From: Nitrospira sp.
GTDB taxonomy: Bacteria; Nitrospirota; Nitrospiria; Nitrospirales; Nitrospiraceae
Reading direction: 5' to 3'
DNA length: 64,000 nucleotides
NCBI GenBank assembly: GCA_030123625.1
Contig: CP126121.1
Coordinates: 3,822,179-3,886,178, forward strand
Shown: positions 1 through 64,000 of the stretch, piece after piece
How the letters are laid out: the number at the start of each line of letters is the position of its first letter
How positions within the stretch are numbered: the first letter of the stretch is position 1
Position numbers and translations under genes: made by a program
Notes under the pieces: model-generated
Seen by the model: only the letters and a program-made list of their open reading frames with translations
Told to the model about the DNA's origin: nothing
The model's database searches: none

Positions 1-1218
1 TTGGAACTGCGGTCTCAGTATCGATCGACCCATCGCGATTGGGTGCGTTTCCGTGAAGAACGCGCTGAGCTTGCCGCAAAGTTACAACAGCGGGCTCAGC
101 AGGAAGACGTGTTGCGTTTTCAACAGCAGGAATTGAATGAGGCTGCCTGCCGTATTGGAGAGGAGGAGTTGCTGCATGCCGAACGCCATCGGTTGGGGGC
201 GTCGCGGCGTCTGGCTGAGTTGGCATCGGAAGCTCAGGAACACATTCAGGGCGATGCTCATGGCATCTTGGGGAATCTGGTGTCGATGGAACGCGTGTTG
301 GAAGAGCTGGCTCAGATCGACCCAGAGATGCAAGGCACCCTTCGATTTGCATCAGAAGCCAAGGTGCTTTTGAAAGAAGTCGCTGATTCTCTTCGCGGTT
401 ATGCCGAGGGCTTGGACGCCGACCCCATGCGACTCGGTACGATCGAAGATCGCTTGGCCGTCATTCACAAGATGAAAAAGAAATACGGAGGGACGATCGA
501 AGCCGTCCTGGAAACCCATGATCGAGTGAAACACGAATTGGAGCAACTTCGTGTGACGGACAGTGAGCTGGATCGGTATGATCGGCTTATTGCGGAACAA
601 CAACGGAACGTGTCGGTGCTGGCCCGATCGCTCTCAGAAAAGCGAGCGGACGCAGCTCAACGGTTGACCCAACTGGTGGGCAAAGAGCTCACCGCCCTGA
701 AAATGGGATCCGTACGGTTTCTGGTCCAAGTCATGCCGAGCGGGCCTGAAGAAATCTACGGTCCTGATGGAGCCGATCGTGTGGAGTTTCTGCTGTCGGC
801 CAATGCCGGCGAGCCGTTGAAACCGATGCCTCGTGTGGCATCCGGCGGCGAACTATCGCGGATTATGTTGGCATTGAAATCCGTCCTTGCTGATGTCGAC
901 CATGTGCCGGTCCTCATCTTCGATGAGATTGATACCGGAGTCGGAGGGGCGGTCGCGGCCACGATTGGAAAACGGCTAAGGGAATTGGGCCGATACCATC
1001 AAGTATTGTGCATTACGCATCTTCCGCAGGTCGCCTCTCAGGCCCAACATCATTTCTCTGTCGAAAAGTCGGAGGTGAATGGGCAGGCAGTGGTGACGGT
1101 GCGTGCATTGACCGGTGTGAGTCGTGAAGGTGAAATTGCGCGCATGCTCGGAGGGGAGCGAATCACTCAAAAGACACGATCAGCGGCAGCAGAGTTGATT
1201 GCTGGAGCTCCTGAATAG
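1..1218 (+). CDS. recN: DNA repair protein RecN, C-terminal part (5' end outside window)
   Basis: RecN is an SMC-like ATPase that acts at double-strand breaks in the cytoplasm. The reading frame is open at base 1, so this is the C-terminal 405 residues of a protein usually about 550 long. The first ~230 residues are charged and helical, as expected for the end of the coiled coil. The ABC signature (SGGELSRIMLALK, around residue 280) is followed by Walker B (VLIFDEIDTG) and the switch histidine region (CITHLPQVASQA). The N-terminal Walker A must lie upstream. It converges with the minus-strand HD-GYP regulator, with only one base between the stops, so the two transcripts probably overlap. Confidence 0.95.
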   Translation: MELRSQYRSTHRDWVRFREERAELAAKLQQRAQQEDVLRFQQQELNEAACRIGEEELLHAERHRLGASRRLAELASEAQEHIQGDAHGILGNLVSMERVLEELAQIDPEMQGTLRFASEAKVLLKEVADSLRGYAEGLDADPMRLGTIEDRLAVIHKMKKKYGGTIEAVLETHDRVKHELEQLRVTDSELDRYDRLIAEQQRNVSVLARSLSEKRADAAQRLTQLVGKELTALKMGSVRFLVQVMPSGPEEIYGPDGADRVEFLLSANAGEPLKPMPRVASGGELSRIMLALKSVLADVDHVPVLIFDEIDTGVGGAVAATIGKRLRELGRYHQVLCITHLPQVASQAQHHFSVEKSEVNGQAVVTVRALTGVSREGEIARMLGGERITQKTRSAAAELIAGAPE

Positions 1219-1219
1219 A

Positions 1220-2344
1220 TCAAGCGGCGGGAGCGATGTCCATGGCGGGAGACGAAATAGGCAAGTCCTTCACGACTTGAATGAAGAATTCCAGCAACAG
1301 CGGGTCGAAATGCGTATGAGATTGAAGCGAGATGTGGCGGATTGCAACATCCAGCGGGAGGGCGATGCGCCCAGGTACGTCGGCGGTCAAATGATCAAAT
1401 GTTTGGGCGATGGCAACGATGCGAGCCGGTAACGGAATCTCCGTGCCGCGGAGTCCATGAGGATAGCCTTGTCCATCCCAGCGCTCGTGATGGGATGTGA
1501 CGATTTGCCCCACCTCAATGGGTAAGTCCAACGGCGCAATCATCCGTGCGCCTCTGTCGGCATGCTCCCTACAAAGAGATGCTTCACCGGATGGAAGGAT
1601 TTGGTCTTCTGAAAATCTATACGATGGCAGGCTGGTTTTCCCTATGTCGTGCAAAAAAGATCCCAGGGCCAATGATTTTTGTTCGGAGGCGGTAAGATTG
1701 AGTCGGCTAGCCATCAGCGTGGCATGAAAACTCACTCGGCTGGAATGATTGAGTAATTGGCGATCTGCGGCCTCCAGAATATCGGACAAGAGTGGAAGCA
1801 GGCTCATCCCGTCTTGCTGCAGAACGGAATCGCCTTGTACGTTCGAGAACGAAGCATATCCTGTCTTGACCTTGTCCCACGCTCGTGCGCTCTCTTCTTC
1901 TGTGCCCCAAAGGTCCGGTAGTGTCCGGAGACAGTGGCGAAGAAAGTCGAGTCGGCGTTTCTTGTCCATCGTCTGCTGAATAAGCGTAGTTAGTTCGTTC
2001 ACATTGAAAGGTTTAAGCAAATAGCCAGCAGCTCCGTGGCGAATACCCTCCATGGCAGACTTCAAGCTTCCGTATCCCGTGACGATAATGACCTCTATAT
2101 CGGGGCGATGATGCGTGATGTCTTTGAGCAGATCGAGTCCGTGGCGATCCGGTAGCTTTTGATCGAGCGTGATCACATCAATGGGTTCATGACCGAGGAT
2201 TTCAAGAGCTGTCTTGGCGTTTTCTGCTGAACGAACGTTACAGAAGGTGCGAAGGATTACGTTAAGGGCATCACGGGGGCCCGCTTCATCATCAATGACG
2301 AGAACTGTCGGTTGGATTCCTGCCTGACAAGAAGCCGTGACCAT
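1220..2344 (-). CDS. Response regulator with HD-GYP c-di-GMP phosphodiesterase domain
   Basis: This is a two-domain cytoplasmic signalling protein of 374 residues. The N-terminal receiver has the acidic pair D18/D19, phosphoacceptor D61 (ITLDQKLP) and K111. The C-terminal HD-GYP domain has the HD pair at 232-233 (LHDIGK) and HHERWDGQGYP at 285-295, the full motif expected of an active c-di-GMP phosphodiesterase. A linker of ~60 residues separates the domains. It lies downstream of the sigma-54 regulator and histidine kinase on the same strand, after a 198-base gap, so it may be their target or share their kinase; this is inferred from position only. Confidence 0.9.
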   Translation of the reverse strand: MVTASCQAGIQPTVLVIDDEAGPRDALNVILRTFCNVRSAENAKTALEILGHEPIDVITLDQKLPDRHGLDLLKDITHHRPDIEVIIVTGYGSLKSAMEGIRHGAAGYLLKPFNVNELTTLIQQTMDKKRRLDFLRHCLRTLPDLWGTEEESARAWDKVKTGYASFSNVQGDSVLQQDGMSLLPLLSDILEAADRQLLNHSSRVSFHATLMASRLNLTASEQKSLALGSFLHDIGKTSLPSYRFSEDQILPSGEASLCREHADRGARMIAPLDLPIEVGQIVTSHHERWDGQGYPHGLRGTEIPLPARIVAIAQTFDHLTADVPGRIALPLDVAIRHISLQSHTHFDPLLLEFFIQVVKDLPISSPAMDIAPAA

Positions 2345-2517
2345 GCTCGTTGCTTACTCCAAGTCGTGTCCCAAGCAAGCAATTCTTATTCCTTTTCATT
2401 AACTTACGGGACATTTCAATATAAAGGGGTGGTAGGAGGAATGGCAGCTATACGTAGCTTACAATAATGATAGTGTACCTAACTTTGTTGCAAATGAAGA
2501 GAATAGATGTGAATAAA

Positions 2518-2551
2518 TGTGACATTCTTGTGCATAAGTGTGTCATTCTTG
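2518..2551. repeat. Tandem 13-bp direct repeat, 21-bp period
   Basis: TGTGACATTCTTG (2518-2530) and TGTGTCATTCTTG (2539-2551) differ by one base and are spaced 21 bp start to start, two helical turns. They straddle the stop codon of the sigma-54 regulator and lie about 175-205 bp upstream of the HD-GYP regulator start, the distance range of bacterial enhancer sites. A role as an activator site is inference. The rest of the 2345-2542 gap is AT-rich with no gene visible. Confidence 0.4.
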
Positions 2552-3973
2552 CATGGATGAGTCCGGCTCTTGGACGATAGAATTGTCGGGACGACCGATG
2601 CCGAGTGTGTCCATTCTGTATTTCAGCATCCGGCGACTGATTCCCAGTAGGTTTGCGGCGTGGGTTTGCACATAATTGGTTCGTTTCAACGCATCAAGAA
2701 TAATTTCTCGTTCAAACTCCATCACGGCTTTTTCAAGCGACATACGACCGGCGAGAGTATCGTCTCGGAGCGACGTTGAACGGGAGTCACTCTTGATCAT
2801 CGTGGGAAAATGCTCCGGAGTGATTTGTGCGGCATGTTGGGACCAGATGAACGCTTGCTCGATGAAGTTTTCCAGTTCCCGAACATTGCCCGGCCAAGAA
2901 TAACGAGTCAGAAGCTCCAGTGCCTCTTTTCCGAATTCGATGTGGGGGCGTCGTTCCTCTTCCAGCCGTTTTTCGAGGAAGTGTCTGGCCAAGAGGGGAA
3001 TATCCTCACCACGCTCACGGAGTGGAGGGAGAAAAAGCGCAATGACGTTGATGCGGTAGTAGAGGTCTTCTCGGAATTGTCCTTTTCGAACGAGGTCGTC
3101 AAGATTCTTGTTCGTCGCCGCCACAATGCGGACATCGACCTTGATGGGCTGAACCCCGCCGATTCTCGTGAATTCTCGTTCTTGGATGACGCGCAGGAGC
3201 TTGGCCTGCGTGACGGGGCTTAAGTCGCCGATTTCGTCCAGGAACAATGTTCCGGTGTTCGCCAACTCGAACTGCCCGACGCGTCGAGCCGTCGCATCCG
3301 TGAACGACCCCTTTTCGTGGCCGAAGAGTTCGCTTTCGATGAGCGTTTCGGGCAGCGCTGCGCAGTTCAGTGCGATGAAAGGGCGTTCGCGCCGAGCACT
3401 GTTGTAGTGCAAGGCTCTCGCGACCAATTCCTTTCCCGTGCCGCTTTCTCCCGTAATGAGCACCGTGGTACGGCTGTCGGCGACCTGCTCGATCTTTGAA
3501 TAGATCTCTTGCATGCCCTGGCTTTTCCCGATGAGATTATGAAAGGCATAGCGCTGGACCACTTGCGCCCGCAGTTGCTTGACCTCTCGTTCCAATTCGG
3601 AGGAGTTCAGTACGCGATCAATAACGATGCGGAGCTCATCGACGTCGAACGGCTTCGAGAGATAGTCAGCGGCACCGAGTTTCATGGCGTCGACGGCTGT
3701 TTTGACGGATTTGGTGCCTGTAAGCATGATGACGGGGGTCGTCTTGCTCTCCATGCGAAGCGTTTGAAGTACTGCTAGGCCGTCTGTTCCCGGGAGAATG
3801 ACGTCGAGGAGAATGAGATCGGGCTCATCTTTCCGAAACACATCGAGCCCCTCATGGGCATCACTGGCTTGAAAAATGTCATAGAGAGGTTCGAGAACCA
3901 TTTTGAGAGAGGCACGGACTCGGGGATCGTCATCGATCAATAGAATTCGCTTCCGAACAACCGAGCTTTCCAC
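2543..3973 (-). CDS. NtrC-family sigma-54-dependent response regulator
   Basis: This 476-residue cytoplasmic transcription activator works with sigma-54 RNA polymerase. Domains in order: receiver (acidic cluster DDD at 14-16, phosphoacceptor D57 in [10 protein letters not shown]107), AAA+ domain (Walker A GESGTGKE near 175-182, Walker B FLDE near 244), and a Fis-type helix-turn-helix at the C-terminus ([16 protein letters not shown]). The sigma-54 contact loop reads GSFTDA (222-227) where GAFTGA is the commonest form. It starts 17 bp after the stop of the histidine kinase, so the two form a two-component operon. Confidence 0.93.
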
Positions 3974-3990
3974 AAGCGCTCCTTGGTATT

Positions 3991-5268
3991 CTAGCCTCGA
4001 TGGGAGGGAAGATTGATGCGGAAGGTCGTTCCGATCCCTTCCGTGCTCTGAACTTGAATCTCTCCCCGATGCTCCCGAATGATCTGATGAGCGATGGTCA
4101 ATCCCAACCCCGTTCCTTCATTCACGGCGCTCGCATGTTTGGTGGTAAAGAAGGGGTCAAAGATGTGGTCAAGGTGTTCAGGCGGGATGCCGTGCCCCGT
4201 ATCTTCAATTTCTACCTGAGCCCACACCTCACCGTCCGTTTTTTGGAGCCTAGCGGTCCGTACTCGGAGAGTTCCCATTGTTTCACTCATAGCATCCATG
4301 GCATTCAAGAGCAGGTTTAAAAGGACCTGTTTAATTTGCTGCCGATCTAACATGCCACGAGGAAGCTCAGGCGCCAAATCTTTTTCAATCTTGATCCCGC
4401 GACTGTCGGCTTTCACTTGGATGAAGTACAGGCACGATGAGACGATTTCATTCAGATCCTCATCGGTCAACCGAGGTTCCATGTACCGAGCGTAGTCGAG
4501 GATCTCCTGAATCAACCGTTCAATTCGATTGACGTCATCGAGCACTATTCGGCTGAATTCACCGATAAATTGACTGTCATCCTTACGCTCCGGAGCGAGC
4601 TGAATGAAGGTCTTGATCGATGTTAAAGGATTTCGGATTTCATGAGCGAAACCTCCGGCAATGGTTTCCAACGAACGTAATCGATCGGTTCGTCGCATGA
4701 GGGCTTGGGATTGCCGGAGATCCTCATACAGCAGGAAAGAATCGAGCGCGTTGGCGGCATTCTGGGCCATCGCAGCCAGAAGTTCCTTCGTATGGGAAGG
4801 AATGACAGTGGGACCTATCCGGGATTGAAGCAACACGAAGGCGATCAGCTTTCCTCGGTTCAGCAGCGGAATGGCCAGATTGATGGGAGGAGCGGCGAGC
4901 GGAGCACCCGCCGTATTGTCCAACAATGCACTGTATAGGGAATCGGTCACTGGGGACGAGTCGAGAATGTCTTGGTGGTGAGCCAATTGTTGAACAAGGG
5001 GATGATTGAGGGGAACGACGGGAGATGCGGGTGTCGAAGAGATCTGCCCGTGTGAGACGACCCGGCAAAAACATTCGCGTTCGCGGTCAAATAGATAGAG
5101 AACCCCGTGAGACAGCCGGGATACTTCGGAGAGGCCGGAAAGAATGCGTGCTGCGATGAGGGGAAGGCTTGTCGGGTGTCCCATGTCTCGCGCGAACTGC
5201 GTGAGTCGTTGCAACGATGCCGTGCCTGGTTGACAAGGGGACGATTGCGGAGCCGTGCGATCCGTCAT
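3991..5268 (-). CDS. GAF-domain sensor histidine kinase (NtrB-like)
   Basis: This 425-residue kinase has no membrane segment or signal peptide, so it senses a cytoplasmic cue. Residues ~30-190 look like a GAF domain. The HisKA phospho-site is in FAHEIRNPLTSIK, followed by the N box (LLLNAMDAM), G1 (DTGHGIP), F box (FDPFFTTK) and G2 (GTGLGLTIAHQI). All catalytic boxes are intact. It is first in a kinase-regulator operon and presumably phosphorylates the adjacent sigma-54 regulator. The ligand cannot be told from sequence. Confidence 0.92.
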   Translation of the reverse strand: MTDRTAPQSSPCQPGTASLQRLTQFARDMGHPTSLPLIAARILSGLSEVSRLSHGVLYLFDRERECFCRVVSHGQISSTPASPVVPLNHPLVQQLAHHQDILDSSPVTDSLYSALLDNTAGAPLAAPPINLAIPLLNRGKLIAFVLLQSRIGPTVIPSHTKELLAAMAQNAANALDSFLLYEDLRQSQALMRRTDRLRSLETIAGGFAHEIRNPLTSIKTFIQLAPERKDDSQFIGEFSRIVLDDVNRIERLIQEILDYARYMEPRLTDEDLNEIVSSCLYFIQVKADSRGIKIEKDLAPELPRGMLDRQQIKQVLLNLLLNAMDAMSETMGTLRVRTARLQKTDGEVWAQVEIEDTGHGIPPEHLDHIFDPFFTTKHASAVNEGTGLGLTIAHQIIREHRGEIQVQSTEGIGTTFRINLPSHRG

Positions 5269-5576
5269 GAGTCGTGTGGGAGGTCTTATGTGCCTGCGTA
5301 GTTTGTCGTGGTGGAAATAGGTCTACGTATCATCACTAGGTGAGAAGTATACACCCGAGGAGCTGTTTCATCCAGCGGATTTGGTCTTCCGTACAATGGC
5401 GAGGAGAAATCGGGGAGGAAAAACCGGCTTGAGATCCCGCGCCGGCATGAGCCGGCAGACAGGCTAGCTCATCCCGTTCATGGTTATGCAATAAGCCCTG
5501 GTGAACGGCTAGGAAAACTGCGGATGGTTGGCAGGCCTATCGGATGGTTCTTGCCGACAGGCCTGCGAGGGAAGAT
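5269..5576. other. Intergenic region with two hairpins
   Basis: No gene is visible in these 308 bases. Two stem-loops stand out: GCCGGC-ATGA-GCCGGC at 5441-5456, and a 13-bp stem (one mismatch) at 5531-5543/5554-5566 with a 10-base loop. The second begins 11 bases past the stop of the minus-strand gene at 5577 and is probably its terminator or 3' stabiliser, although no strong U-tract follows on that strand. The part next to 5268 should hold the kinase promoter; I could not identify convincing -35/-10 boxes. Confidence 0.45.
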
Positions 5577-6581
5577 TCAGTAGGCGGCGGCGGTCTTGCC
5601 CTGCTCCGAGCAGGCGCCGGGCGTCATATAGAGCAGGTAATTGCCCATGCCATGTTGGAGTTCAGTGTTCTGTAGAGAATGGTGGTAGACCATTACCATC
5701 TCATAGTCATCTTCCTTGGAGATGGTGAATCCCTGCCCATCTTTATAAACTTGATGGGGCAAGAATTCGCGGAGTGTTCCGTCTCTCTCTACATCCGGCA
5801 CAGTCCGGAGGAGTGTCTGTTTCTTGGTCTTATTCTCCAATGCAATGAGGAGCAATTCATCGTGGCCGTGCGGATATGCATATTTGACGCAACCGTCCAT
5901 ACTAAACTTCAATGGTGCTGTACGGACTTGGACACCCGGCCCGATTTCGATTCCTTCGTCTGTCTGATCCGCAGGCCTATCGCCGAATTTGGTGAAGCAG
6001 ACGATGTTGACACCGACCTGATAAATCTCCATCGCTTTGACGGGTTTGGCCTTTGGCGCAAAATACATCGTGAACGTTGCGATAACGTCTTTGGTGGGCG
6101 GGGCACCGTGATAGAAAGCAACGACCGTCATTAACTTATCGTTCTTCTCGAGTTTGACACCGTACCCGTCGGGGAATTTCGTCTCGGACATTTCGAGCCC
6201 GGCTCCACCGAAGAAGAGTGGCTCTCCGGGGCACGATACGCTGGGCTTGGTGTTGTTGATCATCAAAATATGATGGAGGTAATTTTTCGGTAATTCCTTC
6301 CCATCGACCGTGGAAAGGTCCGACTTGAAGCCGACCAAATACCTGTCTTCAGGTAACTGGAAATGGAACCGAGGCATGGAGTCGCCCATATCACCTTCGC
6401 CATGGCCGGTCGGAAGGTCGATGGGACCGAAAGTCAGCGTCGCGGTGTTCTCTCCATACGTGATCTTTGAGCCTACGTGCTTTTTCAGCGTAGGAACCGC
6501 ATGGTGATCATGGCTCCCATCGGCATAGGCCGATGAGACCAGGAGAAACACGGAGAGCGAAAGAATAAGGAATCTGCGCAT
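5577..6581 (-). CDS. Secreted copper type II monooxygenase-like (PHM-fold) protein
   Basis: I chose the ATG at 6581 because GGGAGG lies just upstream; it gives 334 residues with a clean signal peptide cut after SSAYA. Mature-protein features resemble the copper core of peptidylglycine monooxygenases: an HH pair (103-104, YLHHILMIN), HGH (238-240, YPHGHDEL) and a Met near the end (M312, HGMGNYLLYM), in the same order as the copper ligands of that family. A His-rich N-terminus (DGSHDHH) follows the signal. Periplasmic copper binding is likely; the substrate is unknown and enzymatic activity unproven. A SnoaL-like gene lies upstream on the same strand. Confidence 0.55.
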   Translation of the reverse strand: MRRFLILSLSVFLLVSSAYADGSHDHHAVPTLKKHVGSKITYGENTATLTFGPIDLPTGHGEGDMGDSMPRFHFQLPEDRYLVGFKSDLSTVDGKELPKNYLHHILMINNTKPSVSCPGEPLFFGGAGLEMSETKFPDGYGVKLEKNDKLMTVVAFYHGAPPTKDVIATFTMYFAPKAKPVKAMEIYQVGVNIVCFTKFGDRPADQTDEGIEIGPGVQVRTAPLKFSMDGCVKYAYPHGHDELLLIALENKTKKQTLLRTVPDVERDGTLREFLPHQVYKDGQGFTISKEDDYEMVMVYHHSLQNTELQHGMGNYLLYMTPGACSEQGKTAAAY

Positions 6582-6658
6582 AAGACCTCCCAGAGGAAGT
6601 GAAGCAGTGATTGGGACCGGACTCCGACTTGGTGGCATGGTCGAATAAGCGAACTGAC

Positions 6659-7537
6659 TCATTGGGCGCTGGCGGGGGTCGGCGAGAGCCGTTTCCAGTG
6701 GTAAGTACCGCCGTGTTCGCGCGGAGGAATGTTTTTATGCGTGCCCACGCGGGTGTACCACCATACGCCTTTGGCTTGAGTGCCGTCTTCGGAGAGGAGG
6801 ACTTCAAAACCTCCCTCACGATCGTTACCGGGCTGTTGCCACGTGCCCTGCCACAGACGATCAGCAATCTTGGTGGTGACAAAGCGTCCGCCATGTTGGG
6901 TGTACGGCCCATTGCCGTTCTTGTCCAGCGTGGCCTTGTATCGTTTTTCGTCCTCGACTTCGAGAATATCCCATTCCCCGCTCACGTCGGGCATCGTTGC
7001 GGAAGCAGCATTGCTGACGAGTTTTTGCGATCCCGTGGCCGTCGACGATGAGGCGAGAGAACCTCCTAATTGAGCGGATCGAAATGACTCGTGCCACGAC
7101 AACAACTGCCAACGGCCGGCACGGCGTTCGAGAACACCGGTTTCCCTCAAGGGAAGCACGGTCCGTTTTACCTCGGCCCCCTCGCCGACGTAGCGGGTGT
7201 AGTCGAGCTCCATCGTAAACCAGGCCAAGTCACCTTTCGTCCAGACCTTGAGTTCATTGATCGGAATCTCAATTTTCTGGGCGTTGATGAATTCTTCTCG
7301 CATTTCCCGCTCGAACTCCGGCCAGCCGACGTATTTGCGACCCCCCACCGAGTAACTGACGATATCGGCATCGTGAGCCATGAGACGAGACAACGTCGGG
7401 AGATCTTTTTCCGCATTGGCCCGGACCATTTGACGAATGGCCGATTCCGGGTCTGAGGGTTCACCGGCGCTCGCAATCGTCGTAAGGCCGATGAGAAGGA
7501 ACAGGCTCCTACAGACAAGCGATCTCCGACGGGGCAT
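6659..7537 (-). CDS. Secreted SnoaL/DUF4440-like protein with extra C-terminal domain
   Basis: The start at 7537 (MPRRRSLVC) is preferred because GGAG sits 7 bases upstream and the product then begins with a signal peptide (FLLIGLTTIASA). The 292-residue product has an NTF2-like cone-fold domain in its first half (ESAIRQMVRANAEKDL ... AGRWQLLSWHES), typical of SnoaL/DUF4440 proteins. The second half (about 190-290) looks like a beta-rich domain comparing observed and predicted mass (VSGEWDILEV ... GGTYHWKRL) that I do not recognise. It probably acts outside the cytoplasm. It precedes the copper-monooxygenase-like gene by 77 bp and may be co-transcribed with it. Catalytic role unknown. Confidence 0.7.
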   Translation of the reverse strand: MPRRRSLVCRSLFLLIGLTTIASAGEPSDPESAIRQMVRANAEKDLPTLSRLMAHDADIVSYSVGGRKYVGWPEFEREMREEFINAQKIEIPINELKVWTKGDLAWFTMELDYTRYVGEGAEVKRTVLPLRETGVLERRAGRWQLLSWHESFRSAQLGGSLASSSTATGSQKLVSNAASATMPDVSGEWDILEVEDEKRYKATLDKNGNGPYTQHGGRFVTTKIADRLWQGTWQQPGNDREGGFEVLLSEDGTQAKGVWWYTRVGTHKNIPPREHGGTYHWKRLSPTPASAQ

Positions 7538-7619
7538 AAGGGTCTCCATGTACGTGACAAAGTTCAAATGAGCAGGGAAACTACACGGCCTGACGGGCCA
7601 TGTCAACAACGAAGTAAAA

Positions 7620-8375
7620 TTAGGACGAACGAGAAGCGACCACCACCACAGTGACATTGTCTTCGCCGCCACGATCGAGCGCCGCGTTGACGAGGCGATT
7701 GCAGACCTGAGTCGGATCGAGCTCGCCGGCAGCGCACACCGTTCGGATATCCTCGTCCTCCAGCATTTTCGTCAGTCCATCCGAGCAGAGCAGGACCAGA
7801 TCCTCCGGCAGTATGGGGAAGGCCGTGATGGTAGGGTTCACCGTCTCGCCTATCCCCAAGGCACGCGTCAACACATGCCGTTCCGGATGAGTTTTCGCCG
7901 ATTCTGCCGTGAGGATGCCGCGTTCGAGATATTTTTCGATCAACGAATGGTCTTTGGTCAGAGGGATCAGCATGCCGGATCGAAACCTATAGGCACGACT
8001 GTCGCCGACATGGGCGATGTAAGCGATCGGGGCAGGACCGGACATGATCGCCAGCAGCACTATGGTCGTGCCCATGCCTTTCAGCTTCGATTTTGATCGA
8101 GATCGATTGAGGATTGCATCGTGTGCCCGGCTGATCAGGTTCGTCAGCACATCCGTGGGAGACGTCTGACCGTGACCAAGCAGGTGGCTCGATGTTGCAG
8201 CCTCGGCCCGCACCGTGGCAATGGCTGTCTGGGCGGCGACTTCACCGCCGACATGACCCCCCATTCCATCCGCGACAGCCCAGATACCCGCTTCATCAAT
8301 GGCAGCGAACGCGTCTTGGTTGAGGGCGCGCACAAGTCCGACCTCGCTCCGACCGATGCCGATCCAGGTGCTCAT
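7620..8375 (-). CDS. PP2C-family serine/threonine protein phosphatase
   Basis: This 251-residue cytoplasmic phosphatase dephosphorylates Ser/Thr on proteins using two metal ions. Visible motifs: RALNQDAF near the start, AVADGMGGHVGGEVAA (the metal-binding Asp-Gly), HVGDSRAYRF, LTKDHSL, LLCSDGLTKML, and the final GGEDNVTVVVV Asp-Asn. All PP2C metal-binding motifs appear present. No partner Ser/Thr kinase lies nearby in the window. The start codon has no strong ribosome-binding site. The 222 bp up to the divergent gene at 8598 should hold both promoters; none is obvious. Confidence 0.93.
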   Translation of the reverse strand: MSTWIGIGRSEVGLVRALNQDAFAAIDEAGIWAVADGMGGHVGGEVAAQTAIATVRAEAATSSHLLGHGQTSPTDVLTNLISRAHDAILNRSRSKSKLKGMGTTIVLLAIMSGPAPIAYIAHVGDSRAYRFRSGMLIPLTKDHSLIEKYLERGILTAESAKTHPERHVLTRALGIGETVNPTITAFPILPEDLVLLCSDGLTKMLEDEDIRTVCAAGELDPTQVCNRLVNAALDRGGEDNVTVVVVASRSS

Positions 8376-8597
8376 GGGAGATAGGCCGGTTGAAGAGTGG
8401 TCGCCAATGAGGGTCCGAGCCGCGACACGATGTCCTCACAATAATGGCGTCGTTCCATGATTGGTCCAACACTTCGTAGAAAGATGAAGCGGGAGGTCGG
8501 CATTTCGTGGATTGTAGCCTTGATTTCGCTTAGGAGACAAGCTAGAGTTCACAAAATCACAAAAATGCAGTGAATCAACGAGTAGACCACCGATCGT

Positions 8598-8981
8598 ATG
8601 ACCGCGCCGGCGAAGCGAATTCGTATTACCGTGGGTAAAGTTCAGCTGGAAGCCGAACTCAGAAAGACGAAGACGGCTGACGAAGTGTACGCGGCCCTTC
8701 CAATCACGGCTGCGATCAGCATGTGGGGAGAAGAGTTCTACTTTCCGATTCCCGGAGTCCATGACTATCGGGAAACCGCGACGACTCAGGTGAAGGTCGG
8801 AGACATCGCTTTCTGGGGAGCAGGAAAGGTTTTGGCGATCTTTTTTGGGAGAACCCCCATGAGTTTGGGGGCCGATCCGGTTCCGGCTGATCGGGTGAAT
8901 GTCATCGGCAAAATCGTCGGGGATGCGACCCGATTTCGGCAGGTCATGGAAGTTCCGACGATTCATCTCGAACAGGGGTGA
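8598..8981 (+). CDS. Cyclophilin-like fold protein (DUF369 family)
   Basis: This 127-residue protein matches the small cyclophilin-like family found in archaea and bacteria. Recognisable features are IRITVGKVQLEAEL at the N-terminus, GEEFYFPIPG in the middle and the turn VGDIAFWGAGKVLAIFFGRTP. It lacks the catalytic Arg/Phe signature of true proline isomerases, so enzyme activity is doubtful and the function of the family is not settled. It heads a tightly spaced plus-strand run, ending four bases before the first DUF507 gene. Confidence 0.8.
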   Translation: MTAPAKRIRITVGKVQLEAELRKTKTADEVYAALPITAAISMWGEEFYFPIPGVHDYRETATTQVKVGDIAFWGAGKVLAIFFGRTPMSLGADPVPADRVNVIGKIVGDATRFRQVMEVPTIHLEQG

Positions 8982-8985
8982 AGGG

Positions 8986-9267
8986 ATGAGGCTGTCGAAA
9001 GAGCGTGTGCGGCATATGGCGGAGAGCCTCACCGGTCGTCTCCAAGAAGAAGGACACATCGAAGTAGTCGGAGAGCGCAAGGGATTCGTCGAGGCATTGG
9101 ATCAGGTCATCATCCATGAGTTATCCGTTGAAGATCGTGTGAATGCGGAAGTGCGGCAACTGCTGAAGGCTTATGAACGTCAGATTGAACAAGGGCAGGT
9201 GGATTATCAAAAGATGTTCCAGATGGTGAAGCAAAAGTTAGTCCGTGAACGGGGCATTATTCTGTGA
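8986..9267 (+). CDS. DUF507 family protein, copy 1
   Basis: A 93-residue, highly charged helical protein of the DUF507 family, whose function is unknown. The start at 8986 follows the preceding stop by four bases and has AAGG upstream. Family features are the MRLSKERVRHMAESL opening and the LVRERGIIL end. A second, diverged DUF507 gene follows 88 bp downstream. The pair is a tandem duplication or an obligate hetero-pair; the sequence cannot decide. Confidence 0.85.
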   Translation: MRLSKERVRHMAESLTGRLQEEGHIEVVGERKGFVEALDQVIIHELSVEDRVNAEVRQLLKAYERQIEQGQVDYQKMFQMVKQKLVRERGIIL

Positions 9268-9278
9268 AAGTCTTGGTA

Positions 9279-9343
9279 TCAATGGTCAAGGGGCCATTAG
9301 GCAAGGTTTCCTCTGCCGTTGACTAGTGACGAGTGACCATTGA
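9279..9343. repeat. Perfect 10-bp inverted repeat between the DUF507 genes
   Basis: TCAATGGTCA (9279-9288) and TGACCATTGA (9334-9343) are exact reverse complements separated by 45 bases. They occupy most of the 88-bp gap between the two DUF507 genes. The word ACCATT recurs in other intergenic repeats here (24187-24306 and 31151-31197), so this may be a fragment of a dispersed repeat. There is no U-tract, so simple terminator function is unlikely. Confidence 0.45.
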
Positions 9344-9355
9344 CTTGGATTCAAG

Positions 9356-9631
9356 ATGTTGAGCGAGGACAAAGTCAGTCATCTGTCCCATGTGATTCTC
9401 ACGGCCGTCAAGCAACATGCTGGAGCGAGGGTCAAGAGCGATGACGCACGATTGTTGAAAGAGATCAAGCGCGTGTTGGCCGCCGAGTTGGTCCAGGAAC
9501 AGGAAATTGCTCGAAAGGTAAAAGCCAAACTCGCGTCCTACTCCCGAGGCATTATTGAGGGGAGTACTGAGTGGGACGTGTTGTATCGAAAAACGTTCGA
9601 GGAAGAGATGCGCAAACAGACGAAGATCTGA
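9356..9631 (+). CDS. DUF507 family protein, copy 2
   Basis: A 91-residue charged helical protein of the same DUF507 family as its upstream neighbour. It opens MLSEDKVSHLSHVIL and ends in a Lys/Glu-rich helix (YRKTFEEEMRKQTKI). The two copies share layout (helix, lysine-rich centre, basic C-terminus) but are well diverged, so the duplication is old. Function unknown. It is followed 18 bp later by a TPR lipoprotein gene on the same strand. Confidence 0.85.
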   Translation: MLSEDKVSHLSHVILTAVKQHAGARVKSDDARLLKEIKRVLAAELVQEQEIARKVKAKLASYSRGIIEGSTEWDVLYRKTFEEEMRKQTKI

Positions 9632-9649
9632 AGACGAGGTCGTGTTGCC

Positions 9650-10108
9650 ATGAAAAAGATTCTACAACGAGCGGCAATCGTGAGTATCGTGCTGATGCTC
9701 GTCGGCATGACGGCATGTTCGCACAAACGGAAGCCGTTGGTGCCGTTAATGCTCGAGGGCGAGGTGAAATCTCAAGCCACCATGCTGACGGAACAAGGCA
9801 CACAAGCTTACCAAGCCAAACAGTTTGAAGAGGCCAAACGATACTTTGAACAAGCGGTTGCCGCAGAGCCACAATCCGGCCAGGCCCACTATAACTATGC
9901 TTTGGCACTGAATGCCCTAGGTGATTCCGAGGTCGCGCGACAACACTTTATCGAGGCTGCCGACTTAGCACCGGGAGACAAAATCATCTGGGACTCGCCG
10001 GCGCTTTCACCATACGGGAACCCTGAAAATAAGAACAAGGCGAACATGCGGCCCAATATGCCGCGCCGGTCGTCATTCGGCAGCGGCATGCCCTCAGGCG
10101 GTTACTAA
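9650..10108 (+). CDS. TPR-containing lipoprotein
   Basis: This 152-residue product has a lipoprotein signal (basic MKKILQR, hydrophobic core, lipobox VGMTAC with Cys 23), so it is likely membrane-anchored in the periplasm. Two tetratricopeptide repeats follow (about 47-115; EQGTQAYQAKQFEEAKRYF and AHYNYALALNALGDSEVA), implying a scaffold role in protein-protein contacts. The C-terminus is disordered, rich in Pro, Met and Gly, and ends GGY. A second TPR lipoprotein at 15057-15458 has the same architecture and also ends GGY. Partner unknown. Confidence 0.85.
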   Translation: MKKILQRAAIVSIVLMLVGMTACSHKRKPLVPLMLEGEVKSQATMLTEQGTQAYQAKQFEEAKRYFEQAVAAEPQSGQAHYNYALALNALGDSEVARQHFIEAADLAPGDKIIWDSPALSPYGNPENKNKANMRPNMPRRSSFGSGMPSGGY

Positions 10109-10140
10109 TTCCGAATAAGTGGACCAATAAGGTGGGACCT

Positions 10141-10608
10141 ATGAGCAAAGAGCTTGCGGTAGGGGATCAGGCACCGGAACTTTCAATCCCGGATCAGCAT
10201 GGAAAGACGGTGACTCTGAAGAGCTTCAAGGGCAAGCAGATCGTGCTGTACTTCTATCCGAAAGACGATACGCCGGGGTGCACGAAAGAATCGTGCGACT
10301 TTCGCGACGTTGAGTCACAGATCCTTCGGGCGGGAGGCGCTATCGTCGGCGTGAGCTTGGATGGGAAAGAATCGCATCAGAAGTTCATCAAGAAGTTCGG
10401 ATTGCCGTTCCCGCTCCTGAGTGACGAAGATGCGGCGATCTCCAAGGCGTACGGTGTCTACAAAGAGAAGAACATGTACGGCAAAAAGTATTGGGGTATC
10501 GAGCGCAGCACGTTCGTCATTGATCCCGAAGGCAAGCTGAAGGCCATCTTTCGGAAAGTGAAAGTGGATGGTCATGCGGATGAAGTGCTCAAGGCGCTGA
10601 AAGCCTGA
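10141..10608 (+). CDS. bcp: Thioredoxin-dependent peroxiredoxin Bcp/PrxQ
   Basis: This cytoplasmic peroxidase reduces hydrogen peroxide and organic hydroperoxides using thioredoxin. The peroxidatic and resolving cysteines are in the classic PrxQ spacing (DDTPGCTKESCDF, five residues apart). The motif YFYPKDDTPGCT and the conserved Arg in IERSTFVIDPEGK are present. The ATG at 10141 has AGGTGG upstream and is preferred over an in-frame GTG nine bases earlier, giving 155 residues, normal for the family. The secreted HAD-like gene starts 12 bp downstream and is probably co-transcribed. Confidence 0.95.
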   Translation: MSKELAVGDQAPELSIPDQHGKTVTLKSFKGKQIVLYFYPKDDTPGCTKESCDFRDVESQILRAGGAIVGVSLDGKESHQKFIKKFGLPFPLLSDEDAAISKAYGVYKEKNMYGKKYWGIERSTFVIDPEGKLKAIFRKVKVDGHADEVLKALKA

Positions 10609-10619
10609 ACGAAGGGCCG

Positions 10620-11498
10620 ATGACTGTGCGGTCAACGGCCACCTGCCTACGCATCGCCCGTCTTGCTCTCATTGCTCTCTTCGCCGTTTTCATCGACTCA
10701 TTACTTCTCCATGCTGCGGAGAAGATCTCTGCCACAATACTCGTGAAGGATGCGCTCACGTCCCCGAATCAACCGGTGACCATTGAAGCCAAACTGACCT
10801 CGAAAGGTCTCTTGACCAGCAACCCACTCGGAGGAGAACCGCTTGAACTGATGGTGGATGGGAAAGTCGTTGCCACGGCTATGACCGGCGGAGACGGCAA
10901 GGCATTCTTGACGTATACTCCAAAAGCCCAAGGCCTCCTGCCGATCCAGGTCCGTGTCGGGAATAGTCTCCGCGTCTCCTCCACAGAAGGGCAAGCCAAC
11001 CTAGCTATATGGGAAAAACGACAACCCCTCCTCATGATCGAACTGTCCTCACTGATCGAAGAACCGATGCCGAGTCGACTTCCCTCCATCGGGATGGTGC
11101 TTGAATCGGAGCGAAAACCAATGCCCGAGGCAACCGAGGAGCTCGGCAAGCTCACTCAGTTCTATTACCGCGTTATCTATGTTGTCACCTGGCCTGCCCG
11201 GACGGACAGGTTCCAGGCGATGGCCGAAGCCAGAGACTGGCTGAAGACACACAAGTTCCCGACGGGCTATGTGCTGACGCTTCCACCGGATACCAACGCC
11301 ATAGGAACGAAAATCGACGAGCTCCATGCCGATGGCTGGAAAACCATCAAGACCGGGATCGGCCGATCCAAAGCGTTTGCAGAAGCGTTTCTGCAGCGAC
11401 GTCTCCAAGCCGTCATCGTGCCGGAACCGACGAAGGGCGAAGTTCCCCGCAAAGCGAAGGTAGCGAAGGATTGGAGGGCGGTGAGGAAGAAGTTGTAA
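10620..11498 (+). CDS. Secreted protein with Ig-like and HAD-like (LNS2-type) regions
   Basis: The 292-residue product starts with a signal peptide (hydrophobic stretch ~12-30, cut near LLHAAE). Residues ~35-130 look like a beta-sandwich Ig-like domain (VTIEAKLTSKGLL ... GDGKAFLTYTPK). The second half resembles the end of LNS2/phosphatidate-phosphatase-like HAD proteins (FPTGYVLTLPP, KIDELHADGW, IGRSKAFAEAFLQRR), but I do not see the DxDxT nucleophile motif, so catalysis is doubtful. Residues 130-180 are Pro/Glu-rich linker. Extracytoplasmic; function unknown. It closes the 8.6-11.5 kb plus-strand run. Confidence 0.55.
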   Translation: MTVRSTATCLRIARLALIALFAVFIDSLLLHAAEKISATILVKDALTSPNQPVTIEAKLTSKGLLTSNPLGGEPLELMVDGKVVATAMTGGDGKAFLTYTPKAQGLLPIQVRVGNSLRVSSTEGQANLAIWEKRQPLLMIELSSLIEEPMPSRLPSIGMVLESERKPMPEATEELGKLTQFYYRVIYVVTWPARTDRFQAMAEARDWLKTHKFPTGYVLTLPPDTNAIGTKIDELHADGWKTIKTGIGRSKAFAEAFLQRRLQAVIVPEPTKGEVPRKAKVAKDWRAVRKKL

Positions 11499-11728
11499 TG
11501 CGCGGCTTCTTAGGCCGTCAGCGCTCCATTTCCAATCAGTCCCAACTTCGGAATAGTTGCATTCCTCAAAAAAACCAGGTATCCCTCTCCGCCAATTATC
11601 ACCTCGTCTTGGATGAGGCTTGATATGGCGACCCCGGAAGACAAGGCTCTCGAGAAGATTGACCATGCCTTGGAAGCCAAGAAAGAAAGTATCACGCTCA
11701 CTTATGTCGTAGCGCAGGCCGCGATCAG

Positions 11729-11890
11729 GAAAAACGCCAAATCGTCGCCGAAGTAGAGCGCCGCCTGTCCGTCATCGATGAGCTTGAATCCACAGTAGGA
11801 ACCAGCCTGCGCCGACCGCCTGCGGCAAGCAGTATGCAACGAGCATTTATCGGTGGACCTGCTGTCAGAGACCTAAGGTATACCCAATGA
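11729..11890 (+). pseudogene. Remnant of type I restriction specificity subunit (HsdS C-terminus)
   Basis: The frame through 11729-11890 reads EKRQIVAEVERRLSVIDELE, followed by TVGTSLRRPPAASSMQRAFI. This is the C-terminal conserved helix and tail of HsdS, the DNA-recognition subunit of type I restriction-modification. There is no start codon and neither target-recognition domain is present. Upstream bases 11499-11728 contain only a 43-codon frame (11625-11756) with no recognisable homology. Its TGA stop overlaps the ATG of the next broken gene (ATGA at 11887-11890), so the two were probably translationally coupled when intact. Confidence 0.6.
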
Positions 11891-12896
11891 GTCAAGACGC
11901 TGAAAGGCAGAAGAATCTTGAACAAGCTAGGAAGTCGTTAGAGCGCATGCAAGGTTTTGACGTTACAACGCTGCCCAGAGTTGATGTCCTCGGAACCGCG
12001 CTTAACTTTACGGATGCTGCTACTCGGTCGATTGACCTTTATCGATAGCTGCCAATGGAGGTTCTTGATCAACTACCGAACAACTTTCTGCGCACGATTC
12101 AGTAGCAGGCTGATAACGATTTCAACCTTCTCGATGCAATCCTAAAATTTGAACCGGGAATGCCGAAAGGTGAACGCGACTCCAGAATCACCAACCTACG
12201 GCAGGCCTACGACCCAACTTTTCAGCAATTGCATGCCTTCATATTTTATTCAGTGAGAAGTCCACTGACTTCAGCAAATTAGAACGGGAAGCTCGTAGTC
12301 TGATACAACATGTTACAGATCGCGCAAATGAGATGCAGCAGGAGCTTGAAAGGAAGAAGGAAGCCGACGCCGTTCTCCAAGCGGTTCGTAAGGTTGCTGA
12401 GGAACAAGGTGTCTCCCAACAAGCCATTTACTTCAAGAACGAAGCGGATAATCACGAATCAGAATCAAAGGTGTGGCTCAAGAGGACTGTATGGTTGACA
12501 ATTGGGCTTGCTGCATATGCCGCGGCAACTCTTTTCTTACACAAAGTTCCCATTCTGGAACCCGCAAATGCTTATGAGACAGTCCAGCTAGCTGCTAGCA
12601 AAGTGGTGATATTTGTTACCATTTCATATTTCCTGATTCTTTCGGCAAAAAACTATGTGGCCCATCGTCACAACTCTGTAGTCAATCGACATCGGCAGAA
12701 CGCATTGGCGACGTACACAGCACTTGTGAAAGCTGCCGGCGAAGAAGCCACGAGAGATGTTGTTCTTGCTAAAGCAGCTGACTGCATTTTTTCAGCCCAA
12801 TCAACCGGCTTTGCTAAGGCAGGAGGAGGAGAAGGCGGCGGTCTCTCTTTAGTCAATGTCGCTCCAGGCGGAGTTAGACCCACTGTATCAGGCTAG
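11887..12896 (+). pseudogene. Broken coiled-coil membrane protein gene (two stops, one frameshift)
   Basis: Starting at ATG 11887 (MSQDAERQKNLEQARKSLE) one frame continues through in-frame TAG codons at 12046 and 12103, then shifts frame near 12240-12250 and runs on to the stop at 12896. The joined product would be ~335 residues: helical N-terminal half, a coiled coil (LEREARSLIQHVTDRANEM ... ELERKKEADAVL), two transmembrane helices (TVWLTIGLAAYAAATLFL and VVIFVTISYFLILSA), then a cytoplasmic C-terminal region with Gly-rich tail. I do not recognise the family. Residues 12333-12896 alone form a 187-residue frame that might still be expressed. It is linked to the HsdS remnant by overlap. Confidence 0.6.
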
Positions 12897-12939
12897 TACC
12901 AGTCAGCGATAGCTGAGCGGCTAGGTTTAGGAATTCGTT

Positions 12940-13190
12940 CGTTGCGTCGATGAGGATATTTATGCGGATGTCTGTCGAGGTAGAGAGTAGGATTGATGCC
13001 TGCTTGGTACGGATGAAGGACGGTCATGATGCTTCGATGCGGTGTCTCTGTCTGCTGGGAGAGCTCCAGTTCGTGCGGCTTTAAGAGTAAGGATTTCTCG
13101 CACCCTTTACAGTGAGCATCACCGACATCAGCGCCGCATGGTGGTTCACCTGCGTGGTCTTCTGCGAGAAGACTACAATGCCAACGCTAC
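12940..13190 (-). pseudogene. Frameshifted partial copy of an HD-GYP protein C-terminus
   Basis: On the minus strand this stretch encodes pieces aligning with the last ~60 residues of the intact HD-GYP protein at 13650-14870: VNHHAALMSVMLTVKGARN, then after a frameshift LLKPHELELSQQTETPHRSI and QAGINPTLYLD. The intact gene has VNHHAPLAPVVLLVRSEGN, LLASPKELDLCGQIEKPHRN and QAGINPTDYLD. DNA similarity extends into the 3' flank (GATGAG near 12949 and 13639). No HD or GYP catalytic region is left. It is a diverged remnant, either an old tandem duplicate or the end of a lost paralogue. Confidence 0.65.
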
Positions 13191-13277
13191 ACGGTCGCAT
13201 AAGAGGATCCCTGTGAGCAATCTTCACTGCCACCGGGAGCCCTGCGACCTCATGGATCGAGTCCGAATGGTCATCGG

Positions 13278-13451
13278 TTAGTGAGTGGCGACGGCCTGGG
13301 ACGCACGAGCAGCCAGACTCTTTCTTCGGTTGTTAGAAATGGTGCGGTCAATAATGGCACCGCAGTTGATGCATTTCCATGCATAGAACACCAGGAAAAA
13401 ATCAGAGAACCGTTCCAACATCATCATACCCTTGCACTTCGGACATTCCAT
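13278..13451 (-). CDS. Small zinc-ribbon protein (57 residues)
   Basis: The start ATG at 13451 is preceded by GGGAGGG at good spacing. The product opens MECPKCKGMMMLERFSD and carries a second pair CINCGAIID, so four cysteines (CPKC and CINC, ~21 residues apart) form a likely zinc ribbon, with aromatic residues between and a basic tail (NNRRKSLAARASQ). It sits between the HD-GYP remnant and the intact HD-GYP gene on the same strand. Role unknown; small ribbons of this type often bind nucleic acid or partner proteins. Confidence 0.7.
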   Translation of the reverse strand: MECPKCKGMMMLERFSDFFLVFYAWKCINCGAIIDRTISNNRRKSLAARASQAVATH

Positions 13452-13649
13452 TGATCCCTCCCAAGGTGGCTACGTTTACAGCTGGTGGCACAGTTAAGCA
13501 AGAGCTGCACCAATTTGTCATGTTTCAGTATTTCAATGACTTAATAATTACGTAGTCGAACGGAGTATATTCTTTTCACAAAATTGACAGTGTGGAAGGG
13601 TTGAGTCGTCAATGTTTTGTCAACTTGAGGGTAGTTGCGATGAGAATGT

Positions 13650-14870
13650 CTATGCCGCTTTCTTGTCCAGATAGTCGGTCGGATTGATACCTGCTTGGTT
13701 TGAATACAGGATGGCTGTGATGTTTCGGTGCGGCTTTTCTATTTGCCCGCAGAGATCCAACTCTTTCGGACTAGCGAGTAATGTGTTCCCCTCGCTCCTC
13801 ACCAGGAGCACCACCGGTGCTAACGGCGCATGATGGTTCACCCGTTTGACGATGCCGGTCTCGCCGGTATTCAATTCCACGACTGATCCCACCGGATAAA
13901 CTCCGACGACTTGGATAAATCTTTGGACCAAAGTCGAGTCGAGATGGCCATCGAGCGAGAGGCGATAGAGAAACTGAAGTGCTTGATGCGCAGGTTGTCC
14001 CTTGTGGTAGCAGCGATCGCTCGTCATGGCGTCGTAGATATCGACAATCGCGGTGATCAAGCCGAACTGACTGATGTCTTGCTTCGCACGCCGATGCGGA
14101 TAGCCTGCCCCATTGACTCGTTCATGGTGCTCAAGGGCCGGCTGGACGTATGAATCTCCCAAGCCAGTCGTGCTGGACAGGACTTCGACGCCCCTGAGCA
14201 CATGCTGTTTCATAATCTCCATTTCATGGGCCTCGAAGCGGCCGGGCTTGTTCAGGACTTCGAGTGGGATTTTCATCTTGCCGATGTCATGCAGCAGCGT
14301 TCCCACACCGACTATATGCAATGCGGATCGGTCGAACCCCAGGCTCCGTCCCACGGACATCGCCAGGAGGGCGGTATTGACGGAATGGTAGAAGGTGTAT
14401 TCGTCGAATCGCTTGAGTCTCGACAGACTGGAGAGGGCGTCGGGATTCCGAAAGACACTCTCCATCATGTCGGATACGACCTTGCGGACGGCATCGACAT
14501 TGATCGCACGTCCGAACCGCACGTCATGCATGGCATCTTGAATGACGAGTTTAGCTGCTTGGTATACTTGTCTGGCGGCAAGCAGTTCCTCGTCGAAGGG
14601 GACTTCCGACTGCACTGATGCTGTTTCTTTCTCTGCCGGTACTGCGGTCTCCTCTGTGATGTCCGACTCTAAGACCGACTCTTCTTTGACTTCTTCTGTT
14701 TCTAGACTCACGATCAGGGTCTGCACTCCACAAGCTTTCAATTGAGCGATTTGTTGGTGAGATGTGATTGCCATTTTGTGTCGAAAAAACGGCGTAGTGA
14801 ACCAGGATCGATCGAGCTCTTCGACCAGCATGCCCGGCCGCAATTCGTCGATGCCGATCCGTTGTTTCAT
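13650..14870 (-). CDS. HD-GYP phosphodiesterase with N-terminal DUF3391
   Basis: A 406-residue cytoplasmic protein. Residues 1-~60 are DUF3391 (IGIDELRPGMLVEELDRSW), followed by an acidic, poorly ordered linker (EEVKEESVLESDITEE). The HD-GYP domain has LLHDIGKMKIP and then HHERVNGAGYP, where the usual Asp of HHExxDGxGYP is Asn. Such variants occur and c-di-GMP hydrolysis remains likely but not certain. The last ~70 residues form a small beta domain (VGSVVELNTGETGIVKRV). A broken copy of this last part lies 460 bp downstream. Confidence 0.9.
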   Translation of the reverse strand: MKQRIGIDELRPGMLVEELDRSWFTTPFFRHKMAITSHQQIAQLKACGVQTLIVSLETEEVKEESVLESDITEETAVPAEKETASVQSEVPFDEELLAARQVYQAAKLVIQDAMHDVRFGRAINVDAVRKVVSDMMESVFRNPDALSSLSRLKRFDEYTFYHSVNTALLAMSVGRSLGFDRSALHIVGVGTLLHDIGKMKIPLEVLNKPGRFEAHEMEIMKQHVLRGVEVLSSTTGLGDSYVQPALEHHERVNGAGYPHRRAKQDISQFGLITAIVDIYDAMTSDRCYHKGQPAHQALQFLYRLSLDGHLDSTLVQRFIQVVGVYPVGSVVELNTGETGIVKRVNHHAPLAPVVLLVRSEGNTLLASPKELDLCGQIEKPHRNITAILYSNQAGINPTDYLDKKAA

Positions 14871-15056
14871 AACAGTATCAGGCTGAGGCGGATCATCCGG
14901 TAAGGGATATCGGATCGCTCCCAGGAAATCTTGAGCAATTACTGTGTCACTGCCGACACGTCATTCCGAATCTGCAGTCGAGCAGATATCAGGTGGGGAA
15001 AGGCAAGGAGTCTGAGGGGTGGATCGAATGGCAACCGAGAGTGCTCTAGTGAGGAA

Positions 15057-15458
15057 CTAATATCCTCCCATTCCCCCATAGCTATCGGTGCCATAGCTGG
15101 ATGGTGAAGGAGGAGCAGTGCGGCTTCGATAAGCGCTTGACTGGACGATTGCGCTGTTGGCGGGTGCGAGTTCGGCCGCTTTTGTGAAATGGGCCGTGGC
15201 TTCCGATTGAAGGTCCAGCTTATTGAGTGTCAGACCAAGATTGAAGTGAGCCTCGGCGAGATTCGGATCGGCCTCGATGGCAGACGCGAAATAATCCTTA
15301 GCGATCGACCAATGGCCCATTTCATAGTGGGCAATGCCGTTTGAATTGTACCGGGCGGCGGTGGCATCGCTGCCAGGCGGCGCAGACAAGGGCGGGTTCG
15401 CGGCACAAGCGTATTGCAGAATGACAAGACCGGCGGCGGCAAGTCGAACGAGATCCAT
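15057..15458 (-). CDS. TPR-containing lipoprotein-like protein
   Basis: A 133-residue exported product. The N-terminus (MDLVRLAAAGLVILQYAC) is hydrophobic and ends in a cysteine, but QYAC is a weak lipobox, so lipidation is uncertain. Two TPR units follow (SNGIAHYEMGHWSIAKDYF and AHFNLGLTLNKLDLQSEA). The tail is Pro/Ser/Gly/Tyr-rich and ends GGMGGY. Architecture and tail match the lipoprotein at 9650-10108, suggesting paralogues. It lies between an HD-GYP gene and a sigma-54 activator, all on the minus strand with gaps over 100 bp. Confidence 0.8.
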   Translation of the reverse strand: MDLVRLAAAGLVILQYACAANPPLSAPPGSDATAARYNSNGIAHYEMGHWSIAKDYFASAIEADPNLAEAHFNLGLTLNKLDLQSEATAHFTKAAELAPANSAIVQSSAYRSRTAPPSPSSYGTDSYGGMGGY

Positions 15459-15574
15459 GGTGTGGCCTCTCAGTTAACGGCAATGGCTGCTTTCGCTGTG
15501 TAGCCGAACAGCATGTGCTCATGCGGAGGAACATCTTATACGCAACCCTCATACAAAAATTCATTCAACAGTTC

Positions 15575-16912
15575 CTACTGGAGGTGGTATTTGGCCATGC
15601 GATAGCGCAGCGTGTTCCTGGTCATTTTAAGGAGTCGACTGGCTTCCGAGACATTGCCGGAAGATTTTCGCAACGCTTCTTCAAGCATCTGCTTTTCCAT
15701 GTCCTGAAACGACAGTCCAAAAGCCAGCAACGACGGCTTGGAACTCTGACTCAGACAATCGATCGGGGGAGCGGTTTTTACGGATGCCGGTAAATGAACA
15801 GGCTGAATAATCTCCGCTTTGCATGTGATGGTCAGCCATTCGACGACATTGTGGAGCTCGCGTACATTTCCAGGCCAATCGTGGTGTTGAAGGACAGCAA
15901 GAGCTGCCGGAGCGATGGCCCGAATGCGACACCCGCGTTCCTGTTTGGCCCGCTCCAAAAAAATCAAGAGAATCGGCTCGATATCTTCAAGCCGTTCCCG
16001 CAAAGGTGGAATGCGGAGTTGGTAGACATTCAATCGATAGTACAGATCCAGGCGGAAACGGCCGGCCTTGATGTGGGCAAGCAAATCCTCATTTGTGGCG
16101 GCAATGATGCGGATGTTGACTTTACGGCTGCGGGTATCTCCCAAAGGATCGATGGTGTGATTTTCCAACACGCGCAGGAGTTTGGCTTGGGCGGTAGGGC
16201 TCATTTCACCGATCTCGTCGAGAAAGATCGTGCCTCCCTCGGCCATTTGGAATCGGCCCGGCTTCGATCGCTTGGCGTCGGTGAAGGCACCGGATTCATA
16301 ACCGAACAATTCAGCCTCCAACAGATTTTCGGGAATCCCCGCGCAATTGAGTGTGATCAGCGGGCCGCCCGCTCGTCGGCTGCATCGGTGAATGGCCTCC
16401 GCAAACAATTCCTTTCCCGTTCCGCTTTCACCGGTGATGAGGACGGTGGCGTCCGTTGCGGCCACTTCTTTGGCCAGTTGTTTCATCAGATTCATTTGCG
16501 ATGAGACGCTGATGATAGGGGCAAATGGATCGTGCAGGGAGGCTGAATGAACCGACCGAGACCGACGGAGAGCTTGTGCGATAGCGACCTGAAGATCTTC
16601 AAGAAGAACCGGTTTGGTCAAGTAATCCACGGCACCGGCGCGCATGATCTCGACGGCGTCTTTGACGGAATGGCGTTCTCCGATGGCAAGCAAAGGGAAG
16701 GATCCTGACGTGTGAGAGGCATATTCCAGCAGGGGAGCCAACGTGTGGGGATTTCCTTCGCCGATGATCAGATCGGGGGAAATCTCCGGGCAGAGTGAGA
16801 GTCCTTCTGAAACCCTGTCTGTTGAGTGAATCTGTGTGTGAGGAGCGGCAGCTTCGACAAGCTGCCGGAGTCCGGAATCCTTGGAAATAAGGAGAAGCGT
16901 CTGAAGGTTCAT
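15575..16912 (-). CDS. Sigma-54 activator with degenerate receiver domain
   Basis: A 445-residue NtrC-like protein. The AAA+ domain is intact: Walker [15 protein letters not shown] in the sigma-54 contact loop, Walker B IFLDEIGEM; a Fis-type helix-turn-helix closes the protein (EASRLLKMTRNTLRYRM). The receiver-like N-terminus keeps the fold and K100 (YLTKPVL) but the acidic pair is SKD and the phosphoacceptor position reads LIIGEGNP with no Asp. It is therefore unlikely to be controlled by phosphorylation and may respond to a ligand or partner. No kinase gene is adjacent, which fits. Confidence 0.88.
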   Translation of the reverse strand: MNLQTLLLISKDSGLRQLVEAAAPHTQIHSTDRVSEGLSLCPEISPDLIIGEGNPHTLAPLLEYASHTSGSFPLLAIGERHSVKDAVEIMRAGAVDYLTKPVLLEDLQVAIAQALRRSRSVHSASLHDPFAPIISVSSQMNLMKQLAKEVAATDATVLITGESGTGKELFAEAIHRCSRRAGGPLITLNCAGIPENLLEAELFGYESGAFTDAKRSKPGRFQMAEGGTIFLDEIGEMSPTAQAKLLRVLENHTIDPLGDTRSRKVNIRIIAATNEDLLAHIKAGRFRLDLYYRLNVYQLRIPPLRERLEDIEPILLIFLERAKQERGCRIRAIAPAALAVLQHHDWPGNVRELHNVVEWLTITCKAEIIQPVHLPASVKTAPPIDCLSQSSKPSLLAFGLSFQDMEKQMLEEALRKSSGNVSEASRLLKMTRNTLRYRMAKYHLQ

Positions 16913-17213
16913 CGGAGCGCTCCTTATAGATAGCCTCCAGCCGAACCAGCAAAAACCGTCACTACCCTACACCTCTTTGCATGAGGAAAGGAAGGGGGAA
17001 GCGGGAGAGGCTTTAATTGAGGCTAACAGAAGAACCTATGGCAATGAGATTCTTCTCATGGAAGGCACTCACCGAACAAGCTACGGAAGTATTTGAAAAG
17101 GACGCTAAAAACAATGGGACGGCGTGAGCAATGATGTGATCCGCAGCGAGCTGTCAATCGAGAGTATCGACTGACAACCCGCCGTGAATGAGAGGATACT
17201 GAATATTTATCAA
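16913..17213. other. Intergenic region with two small hairpins
   Basis: No gene is visible in these 301 bases. TGTCAATCGA (17152-17161) pairs with TCGACTGACA (17167-17176) around a 5-base loop, one mismatch, 38 bases past the stop of the minus-strand cytochrome; it is probably its 3' end structure, though without a U-tract. A second short palindrome, ATGAGA-TTCT-TCTCAT, lies near 17045-17060. The end near 16912 should carry the activator's promoter; none is clear. Confidence 0.4.
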
Positions 17214-17672
17214 CTATTCGGTGTCCTTACAGAATGTTCGCTCGTAGGCGATGGTCATCCAGGCTTCTTCCTCGGTGATGACGCCTCCCTTTATCAGGGC
17301 CGGCATACCGGTGCCGGGACTCCCGTTCTTGATGATCCAGTGCAGTTCTCCGTCGTTCCGCTTCTTGTGGAACTTGCAGTTCGTGAAGTTTCGAGGGCCG
17401 GGCGACAACAGCATTCCACCGGCCCCGTCGCCTTGTCCAGTCATGCCATGGCAGTTGACGCAGGTCCCCTTGCCTTCATAAATTTCCTTGCCTTTGGCGA
17501 TTATGTCGGGTGTCACGGTCAACGGATTCTTCATTTTTCGTGCATCACCACGTTCAGCATCCGGGACACGCGGCTTCAATGGATCAGATTCTGGAGCGGC
17601 CCACCCCGCCGTACTGTACAGGGCAACGGCGACCAAGCTGCACGCTATCATGGCTAAACGCTTCCCTCTCAT
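17214..17672 (-). CDS. Periplasmic monohaem cytochrome c
   Basis: A 152-residue class I cytochrome c with a signal peptide (cut near AGWAA). The single haem site is CVNCH (71-75) and the likely axial Met is in GTGMPAL (M123). AGGAGG precedes the ATG. It carries electrons in the periplasm. It is the third gene of the nirK-globin-cytochrome group and could feed electrons to NirK or take part in NO handling; this is inferred from position. It shares its C-terminal pattern (T/SEEE-W-MAYE) with the cytochrome at 43453-43914, so the two are probably paralogues. Confidence 0.9.
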   Translation of the reverse strand: MRGKRLAMIACSLVAVALYSTAGWAAPESDPLKPRVPDAERGDARKMKNPLTVTPDIIAKGKEIYEGKGTCVNCHGMTGQGDGAGGMLLSPGPRNFTNCKFHKKRNDGELHWIIKNGSPGTGMPALIKGGVITEEEAWMTIAYERTFCKDTE

Positions 17673-17856
17673 GATTCCTCCTTGGTGATGAACACTGTGT
17701 TACGGCCAGATGGCTACTTGCGCCGCGCGTTCGGGGGCGCAAATAACGAAAGATATGATAACACGATATCGTTCTCAGTGGATTGCTCATGTCTCGTGGA
17801 AAGTGACGAGATCGAAGTAAAGTCGGAGGCTGGCTTCGAGCATTTACACGAAGATG

Positions 17857-17891
17857 TTGCGGGCCGAGACTTCTTGAAGTCCGGCCCGCAA
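17857..17891. repeat. Strong hairpin, 9 + 6 bp stem
   Basis: TTGCGGGCC (17857-17865) pairs with GGCCCGCAA (17883-17891). Inside, after a small bulge, GACTTC (17868-17873) pairs with GAAGTC (17876-17881) around two bases. It lies between globin and cytochrome c. With the palindrome next to it, it probably separates the two transcripts or stabilises the globin mRNA; no U-tract is present on either strand. Confidence 0.6.
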
Positions 17892-17898
17892 GAGATCT

Positions 17899-17930
17899 GC
17901 GAGACGTGCAGTGATCACTGCACGTCTCGC
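17899..17930. repeat. Perfect 32-bp palindrome
   Basis: Bases 17899-17914 (GCGAGACGTGCAGTGA) are the exact reverse complement of 17915-17930, with no loop. It begins 11 bases past the globin stop (minus strand) and eight bases from the previous hairpin. A perfect symmetric element this long may be a protein-binding operator or extrude as a cruciform; as RNA it forms a very stable stem. Its place inside the nitrite/NO cluster is notable. Confidence 0.65.
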
Positions 17931-17940
17931 ACTGACGTCA

Positions 17941-18384
17941 TCAGGGAACTTCGACAATATCTTTTTTCATCGGTCCGAGGATGCCGAGCAGTTCGTCCTT
18001 TTCTTGCTTCCCGACGTTGAAGGTATCCAGCGCACTGACCAGGTCCTCCACAAGGGCGTTGAAATCAGCAGTGGTAATCTTCATGCCTTTGTGCGTCGTC
18101 TTCATATCCCGACCTGTGTAGGTGCAAGGCCCGCCGCTTGCTTGGCACACTTGATCAACCAAGTGCTTATTGAGCTGCTTGAGGTCGGTTTTCGAGAAAC
18201 GGGCATTGATGCGCTTGTCTGCTCCCACATTGTTGACGAACTTGGTGACGACGGCTTGGATGGCTCCTACCCCGCCCAGCCGCTCATAGAGCGACCGCTC
18301 AGCGGCAAAGGATGTGGCGCTGCTCAATGTCCAGGTGGCTGCCACGGCAATGGCAACTGTCGCTATCTGCTTAGAGAGCCTCAT
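17941..18384 (-). CDS. Exported group I truncated haemoglobin
   Basis: A 147-residue protein with an N-terminal signal peptide (cut near ATSFA/AE) followed by a truncated-globin fold. Visible family features are LYERLGGVGAIQAVV at the start, ARFSKTD, and the probable proximal haem His in THKGMKI (H98). Two cysteines (80 and 87) in QVCQASGGPCTYTG could form a disulfide in the periplasm. Truncated haemoglobins bind O2 and NO and can oxidise NO to nitrate. Its place 64 bp after nirK suggests it deals with NO made by NirK outside the cytoplasm; that is inference. Confidence 0.85.
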   Translation of the reverse strand: MRLSKQIATVAIAVAATWTLSSATSFAAERSLYERLGGVGAIQAVVTKFVNNVGADKRINARFSKTDLKQLNKHLVDQVCQASGGPCTYTGRDMKTTHKGMKITTADFNALVEDLVSALDTFNVGKQEKDELLGILGPMKKDIVEVP

Positions 18385-18448
18385 ATCGTCTGCTCCTTTT
18401 GTAAGAATAAAAAAACTATATGACGTCCATACGTATTTCGCTTCGTGA

Positions 18449-19396
18449 TTAAGGATTCCAGGGGGTCAGTGGCATCAAGCTGTCATACTTCTTTGGGTTT
18501 TGGTTGGCGACCACCACGGCAATAGCACCGCGCAAGGCTCCCGTTAAGGAATGGGTCACGATAGGATAGGCTCCTGGTTCATCAACGATCATATCGAATG
18601 TGGCTGCGCTGCCCGGACCGACTACATAGGTCTGGACTCCGGTAAATTTGTTGGCCGGATTGCCGCTTTCGTAGACGTTGTCCCAGATCTCGGCGATTGT
18701 ATGGAGAGAGGAGAACTCATTCGGGCCGGCATTCACAAAGTAAATTCGCACCCGCTCGCCGACCTTGACTTCCAACGGCTCCGATCCAGGGAAGAAGGGA
18801 TGGTACTTGAAGACGCCGCCGTTGAAGACCGTATGGTCAAATTTGCGATCGAACATCGCCTGCACGTTGTCCGGGTTCTTCCACAGCTCAGACTGCACGA
18901 GGACAAATTCCCGATCGGCCTTCGGCCAAGCATGCGCATCCTTCGGATCAACGATGATCGCGCCGAACATACCGCGGCCAATGTGCTGGATCATGGGCGG
19001 TGCGCCGCAGTGATAGAAGAACACGCCCGGCTTCTTGGCCACGAAGGTATACTTGATCGTCTCACCCGGCCTGATTTCGCGGTAGTTCTTCAAGAAGTCG
19101 ATCTCTGCCGCGTGAAAATCCATCGAATGGCCCTGGGCGTTTGTCGGAGGATTGATGAGCGTGAAGTTGACCGTATCGCCTTCCATCACTCGCACGACCG
19201 GGCCTGGCATTTGACCGTTAAAGGTCCAGGCCTTGTACTTCGTACCGGTACCATCAATGACGATCTCCGTTTCGGTCGCCGTGAAGGTGACATCATGGAC
19301 CTTTGCTCCTGCGGACCCGGGCATTGTGATACACCCACTGGCTCCTAAGAGGACGGCAAGTCCCAAGGTGGATGTGAGCATACGAAACCTCTGCAT
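18449..19396 (-). CDS. nirK: Copper-containing nitrite reductase (NO-forming)
   Basis: NirK reduces nitrite to nitric oxide in the periplasm. This 315-residue product has a lipoprotein-type signal (LLGASGC, Cys 22) and two cupredoxin domains. By family pattern, type 1 copper ligands are H90, C130, H138 and M143; type 2 ligands are H95, H129 and H282; the catalytic pair is D93 and H232 (MDFHAAE and SLHTIAE). All are present, so it should be active. AGGGAGG precedes the ATG. It is first of a minus-strand group with a secreted globin and cytochrome c. No clear FNR or NnrR box was seen upstream. Confidence 0.93.
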   Translation of the reverse strand: MQRFRMLTSTLGLAVLLGASGCITMPGSAGAKVHDVTFTATETEIVIDGTGTKYKAWTFNGQMPGPVVRVMEGDTVNFTLINPPTNAQGHSMDFHAAEIDFLKNYREIRPGETIKYTFVAKKPGVFFYHCGAPPMIQHIGRGMFGAIIVDPKDAHAWPKADREFVLVQSELWKNPDNVQAMFDRKFDHTVFNGGVFKYHPFFPGSEPLEVKVGERVRIYFVNAGPNEFSSLHTIAEIWDNVYESGNPANKFTGVQTYVVGPGSAATFDMIVDEPGAYPIVTHSLTGALRGAIAVVVANQNPKKYDSLMPLTPWNP

Positions 19397-19623
19397 AGTA
19401 GCCTCCCTTTAGATTTTTATGGAAAAGAGACGCTGCACTGATGAGCGCGGCTGATTAGGTCGCCCCTCACTCGTCGAGCAGACGCCGGGTCAACTATCTA
19501 CCAAATTCTGAGGAACAAATACAAAGAAAATTTTTTGTCACGTATTCACATGGAGTGAGGAGAAAGGAGATGATCAGTCATTGCGGTGGATCAACTGTAT
19601 CGAAAGATGAAGGCCTCAATGGA

Positions 19624-20640
19624 TTACGAAGACTTAAGGTTGCGTTGCGCGATGGCCACGTTCCGGAGAAAACCCTGGTGTTTGGCACGTCGAATCGGGC
19701 TTTGTTGAAATACAGCCGTGAAGGTCGATTCGTCCAGATTGGAAAGCTCTCGCAAGTTAGGGGAGAGGGTCAACGAGGAAGATTGAAAAGCACGTTCCTG
19801 AGTCGGTTCGGCTCGTAAATTGAACGGGCACACGTCGAGACAATCGTCGCAGCCGAAGATTTTGTTTCCTATGTCGGCTTGTAACTCGTGAGGGATGACG
19901 GCGTCATCGCCGCGCAACTCGATGGTGAGATAGGAAATACAACGTGTGGCGTCGACGACATAGGGTTCGATGATGGCTCTCGTGGGACAAGCCTGAATGC
20001 AAAGCGTGCAGCTGCCGCAGAGATCAGTCGCCGGTTCATCTGGTTCCAGATCCAATGTGGTCAGCACTTCTCCCAACAGCAGCCAAGAACCATAGTCCGC
20101 TGAAACAAGGTTGGAATGCTTCCCAATCCAGCCCAAGCCCGCCTGTTCGGCCCAGGCTTTCTCCATGATGGGGCCGGTGTCGCAGTAGGAACGGGTTTTC
20201 GATTCGGGTGCCATCTCGTGAATGACCTGCTCCAGTTGCTTGAGCCTGGCATCAAAAAGCTTGTGATAGTCCCTTCCCCAAGCATATCGTGCAATACGGC
20301 CGTAGCCCGGCTGTTCGTCGGCGCGTTGTTCGGTGAGGTAGTTGATTCCCAGTGAAATGATTGATCGGCAACCGGCAAGCACCCGGCCGGGATCGGCGCG
20401 CTTGTTCGGCGCCCGTTCCATCCAGGCCATGGTGCCGTGATAGCCTCGCCGGAGCCATTCGGTGAGACGGTCGAAAAGATGTCGAGGCGCCGTGGTCTCG
20501 GAATGGGAAAAAGGACCGTTTCCTTGGTTGCCGGCAGCTGACCCTGTCTGTCCACCGGATACGTGCGTAATGCCGACCGCATCGAACCCCAGCGCGCGGG
20601 CTTCTTGTTTGATTGCTGCCGTAATAGACATGGAATGCAA
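19624..20640 (-). CDS. queG: Epoxyqueuosine reductase QueG
   Basis: QueG performs the last step of queuosine synthesis in tRNA, reducing epoxyqueuosine using cobalamin and two 4Fe-4S clusters. The 338-residue product has both ferredoxin-like motifs (CGSCTLCIQACPTRAI and CDDCLDVCPFN) and the family opening (IKQEARALGFDAVGI). Length is close to normal. Two ATGs nine bases apart could start it; neither has a strong ribosome-binding site. The 227 bp between nirK and this stop contain no gene and must include the nirK promoter. Confidence 0.95.
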   Translation of the reverse strand: MHSMSITAAIKQEARALGFDAVGITHVSGGQTGSAAGNQGNGPFSHSETTAPRHLFDRLTEWLRRGYHGTMAWMERAPNKRADPGRVLAGCRSIISLGINYLTEQRADEQPGYGRIARYAWGRDYHKLFDARLKQLEQVIHEMAPESKTRSYCDTGPIMEKAWAEQAGLGWIGKHSNLVSADYGSWLLLGEVLTTLDLEPDEPATDLCGSCTLCIQACPTRAIIEPYVVDATRCISYLTIELRGDDAVIPHELQADIGNKIFGCDDCLDVCPFNLRAEPTQERAFQSSSLTLSPNLRELSNLDESTFTAVFQQSPIRRAKHQGFLRNVAIAQRNLKSS

Positions 20641-20646
20641 GCGAGC

Positions 20647-21039
20647 TCAATGTTGAGCGGAGCAATTAAAACGGACACTGAAGTGGGCCGAACATCGGAC
20701 CGATTTGCATCGTCCGCACGTGCCGACAATGTTCGTCTTCCAATCGGTCTCCGTTTTATCAAACCGGCACTGCAGGCGGCCGCCTTTCGAGATCGTGGTC
20801 CAGGGTTGCTTGGTGCCAGGAATGGAGGCCACCCGGCATCCTTGTGGGAACGGAACGTGGCAAGGGCGCCCGGTTTCACCTTGTTCCATTGAAAAGCTGC
20901 ACGACAATTCCGTGGTGGCTCCGGAGTCCTCTACCTCCTGTGCGGTCATGTCGACGGAGGGAACGAGAAGGATCAAGAACGGCACAACGACCAAGCTCAA
21001 CGCGATGCGTCCGATCGCCATAGATGTCAATGGTAACAC
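20647..21039 (-). CDS. Small secreted cysteine-rich protein, family unknown
   Basis: A product of up to 130 residues with a signal peptide (IALSLVVVPFLILLVPSV) and a compact cysteine-rich body (C47, C60, C68 and later CRF, CGRC, RCS, NCS pairs), ending SAQH. Disulfides are likely in the periplasm. The start is uncertain: GTG 21039, TTG 21030 or ATG 21021 are in frame, and AAGGA best serves the TTG. It ends six bases before queG begins on the same strand, so they may be co-transcribed. No family recognised. Confidence 0.55.
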   Translation of the reverse strand: MLPLTSMAIGRIALSLVVVPFLILLVPSVDMTAQEVEDSGATTELSCSFSMEQGETGRPCHVPFPQGCRVASIPGTKQPWTTISKGGRLQCRFDKTETDWKTNIVGTCGRCKSVRCSAHFSVRFNCSAQH

Positions 21040-21117
21040 AGTCCTTTATCTTGCGGCCATGGAGAGGGCCGCGTAGAATCTTTACGCTGGCTTCTGTTCA
21101 CAACCAATGGAGGCTCC

Positions 21118-22230
21118 ATGCTCGCGACCAGGATTACGCAAAAAGAAGGCGCATTCTATTTCATCGCGTACAAGGCCGGTGAACTGTTGGACAAGGTTCG
21201 GTTCACCAGCCGGTATTACTTCGAGGGTGAAGAGATCGCCCAAGCCAAGATTTCAGAGCATGACGACGTAGCACAGTTTATTGCGGGAATCGAGCGGAGC
21301 GAGAAGGGCTTTCAACGGGTCTTGAATCGGCAGAAGATCAAGCAGATCGTCAATTTTTATGAAACGGTGGTGGCTCAACCGATGATTCCCGGAACCGTGC
21401 TGCTGTTTACCGACGAAACACTTCGTTTCCAAAAGATGGACGGCTCGGATTCAATCGGTCACCTCAGCGAGCCGAAGGGAAAGTATCTGGTGATCGACGG
21501 GCAACATCGACTCGCCGGGCTCCACTTTTTCCATGACAAACATCCGGATCAAAGTGCGCAGGTCGAGGTGCCATGCCTGTTGTTTGACGGCAGAAGTGCT
21601 GACTTTGCGACGGAGATGTTCGTGATCATCAACTCCACCCACACGCGGATCAACCGGTCGCATTTGGTCGATCTCTACGAAAAAGTCTCATGGGAAAGTC
21701 CTGAAAAGAAATTTGCCGCCAAGGTCGTGAACCTCCTCTATGGCGAGCAGGACTCTCCGCTGCAGTACAAGATCAATCGCCTTGGGGGGCGGAGCAAACA
21801 GGAAAAATGGATTCTGCAGTCCGAGGTGTTCAACGAGTTGCTGAAAGTCGTGACGGTCCACAAACGCTGGATGGAGTCCCACTTGGGGATGAAGGCCGAG
21901 CGCTGCTATGCACTGGTGCGCGACTATCTGAAAGGAGTCAAGGACGTCATGGGCGAAATTTGGGGGCAGAACGACCGGTATATGTTTACGCGCGATGTGA
22001 CACTCAAGGCGTTGATTCGTGTCCTGGACGACTTGATCGTGGATCGCAAGCTCATCAATGATTGGAACGAGCAGCGCTCGTCTCAACCGTTCGCTGAGGT
22101 CGTCAAGCCCTGGGCTACCCTGACCAAGGAGTTCCGTGCCGACGGCTTTTACGAACGTTTCCCTGCTAAAGGACAACTTGAACGGGTACGGAAGATCCAT
22201 CAGCGGCTGCTGGATGCGATTGTCGGATAA
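21118..22230 (+). CDS. DGQHR-domain protein (DndB-like)
   Basis: A 370-residue protein with the signature VIDGQHRLAGL (DGQHR at 127-131), preceded by a helical segment (NRQKIKQIVNFYET) and followed by a conserved Asn/Arg region (INSTHTRINRSHLVDLY). These are the hallmarks of the DGQHR family that includes DndB of DNA phosphorothioation and the ParB/sulfiredoxin-like DpdB. No dnd, dpd or other modification genes lie in the window, so this is an orphan. An AT-rich leader with GGAGG precedes the ATG. The downstream gene overlaps its stop by 17 bases, implying coupled translation. Confidence 0.75.
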   Translation: MLATRITQKEGAFYFIAYKAGELLDKVRFTSRYYFEGEEIAQAKISEHDDVAQFIAGIERSEKGFQRVLNRQKIKQIVNFYETVVAQPMIPGTVLLFTDETLRFQKMDGSDSIGHLSEPKGKYLVIDGQHRLAGLHFFHDKHPDQSAQVEVPCLLFDGRSADFATEMFVIINSTHTRINRSHLVDLYEKVSWESPEKKFAAKVVNLLYGEQDSPLQYKINRLGGRSKQEKWILQSEVFNELLKVVTVHKRWMESHLGMKAERCYALVRDYLKGVKDVMGEIWGQNDRYMFTRDVTLKALIRVLDDLIVDRKLINDWNEQRSSQPFAEVVKPWATLTKEFRADGFYERFPAKGQLERVRKIHQRLLDAIVG

Positions 22231-22807
22231 GCGACGAGCATTCTTGCTGGGCGTCGTCTTGCCGCTTGTGTTCGATGTGCTTCTATCCGTTGCCGGATTA
22301 GGGGCCGGGTCTTTGATGGCGGCAGAGACGGATAGGCTCGAGGTTGGGGTGGAGTCCGGTGGTGGGGTCCATGCGACGGCTCAGGTCTTATTTCCGGCCA
22401 AGCTTGAGATCATTCAGGCGTTGTTGAGCGACTATCGACACTGGCCGGACCTGTTTGAGGCTCGTATGCGGGTGGCCGACTTACACATCCATGATGGGAT
22501 CGCCACGGTCGACCTTCGCATTGATCACCCGTTGATGCCGGGTGAGCGCAGGTTAGTCACGGAATCAAGGATGTTACCGAACGGTGGCCTTGTGACCGAC
22601 CTCACGGGAGGCGACTTCAAGCGCTATCGTCGACTGTGGAAACTGCAACCGGCCGGAGAAGGAAACCAGACGCGTGCTGATTTCGAGCTGACGGTTGAAA
22701 TCAAATCCATGGTCCCGGATTGGCTCGTGGCAATCGCCGTGCGGCAGGAACTGGACGCGCACTTTCGCATCGTCAAACAGAAAGCGTTGGAACACTCCAA
22801 GCCGTAA
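22214..22807 (+). CDS. Exported SRPBCC (polyketide cyclase/RatA-like) protein
   Basis: The start at ATG 22214 overlaps the previous gene. The 197-residue product has a basic N-terminus and hydrophobic signal (AFLLGVVLPLVFDVLLSVA), then a START/SRPBCC lipid-binding fold: ALLSDYRHWPDLFEARMRV, VDLRIDHPLMPGERRL, FELTVEIKSMVPDWL and a C-terminal long helix. This fold binds hydrophobic ligands in a deep cleft. Extracytoplasmic location suggests lipid or quinone-like ligands, but no substrate can be inferred. thiE starts five bases after its stop. Confidence 0.75.
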   Translation: MRLSDKRRAFLLGVVLPLVFDVLLSVAGLGAGSLMAAETDRLEVGVESGGGVHATAQVLFPAKLEIIQALLSDYRHWPDLFEARMRVADLHIHDGIATVDLRIDHPLMPGERRLVTESRMLPNGGLVTDLTGGDFKRYRRLWKLQPAGEGNQTRADFELTVEIKSMVPDWLVAIAVRQELDAHFRIVKQKALEHSKP

Positions 22808-22812
22808 CTGAC

Positions 22813-24184
<1,372 letters not shown>

Positions 24185-24186
24185 TC

Positions 24187-24306
24187 ATGGTTGATGGTGC
24201 AGGGCATGGTAATGGCTAAGGGTTCATGATTTAGGAGCGAGCGTGTATCCTGCTCCGTTGGATGATTTTCCGGCCATCAGCCATCAACCATTACACCATT
24301 AGCCAT
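24187..24306. repeat. Intergenic repeat cluster of ATGGTTGATGG / CCATCAACC words
   Basis: Most of the gap between bioD and the SDR is built from repeated short words. ATGGTTGATGG at 24187 recurs in reverse complement as CCATCAACCAT near 24281-24291; TAATGGCTAA at 24210 recurs as TTAGCCAT near 24299-24306. The arms could fold on each other over ~60 bases. The same words (CATCAACCATT, CATCAGCC) occur in the 5' end of lipA at 31151-31197. Confidence 0.5.
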
Positions 24307-24316
24307 ATGCTTTTCC

Positions 24317-25093
24317 TTACAGGTGTCTGCTGTCGCAGTTCCAAACCTGTCCCGATACATCGTTGAGTTGCGCCACATGTACGATCGTACTGACGGCCTC
24401 CTCGATCGCCGGGGGACGGCGCAATGCGTGATCCGGCCATCCACTGCCTTCCGGGAATATTCCCTCGGTCAGGTCGGTCTTCTGCCAGCCGGGCAGCACG
24501 AGATTCACGCGAATATTGTGCGGACCCCACTCTAATGCAGCCGATCGTACGAGTCCGATCAATCCCGCCTTCGATGTCGCATAGGCGCTCTGACCGGTCG
24601 TCCCGTGGAATCCCGTGTGTGACCCGATCACAATGATGGAGCCTCCGCCTCGATCGAGCATGAAAGGTGCCATGGCTCGCAAGCAGTGAAATGTTCCTGT
24701 GAGGTTCGTGACGATGACATTCGCCCAGATCTCGTCCGAATGGCGCAGGAGCACATCGCTCTGTCCGATTCCAGCATTGCAGACAAATGCTAATGGGCCG
24801 GACGAGCAGCTGGAAAATTTGTCGATCATGCGTCGAACGGATTCAGCTTCTCGAATATCCGCATAGTATGAGTCTCCGATTCCACCGCTCTTCAGGACGT
24901 GCTCCAAGGTCGCTTCTGCCGCCGGTTTATTCCGATAGTAATGGACTCCTACGTACCATCCGATTTTTCCGAATGCTTGACTGATGGCGCGACCGATGCC
25001 TCCGGAAGCCCCGGTAATGAGGACAGCAGGGCGATCAGACGGTGTGGTCAGTCCATCCTTCACGGAGGGTATTGATGAAATGAGAGGTTCCAT
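24317..25093 (-). CDS. Short-chain dehydrogenase/reductase (FabG-like)
   Basis: A 258-residue NAD(P)-dependent oxidoreductase of the classical SDR family. Visible: cofactor loop TGASGGIGRAI, CNAG motif (VCNAGIG), catalytic Ser in IIVIGSHTG, and YATSK (Tyr and Lys of the triad), then PGWQKTDL. The closest family look is 3-oxoacyl-ACP reductase. Its place upstream of bioD on the same strand suggests a role in pimeloyl or other fatty-acyl chemistry feeding biotin synthesis, but the gap with repeats weakens this. Cytoplasmic. The substrate is unknown. Confidence 0.85.
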   Translation of the reverse strand: MEPLISSIPSVKDGLTTPSDRPAVLITGASGGIGRAISQAFGKIGWYVGVHYYRNKPAAEATLEHVLKSGGIGDSYYADIREAESVRRMIDKFSSCSSGPLAFVCNAGIGQSDVLLRHSDEIWANVIVTNLTGTFHCLRAMAPFMLDRGGGSIIVIGSHTGFHGTTGQSAYATSKAGLIGLVRSAALEWGPHNIRVNLVLPGWQKTDLTEGIFPEGSGWPDHALRRPPAIEEAVSTIVHVAQLNDVSGQVWNCDSRHL

Positions 25094-25223
25094 ATCCGAG
25101 AGAATTATGCTGTGGGAAGTGGGTCAAGACAAGCACGTATCGAAACTCGGCACTATAATCTATCGGCTTGCCGCCCTCGGCACTCCTATGATACCGTCAA
25201 ATCTCGTATCTGGAGCAGGAACA

Positions 25224-26018
25224 ATGGTGAAGCGGACATGTCATATGCGGATGGGATTGACGGTAGGACTGTGCCTGCTCTTGGGACTACACCCATGTTC
25301 TGTGGTGTTCAGTGCCGAGGAACCGGTTACGATTACCAAGTCCGAGGAGTATTTCCCTGATACGCTGGGGAGCCGCTGGACCTATCGCGGCCAGATCAGC
25401 GAGGGGCCGCTGCAATCTGTTGAACTGAAGTTTTTTACGAACGTATCGACGGTTTCGGGGACCAAGACGATGAACGGCGTGACCGTGACGGTGTTCCATG
25501 ATACGAACCCGGGAGATCATGGACCGTCGGATAGTTTTTATCGACGCGATGCGGTCGGCATCGTCTACTATGGTTCGGATCCGGGAACACCGTTGGAGAA
25601 ACAGATTACGCCCTACCAGATTTTCCGATTTCCGCTGAGAATCCCGTCCTCATTTCAGCAGTTCGACCGAATGGGGGTTGATTTCGGCAGCGATATGGAT
25701 CGTGATCAAACAGATGAGAAGGTCGATACACAGGGGTGGAGTAAGGTGATCGGTCGAGAAACCATCACTGTCCCAGCCGGTACGTTCCAGGATGCCATCA
25801 AAGTTGAAGCACGGATGAACATGAAGATCCACTTGTCAGGAAGCCGTCACACCGTTTCCGGAATCGATGTGATGACGGCGTGGTTCGCCAAAGGGGTCGG
25901 GCTCGTGAAGTATTCAGAACGGCAGGAATTATCCGCGATCAAGGAGGACCGCGGCGTGATCACGGAAATTACGGAAGAACTTGAAGACTACGACATCAAA
26001 GCGGCGAAGCCTCATTGA
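25224..26018 (+). CDS. Secreted protein of unknown function (TapB/DUF3108-like pattern)
   Basis: Starting at ATG 25224 (GGAGCAGGA upstream) the product is 264 residues with a signal peptide cut after VVFSA. The body is beta-rich: EYFPDTLGSRWTYRG near the start, VTVTVFHDTN, ETITVPAGTFQDAIKVE and TAWFAKGVGLVKYSE. This order is typical of TapB/DUF3108-like extracytoplasmic proteins, but I am unsure of the family. The divergent SDR promoter must share the 130-bp gap. Its stop overlaps the end of putA by seven bases on opposite strands. Confidence 0.6.
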   Translation: MVKRTCHMRMGLTVGLCLLLGLHPCSVVFSAEEPVTITKSEEYFPDTLGSRWTYRGQISEGPLQSVELKFFTNVSTVSGTKTMNGVTVTVFHDTNPGDHGPSDSFYRRDAVGIVYYGSDPGTPLEKQITPYQIFRFPLRIPSSFQQFDRMGVDFGSDMDRDQTDEKVDTQGWSKVIGRETITVPAGTFQDAIKVEARMNMKIHLSGSRHTVSGIDVMTAWFAKGVGLVKYSERQELSAIKEDRGVITEITEELEDYDIKAAKPH

Positions 26019-28960
26019 GTCGATTCGAATCCCCGACGAAGAGTGTTCTCGCTGATGACTCTGGCGGTCATAAACTGGTTCAAGTAATCTTCCCCACCCG
26101 CTTTCGCACCTACCCCTGAGAAACGGTGTCCACCGAAGGGTTGACGAGAGACGAGGGCGCCGGTGATCGATCGATTCAAGTACAGATTTCCTACGTCGAA
26201 TTGCTCGCGGGCCATCGCAAGATGAGCCGGACTCCTGGCATACACCCCTCCGGTCAAGGCATAGGCGGTTCCGTTTGCCACGTGGATGGCATGGGCCATA
26301 CTGTCCGCTTCCATAACGGCTAATACCGGTCCAAAAATTTCCTCTTGCGCCAGACGGTGATGGGGTTGAATATCGACAAACACCGTCGGTCCGACGAAAT
26401 ACCCGGTCTGATCCACGGATCGTTGCACGAGAAGCCGGCCTTCTTCGAGACCGATGGAAATATAGCGTTGTATGCTCGCTTGGGCTTTGGCATCAATGAC
26501 CGGTCCCACCTGAGTGCCTGGATTCAATGGATTTCCGACCTCCAAGCTCAGCACTGCCTCACGTAGCCGGGAAACGAAGGAGTCGTAGATGGTGCGATGG
26601 ACGATGACTCGGGAGCAGGCCGAGCACTTCTGTCCCGCATAGCCGGCGAACGATGCCACGACACCGGCAATCGCTTCGTCGAGATCCGCCGTCTCATCGA
26701 CGATAATGGCATTCTTTCCGCCCATCTCGGCAATCACCCGCTTGATCATTGGCTGTCCCGGGGCCACGCGAGATGCTTCGGCGAGGATGCGAAGTCCCAC
26801 AGTCTTTGATCCGGTAAACGCGATCGTGGCGACATGGGGATGTGCAATGAGCGCTTGACCGATCTCCGGCCCCCCTGGAAGGCAGGTCAAACAACCGGCC
26901 GGTACGCCGGCCTCAATGAAGATGTCGGTGAGCAGAGTTCCTAAGCCGGGCGAGCGTTCCGATGGCTTGAACAAGACCGGATTTCCGGTTACGAGAGCCG
27001 CTGATACCATTCCAGCGGGGATGGCGAGCGGAAAGTTCCATGGCGCGATGACGACGGTCACACCACGCGGTTCATTGATGCGCTGGTTGTATTCTCCCGG
27101 ACGGTTCCCCAATCGTACCGGAGGAGCCAAGCGGTCCATCTCATCGGCATAGTAGCGGAGAAAGTCGATTGCTTCCGTCACATCGGCATCTGCCTCCCGC
27201 CAGGGTTTGCCGACCTCAAATATTTCCCAGGCTGCCAGCTCGTAGCGACGCCGAACCAGTTCTGATGCGGCCGTCCTTAGTATTGCAGATCGTGCTTCCG
27301 GAGCTTTCCGCCGCCAAGGGTGCCATTGTTTGAGCGTCTGTTCGATGATGTGGTCCAGATCGGATGCCGCTGCGCTTCGCACCTTCACCACGACCTCATT
27401 CGGTCTACAAGGATTATGGGATTCCAGCCATGGGCCGGTCAGCCTGATACCGGATGCCTCACCGGGCCATTGTCGGCCCAGCTGAGATTGAACCGATCCA
27501 ATACTCGCCAGCATGGCGTTCCGAACCGCTGCTTGTGAAAAGTCACTGTGCGGTTCGTTGTTAAAACTCTTCTCGCCGGTGGTTGTTGTGGATGGGAGCC
27601 GGGGCGGCACTGTCGGTGGAGTGAGGAGCCGGGTCAATGGCTGGGACTCGACGTACTCTTTTTGGAGGAACGATTCGTTCGACGTATTTTCCAAGAGCCG
27701 CCGAACCAGATAGGCCATGCCGGGGAGCAGTCGGCCTACGGGACTGTATAAGCGAACCCGGCGGCCTAACTTGACCATGGCTTGTTGGAAGGGCTCGGCC
27801 ATGCCGAAGATCATTTGGTACTCGCGCGTTTCAGGACCCAAACCCCGTGATTCCGCATGGGCTTCGATAGCGGCTAACGTGCGAAGATTGTGCGTGCCGA
27901 ACGCGGGGCGGATGAGATCGGAATGTTCAAAGAGCATCGGAATCAATCGCTCGTACTGGATGTCGGTTTCCGCCTTGTGCTCAAAAAGCGGAGGCGGCCA
28001 GCCTGCTTGCCGATATCGAACGGTGTCTGAATCCCAGTATGCGCCTTTGACCAGCCGGATCGTGATCGGGGCACGACGCGTCCGTGCCCAGGAAACCAGA
28101 TCCTGTACATCCCGTTCGGTTTCTCGGTGATAGGCCTGCAGCGCGAGTCCGGCATGGGGATAGGCTCGATAGGCTGATTCTGCGAAGAGTTGCTTGAAAA
28201 TGTGCAAGATGAGGTCTTTGGTCTCCGCCTGTTCCATATCGAAAATCAATCCGGCCGGCAACGACTGTGCCACATCCACCAGCGGGCGGAGACGTGCGGC
28301 AATCGACTCATAACTTCCATCGGGATCGATCGGATCCAGACGTGATGAGAGGGCCGAAATTTTGAGCGAGAGCTGCACGCGTGGGATCGGCCCCAAATGG
28401 TCTTGTTCGAGCAGAGGAGCGGAAGCCCAAGTCTTGGTCGCCCGGCCGAGTTCATTCAAAGCGTTCAGACACTGGTCACGATAGCGGTCGGCTTCCCACT
28501 CGCTGATCGTGGCTTCTCCCAGCAGATCGACAGACCAGGCTCGTCCGTTCTTCCATAACCGTGACAAGGCCGGAACCGCTTCTTCAATCGAGGCGCCGAC
28601 AATGAAGGTTTTGGCCATCTGTTCGATTTGCTTTCTGATGGACTTTCCGGTGAGACGGGCACCCATGCTCGTTGAAGCCAGTGCCTTCAATCCCCACTGG
28701 AGCCCGAACAACTCGCTGCTCTCGTGGCCGAAATATTCTTCGGCGAGCGAGACGACACGTTCATCGTCCTGAACGACCGGAAGGACATCGATGAAATGGA
28801 ACAACCGTGTCTTAAACGACGCATCCTTCATCGCCAGATTGATCGCCGAATGAGCCCACCACCGGCTATCAAAGACCGACGGTGAAAGGCCGGCGGAGAG
28901 CTGGGCAAGTTGTTCGCCGATCAGGCGAATGGCTGGTTCCAATGAGAGAGAGCGGGTCAT
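26012..28960 (-). CDS. putA: Bifunctional proline dehydrogenase / glutamate semialdehyde dehydrogenase
   Basis: PutA oxidises proline to P5C (FAD) and on to glutamate (NAD+), passing electrons to quinone. This 982-residue form lacks the N-terminal DNA-binding domain of enteric PutA, so it is purely enzymatic. The proline dehydrogenase half shows LKISALSSRLDPIDPDG and the substrate-contact region RLVKGAYWDSD. The aldehyde dehydrogenase half (from ~500) shows VIAPWNFPLAI, FTGSKTVG, EMGGKNAII and the catalytic Cys in GQKCSACSR. All key motifs are intact. The stop overlaps the convergent gene at 26018. Confidence 0.96.
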   Translation of the reverse strand: MTRSLSLEPAIRLIGEQLAQLSAGLSPSVFDSRWWAHSAINLAMKDASFKTRLFHFIDVLPVVQDDERVVSLAEEYFGHESSELFGLQWGLKALASTSMGARLTGKSIRKQIEQMAKTFIVGASIEEAVPALSRLWKNGRAWSVDLLGEATISEWEADRYRDQCLNALNELGRATKTWASAPLLEQDHLGPIPRVQLSLKISALSSRLDPIDPDGSYESIAARLRPLVDVAQSLPAGLIFDMEQAETKDLILHIFKQLFAESAYRAYPHAGLALQAYHRETERDVQDLVSWARTRRAPITIRLVKGAYWDSDTVRYRQAGWPPPLFEHKAETDIQYERLIPMLFEHSDLIRPAFGTHNLRTLAAIEAHAESRGLGPETREYQMIFGMAEPFQQAMVKLGRRVRLYSPVGRLLPGMAYLVRRLLENTSNESFLQKEYVESQPLTRLLTPPTVPPRLPSTTTTGEKSFNNEPHSDFSQAAVRNAMLASIGSVQSQLGRQWPGEASGIRLTGPWLESHNPCRPNEVVVKVRSAAASDLDHIIEQTLKQWHPWRRKAPEARSAILRTAASELVRRRYELAAWEIFEVGKPWREADADVTEAIDFLRYYADEMDRLAPPVRLGNRPGEYNQRINEPRGVTVVIAPWNFPLAIPAGMVSAALVTGNPVLFKPSERSPGLGTLLTDIFIEAGVPAGCLTCLPGGPEIGQALIAHPHVATIAFTGSKTVGLRILAEASRVAPGQPMIKRVIAEMGGKNAIIVDETADLDEAIAGVVASFAGYAGQKCSACSRVIVHRTIYDSFVSRLREAVLSLEVGNPLNPGTQVGPVIDAKAQASIQRYISIGLEEGRLLVQRSVDQTGYFVGPTVFVDIQPHHRLAQEEIFGPVLAVMEADSMAHAIHVANGTAYALTGGVYARSPAHLAMAREQFDVGNLYLNRSITGALVSRQPFGGHRFSGVGAKAGGEDYLNQFMTARVISENTLRRGFESTQ

Positions 28961-29152
28961 CGATAGTCCCGAACGTGATGAACTCTGTTGAATTCAGTAT
29001 ACCGCTCGGACGGCCGATGGTCATCGTCCATGACTTCCCCGGTCGGCAGATGGTCGATAGCCCGACCGACCCCATATCATTTCGCGTATGGCATCGCTTA
29101 TGATGCTGATGTCGGACTAAATTGGGTGGGAATCAGAGTAGGAGACATCAAT

Positions 29153-30028
29153 ATGGCTGACGAACATGGTCATGGGGCACAGCAGCCCCAGGCAAAAGAT
29201 AATTTGATCCCCGGAGTGAAGCATGTCATTGCGGTGAGCAGCGGAAAAGGCGGGGTTGGAAAATCAACCGTGGCGGCGAACCTGGCCTGTGCATTAGCCG
29301 TGGCCGGTGCAAAAGTTGGGCTCTTGGATGCCGACCTCTACGGTCCCAATATCCCCATGATGATGGGGAGCACGACCGGACCGGAACAGAAAGACGGCAA
29401 GATTCTTCCGGTCGAGAATTATGGGGTGAAGCTCATTTCCATGGCGTTTCTGGTACCGGAAGAAGCCCCGTTGGTTTGGCGCGGCCCCATGGTCCATCAG
29501 TATCTCCAAGCGTTCTTTCGCGATGTGCTCTGGGGAGATTTGGACTACTTACTCCTCGACTTGCCTCCGGGTACCGGCGATGTGCAGCTCTCCTTGTCAC
29601 AGATGGTTCCGTTGGCAGGGGCGATTACGGTGACGACGCCTCAAGAAGTCGCGCTGTACGACGTTCGTAAGGGAATGGGAATGTTTCAGAAAGTGAATGT
29701 CCCGCTCCTGGGTATCATCGAAAACATGAGTTACTTCGTTTGTGGTCACTGCGGTGAACGGACGGAGATTTTTTCGTATGGAGGAGGCGAGCGAGCGGCG
29801 ACCAAGCTCGGTGTGCCGTTCCTCGGGCGGATCCCAATTGATCCGGCTATCAGGGACGGTGGGGATACCGGTCACCCGATCGTCGTCGCTGATCCGGCAT
29901 CCCCTCAGGCCGAGGCGTTTCGGGATATTGCAAAGAAAATCATGGAAGAGGTAGGTGGTGCCGGGAAAGGTGGTCCGTCTATCGATAGTTTGCTCAAAAA
30001 AATCAAACAACCGTTCAGCAATAACTGA
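29153..30028 (+). CDS. mrp: Mrp/ApbC-type iron-sulfur carrier ATPase
   Basis: Mrp proteins bind and transfer 4Fe-4S clusters to target apoproteins and use ATP. The 291-residue product starts at ATG 29153 (GGAG upstream). Motifs: deviant Walker A GKGGVGKSTVAANLA, DADLYGPNIPMMMG, DLPPGTGD, and the cluster-binding cysteines in YFVCGHCGE (CxxC). The His-containing N-terminus (EHGHG) and a loose C-terminal tail are extra. A Rieske ferredoxin and lipA follow in the same direction, both cluster-dependent, which fits the carrier role. Confidence 0.95.
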   Translation: MADEHGHGAQQPQAKDNLIPGVKHVIAVSSGKGGVGKSTVAANLACALAVAGAKVGLLDADLYGPNIPMMMGSTTGPEQKDGKILPVENYGVKLISMAFLVPEEAPLVWRGPMVHQYLQAFFRDVLWGDLDYLLLDLPPGTGDVQLSLSQMVPLAGAITVTTPQEVALYDVRKGMGMFQKVNVPLLGIIENMSYFVCGHCGERTEIFSYGGGERAATKLGVPFLGRIPIDPAIRDGGDTGHPIVVADPASPQAEAFRDIAKKIMEEVGGAGKGGPSIDSLLKKIKQPFSNN

Positions 30029-30052
30029 GCGGTCTTATGTGGGAGGAAAGGA

Positions 30053-30361
30053 ATGGCAGAGTTCGTGCGTGTGGCAGCCGCGGCAGATGTCAAACCGGGA
30101 CAGGGCATCGTTGCAGAGGCGAACGGGAAAACATTGGCGGTATTCAATGTGGATGGGACGATCCACGCGATCAACAATACCTGTTGCCATCGAGAGGGAC
30201 CGTTGGGAGAGGGAGAGTTGGACGGTGATATCGTGACCTGTCCTTGGCACGGCTGGCGATTCAACGTGACGACTGGTGCTTGTATGAACAATCCGTCCGC
30301 CCAAGTGGAAGCCTATGAAGTGAAAATCGAGGGCGACGATGTGAAAGTACTGCTGTCATAA
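30053..30361 (+). CDS. Rieske [2Fe-2S] ferredoxin
   Basis: A 102-residue soluble Rieske protein without signal peptide. The cluster motifs are CxH (TCCHREG) and CxxH (CPWHGW), 18 residues apart, as in ferredoxins of dioxygenase or NirD type. GGAGG lies before the ATG. It probably passes electrons in the cytoplasm. Located 24 bp after mrp, which may load its cluster. The redox partner is not visible; the FAD reductase at 57046-58395 is a candidate only by type. Confidence 0.93.
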   Translation: MAEFVRVAAAADVKPGQGIVAEANGKTLAVFNVDGTIHAINNTCCHREGPLGEGELDGDIVTCPWHGWRFNVTTGACMNNPSAQVEAYEVKIEGDDVKVLLS

Positions 30362-30386
30362 CTTCGAAGAAGAAGGAATCGGGATA

Positions 30387-30752
30387 ATGGCTCTTTCCTC
30401 AGACAATCAGACCGATATCGCGGCAACGTTTGTGCGCCTCTATGTATTTCTGACCAACTATCTTGATCGGTGTTTCGATGAAGCGGCTCGGAAGAGCTAT
30501 CCGGACTCCGAACTCCAAGGGCACCTCGATGACACGCGCCGACAGCTCATGGAGATTTTGTCGGTCAATCCAGTGGTGAGGGGCAAGCTTGCCGATGAAT
30601 GCGACCGAATTCTGTCCCTGGGTGCCTCTTGCCTAAAATCCGGCGTGGTCGATTCCAAGACGCGCGAGATGATTCAATCCGAACGGGCCATACTCAAAAA
30701 CAAGACCATTGCCTTGAGCGACTTGGTTGCCGTCTATCGAGCCTTAGCATGA
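30387..30752 (+). CDS. Hypothetical helical protein
   Basis: A 121-residue, all-helical, cytoplasmic protein (TFVRLYVFLTNYLDRCF ... SERAILKNKTIALSDLVAVYRAL). AAGAAGGAA lies upstream of the ATG. No family recognised. It is 25 bp after the Rieske gene and three bases before the next small gene, so it belongs to the mrp-to-lipA operon. Three cysteines are present but not in a metal-binding pattern. Confidence 0.6.
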   Translation: MALSSDNQTDIAATFVRLYVFLTNYLDRCFDEAARKSYPDSELQGHLDDTRRQLMEILSVNPVVRGKLADECDRILSLGASCLKSGVVDSKTREMIQSERAILKNKTIALSDLVAVYRALA

Positions 30753-30755
30753 ACG

Positions 30756-31118
30756 ATGAATGGAGAACTCGACAAGCATCAACTCGCCGGGTTGGACGAC
30801 CGTGAGCGGGGATTCAGCAGGCCGGTCGAATTTGAACGAGCAGGAGAAGGCTATCGAGCCGTCTTGCGGTATGAGACCGTCCGTGTCACGACGGAGGAAC
30901 ATCCGACCCAGGACGGAGCGCTCACCATCTTGATCCAGACCTTGCATGCTCAGGGCTACCGGCAGCTCAAAACGCAACGGAGTTTTCGCGATGGGATTTA
31001 TTTGGGTTCACAGGAGCTGTGGGTGGAGTATCCGGATCCACCGGAGCCCGAGCCGGAGCCATCTGGTTTCTTTGATAAAATGAAGAATTGGTTTAAACCG
31101 CGCTCCATGAATGGATAG
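30756..31118 (+). CDS. Hypothetical protein with mixed alpha/beta N-terminus
   Basis: A 120-residue protein ([19 protein letters not shown] ... [22 protein letters not shown]) with a repeated Pro-Glu stretch ([10 protein letters not shown]) near the C-terminus and a short amphipathic end ([11 protein letters not shown]). The family is not recognised. It ends eight bases inside lipA, so translation of the two is coupled. The conserved spacing within mrp-Rieske-hypothetical-hypothetical-lipA suggests a link to iron-sulfur or lipoate metabolism, which is inference. Confidence 0.6.
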
Positions 31119-32037
31119 TGCCATGAGTTTTATTCCCTTGGACCATCTCCGTTCATCATCAACCATTCACCATCAACCCTCACCCATCAGCCGCTCTCGT
31201 CTTCCTTCTTGGTTCAAAGTCAGCGCGAGGACCGGCCCGGATTATCTCGATATCAAGCAAACCATGGAGCGGCTCAAGCTCCATACGATCTGCGAAGAGG
31301 CTCGTTGTCCGAACCGATGGGAATGTTGGAATGCCCGCACGGCAACGTTCTTGGTTCTTGGCGATATCTGTACCAGGCGCTGCCACTATTGTTCTGTCGA
31401 GACCGGAAGGCCGCTTCCAGTGGATGAGAGAGAACCAGGGCGTGTCGCGGAAGCGGTGCGAGCCCTCGGTCTGCGCCATGCCGTGATTACCTCCGTGAAT
31501 CGTGACGAATTGCCGGATGGTGGAGCCTGGGTCTTTGCGGAAACCATTCGGCAGACCAGGCGGCTGAATCCAGCTTGTACGATCGAAGTCCTGATACCGG
31601 ATTTTGAAGGCGACGATACGGCATTGGCAACAGTCTGTGCGGAGGAGCCTGAAATTCTGAATCACAATATCGAAACTGTGAGGCGGCTTTTCTCATCGAT
31701 CAGACCCCAAGGGAAGTATCAGCGGTCGATCGATTTACTGGCGAGAGCGAAATCGCATGGGATGAAGACGAAGTCCGGCTTGATTGTAGGGATGGGGGAG
31801 ACGCTCGACGAAGCGCGCGAGGTCATGCGCGATCTTCGAACGGTCGGTTGCGACATCATCACCATCGGCCAATATCTCCAGCCGACGAGGGATCATCTTC
31901 CCGTTGCTCGATTCTATGATCCCTCCGAGTTTGCGTTATTGAAGGAAGAAGGGCTTGCCATGGGATTCAGCCATGTAGAGTCCGGTCCGCTCGTCCGCAG
32001 CTCTTATCATGCAGAGCAACAAGTAACTGATCGATAA
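31111..32037 (+). CDS. lipA: Lipoyl synthase LipA
   Basis: LipA is a radical-SAM enzyme that inserts two sulfurs into octanoyl groups on lipoyl proteins. The 308-residue product has the radical-SAM motif CTRRCHYC, the auxiliary-cluster cysteines ([12 protein letters not shown]) and the C-terminal RSSYHAEQ, whose Arg-Ser-Ser-Tyr ends the family. Residues ~14-30 ([15 protein letters not shown]) are encoded by an intergenic-type repeat, so the N-terminus is longer than the family core. The overlap with the preceding gene supports the start at 31111 or 31123. LipB is not in the window. Confidence 0.95.
31151..31197. repeat. Dispersed repeat inside the 5' end of lipA
   Basis: The stretch holds CATCAACCATT, ACCATCAACC and CCCATCAGCC in succession, the same words as the intergenic cluster at 24187-24306 (exact 11-base CATCAACCATT and 8-base CATCAGCC). 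Here the repeat lies in frame within the beginning of lipA and is translated as [15 protein letters not shown]. Confidence 0.5.
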
Positions 32038-32187
32038 ACGATATCTCTGCAGGCTCGGATCTTCGATCCGTCTATCAACGGGTGGTGGAGCGGTTTCGCC
32101 ATCTCTATGAAAGCCGGCTGTTCGGGCCGACTGAATTGAAACGGGCCGACACGCTGACTCAAGTCATCCGGGATCCCGCCCGAGTCG

Positions 32188-32334
32188 TCATTCTTGGAGT
32201 CGGGGGGATGATGGTGCTCTCGGAGGTCGGAGTGAATTGAAAACCCTTGCTGGCTGCGGCCGGACGGGGGGCTGGCCATTGGCATCTTGAGGATCAAAGA
32301 GGGCAACGAACGGTCCAGTATCGACGAGAATCAT
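32188..32334 (-). pseudogene. Truncated PIN-domain toxin (VapC-type)
   Basis: From ATG 32334 the product begins MILVDTGPFVALFDPQDAN, the classic opening of PIN-domain ribonuclease toxins with its first active-site Asp. Similarity ends about 20 residues in (near base 32275), after which the frame runs into unrelated sequence and stops at 32188. The remaining acidic residues of a PIN nuclease are missing, so it is inactive. Its ATG overlaps the stop of an antitoxin-like remnant by four bases (32331-32334). Confidence 0.6.
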
Positions 32335-32477
32335 CGGCGGGATTTCCGACGTAACGCGAGTTGCATGCCGCGTCGGGTGTCGGTCGAAGGCGCGATCGCA
32401 TATCCGCCTGGTCCTAGATCAAGACGACGGTAGATTTCGAACGTATGGCTTGCCAGCTCTAACCAAAGTGAACATTC
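32331..32477 (-). pseudogene. Antitoxin-like remnant upstream of the PIN fragment
   Basis: The frame ends LASHTFEIYRRLDLGPGGYA, then IAPSTDTRRGMQLALRRKSRR and TGA. The GGYA-x-P pattern and basic end resemble antitoxins paired with PIN toxins, and the ATGA overlap with the toxin start is typical of such pairs. No start codon or DNA-binding domain is left. On the opposite strand, 32066-32240 holds a short frame (VVERFRHLYESRLFGPTELK) of unknown origin that ends near the deletion junction; the 32038-32484 gap shows no intact gene. Confidence 0.4.
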
Positions 32478-32484
32478 TGGCCTC

Positions 32485-33282
32485 TCAAGTCAAGGTCCGT
32501 TTCCATCCTGAAAGCACACATCGCTGCGCGACGAGCGGGGTGAATCGGGTAATGTCTTGAGAGATTTCAATCATGAACCGGTCGGCGAGGGACTGATCCT
32601 CGAAGCACTCGTACACGTCATCGAGAAATCCGCCACGCAGCAAAGGGTGATGGAGGAACTCGGAGCCGGAACCAGTCGCGACTTCTAGCGGATATTCAAT
32701 GGTCTTGACTCGATCAAGATCAAGTGCTTCGAGCCAGCCTCGCGCTTCCTGCGCTGACGGCCGTTCGTTCAGATATTCCTGGAATCGCTCTCGTTCATTG
32801 ATCAGCCCTTGCTGGATCATCGCATGATCTACTCGCTGCCACAGTGAATCGAATGTTCCATAGGAGGGAAAGGTCAGGACGAGCTGGCCGCCGGGGTTGA
32901 GTCGTTCGGCGAGTCCACGGACGGATTCGAACCGATTGGGACGGAAGAACATGACGGAGAGATTGCCTGTGGCGCGATCGAAGGTCGGCAGTTCTGACGG
33001 CAAGGCACGCATGTCCATGCATTCGAAGCGAAGCCATGGTAATTGCGAACCTTGAGTGGCTCTCGCACGGGCGACCTGACCGACGCTGATATCTATTGCC
33101 AGTACTTTACCGGTAGGACCAACCTGCTCAGCGAGATAGAAAGCCGGAATGCCATGGCCGGAAGCGACATCGAGGATCTGCAGACCCGGCCGAAGGTCCA
33201 GATGCTGTAGTAGCGATTCAGCGAACGATGTAGACCAATAATCGTGTTTCGGCAGAGGCCAGCGGAGAGCGTGCCTGTTCAT
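32485..33282 (-). CDS. Class I SAM-dependent methyltransferase
   Basis: The start at 33282 avoids overlap with the upstream gene; an ATG at 33318 in the same frame is also possible. The ~265-residue product has the SAM-binding motif ILDVASGHGIPAFYLAE, the acidic motif II region VLAIDISVGQV, and RFECMDMRALP. It resembles UbiE/COQ5-like methyltransferases. The C-terminal third is helical and probably binds substrate, not identified. It is preceded by pgm on the same strand 13 bases upstream, so they are probably one transcript. Confidence 0.85.
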   Translation of the reverse strand: MNRHALRWPLPKHDYWSTSFAESLLQHLDLRPGLQILDVASGHGIPAFYLAEQVGPTGKVLAIDISVGQVARARATQGSQLPWLRFECMDMRALPSELPTFDRATGNLSVMFFRPNRFESVRGLAERLNPGGQLVLTFPSYGTFDSLWQRVDHAMIQQGLINERERFQEYLNERPSAQEARGWLEALDLDRVKTIEYPLEVATGSGSEFLHHPLLRGGFLDDVYECFEDQSLADRFMIEISQDITRFTPLVAQRCVLSGWKRTLT

Positions 33283-33295
33283 GGTGCCATGCCGA

Positions 33296-34942
33296 TCATG
33301 TGGGAGAGCCCAATGCATCAGCGATGAGGGTTTGGGCTTCTTCTTGAATCCGCTTCAAGTGATCTTTTCCTTTGAAGCTCTCCGCATAGAGTTTGTAAAC
33401 ATCCTCTGTGCCGGATGGTCTAGCGGCGAACCAGCCGTGCTCGGTGATGACTTTCAGACCGCCGATCGCTGCGCCATTGCCCGGAGCGTTGGTGAGCATG
33501 GCCACGATTCGATCCCCTCCCAGTTCTGTTGCGTTCACTTGCTCAGGAGAAAGTTTAGAAAGAATGGTTTTTTGTTCCGGAGTGGCAGGGGCATCGATTC
33601 GTTCATAGACCGGCTCGCCTAATTCTTTCGTGAGGTCTCGGTATAACTCGGACGGATCACGGCCGGTCTTGGCCATCATCTCGGCCGCCAGTAGATCCAT
33701 GATGATGCCGTCTTTATCCGTGGACCAGACCGTGCCATCGCGACGAAGGAACGACGCGCCCGCGCTTTCCTCACCGCCGAATCCGAGGGACCCGTCGAGT
33801 AGGCCACTGACAAACCACTTGAAGCCAACGGGGACTTCTACCAGTTTCCGTTTCAGTTTGGCCGCGACGCGGTCGATCAGACTGCTACTCACTAAGGTTT
33901 TGCCGATCCCGGTATCGGGTTTCCAACCGGGACGGTTGACAAAGAGGTAGGCAATCGAAACGGCAAGGTAATGGTTGGGATTCATCAAGCCGGAACGAGT
34001 GACAATTCCATGTCGGTCATTGTCGGCATCATTGCCGAATGCCACGTCAAAACGATCTTTCAAGGCGATCAAATTCGTCATGGCATAGGGAGAAGAGCAG
34101 TCCATCCGGATCTTGCCGTCCCAATCAAGCGGCATGAATCCGAACGTGGGATCGATAGTTGGATTCACATTCTCGATGTTCAACCCGTACTGTTCCGTGA
34201 TCGGCTCCCAGTAAGCCACACCGGACCCGCCGAGTGGGTCAATCCCAAGCTTGAGTCCCGCAGACTTGACGATGTCCATATTGACTACGTTTGCCAGATC
34301 GCTTACGTAGGCCCCAATGTAGTCGTGCTGATGGGTGGTCGATGCCCGTCGAGCCTGTTCGATCGGAAGACGTCTCACTCCTTGGAGGTCGGCGCCTAGA
34401 AGGGCATTGGCTCGATCCTCGATCCACTTCGTAGCCTGTGTATCGGCAGGGCCCCCGCTCGGCGGGTTGTACTTGATACCGCCGTCTTCCGGGGGATTGT
34501 GCGACGGCGTGATGACGACTCCGTCGGCCAGACCGGCGGTCCGGCCACGGTTATAGGTGAGGATTGCATGAGAGATGACCGGTGTCGGCGTGTATCCACC
34601 ATTCTGGTCGATCATGATGTCAACGCTGTTGGCGGCGAAGACTTCCAGGGCTGTCTCAAAGGCAGGCCCTGACAGAGCATGGGTATCCTTCCCTACATAG
34701 AGAGGCCCGGTCGTGTGTTGTGCAGCTCGATATTCGCAAACCGCCTGAGTGATTGCCACGATATGGTTCTCATTGAAGCTTCGTCTGAAGGACGAGCCGC
34801 GATGTCCCGATGTGCCGAATGACACGCGCTGTTCTCGGACCGAGGCATCCGGTTTCTGAGTCCAGTATGCGGACAAAAGTTTTCCCACATCCACGAGGAT
34901 TGAGGGAGGCGCTGGTTGGCCGGCAAAAGCATGAATAGCCAC
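33296..34942 (-). CDS. pgm: Phosphoglucomutase (alpha-D-glucose specific)
   Basis: Pgm interconverts glucose-1-phosphate and glucose-6-phosphate. I place the start at GTG 34942 (product opens [11 protein letters not shown]) because that gives 548 residues, the normal family length, and matches the family N-terminus; 100 extra in-frame residues upstream look non-coding. Motifs: [11 protein letters not shown], catalytic Ser loop [19 protein letters not shown], metal loop [11 protein letters not shown], sugar loop [10 protein letters not shown] and phosphate-binding [17 protein letters not shown]. All are intact. The start has no strong ribosome-binding site. Confidence 0.93.
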
Positions 34943-35210
34943 AATAAAGATGTAGTTCGACAGTCCATCTGCTGTCAACTGCGGAGGGCAAATATAAGAG
35001 AAAGTGGACCTCACTCCTGTCCGGTTTAAAAAAACGGTACCGCGGAGGCTGTTTTTACGCCTTGCGTGAAGGTGACGAGGGTCGGAAAATGGCGCTTCGC
35101 CTGATGAATCGGAGGATAGAAAACCCTTATAGAACGCTGAGTTCATGGATTTCGAGTGGCCGATCCGGTAAGATGCCGATAAGGACTTGTTTGTATTTGA
35201 AGGAGGTGGT

Positions 35211-38200
35211 GTGTCCCGGCTTGCGCTCGTGATCGTACTCACGTTCGCGGTGTTGGCTGTCGCGTTCCTCTCATTTTCGAGGGAGCTGACCGGACAAGAC
35301 TATCTCAAAGACTTTGTGCTGGAACAGCTTGAAGAGAATCTGGGAAGAAAGATCGATGTGCACCGCGTCAAGTTTGTGCTCTTCCCCCGTATCCGTGTGG
35401 AACTCGCCGATGTCAAGATTCACGATCCTGAGTCAGAGCAGGTTGTCCTGACGGCTAAGCGGGTCGATCTGGTCTTACGCCTCCTGCCGCTCCTCAAAAA
35501 ACAGATTGTCGGAAAACGATTGTTGATCGAGGAGCCGACATTGACGCTTCGGCGCAATGAGCGCGGTCGGTGGAATGTCTTGGACGGCTTGGACAGCCAG
35601 CCGGATACCGATCAGCAAACGGTGGACATGATGGCGCGGACACTCATGATCAGAGAGGCGACGTTTGTCAATGGAATGATCACAGTCATCGATGCCGCCA
35701 GACCGGACGGCATTCGGTCCATCGAGTTAGAGCATGTCGAGTTTAAGCTGCTGGTCCGACCTGATCGCGGCCTCGCTGAACTGCATCTATCGGCGGCTCA
35801 TCGAGAAGCAGCTGGCGTATCTGCTGTATCGCTGGATGGTATTGTCAAACGGGCAGAGCCATCGGTGTCGTTATCCGGTGAAGAGAAAACGGAGTCCACG
35901 ACAGGATTTCAATTTGAAGGGCGGATCGACGCCGCGGATCTCAAGATACGGGATGCGGCCGACTTTCTGGGGCCCAGACCGGTTTCTGAGCATCTTCAAG
36001 GAGCGTTAAGTCTTAAGAGCACCGTCCGTGTCATGCCGGGTGTTGCCGGATACGACATGGTCCTGTCCGATATGACCGCGCATTTGAACAACATTACGCT
36101 GAAAGGAAAGGCCAATCTGGCCGGTCTCCTGACTCCTCAGCCGACGTTTGCCGTCACGTTCAGCAGTTCTCTTGTGACCTTTCCTCAGCTCCTGAAAACT
36201 ATTCCTCCCGACTGGATCCATCCACAGCTTCCAGCCTTGCTGGCTGATCGCCAAATCGACGGCAAAGTGCAAGTGGTGAATGCGACGCTCACCGGGACCG
36301 CGACGACTGGTCCTCAGCTCTCGACGATCGGGGAGTTTCACGTCAGCGAAGGTCGCGGCTTGATCGGCAGTGATCGTATAGCCGCAAAAAACATCGCTGC
36401 GGTGATGGTGGTTGAGACAGGACGTATCCGTATCGCCAAGGTAACCGGAATGTATGGGGCGATGCAGATCACCGGTGGAAAAGCGGAAGTGTCGTTTGCC
36501 CAGGCAGATCCATGGTTGGAACTCGAAATTACGGGCGAAATGGCGGCAATGCATCTCGTGGAGTTTCTGGCGAGGACGGTGAAGGCGGAGCGGGTGATGC
36601 AGTTGTTGGCCGGTATCCACGATGCGGAGGGCACGGCGCAGGCGACGTTTCGCCTTGTGGGACCATTGAGGCAATCCGGGGGAATTACATTTGCCGGTGG
36701 GGAGATTACGGCTCGCCAGATCAGTCTGACCCATGTGAATTTACCGGAGCGTTTGACCGGGATGCAAGGAAGGGTTGTGTTGGCCGATGGGTCCACACAG
36801 TTTGATCAGGTCACTGGACACCTCGGTGGAACCTCTGTCCAAGTCCAGGGAACGATCACCGGTGGAGGGACAAATCAATTTCAGGACTTTGTGATTCGCA
36901 CGCGCGGTGATGCGGCGCAGATGGTGGGGTTGTTCCGTTCCTCGGCGATCGAACAAAGCGTGTTCGAGGGTATGCTCAGCTCGATGGTCGTATTCTCCGG
37001 TCCGACGGCCAGACCTTATATCCGAGGATCTGTTGCGTTGGACGACGCAAAAATATCGCTTGGGGCGATTGCAAAACCCGTCGGTCCTCACGCCACTGTC
37101 GAATTTGAGGGTGTGATGCCACAGTCTACCAGCGTAAAGTTGCAGCGAGTGGAGCTGGTCCTGCCATCGTTGAACATTCCGGCCAAGGGAACTATGCAAT
37201 TCGGTAATGGCTTTCTGGTCGATATGGCAGTAGCGACCGGTACGTTATCGGTATCCAGTCTTCCGGAATGGATATCTAAAGGTGGGCTTGAAGCAGGCAA
37301 TATCGAAGTCTCGCTTGATGTCAAAGGAAAAGAGCCGAATTGGAAGACCTGGCGGGTGACCGGATGGATGGGACTGACGAACGGGCTGATGCAGGCGAAA
37401 GGGATTGATGGGCATATACAAGATCTCTATGCCCGCGTGAAGTTTGCCCGCAACGAGGCCGAAGTCAAGCGGCTGTCGTTTAAGGTACAAGGGAGTGACA
37501 TTGCCGTAGAGGCCACGGTTCGAAATTGGGCGGCGAAGCCCATGATCACCGGCAAGATCGAATCCAATCAACTTGATATGAGTCTGGTCATTCCGAAAGG
37601 TGAACGGACCCCTATACGAGAGTTTCTCGAAACCTTGGCAGCGACCAGCCACGTCACCATGTCGGCGGCCATTGCGCGCGGGCGCTACAAGCATCTGAAA
37701 TTCAGCTCGCTTGCAGCTCGAATCAATATTCAAGATGGGGTGCTTGATATCGATCGTCTTTCCGGCGAATCAACCCATGGGCACGTGGCTGGACGCCTGG
37801 TGGTGCAACTTCCTCCGAAGGCACCGGCGGACCTTGACCTTTCATTTAGGGCTACCGGAGTAGAATTCGAAGACCTGTTGAGACTGACCAAGGCTCACGT
37901 CCATGGCGTATCAGGGGAAGTGCGCTTCAGCGGCGTTCTTCGCGGTCATGGTCGCAATCCCCATGGGGTCTACCCGTCGTTAAACGGAAGAGTCGAGTTG
38001 TTGCTGGAAAATGGTCGCATCCTGAAATCGAACGAGCAGGCAGTATGGAAGATCATTAGTTTGCTGAATCTCCCGGCTGTGTTGCAGGGAAAGGTCGATC
38101 TTGAAAAGGAGGGATTACCATACAACAGAATTTCCGCGACCATTGCCATTCAAGATGGGATGTTTCAGACGGAAAATCTAATCATCGACAGCCCAATTTT

Positions 38201-38564
38201 AAAAATTACGGCTGCCGGGAATTACGACTTGCCGACAGACCAGCTGGATCTTGCCGTCGCCGTAAGTCCGTTCGGGTCATACTCACAATTTCTCAAGACC
38301 ATTCCACTCTTTGGGCGAATCGTTGCCGGCGACCGCAAGGGGATAGCCACGGCGATGTTTTCTATGAAGGGAGCGGTGGAGGATCCGGAAGTGACCTATC
38401 TGCCGGTGAAGTCCTTCGCGTCCGGACTATCGGGATTGGCCCAGCTGGCGGTTGATGTCTTAACGAATACCTTGACGCTGCCGATAGATTTGGTGACGCC
38501 GGATGAAGAATCAGAAGTGCGCCCAAAAGATAAGACTCCCTCGCCGGCGCCTGCCGTGCCGTGA
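35211..38564 (+). CDS. AsmA-family protein, large inner-membrane anchored
   Basis: AsmA-like proteins bridge the periplasm and help move lipids to the outer membrane. The GTG at 35211 directly follows AAGGAGG and is preferred over an ATG-less upstream extension from 35187 that would include the ribosome site. The ~1117-residue product has one N-terminal transmembrane helix ([19 protein letters not shown]), the DUF748/AsmA start [20 protein letters not shown], a very long beta-rich middle, and the conserved C-terminal region [26 protein letters not shown] with a Pro-rich tail. It is divergent from pgm, and 38565-38671 holds no gene. Confidence 0.9.
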
Positions 38565-38671
38565 CCGGCCTGATTCTTGACCACCCACTATGCCCATGCT
38601 AGCATCATTTAAATGTCGACTCCGGTCACCTCGAAGGATTCCATTCAGTCCTGCTTCCCCACGGTAAATTC

Positions 38672-39820
38672 GTGAAACGCCATACGATATCTCAACCGGA
38701 AGCGGCCACACTGTTCATCGCCGCCAGCGAGCATGACTCGAATCTGTACTATGCGACGCGCTTCATCGCGCCGGATCCGTTCATCTACCTCGAAATCAAA
38801 GGTGAGCGGTTGATGGTCATGAGCGATCTGGAAATGGATCGTGCCAGGACCCAAGCCTCCGTGGATCGAGTACTCTCCTACTCTGAAATCGAACAGAAGG
38901 CGAAGAAACAGGGAATGAAGAACCCAACGACGGTCGATATCGTGCACGTCGTCTTGAAAGAGTCCAAAATCAGACGTCTGCTGGTTCCCGCTAATTTCCC
39001 TTTCATCTATGCCACGCGATTACAGGAACTGGGATACAGTCTCAAACCGAAGCGCGATCCGTTCTACGAACAACGTGTCGTGAAAAACGCGGAAGAAGTT
39101 CGATCTATCGAGCTGTCACAGCGAGCCACCGAAGAGGCGATGGCCTCGGCGCATGATCTGTTGCGGCAGGCGAGTATCCGGGGCGAAGAGCTTTGGTTCG
39201 ACGGGACGGCGTTGACATCCGAGCGGGTGAAGCAGTTGATCAATGTGAAACTCATGGAACGGAACTGTGTGGCTCAACATACGATCGTGGCAGGCGGGGA
39301 GCAGGCCTGTGATCCCCACAATGAAGGAAGCGGACCGTTGCCGGCTCATCGCAGTATTATCTTCGATGTGTTTCCACGTTCAGCGACGAGCCGTTATTTT
39401 GCCGACATGTCACGTACAGTGATACGCGGGACGGCGAGTTCGGAACTAAAGCGGTTGTATGGCGCCGTGAGGGATGCCCAGGAAGATGCCATTGACAAGA
39501 TCAAAGACGGCGCCGATGGGATGAAGATCCATCAAGGGATCTGCGCACGTTTTGAAAAGGCCGGATACAAGACCGGTTTGGTGAACGGGCGCATGCAGGG
39601 GTTTTTTCACGGGACCGGACATGGTGTGGGGTTGGACATCCACGAAGCGCCGCGTATCAGTCGAACCGGGTCACTTCTTCAAGAAGGGCATGTCGTCACT
39701 GTCGAGCCGGGGCTCTATTATCCAGGGTTGGGAGCAGTCCGAATCGAGGACATGGTGCTCGTCACGAAGGACGGCTGCCGTAATCTCACAAACTTCCCTA
39801 AGGTTTTCGAGCTGGACTAG
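38672..39820 (+). CDS. M24 family metallopeptidase (Xaa-Pro aminopeptidase)
   Basis: This cytoplasmic aminopeptidase removes residues before proline using two metal ions. The 382-residue product has a creatinase-like N-terminal domain (to ~150) and the pita-bread catalytic domain. Metal ligands are visible: IIFDVFPR and YFADMSRTV (two Asp), HGTGHGVGLDIHE (His), VEPGLYYP (Glu) and AVRIEDMV (Glu). All five are present. The start is GTG 38672; no ATG lies in frame upstream. The archease remnant follows. Confidence 0.93.
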   Translation: MKRHTISQPEAATLFIAASEHDSNLYYATRFIAPDPFIYLEIKGERLMVMSDLEMDRARTQASVDRVLSYSEIEQKAKKQGMKNPTTVDIVHVVLKESKIRRLLVPANFPFIYATRLQELGYSLKPKRDPFYEQRVVKNAEEVRSIELSQRATEEAMASAHDLLRQASIRGEELWFDGTALTSERVKQLINVKLMERNCVAQHTIVAGGEQACDPHNEGSGPLPAHRSIIFDVFPRSATSRYFADMSRTVIRGTASSELKRLYGAVRDAQEDAIDKIKDGADGMKIHQGICARFEKAGYKTGLVNGRMQGFFHGTGHGVGLDIHEAPRISRTGSLLQEGHVVTVEPGLYYPGLGAVRIEDMVLVTKDGCRNLTNFPKVFELD

Positions 39821-39888
39821 ACCGAGTCTTCAACTCTTTCAGCCTCGTTGTTCACTCGTCGCGCTGCGTACTCCCTATTAAAACGGGG

Positions 39889-40059
39889 ATGTCTCACGAG
39901 TTTCACTTTCTGGACGATGTCACGACGGCGGATCTCGCATTTAACGCGGTCGGCGATTCGATGCAGGACCTCTTTCAGATGGAGATCCCGCCGCCTTATT
40001 GTTCGACTGGTTGTCCGATCTGGTGTACTGGAAGGATACTACGAATTCAACCTGTATGA
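39889..40059 (+). pseudogene. Archease remnant, truncated and frameshifted
   Basis: From ATG 39889 the frame begins MSHEFHFLDDVTTADLAFNA, like the metal-binding N-terminus of archease (the tRNA-ligase RtcB activator), then reads GDSMQDLF. At 39996 a different frame gives LLFDWLSDLVYWKDT, the central conserved segment of archease (LL-x-FL-EL). About 40 residues between them are missing and the frame is shifted; the C-terminal half is absent where the sthA gene begins on the other strand. It is non-functional. No rtcB gene is visible in the window. Confidence 0.55.
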
Positions 40060-40081
40060 GTTTACGCATCCGATCGAATCT

Positions 40082-41497
40082 CTACGCGGCCTTGGCCGTT
40101 CGACATTTCGCCACTTGACCCAGAATATCGAGTGCAGCGATTCGGTACGCTTCGGCATATGTCGGAAAGTTGAAGACATTGTCGATAAACGATTCGATCG
40201 TTGTGCCGTTCTGAAGAGCTAATTGTCCTAGATGCACCAATTCCGTGGCGGAATCTCCGACGACTTGTATCCCGAGTAACCGCTCACCGGCTGGATCAGC
40301 TACCATCTTGAGGAGGCCGTGACCGGCACCAGATATCTGGGCGCGGGCGATTTCCTCAAACCTCGCCCGTCCGATCAGCGGATCTCGATAGCGCTCTCGG
40401 GCAGCCATCTCATCAAGGCCGATACTGGCCATTTCCGGGATCGTATAGATTCCTAATGGAATGGTCGAGGCTGCATCACCGATCGGAAGGTTGAGAGCGT
40501 GGCGGACGGCGCGTCTGCCGTGCTCCATGGCTTTGGACGCCAATGCCGGCGCACCGACCATATCGCCGACGGCATAGATGTGGGGAACATTCGTCTGGCA
40601 GTATTGATTCACGGGAATCACGCCTTTATCGGAAACCATGATCCCCGCCGCAGAGAGATTCAAGTCTTCGACGTTGGCCTGCCGCCCTAGTGCGACCAAC
40701 ATCTTCTCGGTATTGATTGTCGTTCCATCGCTTAGTTTCGTGACGACGTGTGCAACCTCGTTCCATCGCACCTTCTCAATATGCTGTCCGCCGAGATAAT
40801 GAGCGCCCTGTTGTTCAAAGCCTTTGATGAACTGTTCAACCAGTTCTCGATCCATAAATTGAAGCGGATAGGGAGCGCGATCGATCAGGGTGACTTCCAC
40901 TCCCAGCAGCGCAAAGATAGAGGCATACTCGCAACCGATCACGCCACCTCCGACGACAGCCAGTGACCGTGGTAAGTACATCATGGAAAGGAGTGAGTCG
41001 CTGTCAAGGATGTGCTCATGGTCGACGGGGATCGCCTCGGGGTTTCTCGGGCGCGAGCCTGTGGCGACCACGATGGTATCGGCGGTGAATTGTTGTTGCA
41101 CTCCGTCGACGGTTTGCATCTCGATCGTATGCTCACTCAGGAAACGCGCTCGTCCGTGAAACAGCGAGATGCCGTTGCGCCGAATCTGACGGCTCATAAA
41201 GGAGTCGTGTGCTTGGACGACGTCTTCAAGACGGCTCAAGAGGGTCGCAATTTGGGTATCCGGCTTCAAACTGAATTGGAAGGCTTCTCCTGCTCGTTTG
41301 AGCCGGTCCAGATGGAGGGCGCTTTCGCGCAATGTCTTGCTGGGAATCGTTCCGCGATAGACACAGCTGCCGCCGATGCCTCGCTCTCGCTCAATCAGGG
41401 CGACACGTTTCCCGGCTTTGGCGCCTTGGACCGCCGCTTTCTGGCCGGCTGGGCCGGCTCCAATGACGACGATATCGAACGCAACAGATGTGCTCAT
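40082..41497 (-). CDS. sthA: Soluble pyridine nucleotide transhydrogenase (SthA-type flavoprotein)
   Basis: SthA exchanges hydride between NADPH and NAD+. The 471-residue product has the FAD motif VVIGAGPAGQKAA and NAD motif VVGGGVIGCEYA. Where dihydrolipoamide dehydrogenases carry the redox pair CxxxxC, this reads GGSCVYRGTIPSK: the first Cys (45) is kept but the second is Thr (50). Loss of one redox Cys separates transhydrogenases from disulfide oxidoreductases. The C-terminal interface motif NFPTYAEAYRIAAL is present. It overlaps the upstream HDOD gene by four bases (ATGA), so translation is coupled. Confidence 0.9.
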   Translation of the reverse strand: MSTSVAFDIVVIGAGPAGQKAAVQGAKAGKRVALIERERGIGGSCVYRGTIPSKTLRESALHLDRLKRAGEAFQFSLKPDTQIATLLSRLEDVVQAHDSFMSRQIRRNGISLFHGRARFLSEHTIEMQTVDGVQQQFTADTIVVATGSRPRNPEAIPVDHEHILDSDSLLSMMYLPRSLAVVGGGVIGCEYASIFALLGVEVTLIDRAPYPLQFMDRELVEQFIKGFEQQGAHYLGGQHIEKVRWNEVAHVVTKLSDGTTINTEKMLVALGRQANVEDLNLSAAGIMVSDKGVIPVNQYCQTNVPHIYAVGDMVGAPALASKAMEHGRRAVRHALNLPIGDAASTIPLGIYTIPEMASIGLDEMAARERYRDPLIGRARFEEIARAQISGAGHGLLKMVADPAGERLLGIQVVGDSATELVHLGQLALQNGTTIESFIDNVFNFPTYAEAYRIAALDILGQVAKCRTAKAA

Positions 41498-42384
41498 AGA
41501 TTTAGCGCATTCACCACAGCCAGCACGTGGTCCTTCCTGGTCAGTAGCTGATCGATGTCATTGGGGTATAGATTAAGTTCACCGAAGACCGGATGTGCGC
41601 GGAGCGTCTCTTCCGGCACGTCATCCGGAGTCAGGAGGTGACTCGCCAGTCTATCGGCCGCGCAGGTGAGGAGGCACTCTTGACGGAACGAATCGGCATG
41701 GTCGTAACCTTCGTAATATTGGATAGCTGCCGCTACCTGCTTAGGCAAACTCCATTTTTCTGCGATGAGCGCGCCGACACGTGAATGATAGCCCTCGATC
41801 AATGTTTTAACGTGAGATTTGTTACCCAGTATCGTGACCAGTGCTTTGACCCAATCGATGTTTTGCTCTCGAGCAATCGTCGTGATTACGCGCAGGACAA
41901 CGGGTTTCCCGATTTCGTGCAATAGTCCGCAGAGATAGGCGCTTTCGACATTCATACGTTTCGCCCGGGCGACTTCTTTCGCAAAGGCCCCGGTGGCCAG
42001 CGAATGCCGCCAGAACTGTTTGACTTCATCTTCATATCCCGGCACCTGGAACGCACCGACCTTCAATGAGGCGGTAAAGGCGATTTCTGATAGCAGGGTG
42101 ATTCCCAGCATGGCCACCGCATGCTGGAGCGAAACGACTGGGCTGCGAGGCATGTAGGCCGGTGAATTGGCGATCCGCATGACATGCACGGCAAGCGCTT
42201 GGTCCTGGTGAATCAACGATGAGAGCTTCGCTGCATCGGAAGCCGGATCCGCCGCCAGCGCCAGCACCTGGCTGGCCGCTTGTGGGAGGAGGGGAAGCTC
42301 AACTTCTCCAGCCTCAATTTTCTGAACCAAGGCTTGTTCCAGCCGTTCAACTGGAGTGGCTACCGACTCTATTTCAGAAGCCAT
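41494..42384 (-). CDS. HDOD-domain signalling protein
   Basis: HDOD proteins have an HD-like fold without the full metal site and act in bacterial signalling or regulation. The start at 42384 (AGGAG upstream) gives 296 residues. Visible: LPLLPQAASQVLALAADPAS, LIHQDQALAVHVMRIANSP, HAVAMLGITLLSEIAF, and the helix around LCGLLHEIGKPV. The HD pair is HE in LLHEIGKP, and no GYP motif is present, so it is not a c-di-GMP hydrolase. The ATGA overlap with sthA places it in one operon, suggesting redox or metabolic control of that enzyme, which is inference. Confidence 0.85.
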   Translation of the reverse strand: MASEIESVATPVERLEQALVQKIEAGEVELPLLPQAASQVLALAADPASDAAKLSSLIHQDQALAVHVMRIANSPAYMPRSPVVSLQHAVAMLGITLLSEIAFTASLKVGAFQVPGYEDEVKQFWRHSLATGAFAKEVARAKRMNVESAYLCGLLHEIGKPVVLRVITTIAREQNIDWVKALVTILGNKSHVKTLIEGYHSRVGALIAEKWSLPKQVAAAIQYYEGYDHADSFRQECLLTCAADRLASHLLTPDDVPEETLRAHPVFGELNLYPNDIDQLLTRKDHVLAVVNALNL

Positions 42385-42461
42385 ATGGATCTGCTCCTCG
42401 AATGCGAGTATATGGGTGACGATCTCCCTTTTCGGCTGCTTTCCTATAAAGTTTAGTGATC

Positions 42462-42490
42462 GTGACTTTGAAATCGTCACGGACTATACT
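42462..42490 (+). promoter_or_regulatory. Putative sigma-70 promoter with inverted repeat
   Basis: GTGACT (42462-42467) and TATACT (42485-42490) are spaced 17 bases, a fair match to TTGACA/TATAAT, upstream of the coiled-coil gene starting at 42513. CGTGAC (42461-42466) and GTCACG (42476-42481) form a 6-bp inverted repeat over the -35 region, a possible operator. Only one strand fits well; the divergent HDOD promoter is not clear. Confidence 0.45.
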
Positions 42491-42512
42491 TTGGCCTTCT
42501 TATGAGGAAGGC

Positions 42513-42950
42513 ATGAAGCGAGGTTGGTTGGCGGCTGGTGCCGTATCAGTGGCATTCGTGAGTCTGATCCCTTGGTCAAGTATGGCAGCGGAATCCAAGG
42601 CGAGTGCCGAAAAAGTCGTGAAAGAGACCCAGGAAGCGATCGAAGCCACCAAGGAATATACCGCTCAACAAAAGGAGGCTTTTCAACGAAAGGCACAAGA
42701 GGAATTGGCGGCAATTCATCGGCAAATCCTTGGGCTACGTGAGAAGATTGCGAAAGCCTCTGAATCCGCACGAGCTGATCTTCAGAAGTCACTCAACGAG
42801 TTGGAAAAGAAAAAGGATGGTGTCAAGGAGAGGTTGGATGAATTGAAGGGGGCTACTGGCGCAAAATGGCATGAAGCTCGGGAAGGGATGAACAATGCCC
42901 TGAACGAACTCAAACACTCATACCAGAAACTGTTGTCCCATATGCCGTGA
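42513..42950 (+). CDS. Small secreted coiled-coil protein
   Basis: A 145-residue product starting at ATG 42513 (AGGAAGG upstream). The signal peptide ends near MAAES. The mature part is almost wholly a charged coiled coil (ASAEKVVKETQEAIEATKEY ... EKKKDGVKERLDELKG), ending in a short amphipathic helix. It looks like a periplasmic structural or stress protein. No family is recognised. The nearest neighbour is a cupin 34 bp downstream on the same strand. Confidence 0.75.
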   Translation: MKRGWLAAGAVSVAFVSLIPWSSMAAESKASAEKVVKETQEAIEATKEYTAQQKEAFQRKAQEELAAIHRQILGLREKIAKASESARADLQKSLNELEKKKDGVKERLDELKGATGAKWHEAREGMNNALNELKHSYQKLLSHMP

Positions 42951-42984
42951 CGTCGATTCCTGCGTGCCCGTGACAGGGAGCTTT

Positions 42985-43308
42985 ATGATGAAGATCGTGA
43001 CACTCACCGATTTCCAGCAGTTCACCGGCGACAAGATGAAGAAGAACAATCTGTTTCAGACGGCGCGCTTCTTCTGTGATCTCTATTGTTTTGAACCTGG
43101 CCAAGAACAAAAGGGCCATATCCATGGCGACCAGGATAAGGTGTATATCGTTCTAGAGGGACAAGGAACATTTCAGGTCGGTACCGACCATCGAACGCTT
43201 GAGGCAGGGCAAGGGACTCTGGCCCCAGCCGGGGAAGAGCATGGTGTGAAGAATCATACGAGCCACCGACTGATAGTACTGGTATTCGTCTCACCCAATC
43301 GTGCGTAA
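42985..43308 (+). CDS. Small cupin-domain protein
   Basis: A single-domain cupin of 107 residues. GGGAG precedes ATG 42985. The cupin motif 1 is GQEQKGHIHGDQDKVYIVLEG (two His and a further acidic or Gln position) and motif 2 is LAPAGEEHGVKN with the last His, so a metal site is complete. No signal peptide. Substrate unknown; small cupins often bind metals and sugars or act in detoxification. A strong terminator follows. Confidence 0.85.
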   Translation: MMKIVTLTDFQQFTGDKMKKNNLFQTARFFCDLYCFEPGQEQKGHIHGDQDKVYIVLEGQGTFQVGTDHRTLEAGQGTLAPAGEEHGVKNHTSHRLIVLVFVSPNRA

Positions 43309-43335
43309 ATCTAACACGAGCGACAGCGCCAATGA

Positions 43336-43368
43336 ACAAAGGGGAGAGCATGCACTCTCCCCTTTTGT
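43336..43368. terminator. Bidirectional hairpin terminator
   Basis: GGGGAGAG (43341-43348) pairs with CTCTCCCC (43355-43362) around a six-base loop, flanked by ACAAA and TTTTGT, giving a U-tract on the plus strand and an A/U stretch on the minus strand. It lies 28 bases after the cupin stop and can serve as its terminator, and may also insulate the convergent cytochrome gene. Confidence 0.85.
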
Positions 43369-43452
43369 CGTGTTGTGCGTATCCTTAAATCGTAGAGGGG
43401 CTTGTCGGTCGTGACTCAGCTTCAGTCATTCTCTGACCCTTAATCTTAAATC

Positions 43453-43914
43453 TTAGGGTTTGTAACACGACCGATCGGCTGGCTTGCCACCGTGTGAGAA
43501 CTGGTTTTCATACGCCATGACCTGCCAAATCTGTTCTTCCGACAGGAGGCCCTTATTGGCCTTCATCTTTGTTTTTGGGACCCCTTCCGAGACACGCCAG
43601 AACCAGTACGCGTCTGAGAATCGGCAGACGAGTTTCGGATCTCGGAGATCGCGCGCGCCCTTTTTCACCGGTTGACCGTCTTTCCCGTGGCAGCTGCTGC
43701 AATTGACTTCGGTCTTGAACTCGCCTCTATAAATTTTCCCGCCTTCCTCGATGGCTTTCGCATCGGTCCACCCACCGGCCGGCATTTTCTTGTCGGCATA
43801 GTCTGGTGGAACCGGAGGCAATGGAGGCAGATCTTCGCCGGAGGCCATGCCTCCTGAAAGCAGAAGGGCACACCCCACCATTAGCGCTGAGACACCCACA
43901 TTCCTTCTCCTCAT
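43453..43914 (-). CDS. Periplasmic monohaem cytochrome c
   Basis: A 153-residue class I cytochrome c with signal peptide (cut near GMASG). The haem site is CSSCH (72-76); the likely axial Met is in TKMKAN (M117). A Pro-rich linker (DLPPLPPVPPDYADKKMP) follows the signal. GAGGAGG lies before the ATG. The C-terminal pattern LSEEQIW-VMAYENQFS matches the cytochrome in the nirK cluster, so they are likely paralogous electron carriers. Partners are not visible here. Confidence 0.9.
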   Translation of the reverse strand: MRRRNVGVSALMVGCALLLSGGMASGEDLPPLPPVPPDYADKKMPAGGWTDAKAIEEGGKIYRGEFKTEVNCSSCHGKDGQPVKKGARDLRDPKLVCRFSDAYWFWRVSEGVPKTKMKANKGLLSEEQIWQVMAYENQFSHGGKPADRSCYKP

Positions 43915-44203
43915 TCGTACCTCCTCATTGAATTGTAATGGATGAGTGACTTGTTTTTTTATTTACTGGAGTCGTCGCTCGGTCCCAGTGTGCAGCGTTC
44001 TTTCGATCGGTATGGACTATACCATATTTTTCATCGGAAAAAATGAAAACATGAGATGCGTTGTGCGGTCATGTGACCGGAATTCGTGATATCGATGCAT
44101 GACCACGGGGAATGTTTCGTAAGGTGATCTTGTTTGGGCTCATCAGTGGAGCGGCGATTACTCAGGCGATGGGTTTTCTTCGGAGCGTTTCGATGATCCA
44201 ATC
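43915..44203. other. Gene-poor intergenic region
   Basis: No supported gene lies in these 289 bases. AT-rich sequence with TATAGT at about 44026-44031 (read on the minus strand) could be the -10 box of the cytochrome gene, but no good -35 is paired with it. A short plus-strand frame from 44112 (MFRKVILFGLISGAA) runs into the end of transketolase and is not supported. Confidence 0.35.
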
Positions 44204-46075
44204 TTATTGTTCACGTACGATTTGTTTGCTTGCTTCAACGATGGACCGCACTCCAATCCCATAATGATCAACGAGTTCTTCAGGCTTGCCACTATGCGGA
44301 ATTTCACGAACGGCGAGTTTATGGACTCTCATGCCTTCCGTTGCAACAGCGCTGAGAACGGCATCGCCCAGACCTCCGTGGGCGTAATGATCTTCAACCG
44401 TGAGGATTCGACGCTGGGTCGCGCGACCGCTTTCCAGCAAGGTATCTCTGTCAATGGGGACGATGCTGTAGAGATCGATTACGCGAACGGCAATGCCTGA
44501 TGACTTCAGCTGATCATAGGCTTTCAAGGCTTCAAACAACGTCACCCCGGCGGCCACGATTGTGAGCACATCCGAGGCGCTCTGCCGGAGGGTTTTGCTG
44601 CCGCCGATGCGGAACCGTTCCTCTGGTCCGTAGAGGACCGGAGCCTTTGGCCTTCCAGCGCGGATATAGACCATTCCCTTATGCTTCGCAGCTTCCTCGA
44701 TTAATTGATATGTCGAGTTGCCGTCTGAGGGATAGAGCACCGTCACGTTTGGTTGTGCCGCCATCATGGCGATGTCTTCCAAGCCCATTTGTGACGGCCC
44801 ATCTTCGCCGATGCTGACGCCGACATGGGTTCCGACGAGCTTCATGTTTGAACCACTGATCGCGGCCATACGGATGAAGTCATAGGCGCGACTGAAGAAA
44901 CAGGCAAAGGTCGCTACAAACGGAATCTTGTCGCAGGCGGCCAGACCGGCGGCGGCACCCACCATATTTTGTTCGGCGATGAAACTCTCAAAGAATCGAT
45001 TGGAAAACTTTTTGCCGAATTTGTCGGTGTACGTGGAATTTTTTACGTCGGCGTCTAATGCGACGATCGAGGGGTTCACGGACCCCAAGGCTTCCAAAGC
45101 CACACCGAAGGCTTCACGTGTCGCGACGGAATCACCGATTTTATAGGGCGCGGGCGGCATCGGGCGGATGGCTCCGGGAGCGGTGGGGTGAGCCGACGGT
45201 TTTGGGACCTGAATCACGGCACCGTTCGGGCTGAATTGTTTCGTAAGTTCGTCGAGGGCCTTCTGGGTTTCTTCCCCTTTTTTGAGCGGTTTGCCGTGCC
45301 AGTCTGGCTTGTTCTCGATGAATGAAATGCCTTTGCCTTTGTACGTTCTGGCCAGCAACACGGTCGGTTGTCCTTTGGTGCTGGCAGCCTCATCGAATGC
45401 CTTGAGAACGGCTGTGAGATCATGACCATCGACGACGATTGCGTGCCAACCGAATCCGGCCCACCGGGAACGGTACGCATCCATGTCGTGCTGCAGCATG
45501 GTAGGGTCACTTTGACCCAGTCGATTCACATCAACAATGGCGCACAAATTATCCAAACCATATTGGCGACCGATCTCAGCGGCTTCCCAAACCGATCCTT
45601 CAACTGATTCTCCATCCCCCATCAATACGTAGGTTCGGTAATCGAGCCGGTCGACGTACTTTGCATTCAATGCGATGCCGATCCCAACGGGAAGTCCTTG
45701 CCCCAGTGAACCGGTGGCCATATCGACAAAGGGTAAGCGAGGAGTCGGATGTCCTTCAAGATCGGACGTCAAGGTGCGTAATTTTAGGAGGTCGCTCGGT
45801 GGAAAGAGACCCGCTTCCGCCCACGCCGCATAAAGCAGCGGAGCCGCATGGCCTTTTGACAGGATAAAACGGTCACTGTTGGGTGCCTTTGGATTATGGG
45901 TATCATAACGCATAACGGAGAAAAACAATGCGGCGACAATGTCGGCGGCAGAGGCGCAGCTCGATGGATGGCCGCTTCCGGCCTCGCTGGTGGCTCGTAC
46001 ACTGTTGATGCGGAGCTGGGTGGCTTTGTTGTGTAAGGTGCTGAGTAATTCAGGGGAAGCAGCTAAACCGGCCAT
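44204..46075 (-). CDS. tkt: Transketolase
   Basis: Transketolase moves two-carbon units between sugar phosphates in the pentose-phosphate and Calvin-type routes, using thiamine diphosphate. The 623-residue product is the shorter form. The ThDP motif is GDGESVEGSVWEAAEIGRQYGLDN with RLGQSD; the substrate region RFILSKGHAAPLLYA and the pyrimidine-domain Glu region FESFIAEQNMVGAAAG are present. A catalytic His is in SGHPSSCAS. All key motifs are intact. No other pentose-phosphate gene is adjacent. It needs ThDP, whose precursor is made by ThiE in this window. Confidence 0.95.
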   Translation of the reverse strand: MAGLAASPELLSTLHNKATQLRINSVRATSEAGSGHPSSCASAADIVAALFFSVMRYDTHNPKAPNSDRFILSKGHAAPLLYAAWAEAGLFPPSDLLKLRTLTSDLEGHPTPRLPFVDMATGSLGQGLPVGIGIALNAKYVDRLDYRTYVLMGDGESVEGSVWEAAEIGRQYGLDNLCAIVDVNRLGQSDPTMLQHDMDAYRSRWAGFGWHAIVVDGHDLTAVLKAFDEAASTKGQPTVLLARTYKGKGISFIENKPDWHGKPLKKGEETQKALDELTKQFSPNGAVIQVPKPSAHPTAPGAIRPMPPAPYKIGDSVATREAFGVALEALGSVNPSIVALDADVKNSTYTDKFGKKFSNRFFESFIAEQNMVGAAAGLAACDKIPFVATFACFFSRAYDFIRMAAISGSNMKLVGTHVGVSIGEDGPSQMGLEDIAMMAAQPNVTVLYPSDGNSTYQLIEEAAKHKGMVYIRAGRPKAPVLYGPEERFRIGGSKTLRQSASDVLTIVAAGVTLFEALKAYDQLKSSGIAVRVIDLYSIVPIDRDTLLESGRATQRRILTVEDHYAHGGLGDAVLSAVATEGMRVHKLAVREIPHSGKPEELVDHYGIGVRSIVEASKQIVREQ

Positions 46076-46193
46076 GGGAGATCCTTTCGGGATAGAGTAA
46101 GGATGTGGAGTATCTGATTGTATACTCTCGGCAGTGAATCCGACCTAACTTTGAGGCTAACAAATCGACTGGGTAGAGGTCAATGAAGAGATG

Positions 46194-46221
46194 AGCTCCC
46201 CTGGTTCTTGCCAGGGGAGCT
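46194..46221. terminator. Strong hairpin, 11-bp perfect stem
   Basis: AGCTCCCCTGG (46194-46204) pairs exactly with CCAGGGGAGCT (46211-46221) around TTCTTG. It lies 38 bases past the stop of the minus-strand FN3 lipoprotein gene and before the transketolase start. A TTTG run follows on the plus strand only, so on the minus strand it is a hairpin without a clear U-tract; it may still stop or stabilise the lipoprotein transcript. Confidence 0.7.
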
Positions 46222-46258
46222 TTGAAGCATAGCGATGGTGACTCGGCAAGCAGTTTGC

Positions 46259-46879
46259 TCAGCCTTGCGCCGGTGGGGTGACTACTAGCACCTCATTCGA
46301 ACAAGAACTTTCCGATTCGCCCCCTTCGTCCCCCCCATAGGCACTGATAGCAAAGAAATAGGGTGTGTTAGGTTCAAGCCCGGTAATGATGGCTGGTGGG
46401 GATTCGACCGATTGACTTTCCTCATAGGAACATGAGCCTGGTTCTCCGGATGATTGTTTCCCGTAATAAACCGCGTAACCAGCCACCTTAGGGTCAGGGT
46501 TCGGATCCCAGGTCAATCGTGCGGTAGCGCCGGTCGGCGTGGAAGTCACAGAGATCGCCGGCTCTTCCTCTCCGTCGGCAGGTTCCGCTATGGCTGCAGG
46601 TTCAAACTCTCCGATTGCACTTGCGGTTGCGTCTTCTGTTGATGTTGCTTCAGGATCTTCCTCGGCAGGAGGTTTCTCAGAGTCCGACGGCGCACTACCA
46701 CCCGGTTGAGTGTCGGTTGGTTCGGTTGGTGTAGAAAGAGACGAAATCATCGGCCCACCTTGTCCGTCATCACCACAGCCGGCTAGTGGGAGGGCGATGA
46801 GGCTCAAAACTATGACCTGGGCCACCGCAATCGAAAAGCTTCGATGCACGAGACCAAGCGAAATCGCATTTTTCAGCAT
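46259..46879 (-). CDS. Lipoprotein with fibronectin type III domain
   Basis: The ATG at 46879 (AGGGG upstream) is preferred over an in-frame GTG nine bases earlier; the product has 206 residues. The lipobox is LPLAGC. A long acidic, Pro/Ser/Thr/Glu-rich spacer (TPTEPTDTQPGG ... EEDPEATSTEDAT) is followed by one FN3 domain at the C-terminus (ARLTWDPNPDPKVAGYAVYYG, ITGLEPNTPYFFAISAY). This is a surface or periplasmic tether; the ligand is unknown. It is typical of exported adhesion-like or polysaccharide-binding proteins. Confidence 0.8.
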   Translation of the reverse strand: MLKNAISLGLVHRSFSIAVAQVIVLSLIALPLAGCGDDGQGGPMISSLSTPTEPTDTQPGGSAPSDSEKPPAEEDPEATSTEDATASAIGEFEPAAIAEPADGEEEPAISVTSTPTGATARLTWDPNPDPKVAGYAVYYGKQSSGEPGSCSYEESQSVESPPAIITGLEPNTPYFFAISAYGGDEGGESESSCSNEVLVVTPPAQG

Positions 46880-46991
46880 TAGTAACACCCCTCACAGTTA
46901 GATGAATAATTTGTATGAAACAGACTGCTCCGAGGGCAAAGCAAGGGGTATGCCTAGGTGTGAATAAAAAAATCGTTATTATTCAGTATGT

Positions 46992-47003
46992 TGTAAATTT
47001 ACA
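46992..47003. promoter_or_regulatory. 12-bp palindrome TGTAAATTTACA (possible operator)
   Basis: TGTAAATTTACA is a perfect palindrome in an AT-rich 208-bp region upstream of the FN3 lipoprotein gene (start 46879) and just past the TauE stop. The motif is of the size bound by dimeric regulators, but with only one copy and no promoter assigned, this is tentative. The region otherwise contains no gene. Confidence 0.3.
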
Positions 47004-47087
47004 GCGTTGTGAAAATGTTAGGCGTGAAGGGTACAACCTTCAAGTACTGTACAGTCATCGTATCTATCTCACGACCAACACGAGAGA

Positions 47088-47936
47088 TCATGAGGAGTTA
47101 TGTTGAGGCTCTGCTCGATCTCTAAAGAATCGAAACAACAGGTAGCCGTTTACGAGAACTACGATCGACAAAATACTGTAGGTTGTTACCGCTGTAGCAA
47201 GATTGAGTTCTACAAGCACCCGCGACAGGCCGAATCCCACTACTAACCCATCGAACGCCATACAAATGCGTCTGAATGTTTCAGGATCCATCAATCGGAT
47301 GAGGTAGGTTCCGAGAGGAATACCAATGATGACGCTCGGAACGATGTAGGGAATAATATCCATACTGCCGGCACTATAGAAGCCGATGAAGCCATATGCG
47401 ATTGCCGTGAGAGAGGATTCGGCGACCCGAATGACTCCCAAGGCAGCGCGGAAATCCTGTTTAGCGTATCCCTGATTGTTGAAGAGAAGGGCAAGGGGGG
47501 GACCGGAAATGGTGGTGATTGAATAGAGTGTTCCGATTCCAATTCCAAACGGGATCGCAATAGCCTTTTCAGCTTGAATAGGTCTTCGGATGCCGGCAGC
47601 TTGAAGGAGGATCAATGGCAACAAAAAGAAATATGTGACGAATTTAATCCATGCAGGCTGCACCAAAAAGAGGATATAGCTGCCAATGCCGATTCCGAAG
47701 ACCAGACCGATCAGAATGGGGACCGCGCGCCGCCAGATATTCGGGATACTCTTCCGATTCATGAATAGGACATATCCATTGATGACGAGTTCAATCAGCA
47801 CGAGTGCAGGGTTCAAAATGCGATTGGTGTAAAACAGCAAGGCCACGGGAACGGTAATCGAGGAAAAGCCGTACCCTAAGGCTCCGTTCACTGTAGCAGC
47901 GATAAACGTAATGAGGACAAGAACAGTCGTGTCCAT
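47088..47936 (-). CDS. TauE/SafE-family membrane permease
   Basis: A 282-residue integral inner-membrane protein with about eight hydrophobic helices. Family features: the first half opens with FIAATVNGALGYGFSS, and the second repeat has GTLYSITTISGPPLALL, the two inverted-repeat motifs of TauE/SafE exporters, which move sulfite, sulfoacetate or other organosulfur anions. It follows the Rrf2 regulator by six bases on the same strand, so both are transcribed together. Substrate is not known; the regulator suggests a sulfur or redox signal. Confidence 0.85.
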   Translation of the reverse strand: MDTTVLVLITFIAATVNGALGYGFSSITVPVALLFYTNRILNPALVLIELVINGYVLFMNRKSIPNIWRRAVPILIGLVFGIGIGSYILFLVQPAWIKFVTYFFLLPLILLQAAGIRRPIQAEKAIAIPFGIGIGTLYSITTISGPPLALLFNNQGYAKQDFRAALGVIRVAESSLTAIAYGFIGFYSAGSMDIIPYIVPSVIIGIPLGTYLIRLMDPETFRRICMAFDGLVVGFGLSRVLVELNLATAVTTYSILSIVVLVNGYLLFRFFRDRAEPQHNSS

Positions 47937-47942
47937 AGCTCC

Positions 47943-48377
47943 TTAGCTTTTGGGATGGTCTGCGGCAAAGTCGGCAAGCGAATAGTGATCGAGGATTCCT
48001 GCGATCGCATCACGGACTGTGCCCATGACTTGCTGTACGGGACACCGTGTCTTATCCGCATAAGGACAATCGCTGCATTTCTGGTACGCCGTCTTACTCA
48101 CGCAGCCGATCGGTGCCAGTGGACCATCGAGTATGCGTATAACTTGACCGAGTGTGATCTCGTTCGGTTGCTTAATAAGGACGTATCCGCCGTTCACTCC
48201 ACGTCGGCTGGAGACGATCCCCGCTCGTTTGAGCGTAAGAAGAATTTGCTCTAAGAATTCAATGGGAATGTGTTGGCGAGCGGCAATGGCGTGACGCTGC
48301 AGCGTCGTCTTTCCGTGGACGAGCGTGAGCTCAAGCAATGCCCGGAGACCATATTCACTTTTCTTCGAGAGCTTCAT
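47943..48377 (-). CDS. Rrf2-family transcription regulator with cysteine cluster
   Basis: Rrf2 proteins are winged-helix regulators, many binding iron-sulfur clusters. The start at 48377 gives the family opening MKLSKKSEYGLRAL and 144 residues. The wing region is SSRRGVNGGYVL. Four cysteines occur in GCVSKTAYQKCSDCPYADK and RCPVQ (C-x9-C-x2-C-x6-C), compatible with a cluster, as in NsrR, IscR and related sensors. It is the first gene of a two-gene operon with a TauE permease and probably regulates it and itself. Confidence 0.9.
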   Translation of the reverse strand: MKLSKKSEYGLRALLELTLVHGKTTLQRHAIAARQHIPIEFLEQILLTLKRAGIVSSRRGVNGGYVLIKQPNEITLGQVIRILDGPLAPIGCVSKTAYQKCSDCPYADKTRCPVQQVMGTVRDAIAGILDHYSLADFAADHPKS

Positions 48378-48400
48378 AAGTAAAGTGAGTTTATCAACAA

Positions 48401-48430
48401 CAGTTAGGGTAAACCGCAGTGATTCGTCAA
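48401..48430 (-). promoter_or_regulatory. Putative sigma-70 promoter of the rrf2-tauE operon
   Basis: On the minus strand TTGACG (48430-48425) and TAACTG (48406-48401) are spaced 18 bases, 24 bases upstream of the Rrf2 start. A second TTGAC lies just before the -35. The promoter overlaps an expected Rrf2 binding site, allowing autoregulation. The -10 match is weak. Confidence 0.4.
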
Positions 48431-48638
48431 GGTCAAAGTTTCCAGTGAGCAATTATTCGGGCGGTAGACCGGCGACCACGACGCTCTTGGAACGAAGATC
48501 GGCAGGGATGCATCTGCGCCGTAAAGAGTTTACGTCATATTGGCCTCTCCACTTCATGCGTCCACTCTTCCCAAGCTTTTATTCCCTTTGAAGATTCATT
48601 AAGATAGGCATCTAGAATCGATTTCCTCAACGAGGTCA

Positions 48639-50003
48639 TTGTTGAAACCCAGAATCGTCTTTTCTTGCCATACCTGTGGACATCAGGCGCCACGGTGGCT
48701 CGGTCGCTGTCCTGACTGCGGCGGCTGGAATACGATGAAAGAGGAGCGTCAATCGGCGACTGGAAAGGGGCGACCTGCTGTCGTACAGACAGTTCAAACC
48801 AAGGCCATGCCCATCGGTGAAATCGAAGTAGTGGGGGAGGATCGTCGGCTCACCCATATTGGGGAATTCGATCGAGTTGTAGGAGGGGGAGTTATTCCCG
48901 GCGCGGTTATCTTGATTGGCGGCGATCCGGGGATTGGGAAGACGACGTTGCTTCTGCAAGCCTTGCCACGGTTGGCGACTAAAGAGGCGCCGGTCCTTTA
49001 CGTCTCAGGAGAAGAGTCTCCCCGGCAAATCAAGATGAGGGGACAGCGGCTAGGCATCGAGCACCCGCATCTGTTGATTTTGGCCGAAACTTCCCTTGAG
49101 CAGATTCTGAAAGCAATCCAGGAAATTGGGCCGGCTGCCGTGGTGATCGATTCGATTCAGACGGTGTATACGGAACAAATAACCTCCGCTCCCGGTAGCA
49201 TCAGTCAAGTTCAGGAAGTTGCCGGACAGCTGATGTGGTTTGCGAAACGAGCCGGTGTCCCGGTCTTTATCATCGGGCATGTGACAAAAGAGGGGGCGAT
49301 CGCGGGGCCACGGCTATTGGAACATATCGTCGATACGGTCTTGTACTTTGAAGGAGATAAAGGACACAGCTACCGCATTCTCCGCGCCGTGAAGAATCGT
49401 TTTGGATCGACGAATGAAATTGGGGTGTTCGAAATGAAGGATGCGGGGCTCGAAGAGGTGAATAACCCATCTGAATTGTTTTTGGCGGAGCGTCCTGAAC
49501 GGAGCACCGGATCTGTGGTGGTGTCGAGTCTCGAAGGTACGAGGCCGATCTTGGTTGAGCTGCAAGCGTTGGTGTCCTCAACCACGTATGCGATGCCCAA
49601 ACGAGTGGCGAATGGAGTCGAGGTCAATCGGGTCTCGCTGCTGCTCGCCGTGATGGAGAAACGGGTGGGAGCGCATCTTTCCGGACAGGATGTGTATGTG
49701 AATGTCGTTGGAGGCCTGCATATCGACGAACCGGCGATCGATTTGGGAATCGTCGCAGCTATCACATCGAGTTTACGGGAGGTGCCTGTCGAGCCGGGGA
49801 CGTTACTATTGGGAGAAGTAGGCTTGGGAGGTGAGGTACGTGCCGTCAGTCAGGCTGAATTGCGCATCCGCGAGTCCACCAAGATGGGGTTCAAACGATG
49901 CATTCTGCCCGAACGAAATCTGATGAAGCTCGATCCCATCGACGGCATGGAATTGATCGGTATTCAGGAAGTGCGAGAAGCATTGGATGTGGTATTGGCA
50001 TAG
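48639..50003 (+). CDS. radA: DNA repair protein RadA/Sms
   Basis: RadA is a hexameric ATPase that drives branch migration in recombination. The 454-residue product has the N-terminal zinc finger (CHTCGHQAPRWLGRCPDCGGWN), RecA-like ATPase (Walker A GGDPGIGKTTLLLQ), the KNRFGS RadA-specific motif in RAVKNRFGSTNEIG, and a C-terminal Lon-type domain (GGLHIDEPAIDLGI). The start is TTG 48639 with GAGG upstream; no ATG fits the conserved N-terminus. The region 48453-48638 upstream holds no gene. Confidence 0.95.
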   Translation: MLKPRIVFSCHTCGHQAPRWLGRCPDCGGWNTMKEERQSATGKGRPAVVQTVQTKAMPIGEIEVVGEDRRLTHIGEFDRVVGGGVIPGAVILIGGDPGIGKTTLLLQALPRLATKEAPVLYVSGEESPRQIKMRGQRLGIEHPHLLILAETSLEQILKAIQEIGPAAVVIDSIQTVYTEQITSAPGSISQVQEVAGQLMWFAKRAGVPVFIIGHVTKEGAIAGPRLLEHIVDTVLYFEGDKGHSYRILRAVKNRFGSTNEIGVFEMKDAGLEEVNNPSELFLAERPERSTGSVVVSSLEGTRPILVELQALVSSTTYAMPKRVANGVEVNRVSLLLAVMEKRVGAHLSGQDVYVNVVGGLHIDEPAIDLGIVAAITSSLREVPVEPGTLLLGEVGLGGEVRAVSQAELRIRESTKMGFKRCILPERNLMKLDPIDGMELIGIQEVREALDVVLA

Positions 50004-50097
50004 AAATAGGGAAACGAGAGGCAGGCAAGGTTCGGTGCTCTCGCAACGCGCGCACAAAATTTATCGAATAATGATCACAATGGTCGGTGCTCAATGC

Positions 50098-50985
50098 ATG
50101 CGGGCAATAGAGCCTGATCCACCTCTGCTCTCCTATAGAGGGGAAGGTAGTAGAAAAAGAAGGCAACCGCACTTTGTCGGCGTACTTATCGCGGCCCTCC
50201 TATTGGCCGGTTGCACGCTCACGGCCTCAAAAGAAGAACTACTGCTCAGGCAGGTTACGGCGCAGGAGTTGACGGATCTTTTGCGCCATCGTGAAGCGGC
50301 CATCCAGTCTCTGAAGGGATTGTTCAGCGCGAAAGTACGGGGTGGGCTTATTCCGATTGCCTCACGAGTCGAAGGCGCGGTCTACTATCGTCACCCGAAC
50401 GCGTTGCGGCTGAGAGGATTTACCCCTCTCGGGAACGAACTATTCGACTTTGTTCAAGCCGATGATCTATACAAGCTCCGCTTGCCTCTCGAGGGGAAAA
50501 CCTATGCCGGCCACCAGTCCGACATGAAAGATGCCGGAAAGCTGGCTCGATTCTCTCAGTTGAGTGTATGGGCGATAGGCGGCGTGTTGGGGACGAATTC
50601 CATTGGCAGGGATGAAATAGCTACGGTCATGGAAGAGAAGGGTCGATATCGCCTCGATGTCTATGCGTCGGCAACCGGGGGAACGAGCCCATCGCGTCCT
50701 CCGATCCGACGCCTATGGTTTGACCGCCGATTGCTGGTGGTCCAAGAAGATTGGTTTGGGTCGAGTGGAGAGGTCGAGGCGACGATTCAGTATGACGATT
50801 TTAGGCCGATCGAAGAGGTGAAAAGTATTCAGGCAGAGGCTATGGGTGATCAAGATGTTCGACTATTCCGTCCCTTCAAGATTTTTCTGGAAGATGGGCG
50901 TGGACAAGGCTCAGTGCAAGTCACTTTCCACGAGATGCATCACAATCAAGCCATGCGGGCAGAAGATTTAGGTCAGGTCTCATAA
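50098..50985 (+). CDS. Lipoprotein with LolA/DUF4292-like beta domain
   Basis: The lipobox is LLLAGC (around 24 residues from the conserved hydrophobic start). Starts at 50098, 50080 or 50071 are all possible; none has a clear ribosome site, so the N-terminus is uncertain. The mature part is beta-rich (GLFSAKVRGGLIPIASRVEG, VYYRHPNALRLRGFTPLGNE), like LolA/LolB-fold and DUF4292 lipoproteins of outer-membrane biogenesis. It is therefore probably on the outer-membrane side or inner-membrane outer face. tsaB begins six bases later. Confidence 0.7.
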   Translation: MRAIEPDPPLLSYRGEGSRKRRQPHFVGVLIAALLLAGCTLTASKEELLLRQVTAQELTDLLRHREAAIQSLKGLFSAKVRGGLIPIASRVEGAVYYRHPNALRLRGFTPLGNELFDFVQADDLYKLRLPLEGKTYAGHQSDMKDAGKLARFSQLSVWAIGGVLGTNSIGRDEIATVMEEKGRYRLDVYASATGGTSPSRPPIRRLWFDRRLLVVQEDWFGSSGEVEATIQYDDFRPIEEVKSIQAEAMGDQDVRLFRPFKIFLEDGRGQGSVQVTFHEMHHNQAMRAEDLGQVS

Positions 50986-50991
50986 TCGTCG

Positions 50992-51768
50992 ATGAAAATC
51001 CTTGCGGTTGAAACGGCCACGACATGGCAGAGTGTCGCAATTCTCGAAGATGATCTTATCCTTGCGACGCATGAGCAAGAGGCCGGTGGTGCTCAAGACT
51101 CTCTCCTTTTACCCACTATCGATCGATTGCTGTCTCAATCCGGATTGCAGCTCAACGATCTCAGTGGGCTTGCCTGTTCGATTGGCCCGGGTTCGTTTAC
51201 CGGTATCCGAGTGGGAATTGCAACGTGCCTAGGACTTCGGGGAGCCACCGATCTTCCTCTCACGCTGGTGCCGACACTGGAAGCCATGGCGAGGAATCTG
51301 GAAACGGCAACCGTTCCGGTCTGTCCGATGTTGGTGAGTCGTCGTGGGGAAGTATACTGGGCGATTTTTCGTGGGGCAGAAGCTCAGGGATTGAATCGTG
51401 TACTGAGCGAACAAGTGGGAACCCCACAAGTATTAGCGCAGAGCCTCATTGAACACACGATAGTATTTGGAGCCGGATGGTCGTCGATGGGACATGAAAT
51501 TCAAGCGGCATTGCCGCCGTCGGTCACCGTCACGGTAGGGCCCGATCGAGCCTTCAGACCTTCCGCTATTCAGGTCGCGCGTATCGGGATGGAACGATTT
51601 CGACGAGGTGAAATCGCTGGAGATCTGGTTGCGCCGCTCTATGTCCAGCGGACCAGTGCTGAAATTCAATACGAACGAGGCGGTTCACCTCTTGCGAGAC
51701 GTCGGCAAAGAGTTGATACCAAGATTGCTGAACGATTGGCTCGCGGCCGTCGGCGGTCGCCTCTGTAG
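50992..51768 (+). CDS. tsaB: tRNA threonylcarbamoyladenosine synthesis protein TsaB
   Basis: TsaB is the inactive ASKHA-fold partner of TsaD needed for the universal t6A37 tRNA modification. The 258-residue product opens MKILAVETATTWQSVAI and has LLPTIDRLLSQSG, ACSIGPGSFTGIRVGIATCLGL and a C-terminal basic tail. It lacks the metal-binding His pair of TsaD, as expected. rimI follows six bases downstream (the usual tsaB-rimI pair) and tsaD lies 12 kb further on at the window end. Confidence 0.93.
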   Translation: MKILAVETATTWQSVAILEDDLILATHEQEAGGAQDSLLLPTIDRLLSQSGLQLNDLSGLACSIGPGSFTGIRVGIATCLGLRGATDLPLTLVPTLEAMARNLETATVPVCPMLVSRRGEVYWAIFRGAEAQGLNRVLSEQVGTPQVLAQSLIEHTIVFGAGWSSMGHEIQAALPPSVTVTVGPDRAFRPSAIQVARIGMERFRRGEIAGDLVAPLYVQRTSAEIQYERGGSPLARRRQRVDTKIAERLARGRRRSPL

Positions 51769-51773
51769 GGAAT

Positions 51774-52337
51774 GTGAGCAGCCACATCGTGCTTTCTGAA
51801 TTTGAGATTGTCCCGGCGACATCGGATATGTTGGCGGACATCTTTGCTTTGGAAGAGGCTTGCTTCTCGTCCCCGTGGACGCGCAAAATGCTGGAAGGTG
51901 AATTGACGGGCAACCAATTCGCGCACTTTCTCGTCGCGATATGTCGCAGGCAGTCGAAAACAAAGACAAGGCCTACGATTATCGGGTACCATTGTTTCTG
52001 GATCGTCTTTGAAGAGTTGCGACTGATGAATCTTGCGGTACGAGAGTCGATGCGGAGGAGGGGGGTGGGAGGAACGCTTGTCACCGCGGCCCTCCATCTG
52101 GGGTTAGAGCATGCGGCCACTCGGGCGGTCCTCGAAGTCAGAACCTCGAACGATGCAGCGCGTTCCCTCTATACTCATATAGGCTTTGTGCCGATCGGTA
52201 GTCGCCCTCGTTACTATACGAATCCCATCGAAGACGCCGTGCTGATGGAAATGAATCCCCTTGTGGTGCCGCGTGATCAGAGGAGGGACAGGGCCTTTGT
52301 CTCGGGAGGTGAATCAGCTTCAACAGAGTCACTTTAA
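51774..52337 (+). CDS. rimI: GNAT acetyltransferase RimI-like
   Basis: RimI acetylates the N-terminal alanine of ribosomal protein S18 and possibly others. The 187-residue product starts at GTG 51774. It has the GNAT motif A (NLAVRESMRRRGVGGTLVTAA), motif B with RTSNDAARSLYTHIGFVPIGSRPRYY (the usual RN-x-A-x-x-LY-x-x-GF pattern, here SNDAA), and the opening EIVPATSDMLADIFALE. It has a C-terminal extension of ~20 polar residues. A short coding gap after tsaB implies co-transcription. Confidence 0.85.
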   Translation: MSSHIVLSEFEIVPATSDMLADIFALEEACFSSPWTRKMLEGELTGNQFAHFLVAICRRQSKTKTRPTIIGYHCFWIVFEELRLMNLAVRESMRRRGVGGTLVTAALHLGLEHAATRAVLEVRTSNDAARSLYTHIGFVPIGSRPRYYTNPIEDAVLMEMNPLVVPRDQRRDRAFVSGGESASTESL

Positions 52338-52352
52338 CCAGGAGGTGTCCTT

Positions 52353-52592
52353 ATGTTGACGGAAGATGCGATCGTCGAACAGCTTCGCCATTCCAATACC
52401 GAATTCCGGGAGCTCGAAGCGTCCCACCATCGCCTGGACTTAGAACTCAACGAATTGCAGAAGCGCCATGTCCTGACCCCCTCGGAAGAAATCGAGAAAA
52501 AACGGATACAAAAGGAAAAATTGGCGAAGAAAGACAAGCTTGCAGAACTGATTCGTCTCTACCGCGAGCAAAGCCTCGAGCCGGCGCGGTAG
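52353..52592 (+). CDS. Small DUF465 (YdcH-like) protein
   Basis: A 79-residue helical protein with AGGAGG before its ATG. The pattern FRELEASHHRLDLELNELQK followed by LTPSEEIEKKRIQKEKLAKK-D matches the small DUF465/YdcH family. It forms a helical hairpin; the family function is unsettled. tatC follows 45 bases downstream on the same strand. Confidence 0.85.
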   Translation: MLTEDAIVEQLRHSNTEFRELEASHHRLDLELNELQKRHVLTPSEEIEKKRIQKEKLAKKDKLAELIRLYREQSLEPAR

Positions 52593-52637
52593 AAGGCTGA
52601 TCGGCCACTGATTCCGCAGGCGGCTGAATCCGTCGAT

Positions 52638-53414
52638 ATGGGACAGAACATCCATCCGCTTGCTTCCCACATCCAAGCCGTCAAACGACGGCTGCTCATC
52701 ATCGGTGCGACGGTCTTGAGCGCATTGGTGCTGACCTTCTCTTTTTCCTCCGAAATGGTCGCATGGCTCAACCGACCTTTTTCCAACCAACTGGTGTTTT
52801 ACGGTCCCACGGAGGCGTTGTTCGCCTCGATCAAGGTGTCGTTGTTGGCGGCTCTCATCCTCAGCTTGCCGGTCATTTTTTATCAGTGTTGGAAGTTCAT
52901 CGAGCCCGCTCTGTTACCGAAGGAACAGCGTTGGGCGATTCCGCTATTCATGGTGGCGGGAGGGCTGTTTGCATTAGGGTTGGTCTTCTGCAACGTGGTG
53001 ATTTTGCCGTTGGTGATCGACCTGTTCGTGAGTTTCGGACTCGATCGTGATATCACTCCCCAATTGAGTGTCGGTACCTATATTGATTTTAACGTAAAAT
53101 TTCTGCTCATCTTCGGCTGTGCCTTCGAACTGCCCTTGGCCATGAGTCTCGCGGCTATGGCGGGAGTGGCATCAGCAGACTCGTTTGCTCGTTACCGTAA
53201 ACATGCTGTGTTGTCGTGTCTTATTATCTCCGCCATCGTCACTCCTGACGCGACGCTCTTCACCATGCTTTTGATGGCGGTTCCTTTGATGGCGCTGTAT
53301 GAGATCGGGATTCTCGGCGCCCGGCTTTTCGGGCGGAATCAGAACTCGGAGAGGATCGATTTGCCGCTCGATCCGGATCTCCCGATTAACACCGCCGGGA
53401 CGAGACTACGATGA
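52638..53414 (+). CDS. tatC: Sec-independent translocase subunit TatC
   Basis: TatC recognises twin-arginine signal peptides in the inner membrane. The 258-residue product has six hydrophobic helices and the conserved regions PTEALFASIKVSLLAAL, LPVIFYQCWKFIEPALLPKEQR (contains the conserved Glu-Pro helix) and FELPLAMSLAAMAGV, with AIVTPDATLFTMLLMAVPLMALYEIG near the end. No tatA/tatB is adjacent in the window. It overlaps the next gene by four bases (ATGA). The periplasmic copper and haem proteins here are likely Sec or Tat clients. Confidence 0.93.
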   Translation: MGQNIHPLASHIQAVKRRLLIIGATVLSALVLTFSFSSEMVAWLNRPFSNQLVFYGPTEALFASIKVSLLAALILSLPVIFYQCWKFIEPALLPKEQRWAIPLFMVAGGLFALGLVFCNVVILPLVIDLFVSFGLDRDITPQLSVGTYIDFNVKFLLIFGCAFELPLAMSLAAMAGVASADSFARYRKHAVLSCLIISAIVTPDATLFTMLLMAVPLMALYEIGILGARLFGRNQNSERIDLPLDPDLPINTAGTRLR

Positions 53415-54508
53415 GGCATGAGGCTGTGAAGATTCAACGCATATGCACGATCGTTTTTGTGATATTGATGTGGGATGTTCTTCTTTGTTCGGCCGGTGGA
53501 GAGAGCCTGGAGGTCTCCAATCTGTCGGTGCCGCCTCCAACGTTGGGAGTTTCAGCATCTTCGGCGGCATCCGGCCTATCCGAACAATCCGCAGCAAGCG
53601 TGCAGGCTCTTGTGATGGGAATCAATGGAGTCGTCTATGCCGGATCCTTCGGGCATGGGATTTTTCGCACCCAGGACCGCGGTGCGACGTGGGCTCCAGT
53701 AGGAGACGGTATCACCGATCCTTTTATTTTGAGTTTGGCCTCCACGAAAGATGGAACAGTCTATGCCGGTACCTTCCGTGGCGGAGTGTTCCGGTCACGC
53801 GATGGAGGAAACAGCTGGCAGCCTGTGAATGAGGGGCTCAAACGGCTTGAAGTCAAGGCGTTACTTGCGGTGAATCAGGAGCTATTTGCCGGCACCGGAG
53901 ACGGCGTATATCGCCTGTATGGCTCCGAGGATCATTGGATGCCTATGACGTCTGGCTTAAACGACATTCTGGTTCACGCACTCGCTCGCTCTGCAGATGG
54001 AACATTATTCGCTGGAACTTCCGGTCAAGGCCTCTTTCGGTTCAGCCCTCGCTCTACCGGCTGGGTTCGTATGCGGCATGGGTTGAAGGACCACGAGGGG
54101 ATGATTGAAAATTTCATTCGTGTGTTGGTGATTGATGAGGACCAGAGCATTTTTGCCGGAACGTTCGACGGCGGAGTCTTTCGCAGCATCGACGGCGGAC
54201 AAACGTGGCGACCAATCAGCCGGGCACTGCCCAACGACTCTATTCGTGGCATCGTATTCAGTGATCAAGGAGTGGTTGTCGCGACTGGAAACGGGATTTT
54301 TAAGACCATGGACAAGGGCAAGCAATGGATCCCCATGAATAACGGTCTGGAGAACCTTGCGGTACAGGTGTTGATTAAAGCCGGTGATAAAGGTTTGTAT
54401 GCCGGGACAAGTTCAGGCGTATTTCGCAGCGATGACGGTGTCTCATGGACGGCCGTTAATCAGGGGCTGGATGCGGGAATAGCGCCACCGCCGTTTCTCT
54501 TTCGGTAA
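53411..54508 (+). CDS. Secreted beta-propeller protein with BNR/YCF48-like repeats
   Basis: A 365-residue product overlapping tatC by four bases. It has a signal peptide (TIVFVILMWDVLLCSAGG), a Ser/Ala/Pro linker, and six to seven repeats of the form GTVYAGTFRGGVFRSRDGG, with Asp-box (S-x-D-x-G-x-x-W) signatures (FRSIDGGQTW, FRTQDRGATW, FRSRDGGNSW). These fold as a beta-propeller of the sialidase/YCF48 kind but lack catalytic residues of sialidases, so a binding role outside the cytoplasm is probable. Confidence 0.85.
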   Translation: MRHEAVKIQRICTIVFVILMWDVLLCSAGGESLEVSNLSVPPPTLGVSASSAASGLSEQSAASVQALVMGINGVVYAGSFGHGIFRTQDRGATWAPVGDGITDPFILSLASTKDGTVYAGTFRGGVFRSRDGGNSWQPVNEGLKRLEVKALLAVNQELFAGTGDGVYRLYGSEDHWMPMTSGLNDILVHALARSADGTLFAGTSGQGLFRFSPRSTGWVRMRHGLKDHEGMIENFIRVLVIDEDQSIFAGTFDGGVFRSIDGGQTWRPISRALPNDSIRGIVFSDQGVVVATGNGIFKTMDKGKQWIPMNNGLENLAVQVLIKAGDKGLYAGTSSGVFRSDDGVSWTAVNQGLDAGIAPPPFLFR

Positions 54509-54528
54509 ATCTAGAAAGGACGAATGCG

Positions 54529-55041
54529 ATGACTGGTAAAGAGGAAAAGATACGGGCAACAATCGCCGTCACGAGCAAGAGCCAACCTATGGGAGAAATT
54601 ATACTTAGGTTCTTTCATGATGTGGCGCCCGGCCACGTCGACAATTTTGTCAAACTTTCTCGAGAAGGATTTTATAATGGGACGACGTTTCACCGCGTCA
54701 TCCCTGGTTTCATGATTCAGGGAGGAGACCCCAACAGTAAGAATTCCGACCGCTCATCCCACGGAATGGGTGGACCTGGTTATAAGGTGAAGGCAGAGTT
54801 CAACAGTACGCCGCACAAGCGAGGCATTGTCTCGATGGCTCGCGCGAACGATCCGGATAGCGCCGGGTCCCAGTTCTTTATTTGCGTCGCAGATGCCAAT
54901 TTCCTCGATTGGCAATATACGGTATTTGGGGAGGTGGTCAGCGGAATGGAGGTGGCCGACAAGATCGTCAATATGAAGCGTGATGGGCATGACAATCCGC
55001 TGGAGCGAGCTGAGATGACCGTCACGATTAGTGAAGGTTGA
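54529..55041 (+). CDS. Cyclophilin-type peptidyl-prolyl isomerase
   Basis: A 170-residue cytoplasmic cyclophilin. Family motifs are FHRVIPGFMIQGGDPN (catalytic Arg and Phe), GSQFFICVADANFLDWQYTVFGEV and the conserved MARANDPDSAGSQFF region. All active-site residues look intact. No signal peptide is present; the N-terminus is polar (MTGKEEKIRATIAV). AAAGGAC lies upstream of the ATG. It speeds proline cis-trans exchange in protein folding. Confidence 0.95.
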   Translation: MTGKEEKIRATIAVTSKSQPMGEIILRFFHDVAPGHVDNFVKLSREGFYNGTTFHRVIPGFMIQGGDPNSKNSDRSSHGMGGPGYKVKAEFNSTPHKRGIVSMARANDPDSAGSQFFICVADANFLDWQYTVFGEVVSGMEVADKIVNMKRDGHDNPLERAEMTVTISEG

Positions 55042-55066
55042 GGCAAAGGCAGAGGTTAATGTCAAA

Positions 55067-55786
55067 ATGCCGTTGAGCTTTCGTCGTCTGGTCTTAGCCT
55101 TGACCTCAGCCTTCTTGCTGTTCGGTTGTGCCGCTCCACATGTGCCATCGCGAATTATTTATGAGGATCCAGTCAATTTCGTGCGGTTGGAAGAGGACTC
55201 GGAAGTGCTCCCCGAATGGCCGCCGAGCCACCATAGCCATCCATTCACGATCGAACCGGAAAAAATGCGGGCGATTTTGTCGGGATTGAAGGTACAGGAA
55301 CATTGGATTGCGCTGCAGCGGTGGCTGCGGGGGGAGTCTCCCCTGGTTCCAGCCTTTACGGATGAGGAGTTGGATCTCTTATCTGTGCGCTTGTCGGAGG
55401 CGCTGGAGGAGGCAAAAGACAACGAGCGGGTGACCTTCTATTTGAGTCAACCGCAGACATTTGCGAGGCGAATTATCACGACGGGCGGACTCTACGTGCA
55501 TGGGACGGAATTGCATATCCTCTTAGGAAATTGGAGAATCATTTACGGCATCCCGGCCTATGGAATGATTTATGATCGGCGTTACCCTATGCGACCGACT
55601 GCGGCGAAAGGATTCGATCTGATCTTTCAGCCGTCCGACGCCGTGATTCCGATGAAGAGCAGCTTGCTGGACGGAATTTTGGCCAATGCGAAGGACGAAC
55701 TCATTATTGATTTAACCAAGCTTGACCCACCCCATCCGGAGGTTTCTCTCGTAAGATCTTGTATGAATCATAAGTCGCCTCGTTAG
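55067..55786 (+). CDS. Lipoprotein of unknown family
   Basis: From ATG 55067 the product has 239 residues and the lipobox LFGC (Cys 20), so it is probably lipid-anchored. An alternative GTG start at 55031 adds 12 residues and overlaps the previous gene. The body opens with SRIIYEDPVNFVRLEEDSE, then WPPSHHSHPF, and has a mixed alpha/beta C-terminus with TGGLYVHGTELHILLGNWR. No known family was recognised. It ends 75 bases before the convergent glycosyltransferase gene. Confidence 0.7.
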   Translation: MPLSFRRLVLALTSAFLLFGCAAPHVPSRIIYEDPVNFVRLEEDSEVLPEWPPSHHSHPFTIEPEKMRAILSGLKVQEHWIALQRWLRGESPLVPAFTDEELDLLSVRLSEALEEAKDNERVTFYLSQPQTFARRIITTGGLYVHGTELHILLGNWRIIYGIPAYGMIYDRRYPMRPTAAKGFDLIFQPSDAVIPMKSSLLDGILANAKDELIIDLTKLDPPHPEVSLVRSCMNHKSPR

Positions 55787-55861
55787 CGGCACGGCGACAC
55801 AGTTCGCGTTCTATTGACGCGGGAAAAGCCGCTGGAAGAAAAAAAGAGGAAGAGGAAGGCC

Positions 55862-56929
55862 TTATCGACCACCCAGGAGGTACATCTTAGGTACCTCTAT
55901 CAGCGCTTCGGCGATGGACTGCCAACCGAGCTTGCTTTGGCCTTCAATGCGGTCACAAAAGCGGATGGGTAATTCCACTACCTCCGCGCCCAGCTGTACT
56001 GCTCGCCAGGCCAGCTCTACTTGAAAGATGTACCCTTTCGTCCGGACGGTTGCAAGGTTCATCCGCGTCAAGAGCTCACGGCGATAACAGCGGAATCCTC
56101 CTGTCCAGTCGTGGACGGCCGAACCGAGGAAGAGGCTGACGTAGGTATTTCCGCAGCGAGAGACAAAACGACGGCTTGCGTTCCAATTTTCGGTTCCTCC
56201 GCCGGGTACATAGCGACTTCCAATCACGAGATCGGCGGTTCGGCTGCGGTGTACCAACCGGGGCAGATCCCAGGGAGCATGGCTGAAGTCGCAATCCATT
56301 TCGATGATGAGGCTGTAATTGCGCTGCAGCGCCCACGTGAAGCCCGCCAAATAAGCCGGTCCAAGCCCTTCTTTTTTCGACCGGTGCAGGACCTGTACAT
56401 GTCCATGCTTGCCACTAAGCCGATCGGCTAGCTCTCCGGTTCCGTCCGGCGAGTTATCATCAACGATTAAGATATCGGCCACAAGATATTGACCGATCGC
56501 CAGCACAAGCGCCTCAAGATTGGCTCGTTCATTGTAAGTCGGGAGGACAATGACGATCGATTGTTTGAAATCGAACGGTGAGGGGGGGACCAGTTGTTTA
56601 CCTGCCGTCACTTGGGAATATCCTAGATACTGGTGGTCAGTAGAATCGTGTGGGCCGATGGCGATGCGTGCGCTGTCGGCACCTCGAGCGATCAGTTCCT
56701 CAGCAAGCTCGAAGTCCGAGACGACGTAGGCTTCATCTTTGCTCAGCTCTTGGAGAGGAAAGACACAGTTGTTCTTGCGGACGGGACAGTAGCGTATTGA
56801 AGGTGCCAAGGCCTTCTCTACTAATTGCACGGAAAGTGATTCGTCGATTGGCATAAAGATACTGCAATCTGCTCCGGAGACGAGCGGCATTGTAAACAAC
56901 AGGAAGTACTCGGGCAAGTCGAAGTCCAC
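55862..56929 (-). CDS. Family 2 glycosyltransferase (polyprenol-phosphate mannosyltransferase-like) with N-terminal extension
   Basis: The 355-residue product has a GT2 core from ~125 (VIVLPTYNERANLEALV, IVDDNSPDGTGELAD, EMDCDFSH as the DxD motif, GSRYVPGGG, WTGGFRCYRRELL). This is the pattern of dolichol/polyprenol-phosphate mannose synthases. There is no C-terminal transmembrane region. The first ~120 residues (MDFDLPEYFLLFTMPLVSGA ... KNNCVFPLQELS) are unlike other members of that family and unrecognised; they may bind nucleotide or membrane. The lipid-linked product suggests glycan assembly, but no partner genes are adjacent. Confidence 0.85.
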   Translation of the reverse strand: MDFDLPEYFLLFTMPLVSGADCSIFMPIDESLSVQLVEKALAPSIRYCPVRKNNCVFPLQELSKDEAYVVSDFELAEELIARGADSARIAIGPHDSTDHQYLGYSQVTAGKQLVPPSPFDFKQSIVIVLPTYNERANLEALVLAIGQYLVADILIVDDNSPDGTGELADRLSGKHGHVQVLHRSKKEGLGPAYLAGFTWALQRNYSLIIEMDCDFSHAPWDLPRLVHRSRTADLVIGSRYVPGGGTENWNASRRFVSRCGNTYVSLFLGSAVHDWTGGFRCYRRELLTRMNLATVRTKGYIFQVELAWRAVQLGAEVVELPIRFCDRIEGQSKLGWQSIAEALIEVPKMYLLGGR

Positions 56930-56959
56930 CTGATTGCCCGTGCGTATTTGTCGTGCATT

Positions 56960-56989
56960 TTGACAGTGTAGGAACGGCTATGCTAGAGT
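56960..56989 (+). promoter_or_regulatory. Putative sigma-70 promoter of the FAD oxidoreductase gene
   Basis: A perfect -35 TTGACA (56960-56965) and TAGAGT (56984-56989) are 18 bases apart, 57 bases before the ATG at 57046, in the 116-bp gap between two divergent genes. The -10 fit is moderate. Confidence 0.45.
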
Positions 56990-57045
56990 CCGCAGTCCAT
57001 TGATATTCCAGATTTTTCTTGACTTAACTTCTTAAGGAATGCTGT

Positions 57046-58395
57046 ATGAGCGGGACACATGGGCATGCGGTTATTGTGGCAGGAGCAGGACCGGCTGGTA
57101 TGGCTGTTGCCAGCGCGCTTTCAAAAGCCGGCCACGAAATCATTATTCTCAATCGTGATATCAAATTTGGAGGATTGGCTGAATATGGGATATTCCCTTC
57201 TAAGCTGAAGCTGCGTGGTGGACTTAAGAAACAATACTGGGAGCTTCTTCAGCAAAAGAATGTTCATTACTTTGGCAATGTCTCCATCGGGAACGGAAAG
57301 GACCTCACGGTCGAAGATGTGCGCGGGTTGGGTGCAAGCGCGGTTGTCTTCACGATCGGTGCGCAAGGAACCAAAGCCATTGGCGTTGAAGGGGACTCGG
57401 CTCAAGGCGTATTTCACGCGAAGGATGTGGTGTATCACTTCAATCGGTTACCGGGTTTTGGCGATCGTCCGTTTGAAGTGGGGAAACATGTCGCCGTGAT
57501 CGGAGCGGGAGATGTGATGGTAGATATTGCTCACTGGTTGATCCGCTATAAGAAAGTTGGGAGGGTCACGGCAATTGTCAGACGGGGACCCGTGGAACGC
57601 AAGTACAATCCAAAAGAAATTCGCAGCATCTGTGCCAATATGGATCTAGAGGGAATCAAAGCCGAGTTCGAGCGCATCAAGGACCGTCTTGCCAAGGTCG
57701 GCCAGAATCCTGATGAAGTCTTACAAGCATTCACCCACGAGTTTACTAAATGCGAGCCCAAGGTGAGTGAGACGAAGATGGGATTTCGGTTCCTTGCATC
57801 ACCAAAGCGTATTCTGGTTGGCGGTGACAATCGGGTTCGTGGACTGGAAATGGAAGATAACCGGCTCGACCCTAAAGGAGAAGATACCGTCGCCGTGGGG
57901 CTGAAACAGTATTATGAATTTCCCTGTGATTCGGTTGTTTTTGCTGTCGGCGACAAGGTAGATGAAACGGTCGGTCTACCCTATAAGAACGGTATGTTTA
58001 CCACGAACCCGAACAAGACCGGCAATGATCCCGATGATGCGCTCTTTCAGGCCTACGATGAATCTATGGGCACGGTCATGGACGGCGTGTTTTTGGCCGG
58101 TTGGGCTCGAAAAGCCAGTGAGGGTCTCGTCGGCGTCGCGAAGCGTGACGGAGATTGGTGTGCGGAAGTCGTCGAGCGCTATCTGACATCCAAGAACGGT
58201 ACCGATGCCAAGATCGTGCTGGATCGCTTGCACGCACTTCTTCGAAAGCGTCAAAGTCGTCCAGTCGACATAAATGGCTTACGGGCACTCGATGTGGCAG
58301 AACGCTCATTCGCCGGGAAAGCAGACTGTATCGGAGAGTTTAAATTTTCAGCAAATCAAGACATGCTCAAATATATTGAACAAGGGAATGTATAA
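57046..58395 (+). CDS. FAD/NAD(P)-dependent oxidoreductase (GltD/adrenodoxin-reductase-like)
   Basis: A 449-residue flavoprotein with an N-terminal FAD motif VAGAGPAGMAVASAL, an NAD(P)-site VIGAGDVMVDIAHW, and the region FGGLAEYGIFPSK typical of the GltD/ferredoxin-NADP reductase group. The C-terminal half is longer than in the glutamate synthase small subunit. It lacks the N-terminal iron-sulfur domain of GltD, so it probably reduces ferredoxin or another small carrier with NAD(P)H. Its natural partner is not seen; the Rieske protein at 30053-30361 is one option. Confidence 0.85.
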   Translation: MSGTHGHAVIVAGAGPAGMAVASALSKAGHEIIILNRDIKFGGLAEYGIFPSKLKLRGGLKKQYWELLQQKNVHYFGNVSIGNGKDLTVEDVRGLGASAVVFTIGAQGTKAIGVEGDSAQGVFHAKDVVYHFNRLPGFGDRPFEVGKHVAVIGAGDVMVDIAHWLIRYKKVGRVTAIVRRGPVERKYNPKEIRSICANMDLEGIKAEFERIKDRLAKVGQNPDEVLQAFTHEFTKCEPKVSETKMGFRFLASPKRILVGGDNRVRGLEMEDNRLDPKGEDTVAVGLKQYYEFPCDSVVFAVGDKVDETVGLPYKNGMFTTNPNKTGNDPDDALFQAYDESMGTVMDGVFLAGWARKASEGLVGVAKRDGDWCAEVVERYLTSKNGTDAKIVLDRLHALLRKRQSRPVDINGLRALDVAERSFAGKADCIGEFKFSANQDMLKYIEQGNV

Positions 58396-58415
58396 AGAAT
58401 GTTCCATATCCCGTT

Positions 58416-59276
58416 TCACACGTGCCCCCATTTCAACTTCTCCCGCAATACTTCGTAATAGTGACTTTCTGGAAATCTAATCAATCTTGTCCGATAGTCT
58501 GAAGCCTGAATGACGGCTGTATCACCCTGTGTCATGGCAACGCCGACTTGCCCATCGAGAGTGGCCATTGATCCGTCATCCTTACTGGTCAACGTCACTT
58601 CAATGACGACATCGCCTGGTACGATCAATGGGCGATGGGTCAATGTATGCGGACAGATTGGAGTCAAGATGAGCGCCTGAAGGGCGGGAGTCATGATGGG
58701 ACCTCCCGCAGAGAGGGAATAGGCGGTAGAGCCTGTGGGTGTTCCGATGATCAAGCCGTCACCTCGTAGGTTGGCCACGAACTGGCCTTCTATGGCGATC
58801 TGTAGTTCGATCATACGAGCGAGGGTGCCTTTACTGATGACGACATCGTTGAGTACGATTCCTCGCGCGACTGTTTCTCCGTGCCGATGAACGTGCGTCG
58901 CCAACATCAGTCGTTCATCGAGGGTAAAGTCGTTGGCGAATACTCGCTCCAGCGAAGGATAGAGATTGTCCAGCCGCACCTCGGTTAAAAATCCGAGCCC
59001 CCCCATGTTGACCCCCACGATAGGAATGCTCCGTTCCGCTGCCAGCCTTGCGGCATTCAGAATGGTTCCGTCTCCGCCCAGCACTAACAGCACATCGGCC
59101 TTTTCGGTAAGTTGCGTTTTCTGAATCCCGCCCGGTTCGTTCAATAACGTTGCAGACGTCGTATCGAGAATAACGTTGATGCTGCGGGCTCGGAGCCAGG
59201 CAACGACTCCGAGTAATGTGGCTTTGACCTCAGGAAATTTTGGCTTGGTGAGAATTCCGACACTTTTACTTTTCAT
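58416..59276 (-). CDS. nadK: NAD kinase
   Basis: NadK phosphorylates NAD to NADP using ATP or polyphosphate. The 286-residue product has the signature VLGGDGTILNAARL, the substrate-binding GVNMGGLGFLTEV, and the C-terminal segment TPTGSTAYSLSAGGPI, all intact. An insertion sequence lies 84 bases upstream of its start and may have replaced part of its original promoter. Its product supplies NADP(H) for the transhydrogenase and reductases in this window. Confidence 0.95.
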   Translation of the reverse strand: MKSKSVGILTKPKFPEVKATLLGVVAWLRARSINVILDTTSATLLNEPGGIQKTQLTEKADVLLVLGGDGTILNAARLAAERSIPIVGVNMGGLGFLTEVRLDNLYPSLERVFANDFTLDERLMLATHVHRHGETVARGIVLNDVVISKGTLARMIELQIAIEGQFVANLRGDGLIIGTPTGSTAYSLSAGGPIMTPALQALILTPICPHTLTHRPLIVPGDVVIEVTLTSKDDGSMATLDGQVGVAMTQGDTAVIQASDYRTRLIRFPESHYYEVLREKLKWGHV

Positions 59277-59342
59277 GGATTCCGTATGCGTGAGCGGCCA
59301 AAAAGGAGGGCGATTGTATCGGGATGTTTCTTTTTATGTCAA

Positions 59343-59359
59343 CGCATGGTCACTCACAT
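59343..59359. repeat. Left target-site duplication of the insertion sequence (17 bp)
   Basis: CGCATGGTCACTCACAT at 59343-59359 is repeated exactly at 60771-60787, directly outside the two ends of the mobile element. An additional upstream A matches by chance or is shared. Such long duplications are the mark of the IS1202-type group. Confidence 0.85.
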
Positions 59360-60770
59360 TGTAGCTAGCCCATCATCTGTCCGCTTTTTGTAGCACATGA
59401 AGTGTCCGGTTTACGGTGCGCCCTCAAGGAGGGCCACCATGATGCGGGCGACAGTGCTACAGGAGGTGAGACGGATGCGATTTGAAGAGTTGTATGCGCG
59501 GCGACACCGAGGGGAACTGACCATGGCGGAGGCGGCGGAGCTGTTAGGCGTCACGGAACGGACGTTTCGCCGCTGGAGCGTCCGCTACGAAACCGAGGGT
59601 GTGGAGGGATTAGAAGATCGGCGGCTGGGCCGGGCCTCGGCTCGGGCGGTGCCGGTAGATGAAGCGCTTCGGATGGTGACGTTGTATGAGACACAGTACC
59701 GGGGCTGGACCGTGAAGCATTTTCATGAGCGCTGGCACCAAGAGCATGGGGGGACGCGCTCTTACACGTGGACGAAGAACCGGCTGCAACGGGCAGGACA
59801 CGTGACTCGGGCCTCCCGGCGCGGAGCGCATCGCAAGAAGCGGCCCCGCAAACCCTTGCCGGGGATGATGCTGCACCAAGACGGATCCCGGCATGAATGG
59901 GTACCGGGATGCCAATGGGATCTGATTGTGACTCTGGATGATGCGACCAGCGAGATGTACTCGGCCTTCTTCGTCGAAGAAGAAGGGACGATGAGCAGTT
60001 TCCGGGGTCTGCGGGAGGTCATTGAAAAACAGGGCCTGTTCAGTTCCCTCTATACCGATCGCGGCTCGCACTACTGGTATACGGAGAAGACGGGAGGCAA
60101 GGTCGATAAGACGCGGCTCACGCAGGTGCATCGGGCGCTCCGGCAATTGGGGATCACGCTCATTGCCGCCTATTCGCCGGAAGCGCGGGGCCGTTCCGAA
60201 CGGGTCTTCCGCACCCTGCAAGATCGATTGCCCAAAGAGCTGGCCCTGGCCAGGATCACCACCATCGCAGCGGCCAACCGATATCTCACCGAGCAATTTC
60301 TTCCGGCCTACAATCGGCGGTTTGCCGTGCCGGCCGTCGAAGCGGGGACGGCCTTCGTCCCCTGGATTGGTTCGAACCTGGCCGAGATTCTCTGTGTGCA
60401 GGATGAGCGGGTGGTGGCCAATGACAACACGGTGCGCTATCAGGGCCAGCATCTGCAGATTCCGCCCGATCAACACCGGTTCCATTATGTGAAGACCACC
60501 GTGCGGGTCCATGCGTATCCCGATAGTACCTTGGCCGTGTTCCATGGCCCGCGATGCTTGGCGCGGTATCAGCCGGATGGGCGGGTGATCGAATCCAAAG
60601 ACGCCCCTTCAAGCCGTCGCGGCCCGACCCGCCGATCGGGCGGCCGACCGATCGTTGATCCTAGGCCAATTGTGCGCGAAAACATTTCGGCGCACGGCTG
60701 AAATTATTCGAGCGAAATACCGGACAGATCATGTGCTACATAAACCGGACAACTTAACTTGCTATCTACA
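59360..60770. mobile_element. ISNCY/IS1202-type insertion sequence, 1411 bp
   Basis: The element is bounded by ends TGTAGCTAGC (59360) and, in reverse complement, TGTAGATAGC (60770). Imperfect terminal inverted repeats extend about 50 bases inward, including near-identical stretches TGTAGCACATGA and TGTCCGGT (left 59378-59410, right 60719-60751) with a 1-base offset. The TGTCCGG word repeats within each end, probably transposase-binding sites. Exact 17-bp direct repeats flank it, implying recent insertion. It holds one intact transposase gene and sits in the nadK-clpC intergenic region. Confidence 0.85.
59439..60701 (+). CDS. ISNCY-family transposase (DDE type)
   Basis: A 420-residue transposase starting at ATG 59439 with AAGGAGGG upstream; an in-frame ATG three bases later is equally possible. 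The N-terminus has a helix-turn-helix (LTMAEAAELLGVTERTFRRW). The integrase-like core shows DDE residues in MLHQDGSRHEW, LYTDRGSHYW and SPEARGRSERVFRTLQDR. The C-terminal region (QIPPDQHRFHYVKTTVRVHA) matches ISNCY-type proteins. No stop or frameshift is seen, so it may be active. It is the only intact mobile gene in the window. Confidence 0.9.
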   Translation: MMRATVLQEVRRMRFEELYARRHRGELTMAEAAELLGVTERTFRRWSVRYETEGVEGLEDRRLGRASARAVPVDEALRMVTLYETQYRGWTVKHFHERWHQEHGGTRSYTWTKNRLQRAGHVTRASRRGAHRKKRPRKPLPGMMLHQDGSRHEWVPGCQWDLIVTLDDATSEMYSAFFVEEEGTMSSFRGLREVIEKQGLFSSLYTDRGSHYWYTEKTGGKVDKTRLTQVHRALRQLGITLIAAYSPEARGRSERVFRTLQDRLPKELALARITTIAAANRYLTEQFLPAYNRRFAVPAVEAGTAFVPWIGSNLAEILCVQDERVVANDNTVRYQGQHLQIPPDQHRFHYVKTTVRVHAYPDSTLAVFHGPRCLARYQPDGRVIESKDAPSSRRGPTRRSGGRPIVDPRPIVRENISAHG

Positions 60771-60787
60771 CGCATGGTCACTCACAT
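60771..60787. repeat. Right target-site duplication of the insertion sequence (17 bp)
   Basis: Exact copy of the sequence at 59343-59359, immediately outside the right end of the element. The base sequence joining the two flanks in the ancestor was therefore a single copy about 84 bp upstream of nadK and 187 bp upstream of the clpC start. Confidence 0.85.
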
Positions 60788-60873
60788 CCAAGTAAGAGCC
60801 GCCATGCGGAAAAAAAGGAAATAACGGCTGATGCTTGTCCTAAGCGCCATGTCGTCTTGTTATCCGCGCAATC

Positions 60874-60902
60874 TTGACTCTCAAGAATACTGTGGTTAAA
60901 AT
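60874..60902 (+). promoter_or_regulatory. Sigma-70 promoter of clpC
   Basis: TTGACT (60874-60879) and TAAAAT (60897-60902) are spaced 17 bases, close to the ideal TTGACA/TATAAT, and lie 71 bases before the clpC ATG. The insertion sequence ends 87 bases upstream, so this promoter survived the insertion. No CtsR-type repeat or CIRCE element was seen. Confidence 0.7.
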
Positions 60903-60973
60903 TAGGCCAAGGTTTTTCAACGGTTTTGCTCGAACGCGGCCGGGGATTTCGCACTCACGAGTAAGGAGGCAGG

Positions 60974-63400
60974 ATGTTCGAACGATTCACGGACAAAGGT
61001 CGAAAAATCATTATCCTCGCGCGCGAGGAGGCCGAGCGGCATCAGAACGACTATCTGGGGACTGAACATCTCGTCTTGGCCATACTTCGTGAGTCCGACG
61101 GCATTGCTCTCATGATTCTGAAAAAGATGGGACTTTCTACGGAGCAGATCAGGTTGGAAATTGAGCGAAATCTGCCCGGTGGGGGGACCACTATGACATT
61201 TGGAGAGATTCCCTTCAGCCCCCGCGTGAAGAAGGTTATTGAATACGGAGTCGAAGAAGCCCGTCTGCTAGGCCACAATCACATCGGCAGTGAGCATCTT
61301 CTCCTCGGCCTCCTTCGTGAAGAAGAAGGGATAGGCGGAAAAATCCTCCGCAGTCTGGGTGCGAATCTGTTGACTGCACGGCAGTTAACAGTGACGTTTC
61401 TACGGAAGTCCGCTCCCCGAGAACGGGATCGGAAGAGTAATACTCCGGCTCTCGATGAATTCGGACGTGATTTGACCCAGCTGGCCCAAGAAGGTCAACT
61501 GGATCCGGTGATCGGTAGAGCAGATGAGATTGAGCGTGTCTTGCAAATTCTCAGTCGCAGAAGCAAGAACAATCCTGTGCTGATCGGCGAATCCGGTGTT
61601 GGGAAAACCGCCATCGTCGAAGGACTTGCACAACGGATCGTCCAATCTGAAGTTCCTGACAATCTGCTCTCTCGTCGGGTCATCGCCTTGGATCTAGGGT
61701 CTCTTGTCGCCGGTACCAAATACCGTGGACAGTTTGAAGAGCGCCTCAAGGTCGTGATGAAAGAAATTGTCCAGGCCGGCAATATCATCATTTTCATTGA
61801 TGAGCTGCATACACTGGTTGGAGCCGGAGCTGCAGAGGGATCCATCGACGCTTCCAATATGTTGAAGCCGGCTTTGTCGCGCGGCGAGATCCAATGCATT
61901 GGGGCCACCACGCTGGATGAGTACCGGAAGCATATTGAAAAAGACGGCGCGTTGAAACGGCGGTTCCAACCGATCCACGTTCAGCCGCCCAATCTTGATG
62001 AAACTGTCCGCATCATCCAAGGGCTTCGAGATCGATACGAGGAACATCACGGAGTGGAAATCACGGAAGACGCCATTATTGAGGCTGTCAAGTTGTCCGA
62101 TCGCTACATCACCGACCGGTTTCTCCCGGACAAGGCGATCGACTTGATCGATGAAACCGGGTCGCGGGCGAAGCTCCAGACCTATGCACTCCCCTCGGAA
62201 TTGAAAGCGATGGAGCAAGAGCTGAAGAAGGTGTCGCGAGAGAAAGAACTGTCAATATCCATGCAGAATTTCGAGGAAGCCGTACGGCACCGTGAGGAAG
62301 AAGAGCGCCTGCGTAAGTTGCTCGACGAATCCAAGCGAGAATGGAAAAAGAATCAAGAAAAAAACAAGCCCGTGATCGGTAAGGAGGATGTCGCCTACGT
62401 TGTGTCCAAAATGACCGGTATTCCGCTCTTTAAGCTGGAAGAAGAAGAGTCCAACAAGCTCTTGCGCATGGAAGAGTTTCTCCATAAACGAGTGGTCGGT
62501 CAAAATGAGGCGATTTCCGCGGTCGCTCGCGCCATCCGACGATCTCGCGCCGGTTTGAAGGAAGCTCGGAAACCGATCGGCTCCTTCATTTTCTTAGGAC
62601 CGACGGGTGTAGGTAAGACGGAACTGGCCAGGACATTGGCTGAGTTTCTGTTCAACAGCGAAGATGCGCTGATCCGTGTCGATATGTCCGAATATCAGGA
62701 AAAGTTTACCAGTTCTCGGCTCTTTGGAGCCCCTCCAGGCTATGTGGGGTATGAAGAAGGTGGACAGTTGACCGAAAAGGTACGCCGTCGGCCTTATTCC
62801 GTCGTATTGTTCGATGAAATTGAGAAGGCTCATCCGGATGTGTTCAATGTCCTGCTTCAAGTATTAGATGACGGAGTGTTGACAGATAGTCTCGGACGAA
62901 AGGTTGATTTCAAGAATACGGTCGTCATTATGACGTCTAATATCGGAACGAAAATGATTCAGAAGGGTGTTTCCCTTGGTTTTCAGAGCACGGAAAGCGA
63001 AGCGGCACGTCGGAAGAAGGAAGAAGTGCTTGGAGAACTTCGGAAATCATTCAGTCCCGAATTTCTCAATCGGATCGATGAAATCGTGATTTTCCATCAA
63101 TTGGAAAAAGAACAGCTCTATAGCATCCTGGATATCTTGCTCCGTGAGTTGAACCTCCGCCTATTGGATAAAGGGATTGAAATTGAGGTCGATGACGAAG
63201 TCAAGCAATGGCTCATCAAAGAGGGCTATGAGCCGTTGTACGGAGCGAGGCCCATGCGGCGGGCTATCCAGCGTGCCATCGGTGACCCGCTATCCGATGA
63301 GCTGATTAGAGGGCGTTTCAAAGAAAGCCGCAAGGTGAAAGTAGTTCTGCGGGATGGAGCTCCGACCTTCATCGAGCAGGAGGCATTGGCGGGAGTATAG
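60974..63400 (+). CDS. clpC: ATP-dependent Clp protease ATPase subunit ClpC
   Basis: ClpC unfolds proteins and feeds them to ClpP. The 808-residue product opens [20 protein letters not shown] and carries the double Clp-N domain ([32 protein letters not shown]), AAA1 ([13 protein letters not shown]), a UVR-containing coiled-coil middle ([20 protein letters not shown]), AAA2 ([19 protein letters not shown]) and the C-terminal domain. All nucleotide motifs are intact. AGGAGG precedes the ATG. clpP is not in the window; tsaD follows after a terminator. Confidence 0.96.
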
Positions 63401-63441
63401 TGCCTTTGGTGATCTTGAGATTCCCATAACAAACATTAGCG

Positions 63442-63472
63442 GCCTCTGTGGCTGATCGCTGCAGGGGCTGTT
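63442..63472 (+). terminator. Terminator of clpC
   Basis: GCCTCTG (63442-63448) pairs with CAGGGGC (63462-63468), one G-U wobble, with further pairing outward, followed on the plus strand by a T-rich run (TGTTTTGTTGTT). It sits 42 bases past the clpC stop and 36 bases before the tsaD start, so tsaD probably has its own promoter or relies on read-through. Confidence 0.7.
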
Positions 63473-63507
63473 TTGTTGTTCAATGCCTGTGGGTCCATCG
63501 TAACGGA

Positions 63508-64000
63508 ATGTGCTCTCACTCCAATCGGCCAGAATTTCAGCCTGAGGTTCGATGGCGTCCGGGCCCGGTTCTTGGCATCGAATCTTCATGCGATGAAACG
63601 GCTGCAGCCGTACTCAGTCGTGAAGGAAAGGTGCTTTCCAACATAGTGTCTTCGCAAGTGGCAGTCCATAAAAAATTCGGCGGCGTCGTCCCAGAATTAG
63701 CCGCACGAGCTCACCTTGAAACAATCGACATGGTCGTCAGAGAAGCCTTGGCGACTGCCCAAATCCCAAAAAATACTCTAGGTGCGGTGGCCGTCACTCA
63801 CGGACCTGGATTGGCTGGAGCCCTTTTGGTGGGAGTGAATTACGCAAAAGCCTTGAGCTACGGATTGGGCATTCCGATTATTGGCGTCAATCACCTGCAG
63901 GGCCATATCGCTTCTGCATGGCTCACCGACCAGATATTCCCACTATCGTGCATTGTGCTGGTTGTGTCGGGCGGTCATACTCACCTCTATCGCCATGAAA
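63508..64000 (+). CDS. tsaD: tRNA t6A synthase TsaD, N-terminal part (3' end outside window)
   Basis: TsaD transfers threonylcarbamoyl to A37 of tRNA, with TsaB and TsaE. Only the first 164 residues are in the window. Visible: LGIESSCDETAAAVL, FGGVVPELAARAHLETI, THGPGLAGALLVGVNYAKAL, and the metal-binding HLQGHIASAWL region (two His), then VVSGGHTHL. All are intact. ATG 63508 gives a short ~20-residue polar lead before the conserved GIESS, which is longer than usual, so translation may start slightly further in. Confidence 0.93.
   Translation, partial: MCSHSNRPEFQPEVRWRPGPVLGIESSCDETAAAVLSREGKVLSNIVSSQVAVHKKFGGVVPELAARAHLETIDMVVREALATAQIPKNTLGAVAVTHGPGLAGALLVGVNYAKALSYGLGIPIIGVNHLQGHIASAWLTDQIFPLSCIVLVVSGGHTHLYRHE

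Follow-up and report, generated by a model that had tools for sequence, protein, structure and literature searches.

The nirK-globin-cytochrome locus

The window, i.e. the whole stretch of 64,000 nucleotides analyzed here, carries on its minus strand three genes that span positions 17214-19396 in the order nirK, globin gene, cytochrome gene. Inspection of the open reading frames and profile searches agree with an earlier note on this DNA, which had described these three same-strand genes as encoding a nitrite reductase (NirK), an exported globin and a monohaem cytochrome. The features of the locus are as follows.

19624..20640, minus strand: queG, ancestral neighbour outside the cassette (profile match; empty-site comparison)
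19483..19523, minus strand: conserved block upstream of nirK, probable promoter/operator (conserved columns in an alignment of 49 loci)
18449..19396, minus strand: nirK, class III copper nitrite reductase, predicted lipoprotein (LLGASGC) (Cu_nitrite_red, 202 bits; match to 4kns)
17941..18384, minus strand: exported group I truncated globin, predicted to be soluble and periplasmic (Bac_globin; AlphaFold model; fold match to 1idr)
17898..17931, minus strand: hairpin 1, just 3' of the globin gene (perfect inverted repeat)
17857..17891, minus strand: hairpin 2, 3' of the globin gene, probable transcript end (strong hairpin in 52 of 52 clade A loci)
17755..17770, minus strand: promoter-like conserved block GATATCGTGTTATCAT upstream of the cytochrome gene (conserved columns in an alignment of 52 loci)
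17214..17672, minus strand: monohaem cytochrome c (CVNCH), paralogue of a core Nitrospira cytochrome (Cytochrome_CBB3)
17006..19623, minus strand: inserted three-gene cassette, limits approximate (missing between queG and the sigma-54 regulator in five genomes)
16913..17005, minus strand: ancestral queG-regulator intergenic sequence retained beside the cassette (local alignments to empty sites exceed 100 shuffles)
15575..16912, minus strand: NtrC-like sigma-54 regulator, ancestral neighbour outside the cassette (profile match; empty-site comparison)

The host genome (G000), a single contig of 4.69 Mb, also contains two copies of amoA as well as amoB and hao. The host is therefore a comammox Nitrospira and not a plain nitrite oxidiser, and the locus has to be seen in the context of ammonia oxidation and not only of nitrite oxidation. 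Beside queG lies a DGQHR/DndB-like gene (21118-22230) whose identity among most clade A loci is 88-98%; its neighbours queG and thiE are far less conserved.

NirK is a class III copper nitrite reductase

In profile searches NirK matched Cu-oxidase_3/Cu_nitrite_red, and its closest solved relative is 4kns (E 2.6e-104), the class III NirK of Nitrosomonas europaea. The ligands of the T1 copper (His, Cys, His, Met) and of the T2 copper (His, His, His), and the equivalents of the catalytic residues Asp98 and His255, are kept in all 84 aligned sequences. The score of 202 bits does not reach the curated cut-off of TIGR02376 (296.3 bits), which is a matter of one model's score threshold and says nothing of functional features. 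A lipobox-like motif is present in 48 of the 50 clade A copies and in none of the clade B or canonical ones; here and below, signal and lipobox calls are pattern-based, made without a dedicated predictor.

The comammox enzyme thus shares its copper and catalytic residues with the Nitrosomonas europaea enzyme, as well as a setting of NO chemistry in an ammonia oxidiser. In the ncgABC-nirK operon of Nitrosomonas, however, the partners of NirK are a multicopper oxidase and two cytochromes and no globin, whereas the NirK described here has a globin partner and is a predicted lipoprotein. For clade A2 and a part of the clade B genomes, two nirK genes beside HAO have been described (PMC9714041); these, too, encode a copper nitrite reductase (CuNIR) that is associated with comammox and has moved between clades, but they are of another NirK type (32-34% identical), lie near HAO and have no described globin. 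We observed such an arrangement in a clade B genome (L264, G042:C18, 4231-6059), where two more CuNIR genes near HAO are 32-34% identical to the clade B nirK.

The globin has an apolar distal pocket

The globin matches Bac_globin with 64.6 bits (cut-off 21), and its N-terminus, MRLSKQIATVAIAVAATWTLSSATSFAA|ERS, reads as a Sec signal, so that export is predicted from the pattern. The AlphaFold model (pLDDT 81) has the M. tuberculosis globin HbN (1idr) as its best fold match, with a TM of 0.88, and displays the 2-on-2 fold and proximal His F8 of group I truncated globins. Alignment with the 1idr sequence shows that Leu E7 is kept (Leu71) and that His F8 corresponds to His98, but Tyr B10 and Gln E11 are missing, their places being taken by Val50 and Leu75. 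Among 105 globin relatives, B10 is Val or Ile except for one Ala, and E11 is Leu except for one Val and one Ile; the distal pocket is apolar in all 105, His98 is invariant, Cys80 is kept in all but one and Cys87 in all but two. The comammox globin hence has in common with HbN the fold, the proximal His and Leu E7, and differs from it in being exported, in its Val/Ile B10 and Leu E11, in its conserved Cys pair and in adjoining nirK. The exported globins of canonical Nitrospira belong to the same family (roughly 56-73% identical) and have an apolar pocket too; they differ in lying apart from nirK, in falling outside the comammox tree group and in their start, which is lipobox-like in 21 of 43 canonical globins and in none of the 62 nirK-linked ones. 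The genome of the window also encodes a second truncated globin (L001, G000:C1:699648-699971), which is missed by similarity to the nirK-linked one.

Loss of Tyr B10 and Gln E11 weakens O2 binding in truncated globins, and NO binding by these proteins needs no such distal hydrogen bond. The apolar pocket therefore favours binding and buffering of NO in the periplasm over NO dioxygenation or O2 supply. HbN is an established NO dioxygenase, and its fold, together with the linkage of the globin to an NO-producing enzyme and the presence of a cytochrome that could re-reduce the globin haem, would fit a reaction in which oxygenated globin turns NO made by NirK or HAO into nitrate, thereby detoxifying it in the periplasm, as the earlier note had envisaged. 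We regard this as unlikely, because the O2-stabilising residues of HbN are replaced in practically all copies, because the globin has no reductase domain (the profile search showed that its 147 aa comprise a globin domain only and lack the FAD/NAD reductase domain of flavohaemoglobins), and because making nitrate would waste one electron of ammonia oxidation.

The cytochrome and the predicted transcripts

The cytochrome c contains one CVNCH motif and matches Cytochrome_CBB3; it also gives a partial match to cytochrome 579, whose score of 131.5 bits against a cut-off of 280 bits (NF033864) marks it as related to that family without being a member. A core paralogue that is present family-wide lies at G000:C1:364734 and is about 62% identical. 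The cassette cytochrome is linked to nirK and the globin gene in clade A loci and is missing from the clade B pair.

In clade A loci the nirK-globin spacer measures 49-76 bp and the globin-cytochrome spacer 251-303 bp. All 52 distinct clade A loci, in 48 different sequences, have a strong hairpin 3' of the globin gene that scores at least 31, where mononucleotide shuffles reach 29 at most; no T run of the kind expected for an intrinsic terminator is found at this hairpin. Because this conserved hairpin lies between the globin and cytochrome genes, and because the latter has its own conserved upstream block, we predict that nirK and the globin gene are co-transcribed as one message and that the cytochrome gene is probably on a separate one. 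An FNR-type box as the driver of nirK was rejected, as the conserved upstream block contains none and the nearest, imperfect site is at 19581-19594. The window as a whole (1-64000) holds 56 FNR-like sites (TTGAT-N4-ATCAA, up to two mismatches), with 34 expected from shuffles. In one comammox MAG (G161, locus L101, 3404-6551) an apparently frameshifted nirK is followed by tandem copies of the globin and cytochrome genes.

Linkage of nirK and the globin gene follows ammonia oxidation

Of the 147 family genomes surveyed, 134 have a homologue of the globin and 140 have NirK. The earlier note had called exported truncated globins unusual, but exported globins of this family are thus the rule in the Nitrospiraceae. 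When the coordinates of the globin and NirK matches were combined, the two genes proved to be adjacent in 49 of the 147 genomes, 41 of the window's genus (g1, clade A) and eight of genus g9 (clade B). Genes for ammonia oxidation (amoA, amoB or hao) are present in 47 of these 49 genomes versus seven of the 98 others, counts that are not independent owing to shared ancestry among species and in which several genomes are incomplete. Of the 49, 39 have amoA; amoB adds another six and hao a further two, leaving only G105 and the 71%-complete G109 without any of the three. The order and spacing of the three genes recur in about 50 clade A species.

Canonical Nitrospira have both genes, unlinked, so that the chemistry of the globin is not exclusive to ammonia oxidation. 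The idea that the trio is a feature of nitrite oxidisers is thus not supported, since it is the adjacency that is tied to ammonia oxidation. Globins away from nirK, which the earlier note would have counted against a joint unit, do occur in these relatives, yet they belong to a different globin clade and about half of them have a lipobox. Conversely, seven amoA-bearing genomes (G087, G037, G054, G063, G082, G103 and G117) are without an intact adjacent pair, and in G087 even the best CuNIR match does not surpass E 3e-9; the unit is therefore not essential for comammox. G087 (L265, L275), which is comammox by its amo and hao genes, encodes a globin of the lipoprotein type and has no recognisable CuNIR.

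Insertion of the cassette and joint loss of the pair

Because synteny in clade A extends to queG, the DGQHR gene and thiE, we did not take it by itself to prove a function; the argument for a unit rests on clade B, on empty sites and on losses.

Firstly, queG is directly followed by the NtrC-like sigma-54 regulator in five genomes, namely the canonical congeners G147, G056, G005 and G073 and the comammox G087. At these empty sites the two genes are 53-141 bp apart; the sequence between them aligns better than shuffled controls to the final 35-110 bp ahead of the regulator in the window, L269 being the weakest case, and has no match to the region upstream of nirK. Because only the regulator-side part is matched, the insertion covers approximately 17006-19623 and comprises exactly three genes. 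The sigma-54 regulator was excluded as a member of the unit, as it adjoins queG without the cassette in these five genomes.

Secondly, the clade B loci (L119-L122) contain nirK and the globin gene only, followed by a small ORF and a transketolase gene, and in L120 and L121 amoA/amoB lie upstream of the pair; the surroundings of the pair thus differ between the clades. Three amo-bearing genomes of genus g1 (G159, G150 and G170) have nirK beside a globin gene of the clade B type, and in G159 the further context is tkt-nirK-globin, the pair adjoining a transketolase gene. Based on these genomes and the clade B loci, we take the nirK-globin pair to be the older unit and the cytochrome to be a clade A addition. 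The small ORF 3' of the globin gene in clade B (L120, 6936-7553) and in G159 (L270, 8293-8625) has a signal-like stretch and no Pfam match.

Thirdly, nirK and the globin gene appear to be lost jointly. Three clade B genomes have a broken nirK together with a broken or missing globin gene. A single deletion in G054 fuses nirK codons 1-239 to globin codons 108-148; nirK stumps with no globin gene nearby are found in G037 (nirK 1-125) and in G117 (nirK 1-67), which still has an adjoining amoA; and G063 lacks the pair and has another CuNIR near the transketolase gene. We read these cases as joint losses, with assembly error possible for single genomes. The recurrence of the linkage and the co-loss rule out that nirK and the globin gene are linked by chance.

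The earlier note's three-gene unit therefore survives in part: the nirK-globin pair and the clade A cassette are borne out, but the cytochrome gene is missing in clade B and, in clade A, lies behind the hairpin with an upstream block of its own.

The pair has a history different from that of its hosts

In the NirK tree the copies of clade A and clade B are split from all canonical copies (support 100/97). The nirK-linked copies also group in the globin tree (99/99). This group includes one comammox globin that has no nirK beside it, L110, and support is weak (31/86) for a split that holds A+B but not L110. In the RpoB tree of the hosts, clade A falls next to its canonical congeners (99/99) and clade B within g9, and RpoB rejects clades A and B as one clade (p-AU 6.8e-6). 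Conversely, a grouping of clade A with these congeners is rejected by NirK (p 0.015) and by the globin (p 0.0048). These trees are most simply read as reflecting a transfer of the pair from one comammox lineage to another.

A transfer of hao together with nirK between the comammox clades has been proposed (PMC9714041). That proposal, and the clade B pair adjoining amoA/amoB, would also fit a passive history in which nirK and the globin gene travelled with the ammonia-oxidation genes by proximity, without a joint function. We hold this to be improbable, because the clade A pair is far from amo and hao, yet has kept its spacing and is accompanied by a cytochrome gene, and because the clade B pair was lost together while amo remained.

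Discussion

Our preferred reading, whose chances we judge to be evenly balanced, is that the locus is a comammox-associated operon of nirK and the globin gene, to which clade A has added a dedicated cytochrome c, and in which the globin would be the periplasmic NO-binding partner of NirK. NO handling by the nirK-globin unit is likely. As for the compact NO-handling system of three genes that the earlier note had suggested, nirK and the globin gene are co-inherited and co-lost and the clade A cassette was inserted as one, but the cytochrome gene is not part of the clade B pair.

Capture of O2 by the globin at low oxygen, for ammonia monooxygenase or a terminal oxidase, has been proposed for a comammox 'glbN' in a metaproteome study, in which three comammox MAGs (285-287) overproduced haemoglobin, up to 4.4-fold, and cytochrome c-like proteins under oxygen limitation, read there as oxygen supply (PMC7986553). 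The cassette is present in locus L100, labelled new MAG-286 and probably from that work; we nevertheless find this role very doubtful for the nirK-linked globin, as its apolar distal pocket predicts a weak O2 affinity, its gene is linked to nirK rather than to oxidases, and the haemoglobin measured in PMC7986553 may be a different protein.

The linkage is well shown; the mechanism proposed for the NO-binding role is inferred, as are NO as the ligand of the globin, the direction of the NirK reaction and the partner of the cytochrome. Hydroxylamine dehydrogenase would free NO in the periplasm during ammonia oxidation; the globin would bind and buffer this NO, shielding haem-copper oxidases and keeping NO available to NirK; NirK would interconvert NO and nitrite; and the clade A cytochrome may swap electrons with either NirK or the haem of the globin. 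Bacterial ammonia oxidation is considered to have NO as an obligate intermediate, comammox genomes lack NO reductase and nitrosocyanin, and the enzyme that oxidises NO is unknown (PMC6478695, PMC8115096). N. inopinata makes and consumes NO, and NirK is its second most abundant protein (PMC6478695); the role of NirK in comammox has been termed unclear (PMC8115096). It is conceivable, if quite unlikely, that the globin and NirK, with or without the cytochrome, form the missing NO-oxidising module, in which either ferric globin or a NirK working in reverse and fed with NO by the globin would convert NO into nitrite and pass the fourth electron to the cytochrome.

A literature search, in which many subscription papers were beyond reach, found no paper on a nirK-linked globin in comammox; the protein families are known, and the combination of nirK with the globin gene and its history appear to be undescribed. 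The globin has its linkage, ancestry, horizontal history and loss in common with NirK, which provides named candidate genes for NO handling in comammox Nitrospira. This bears on the observation that net NO from N. inopinata is about tenfold lower than that from some ammonia-oxidising bacteria and, likewise, on the emission of N2O from nitrification.
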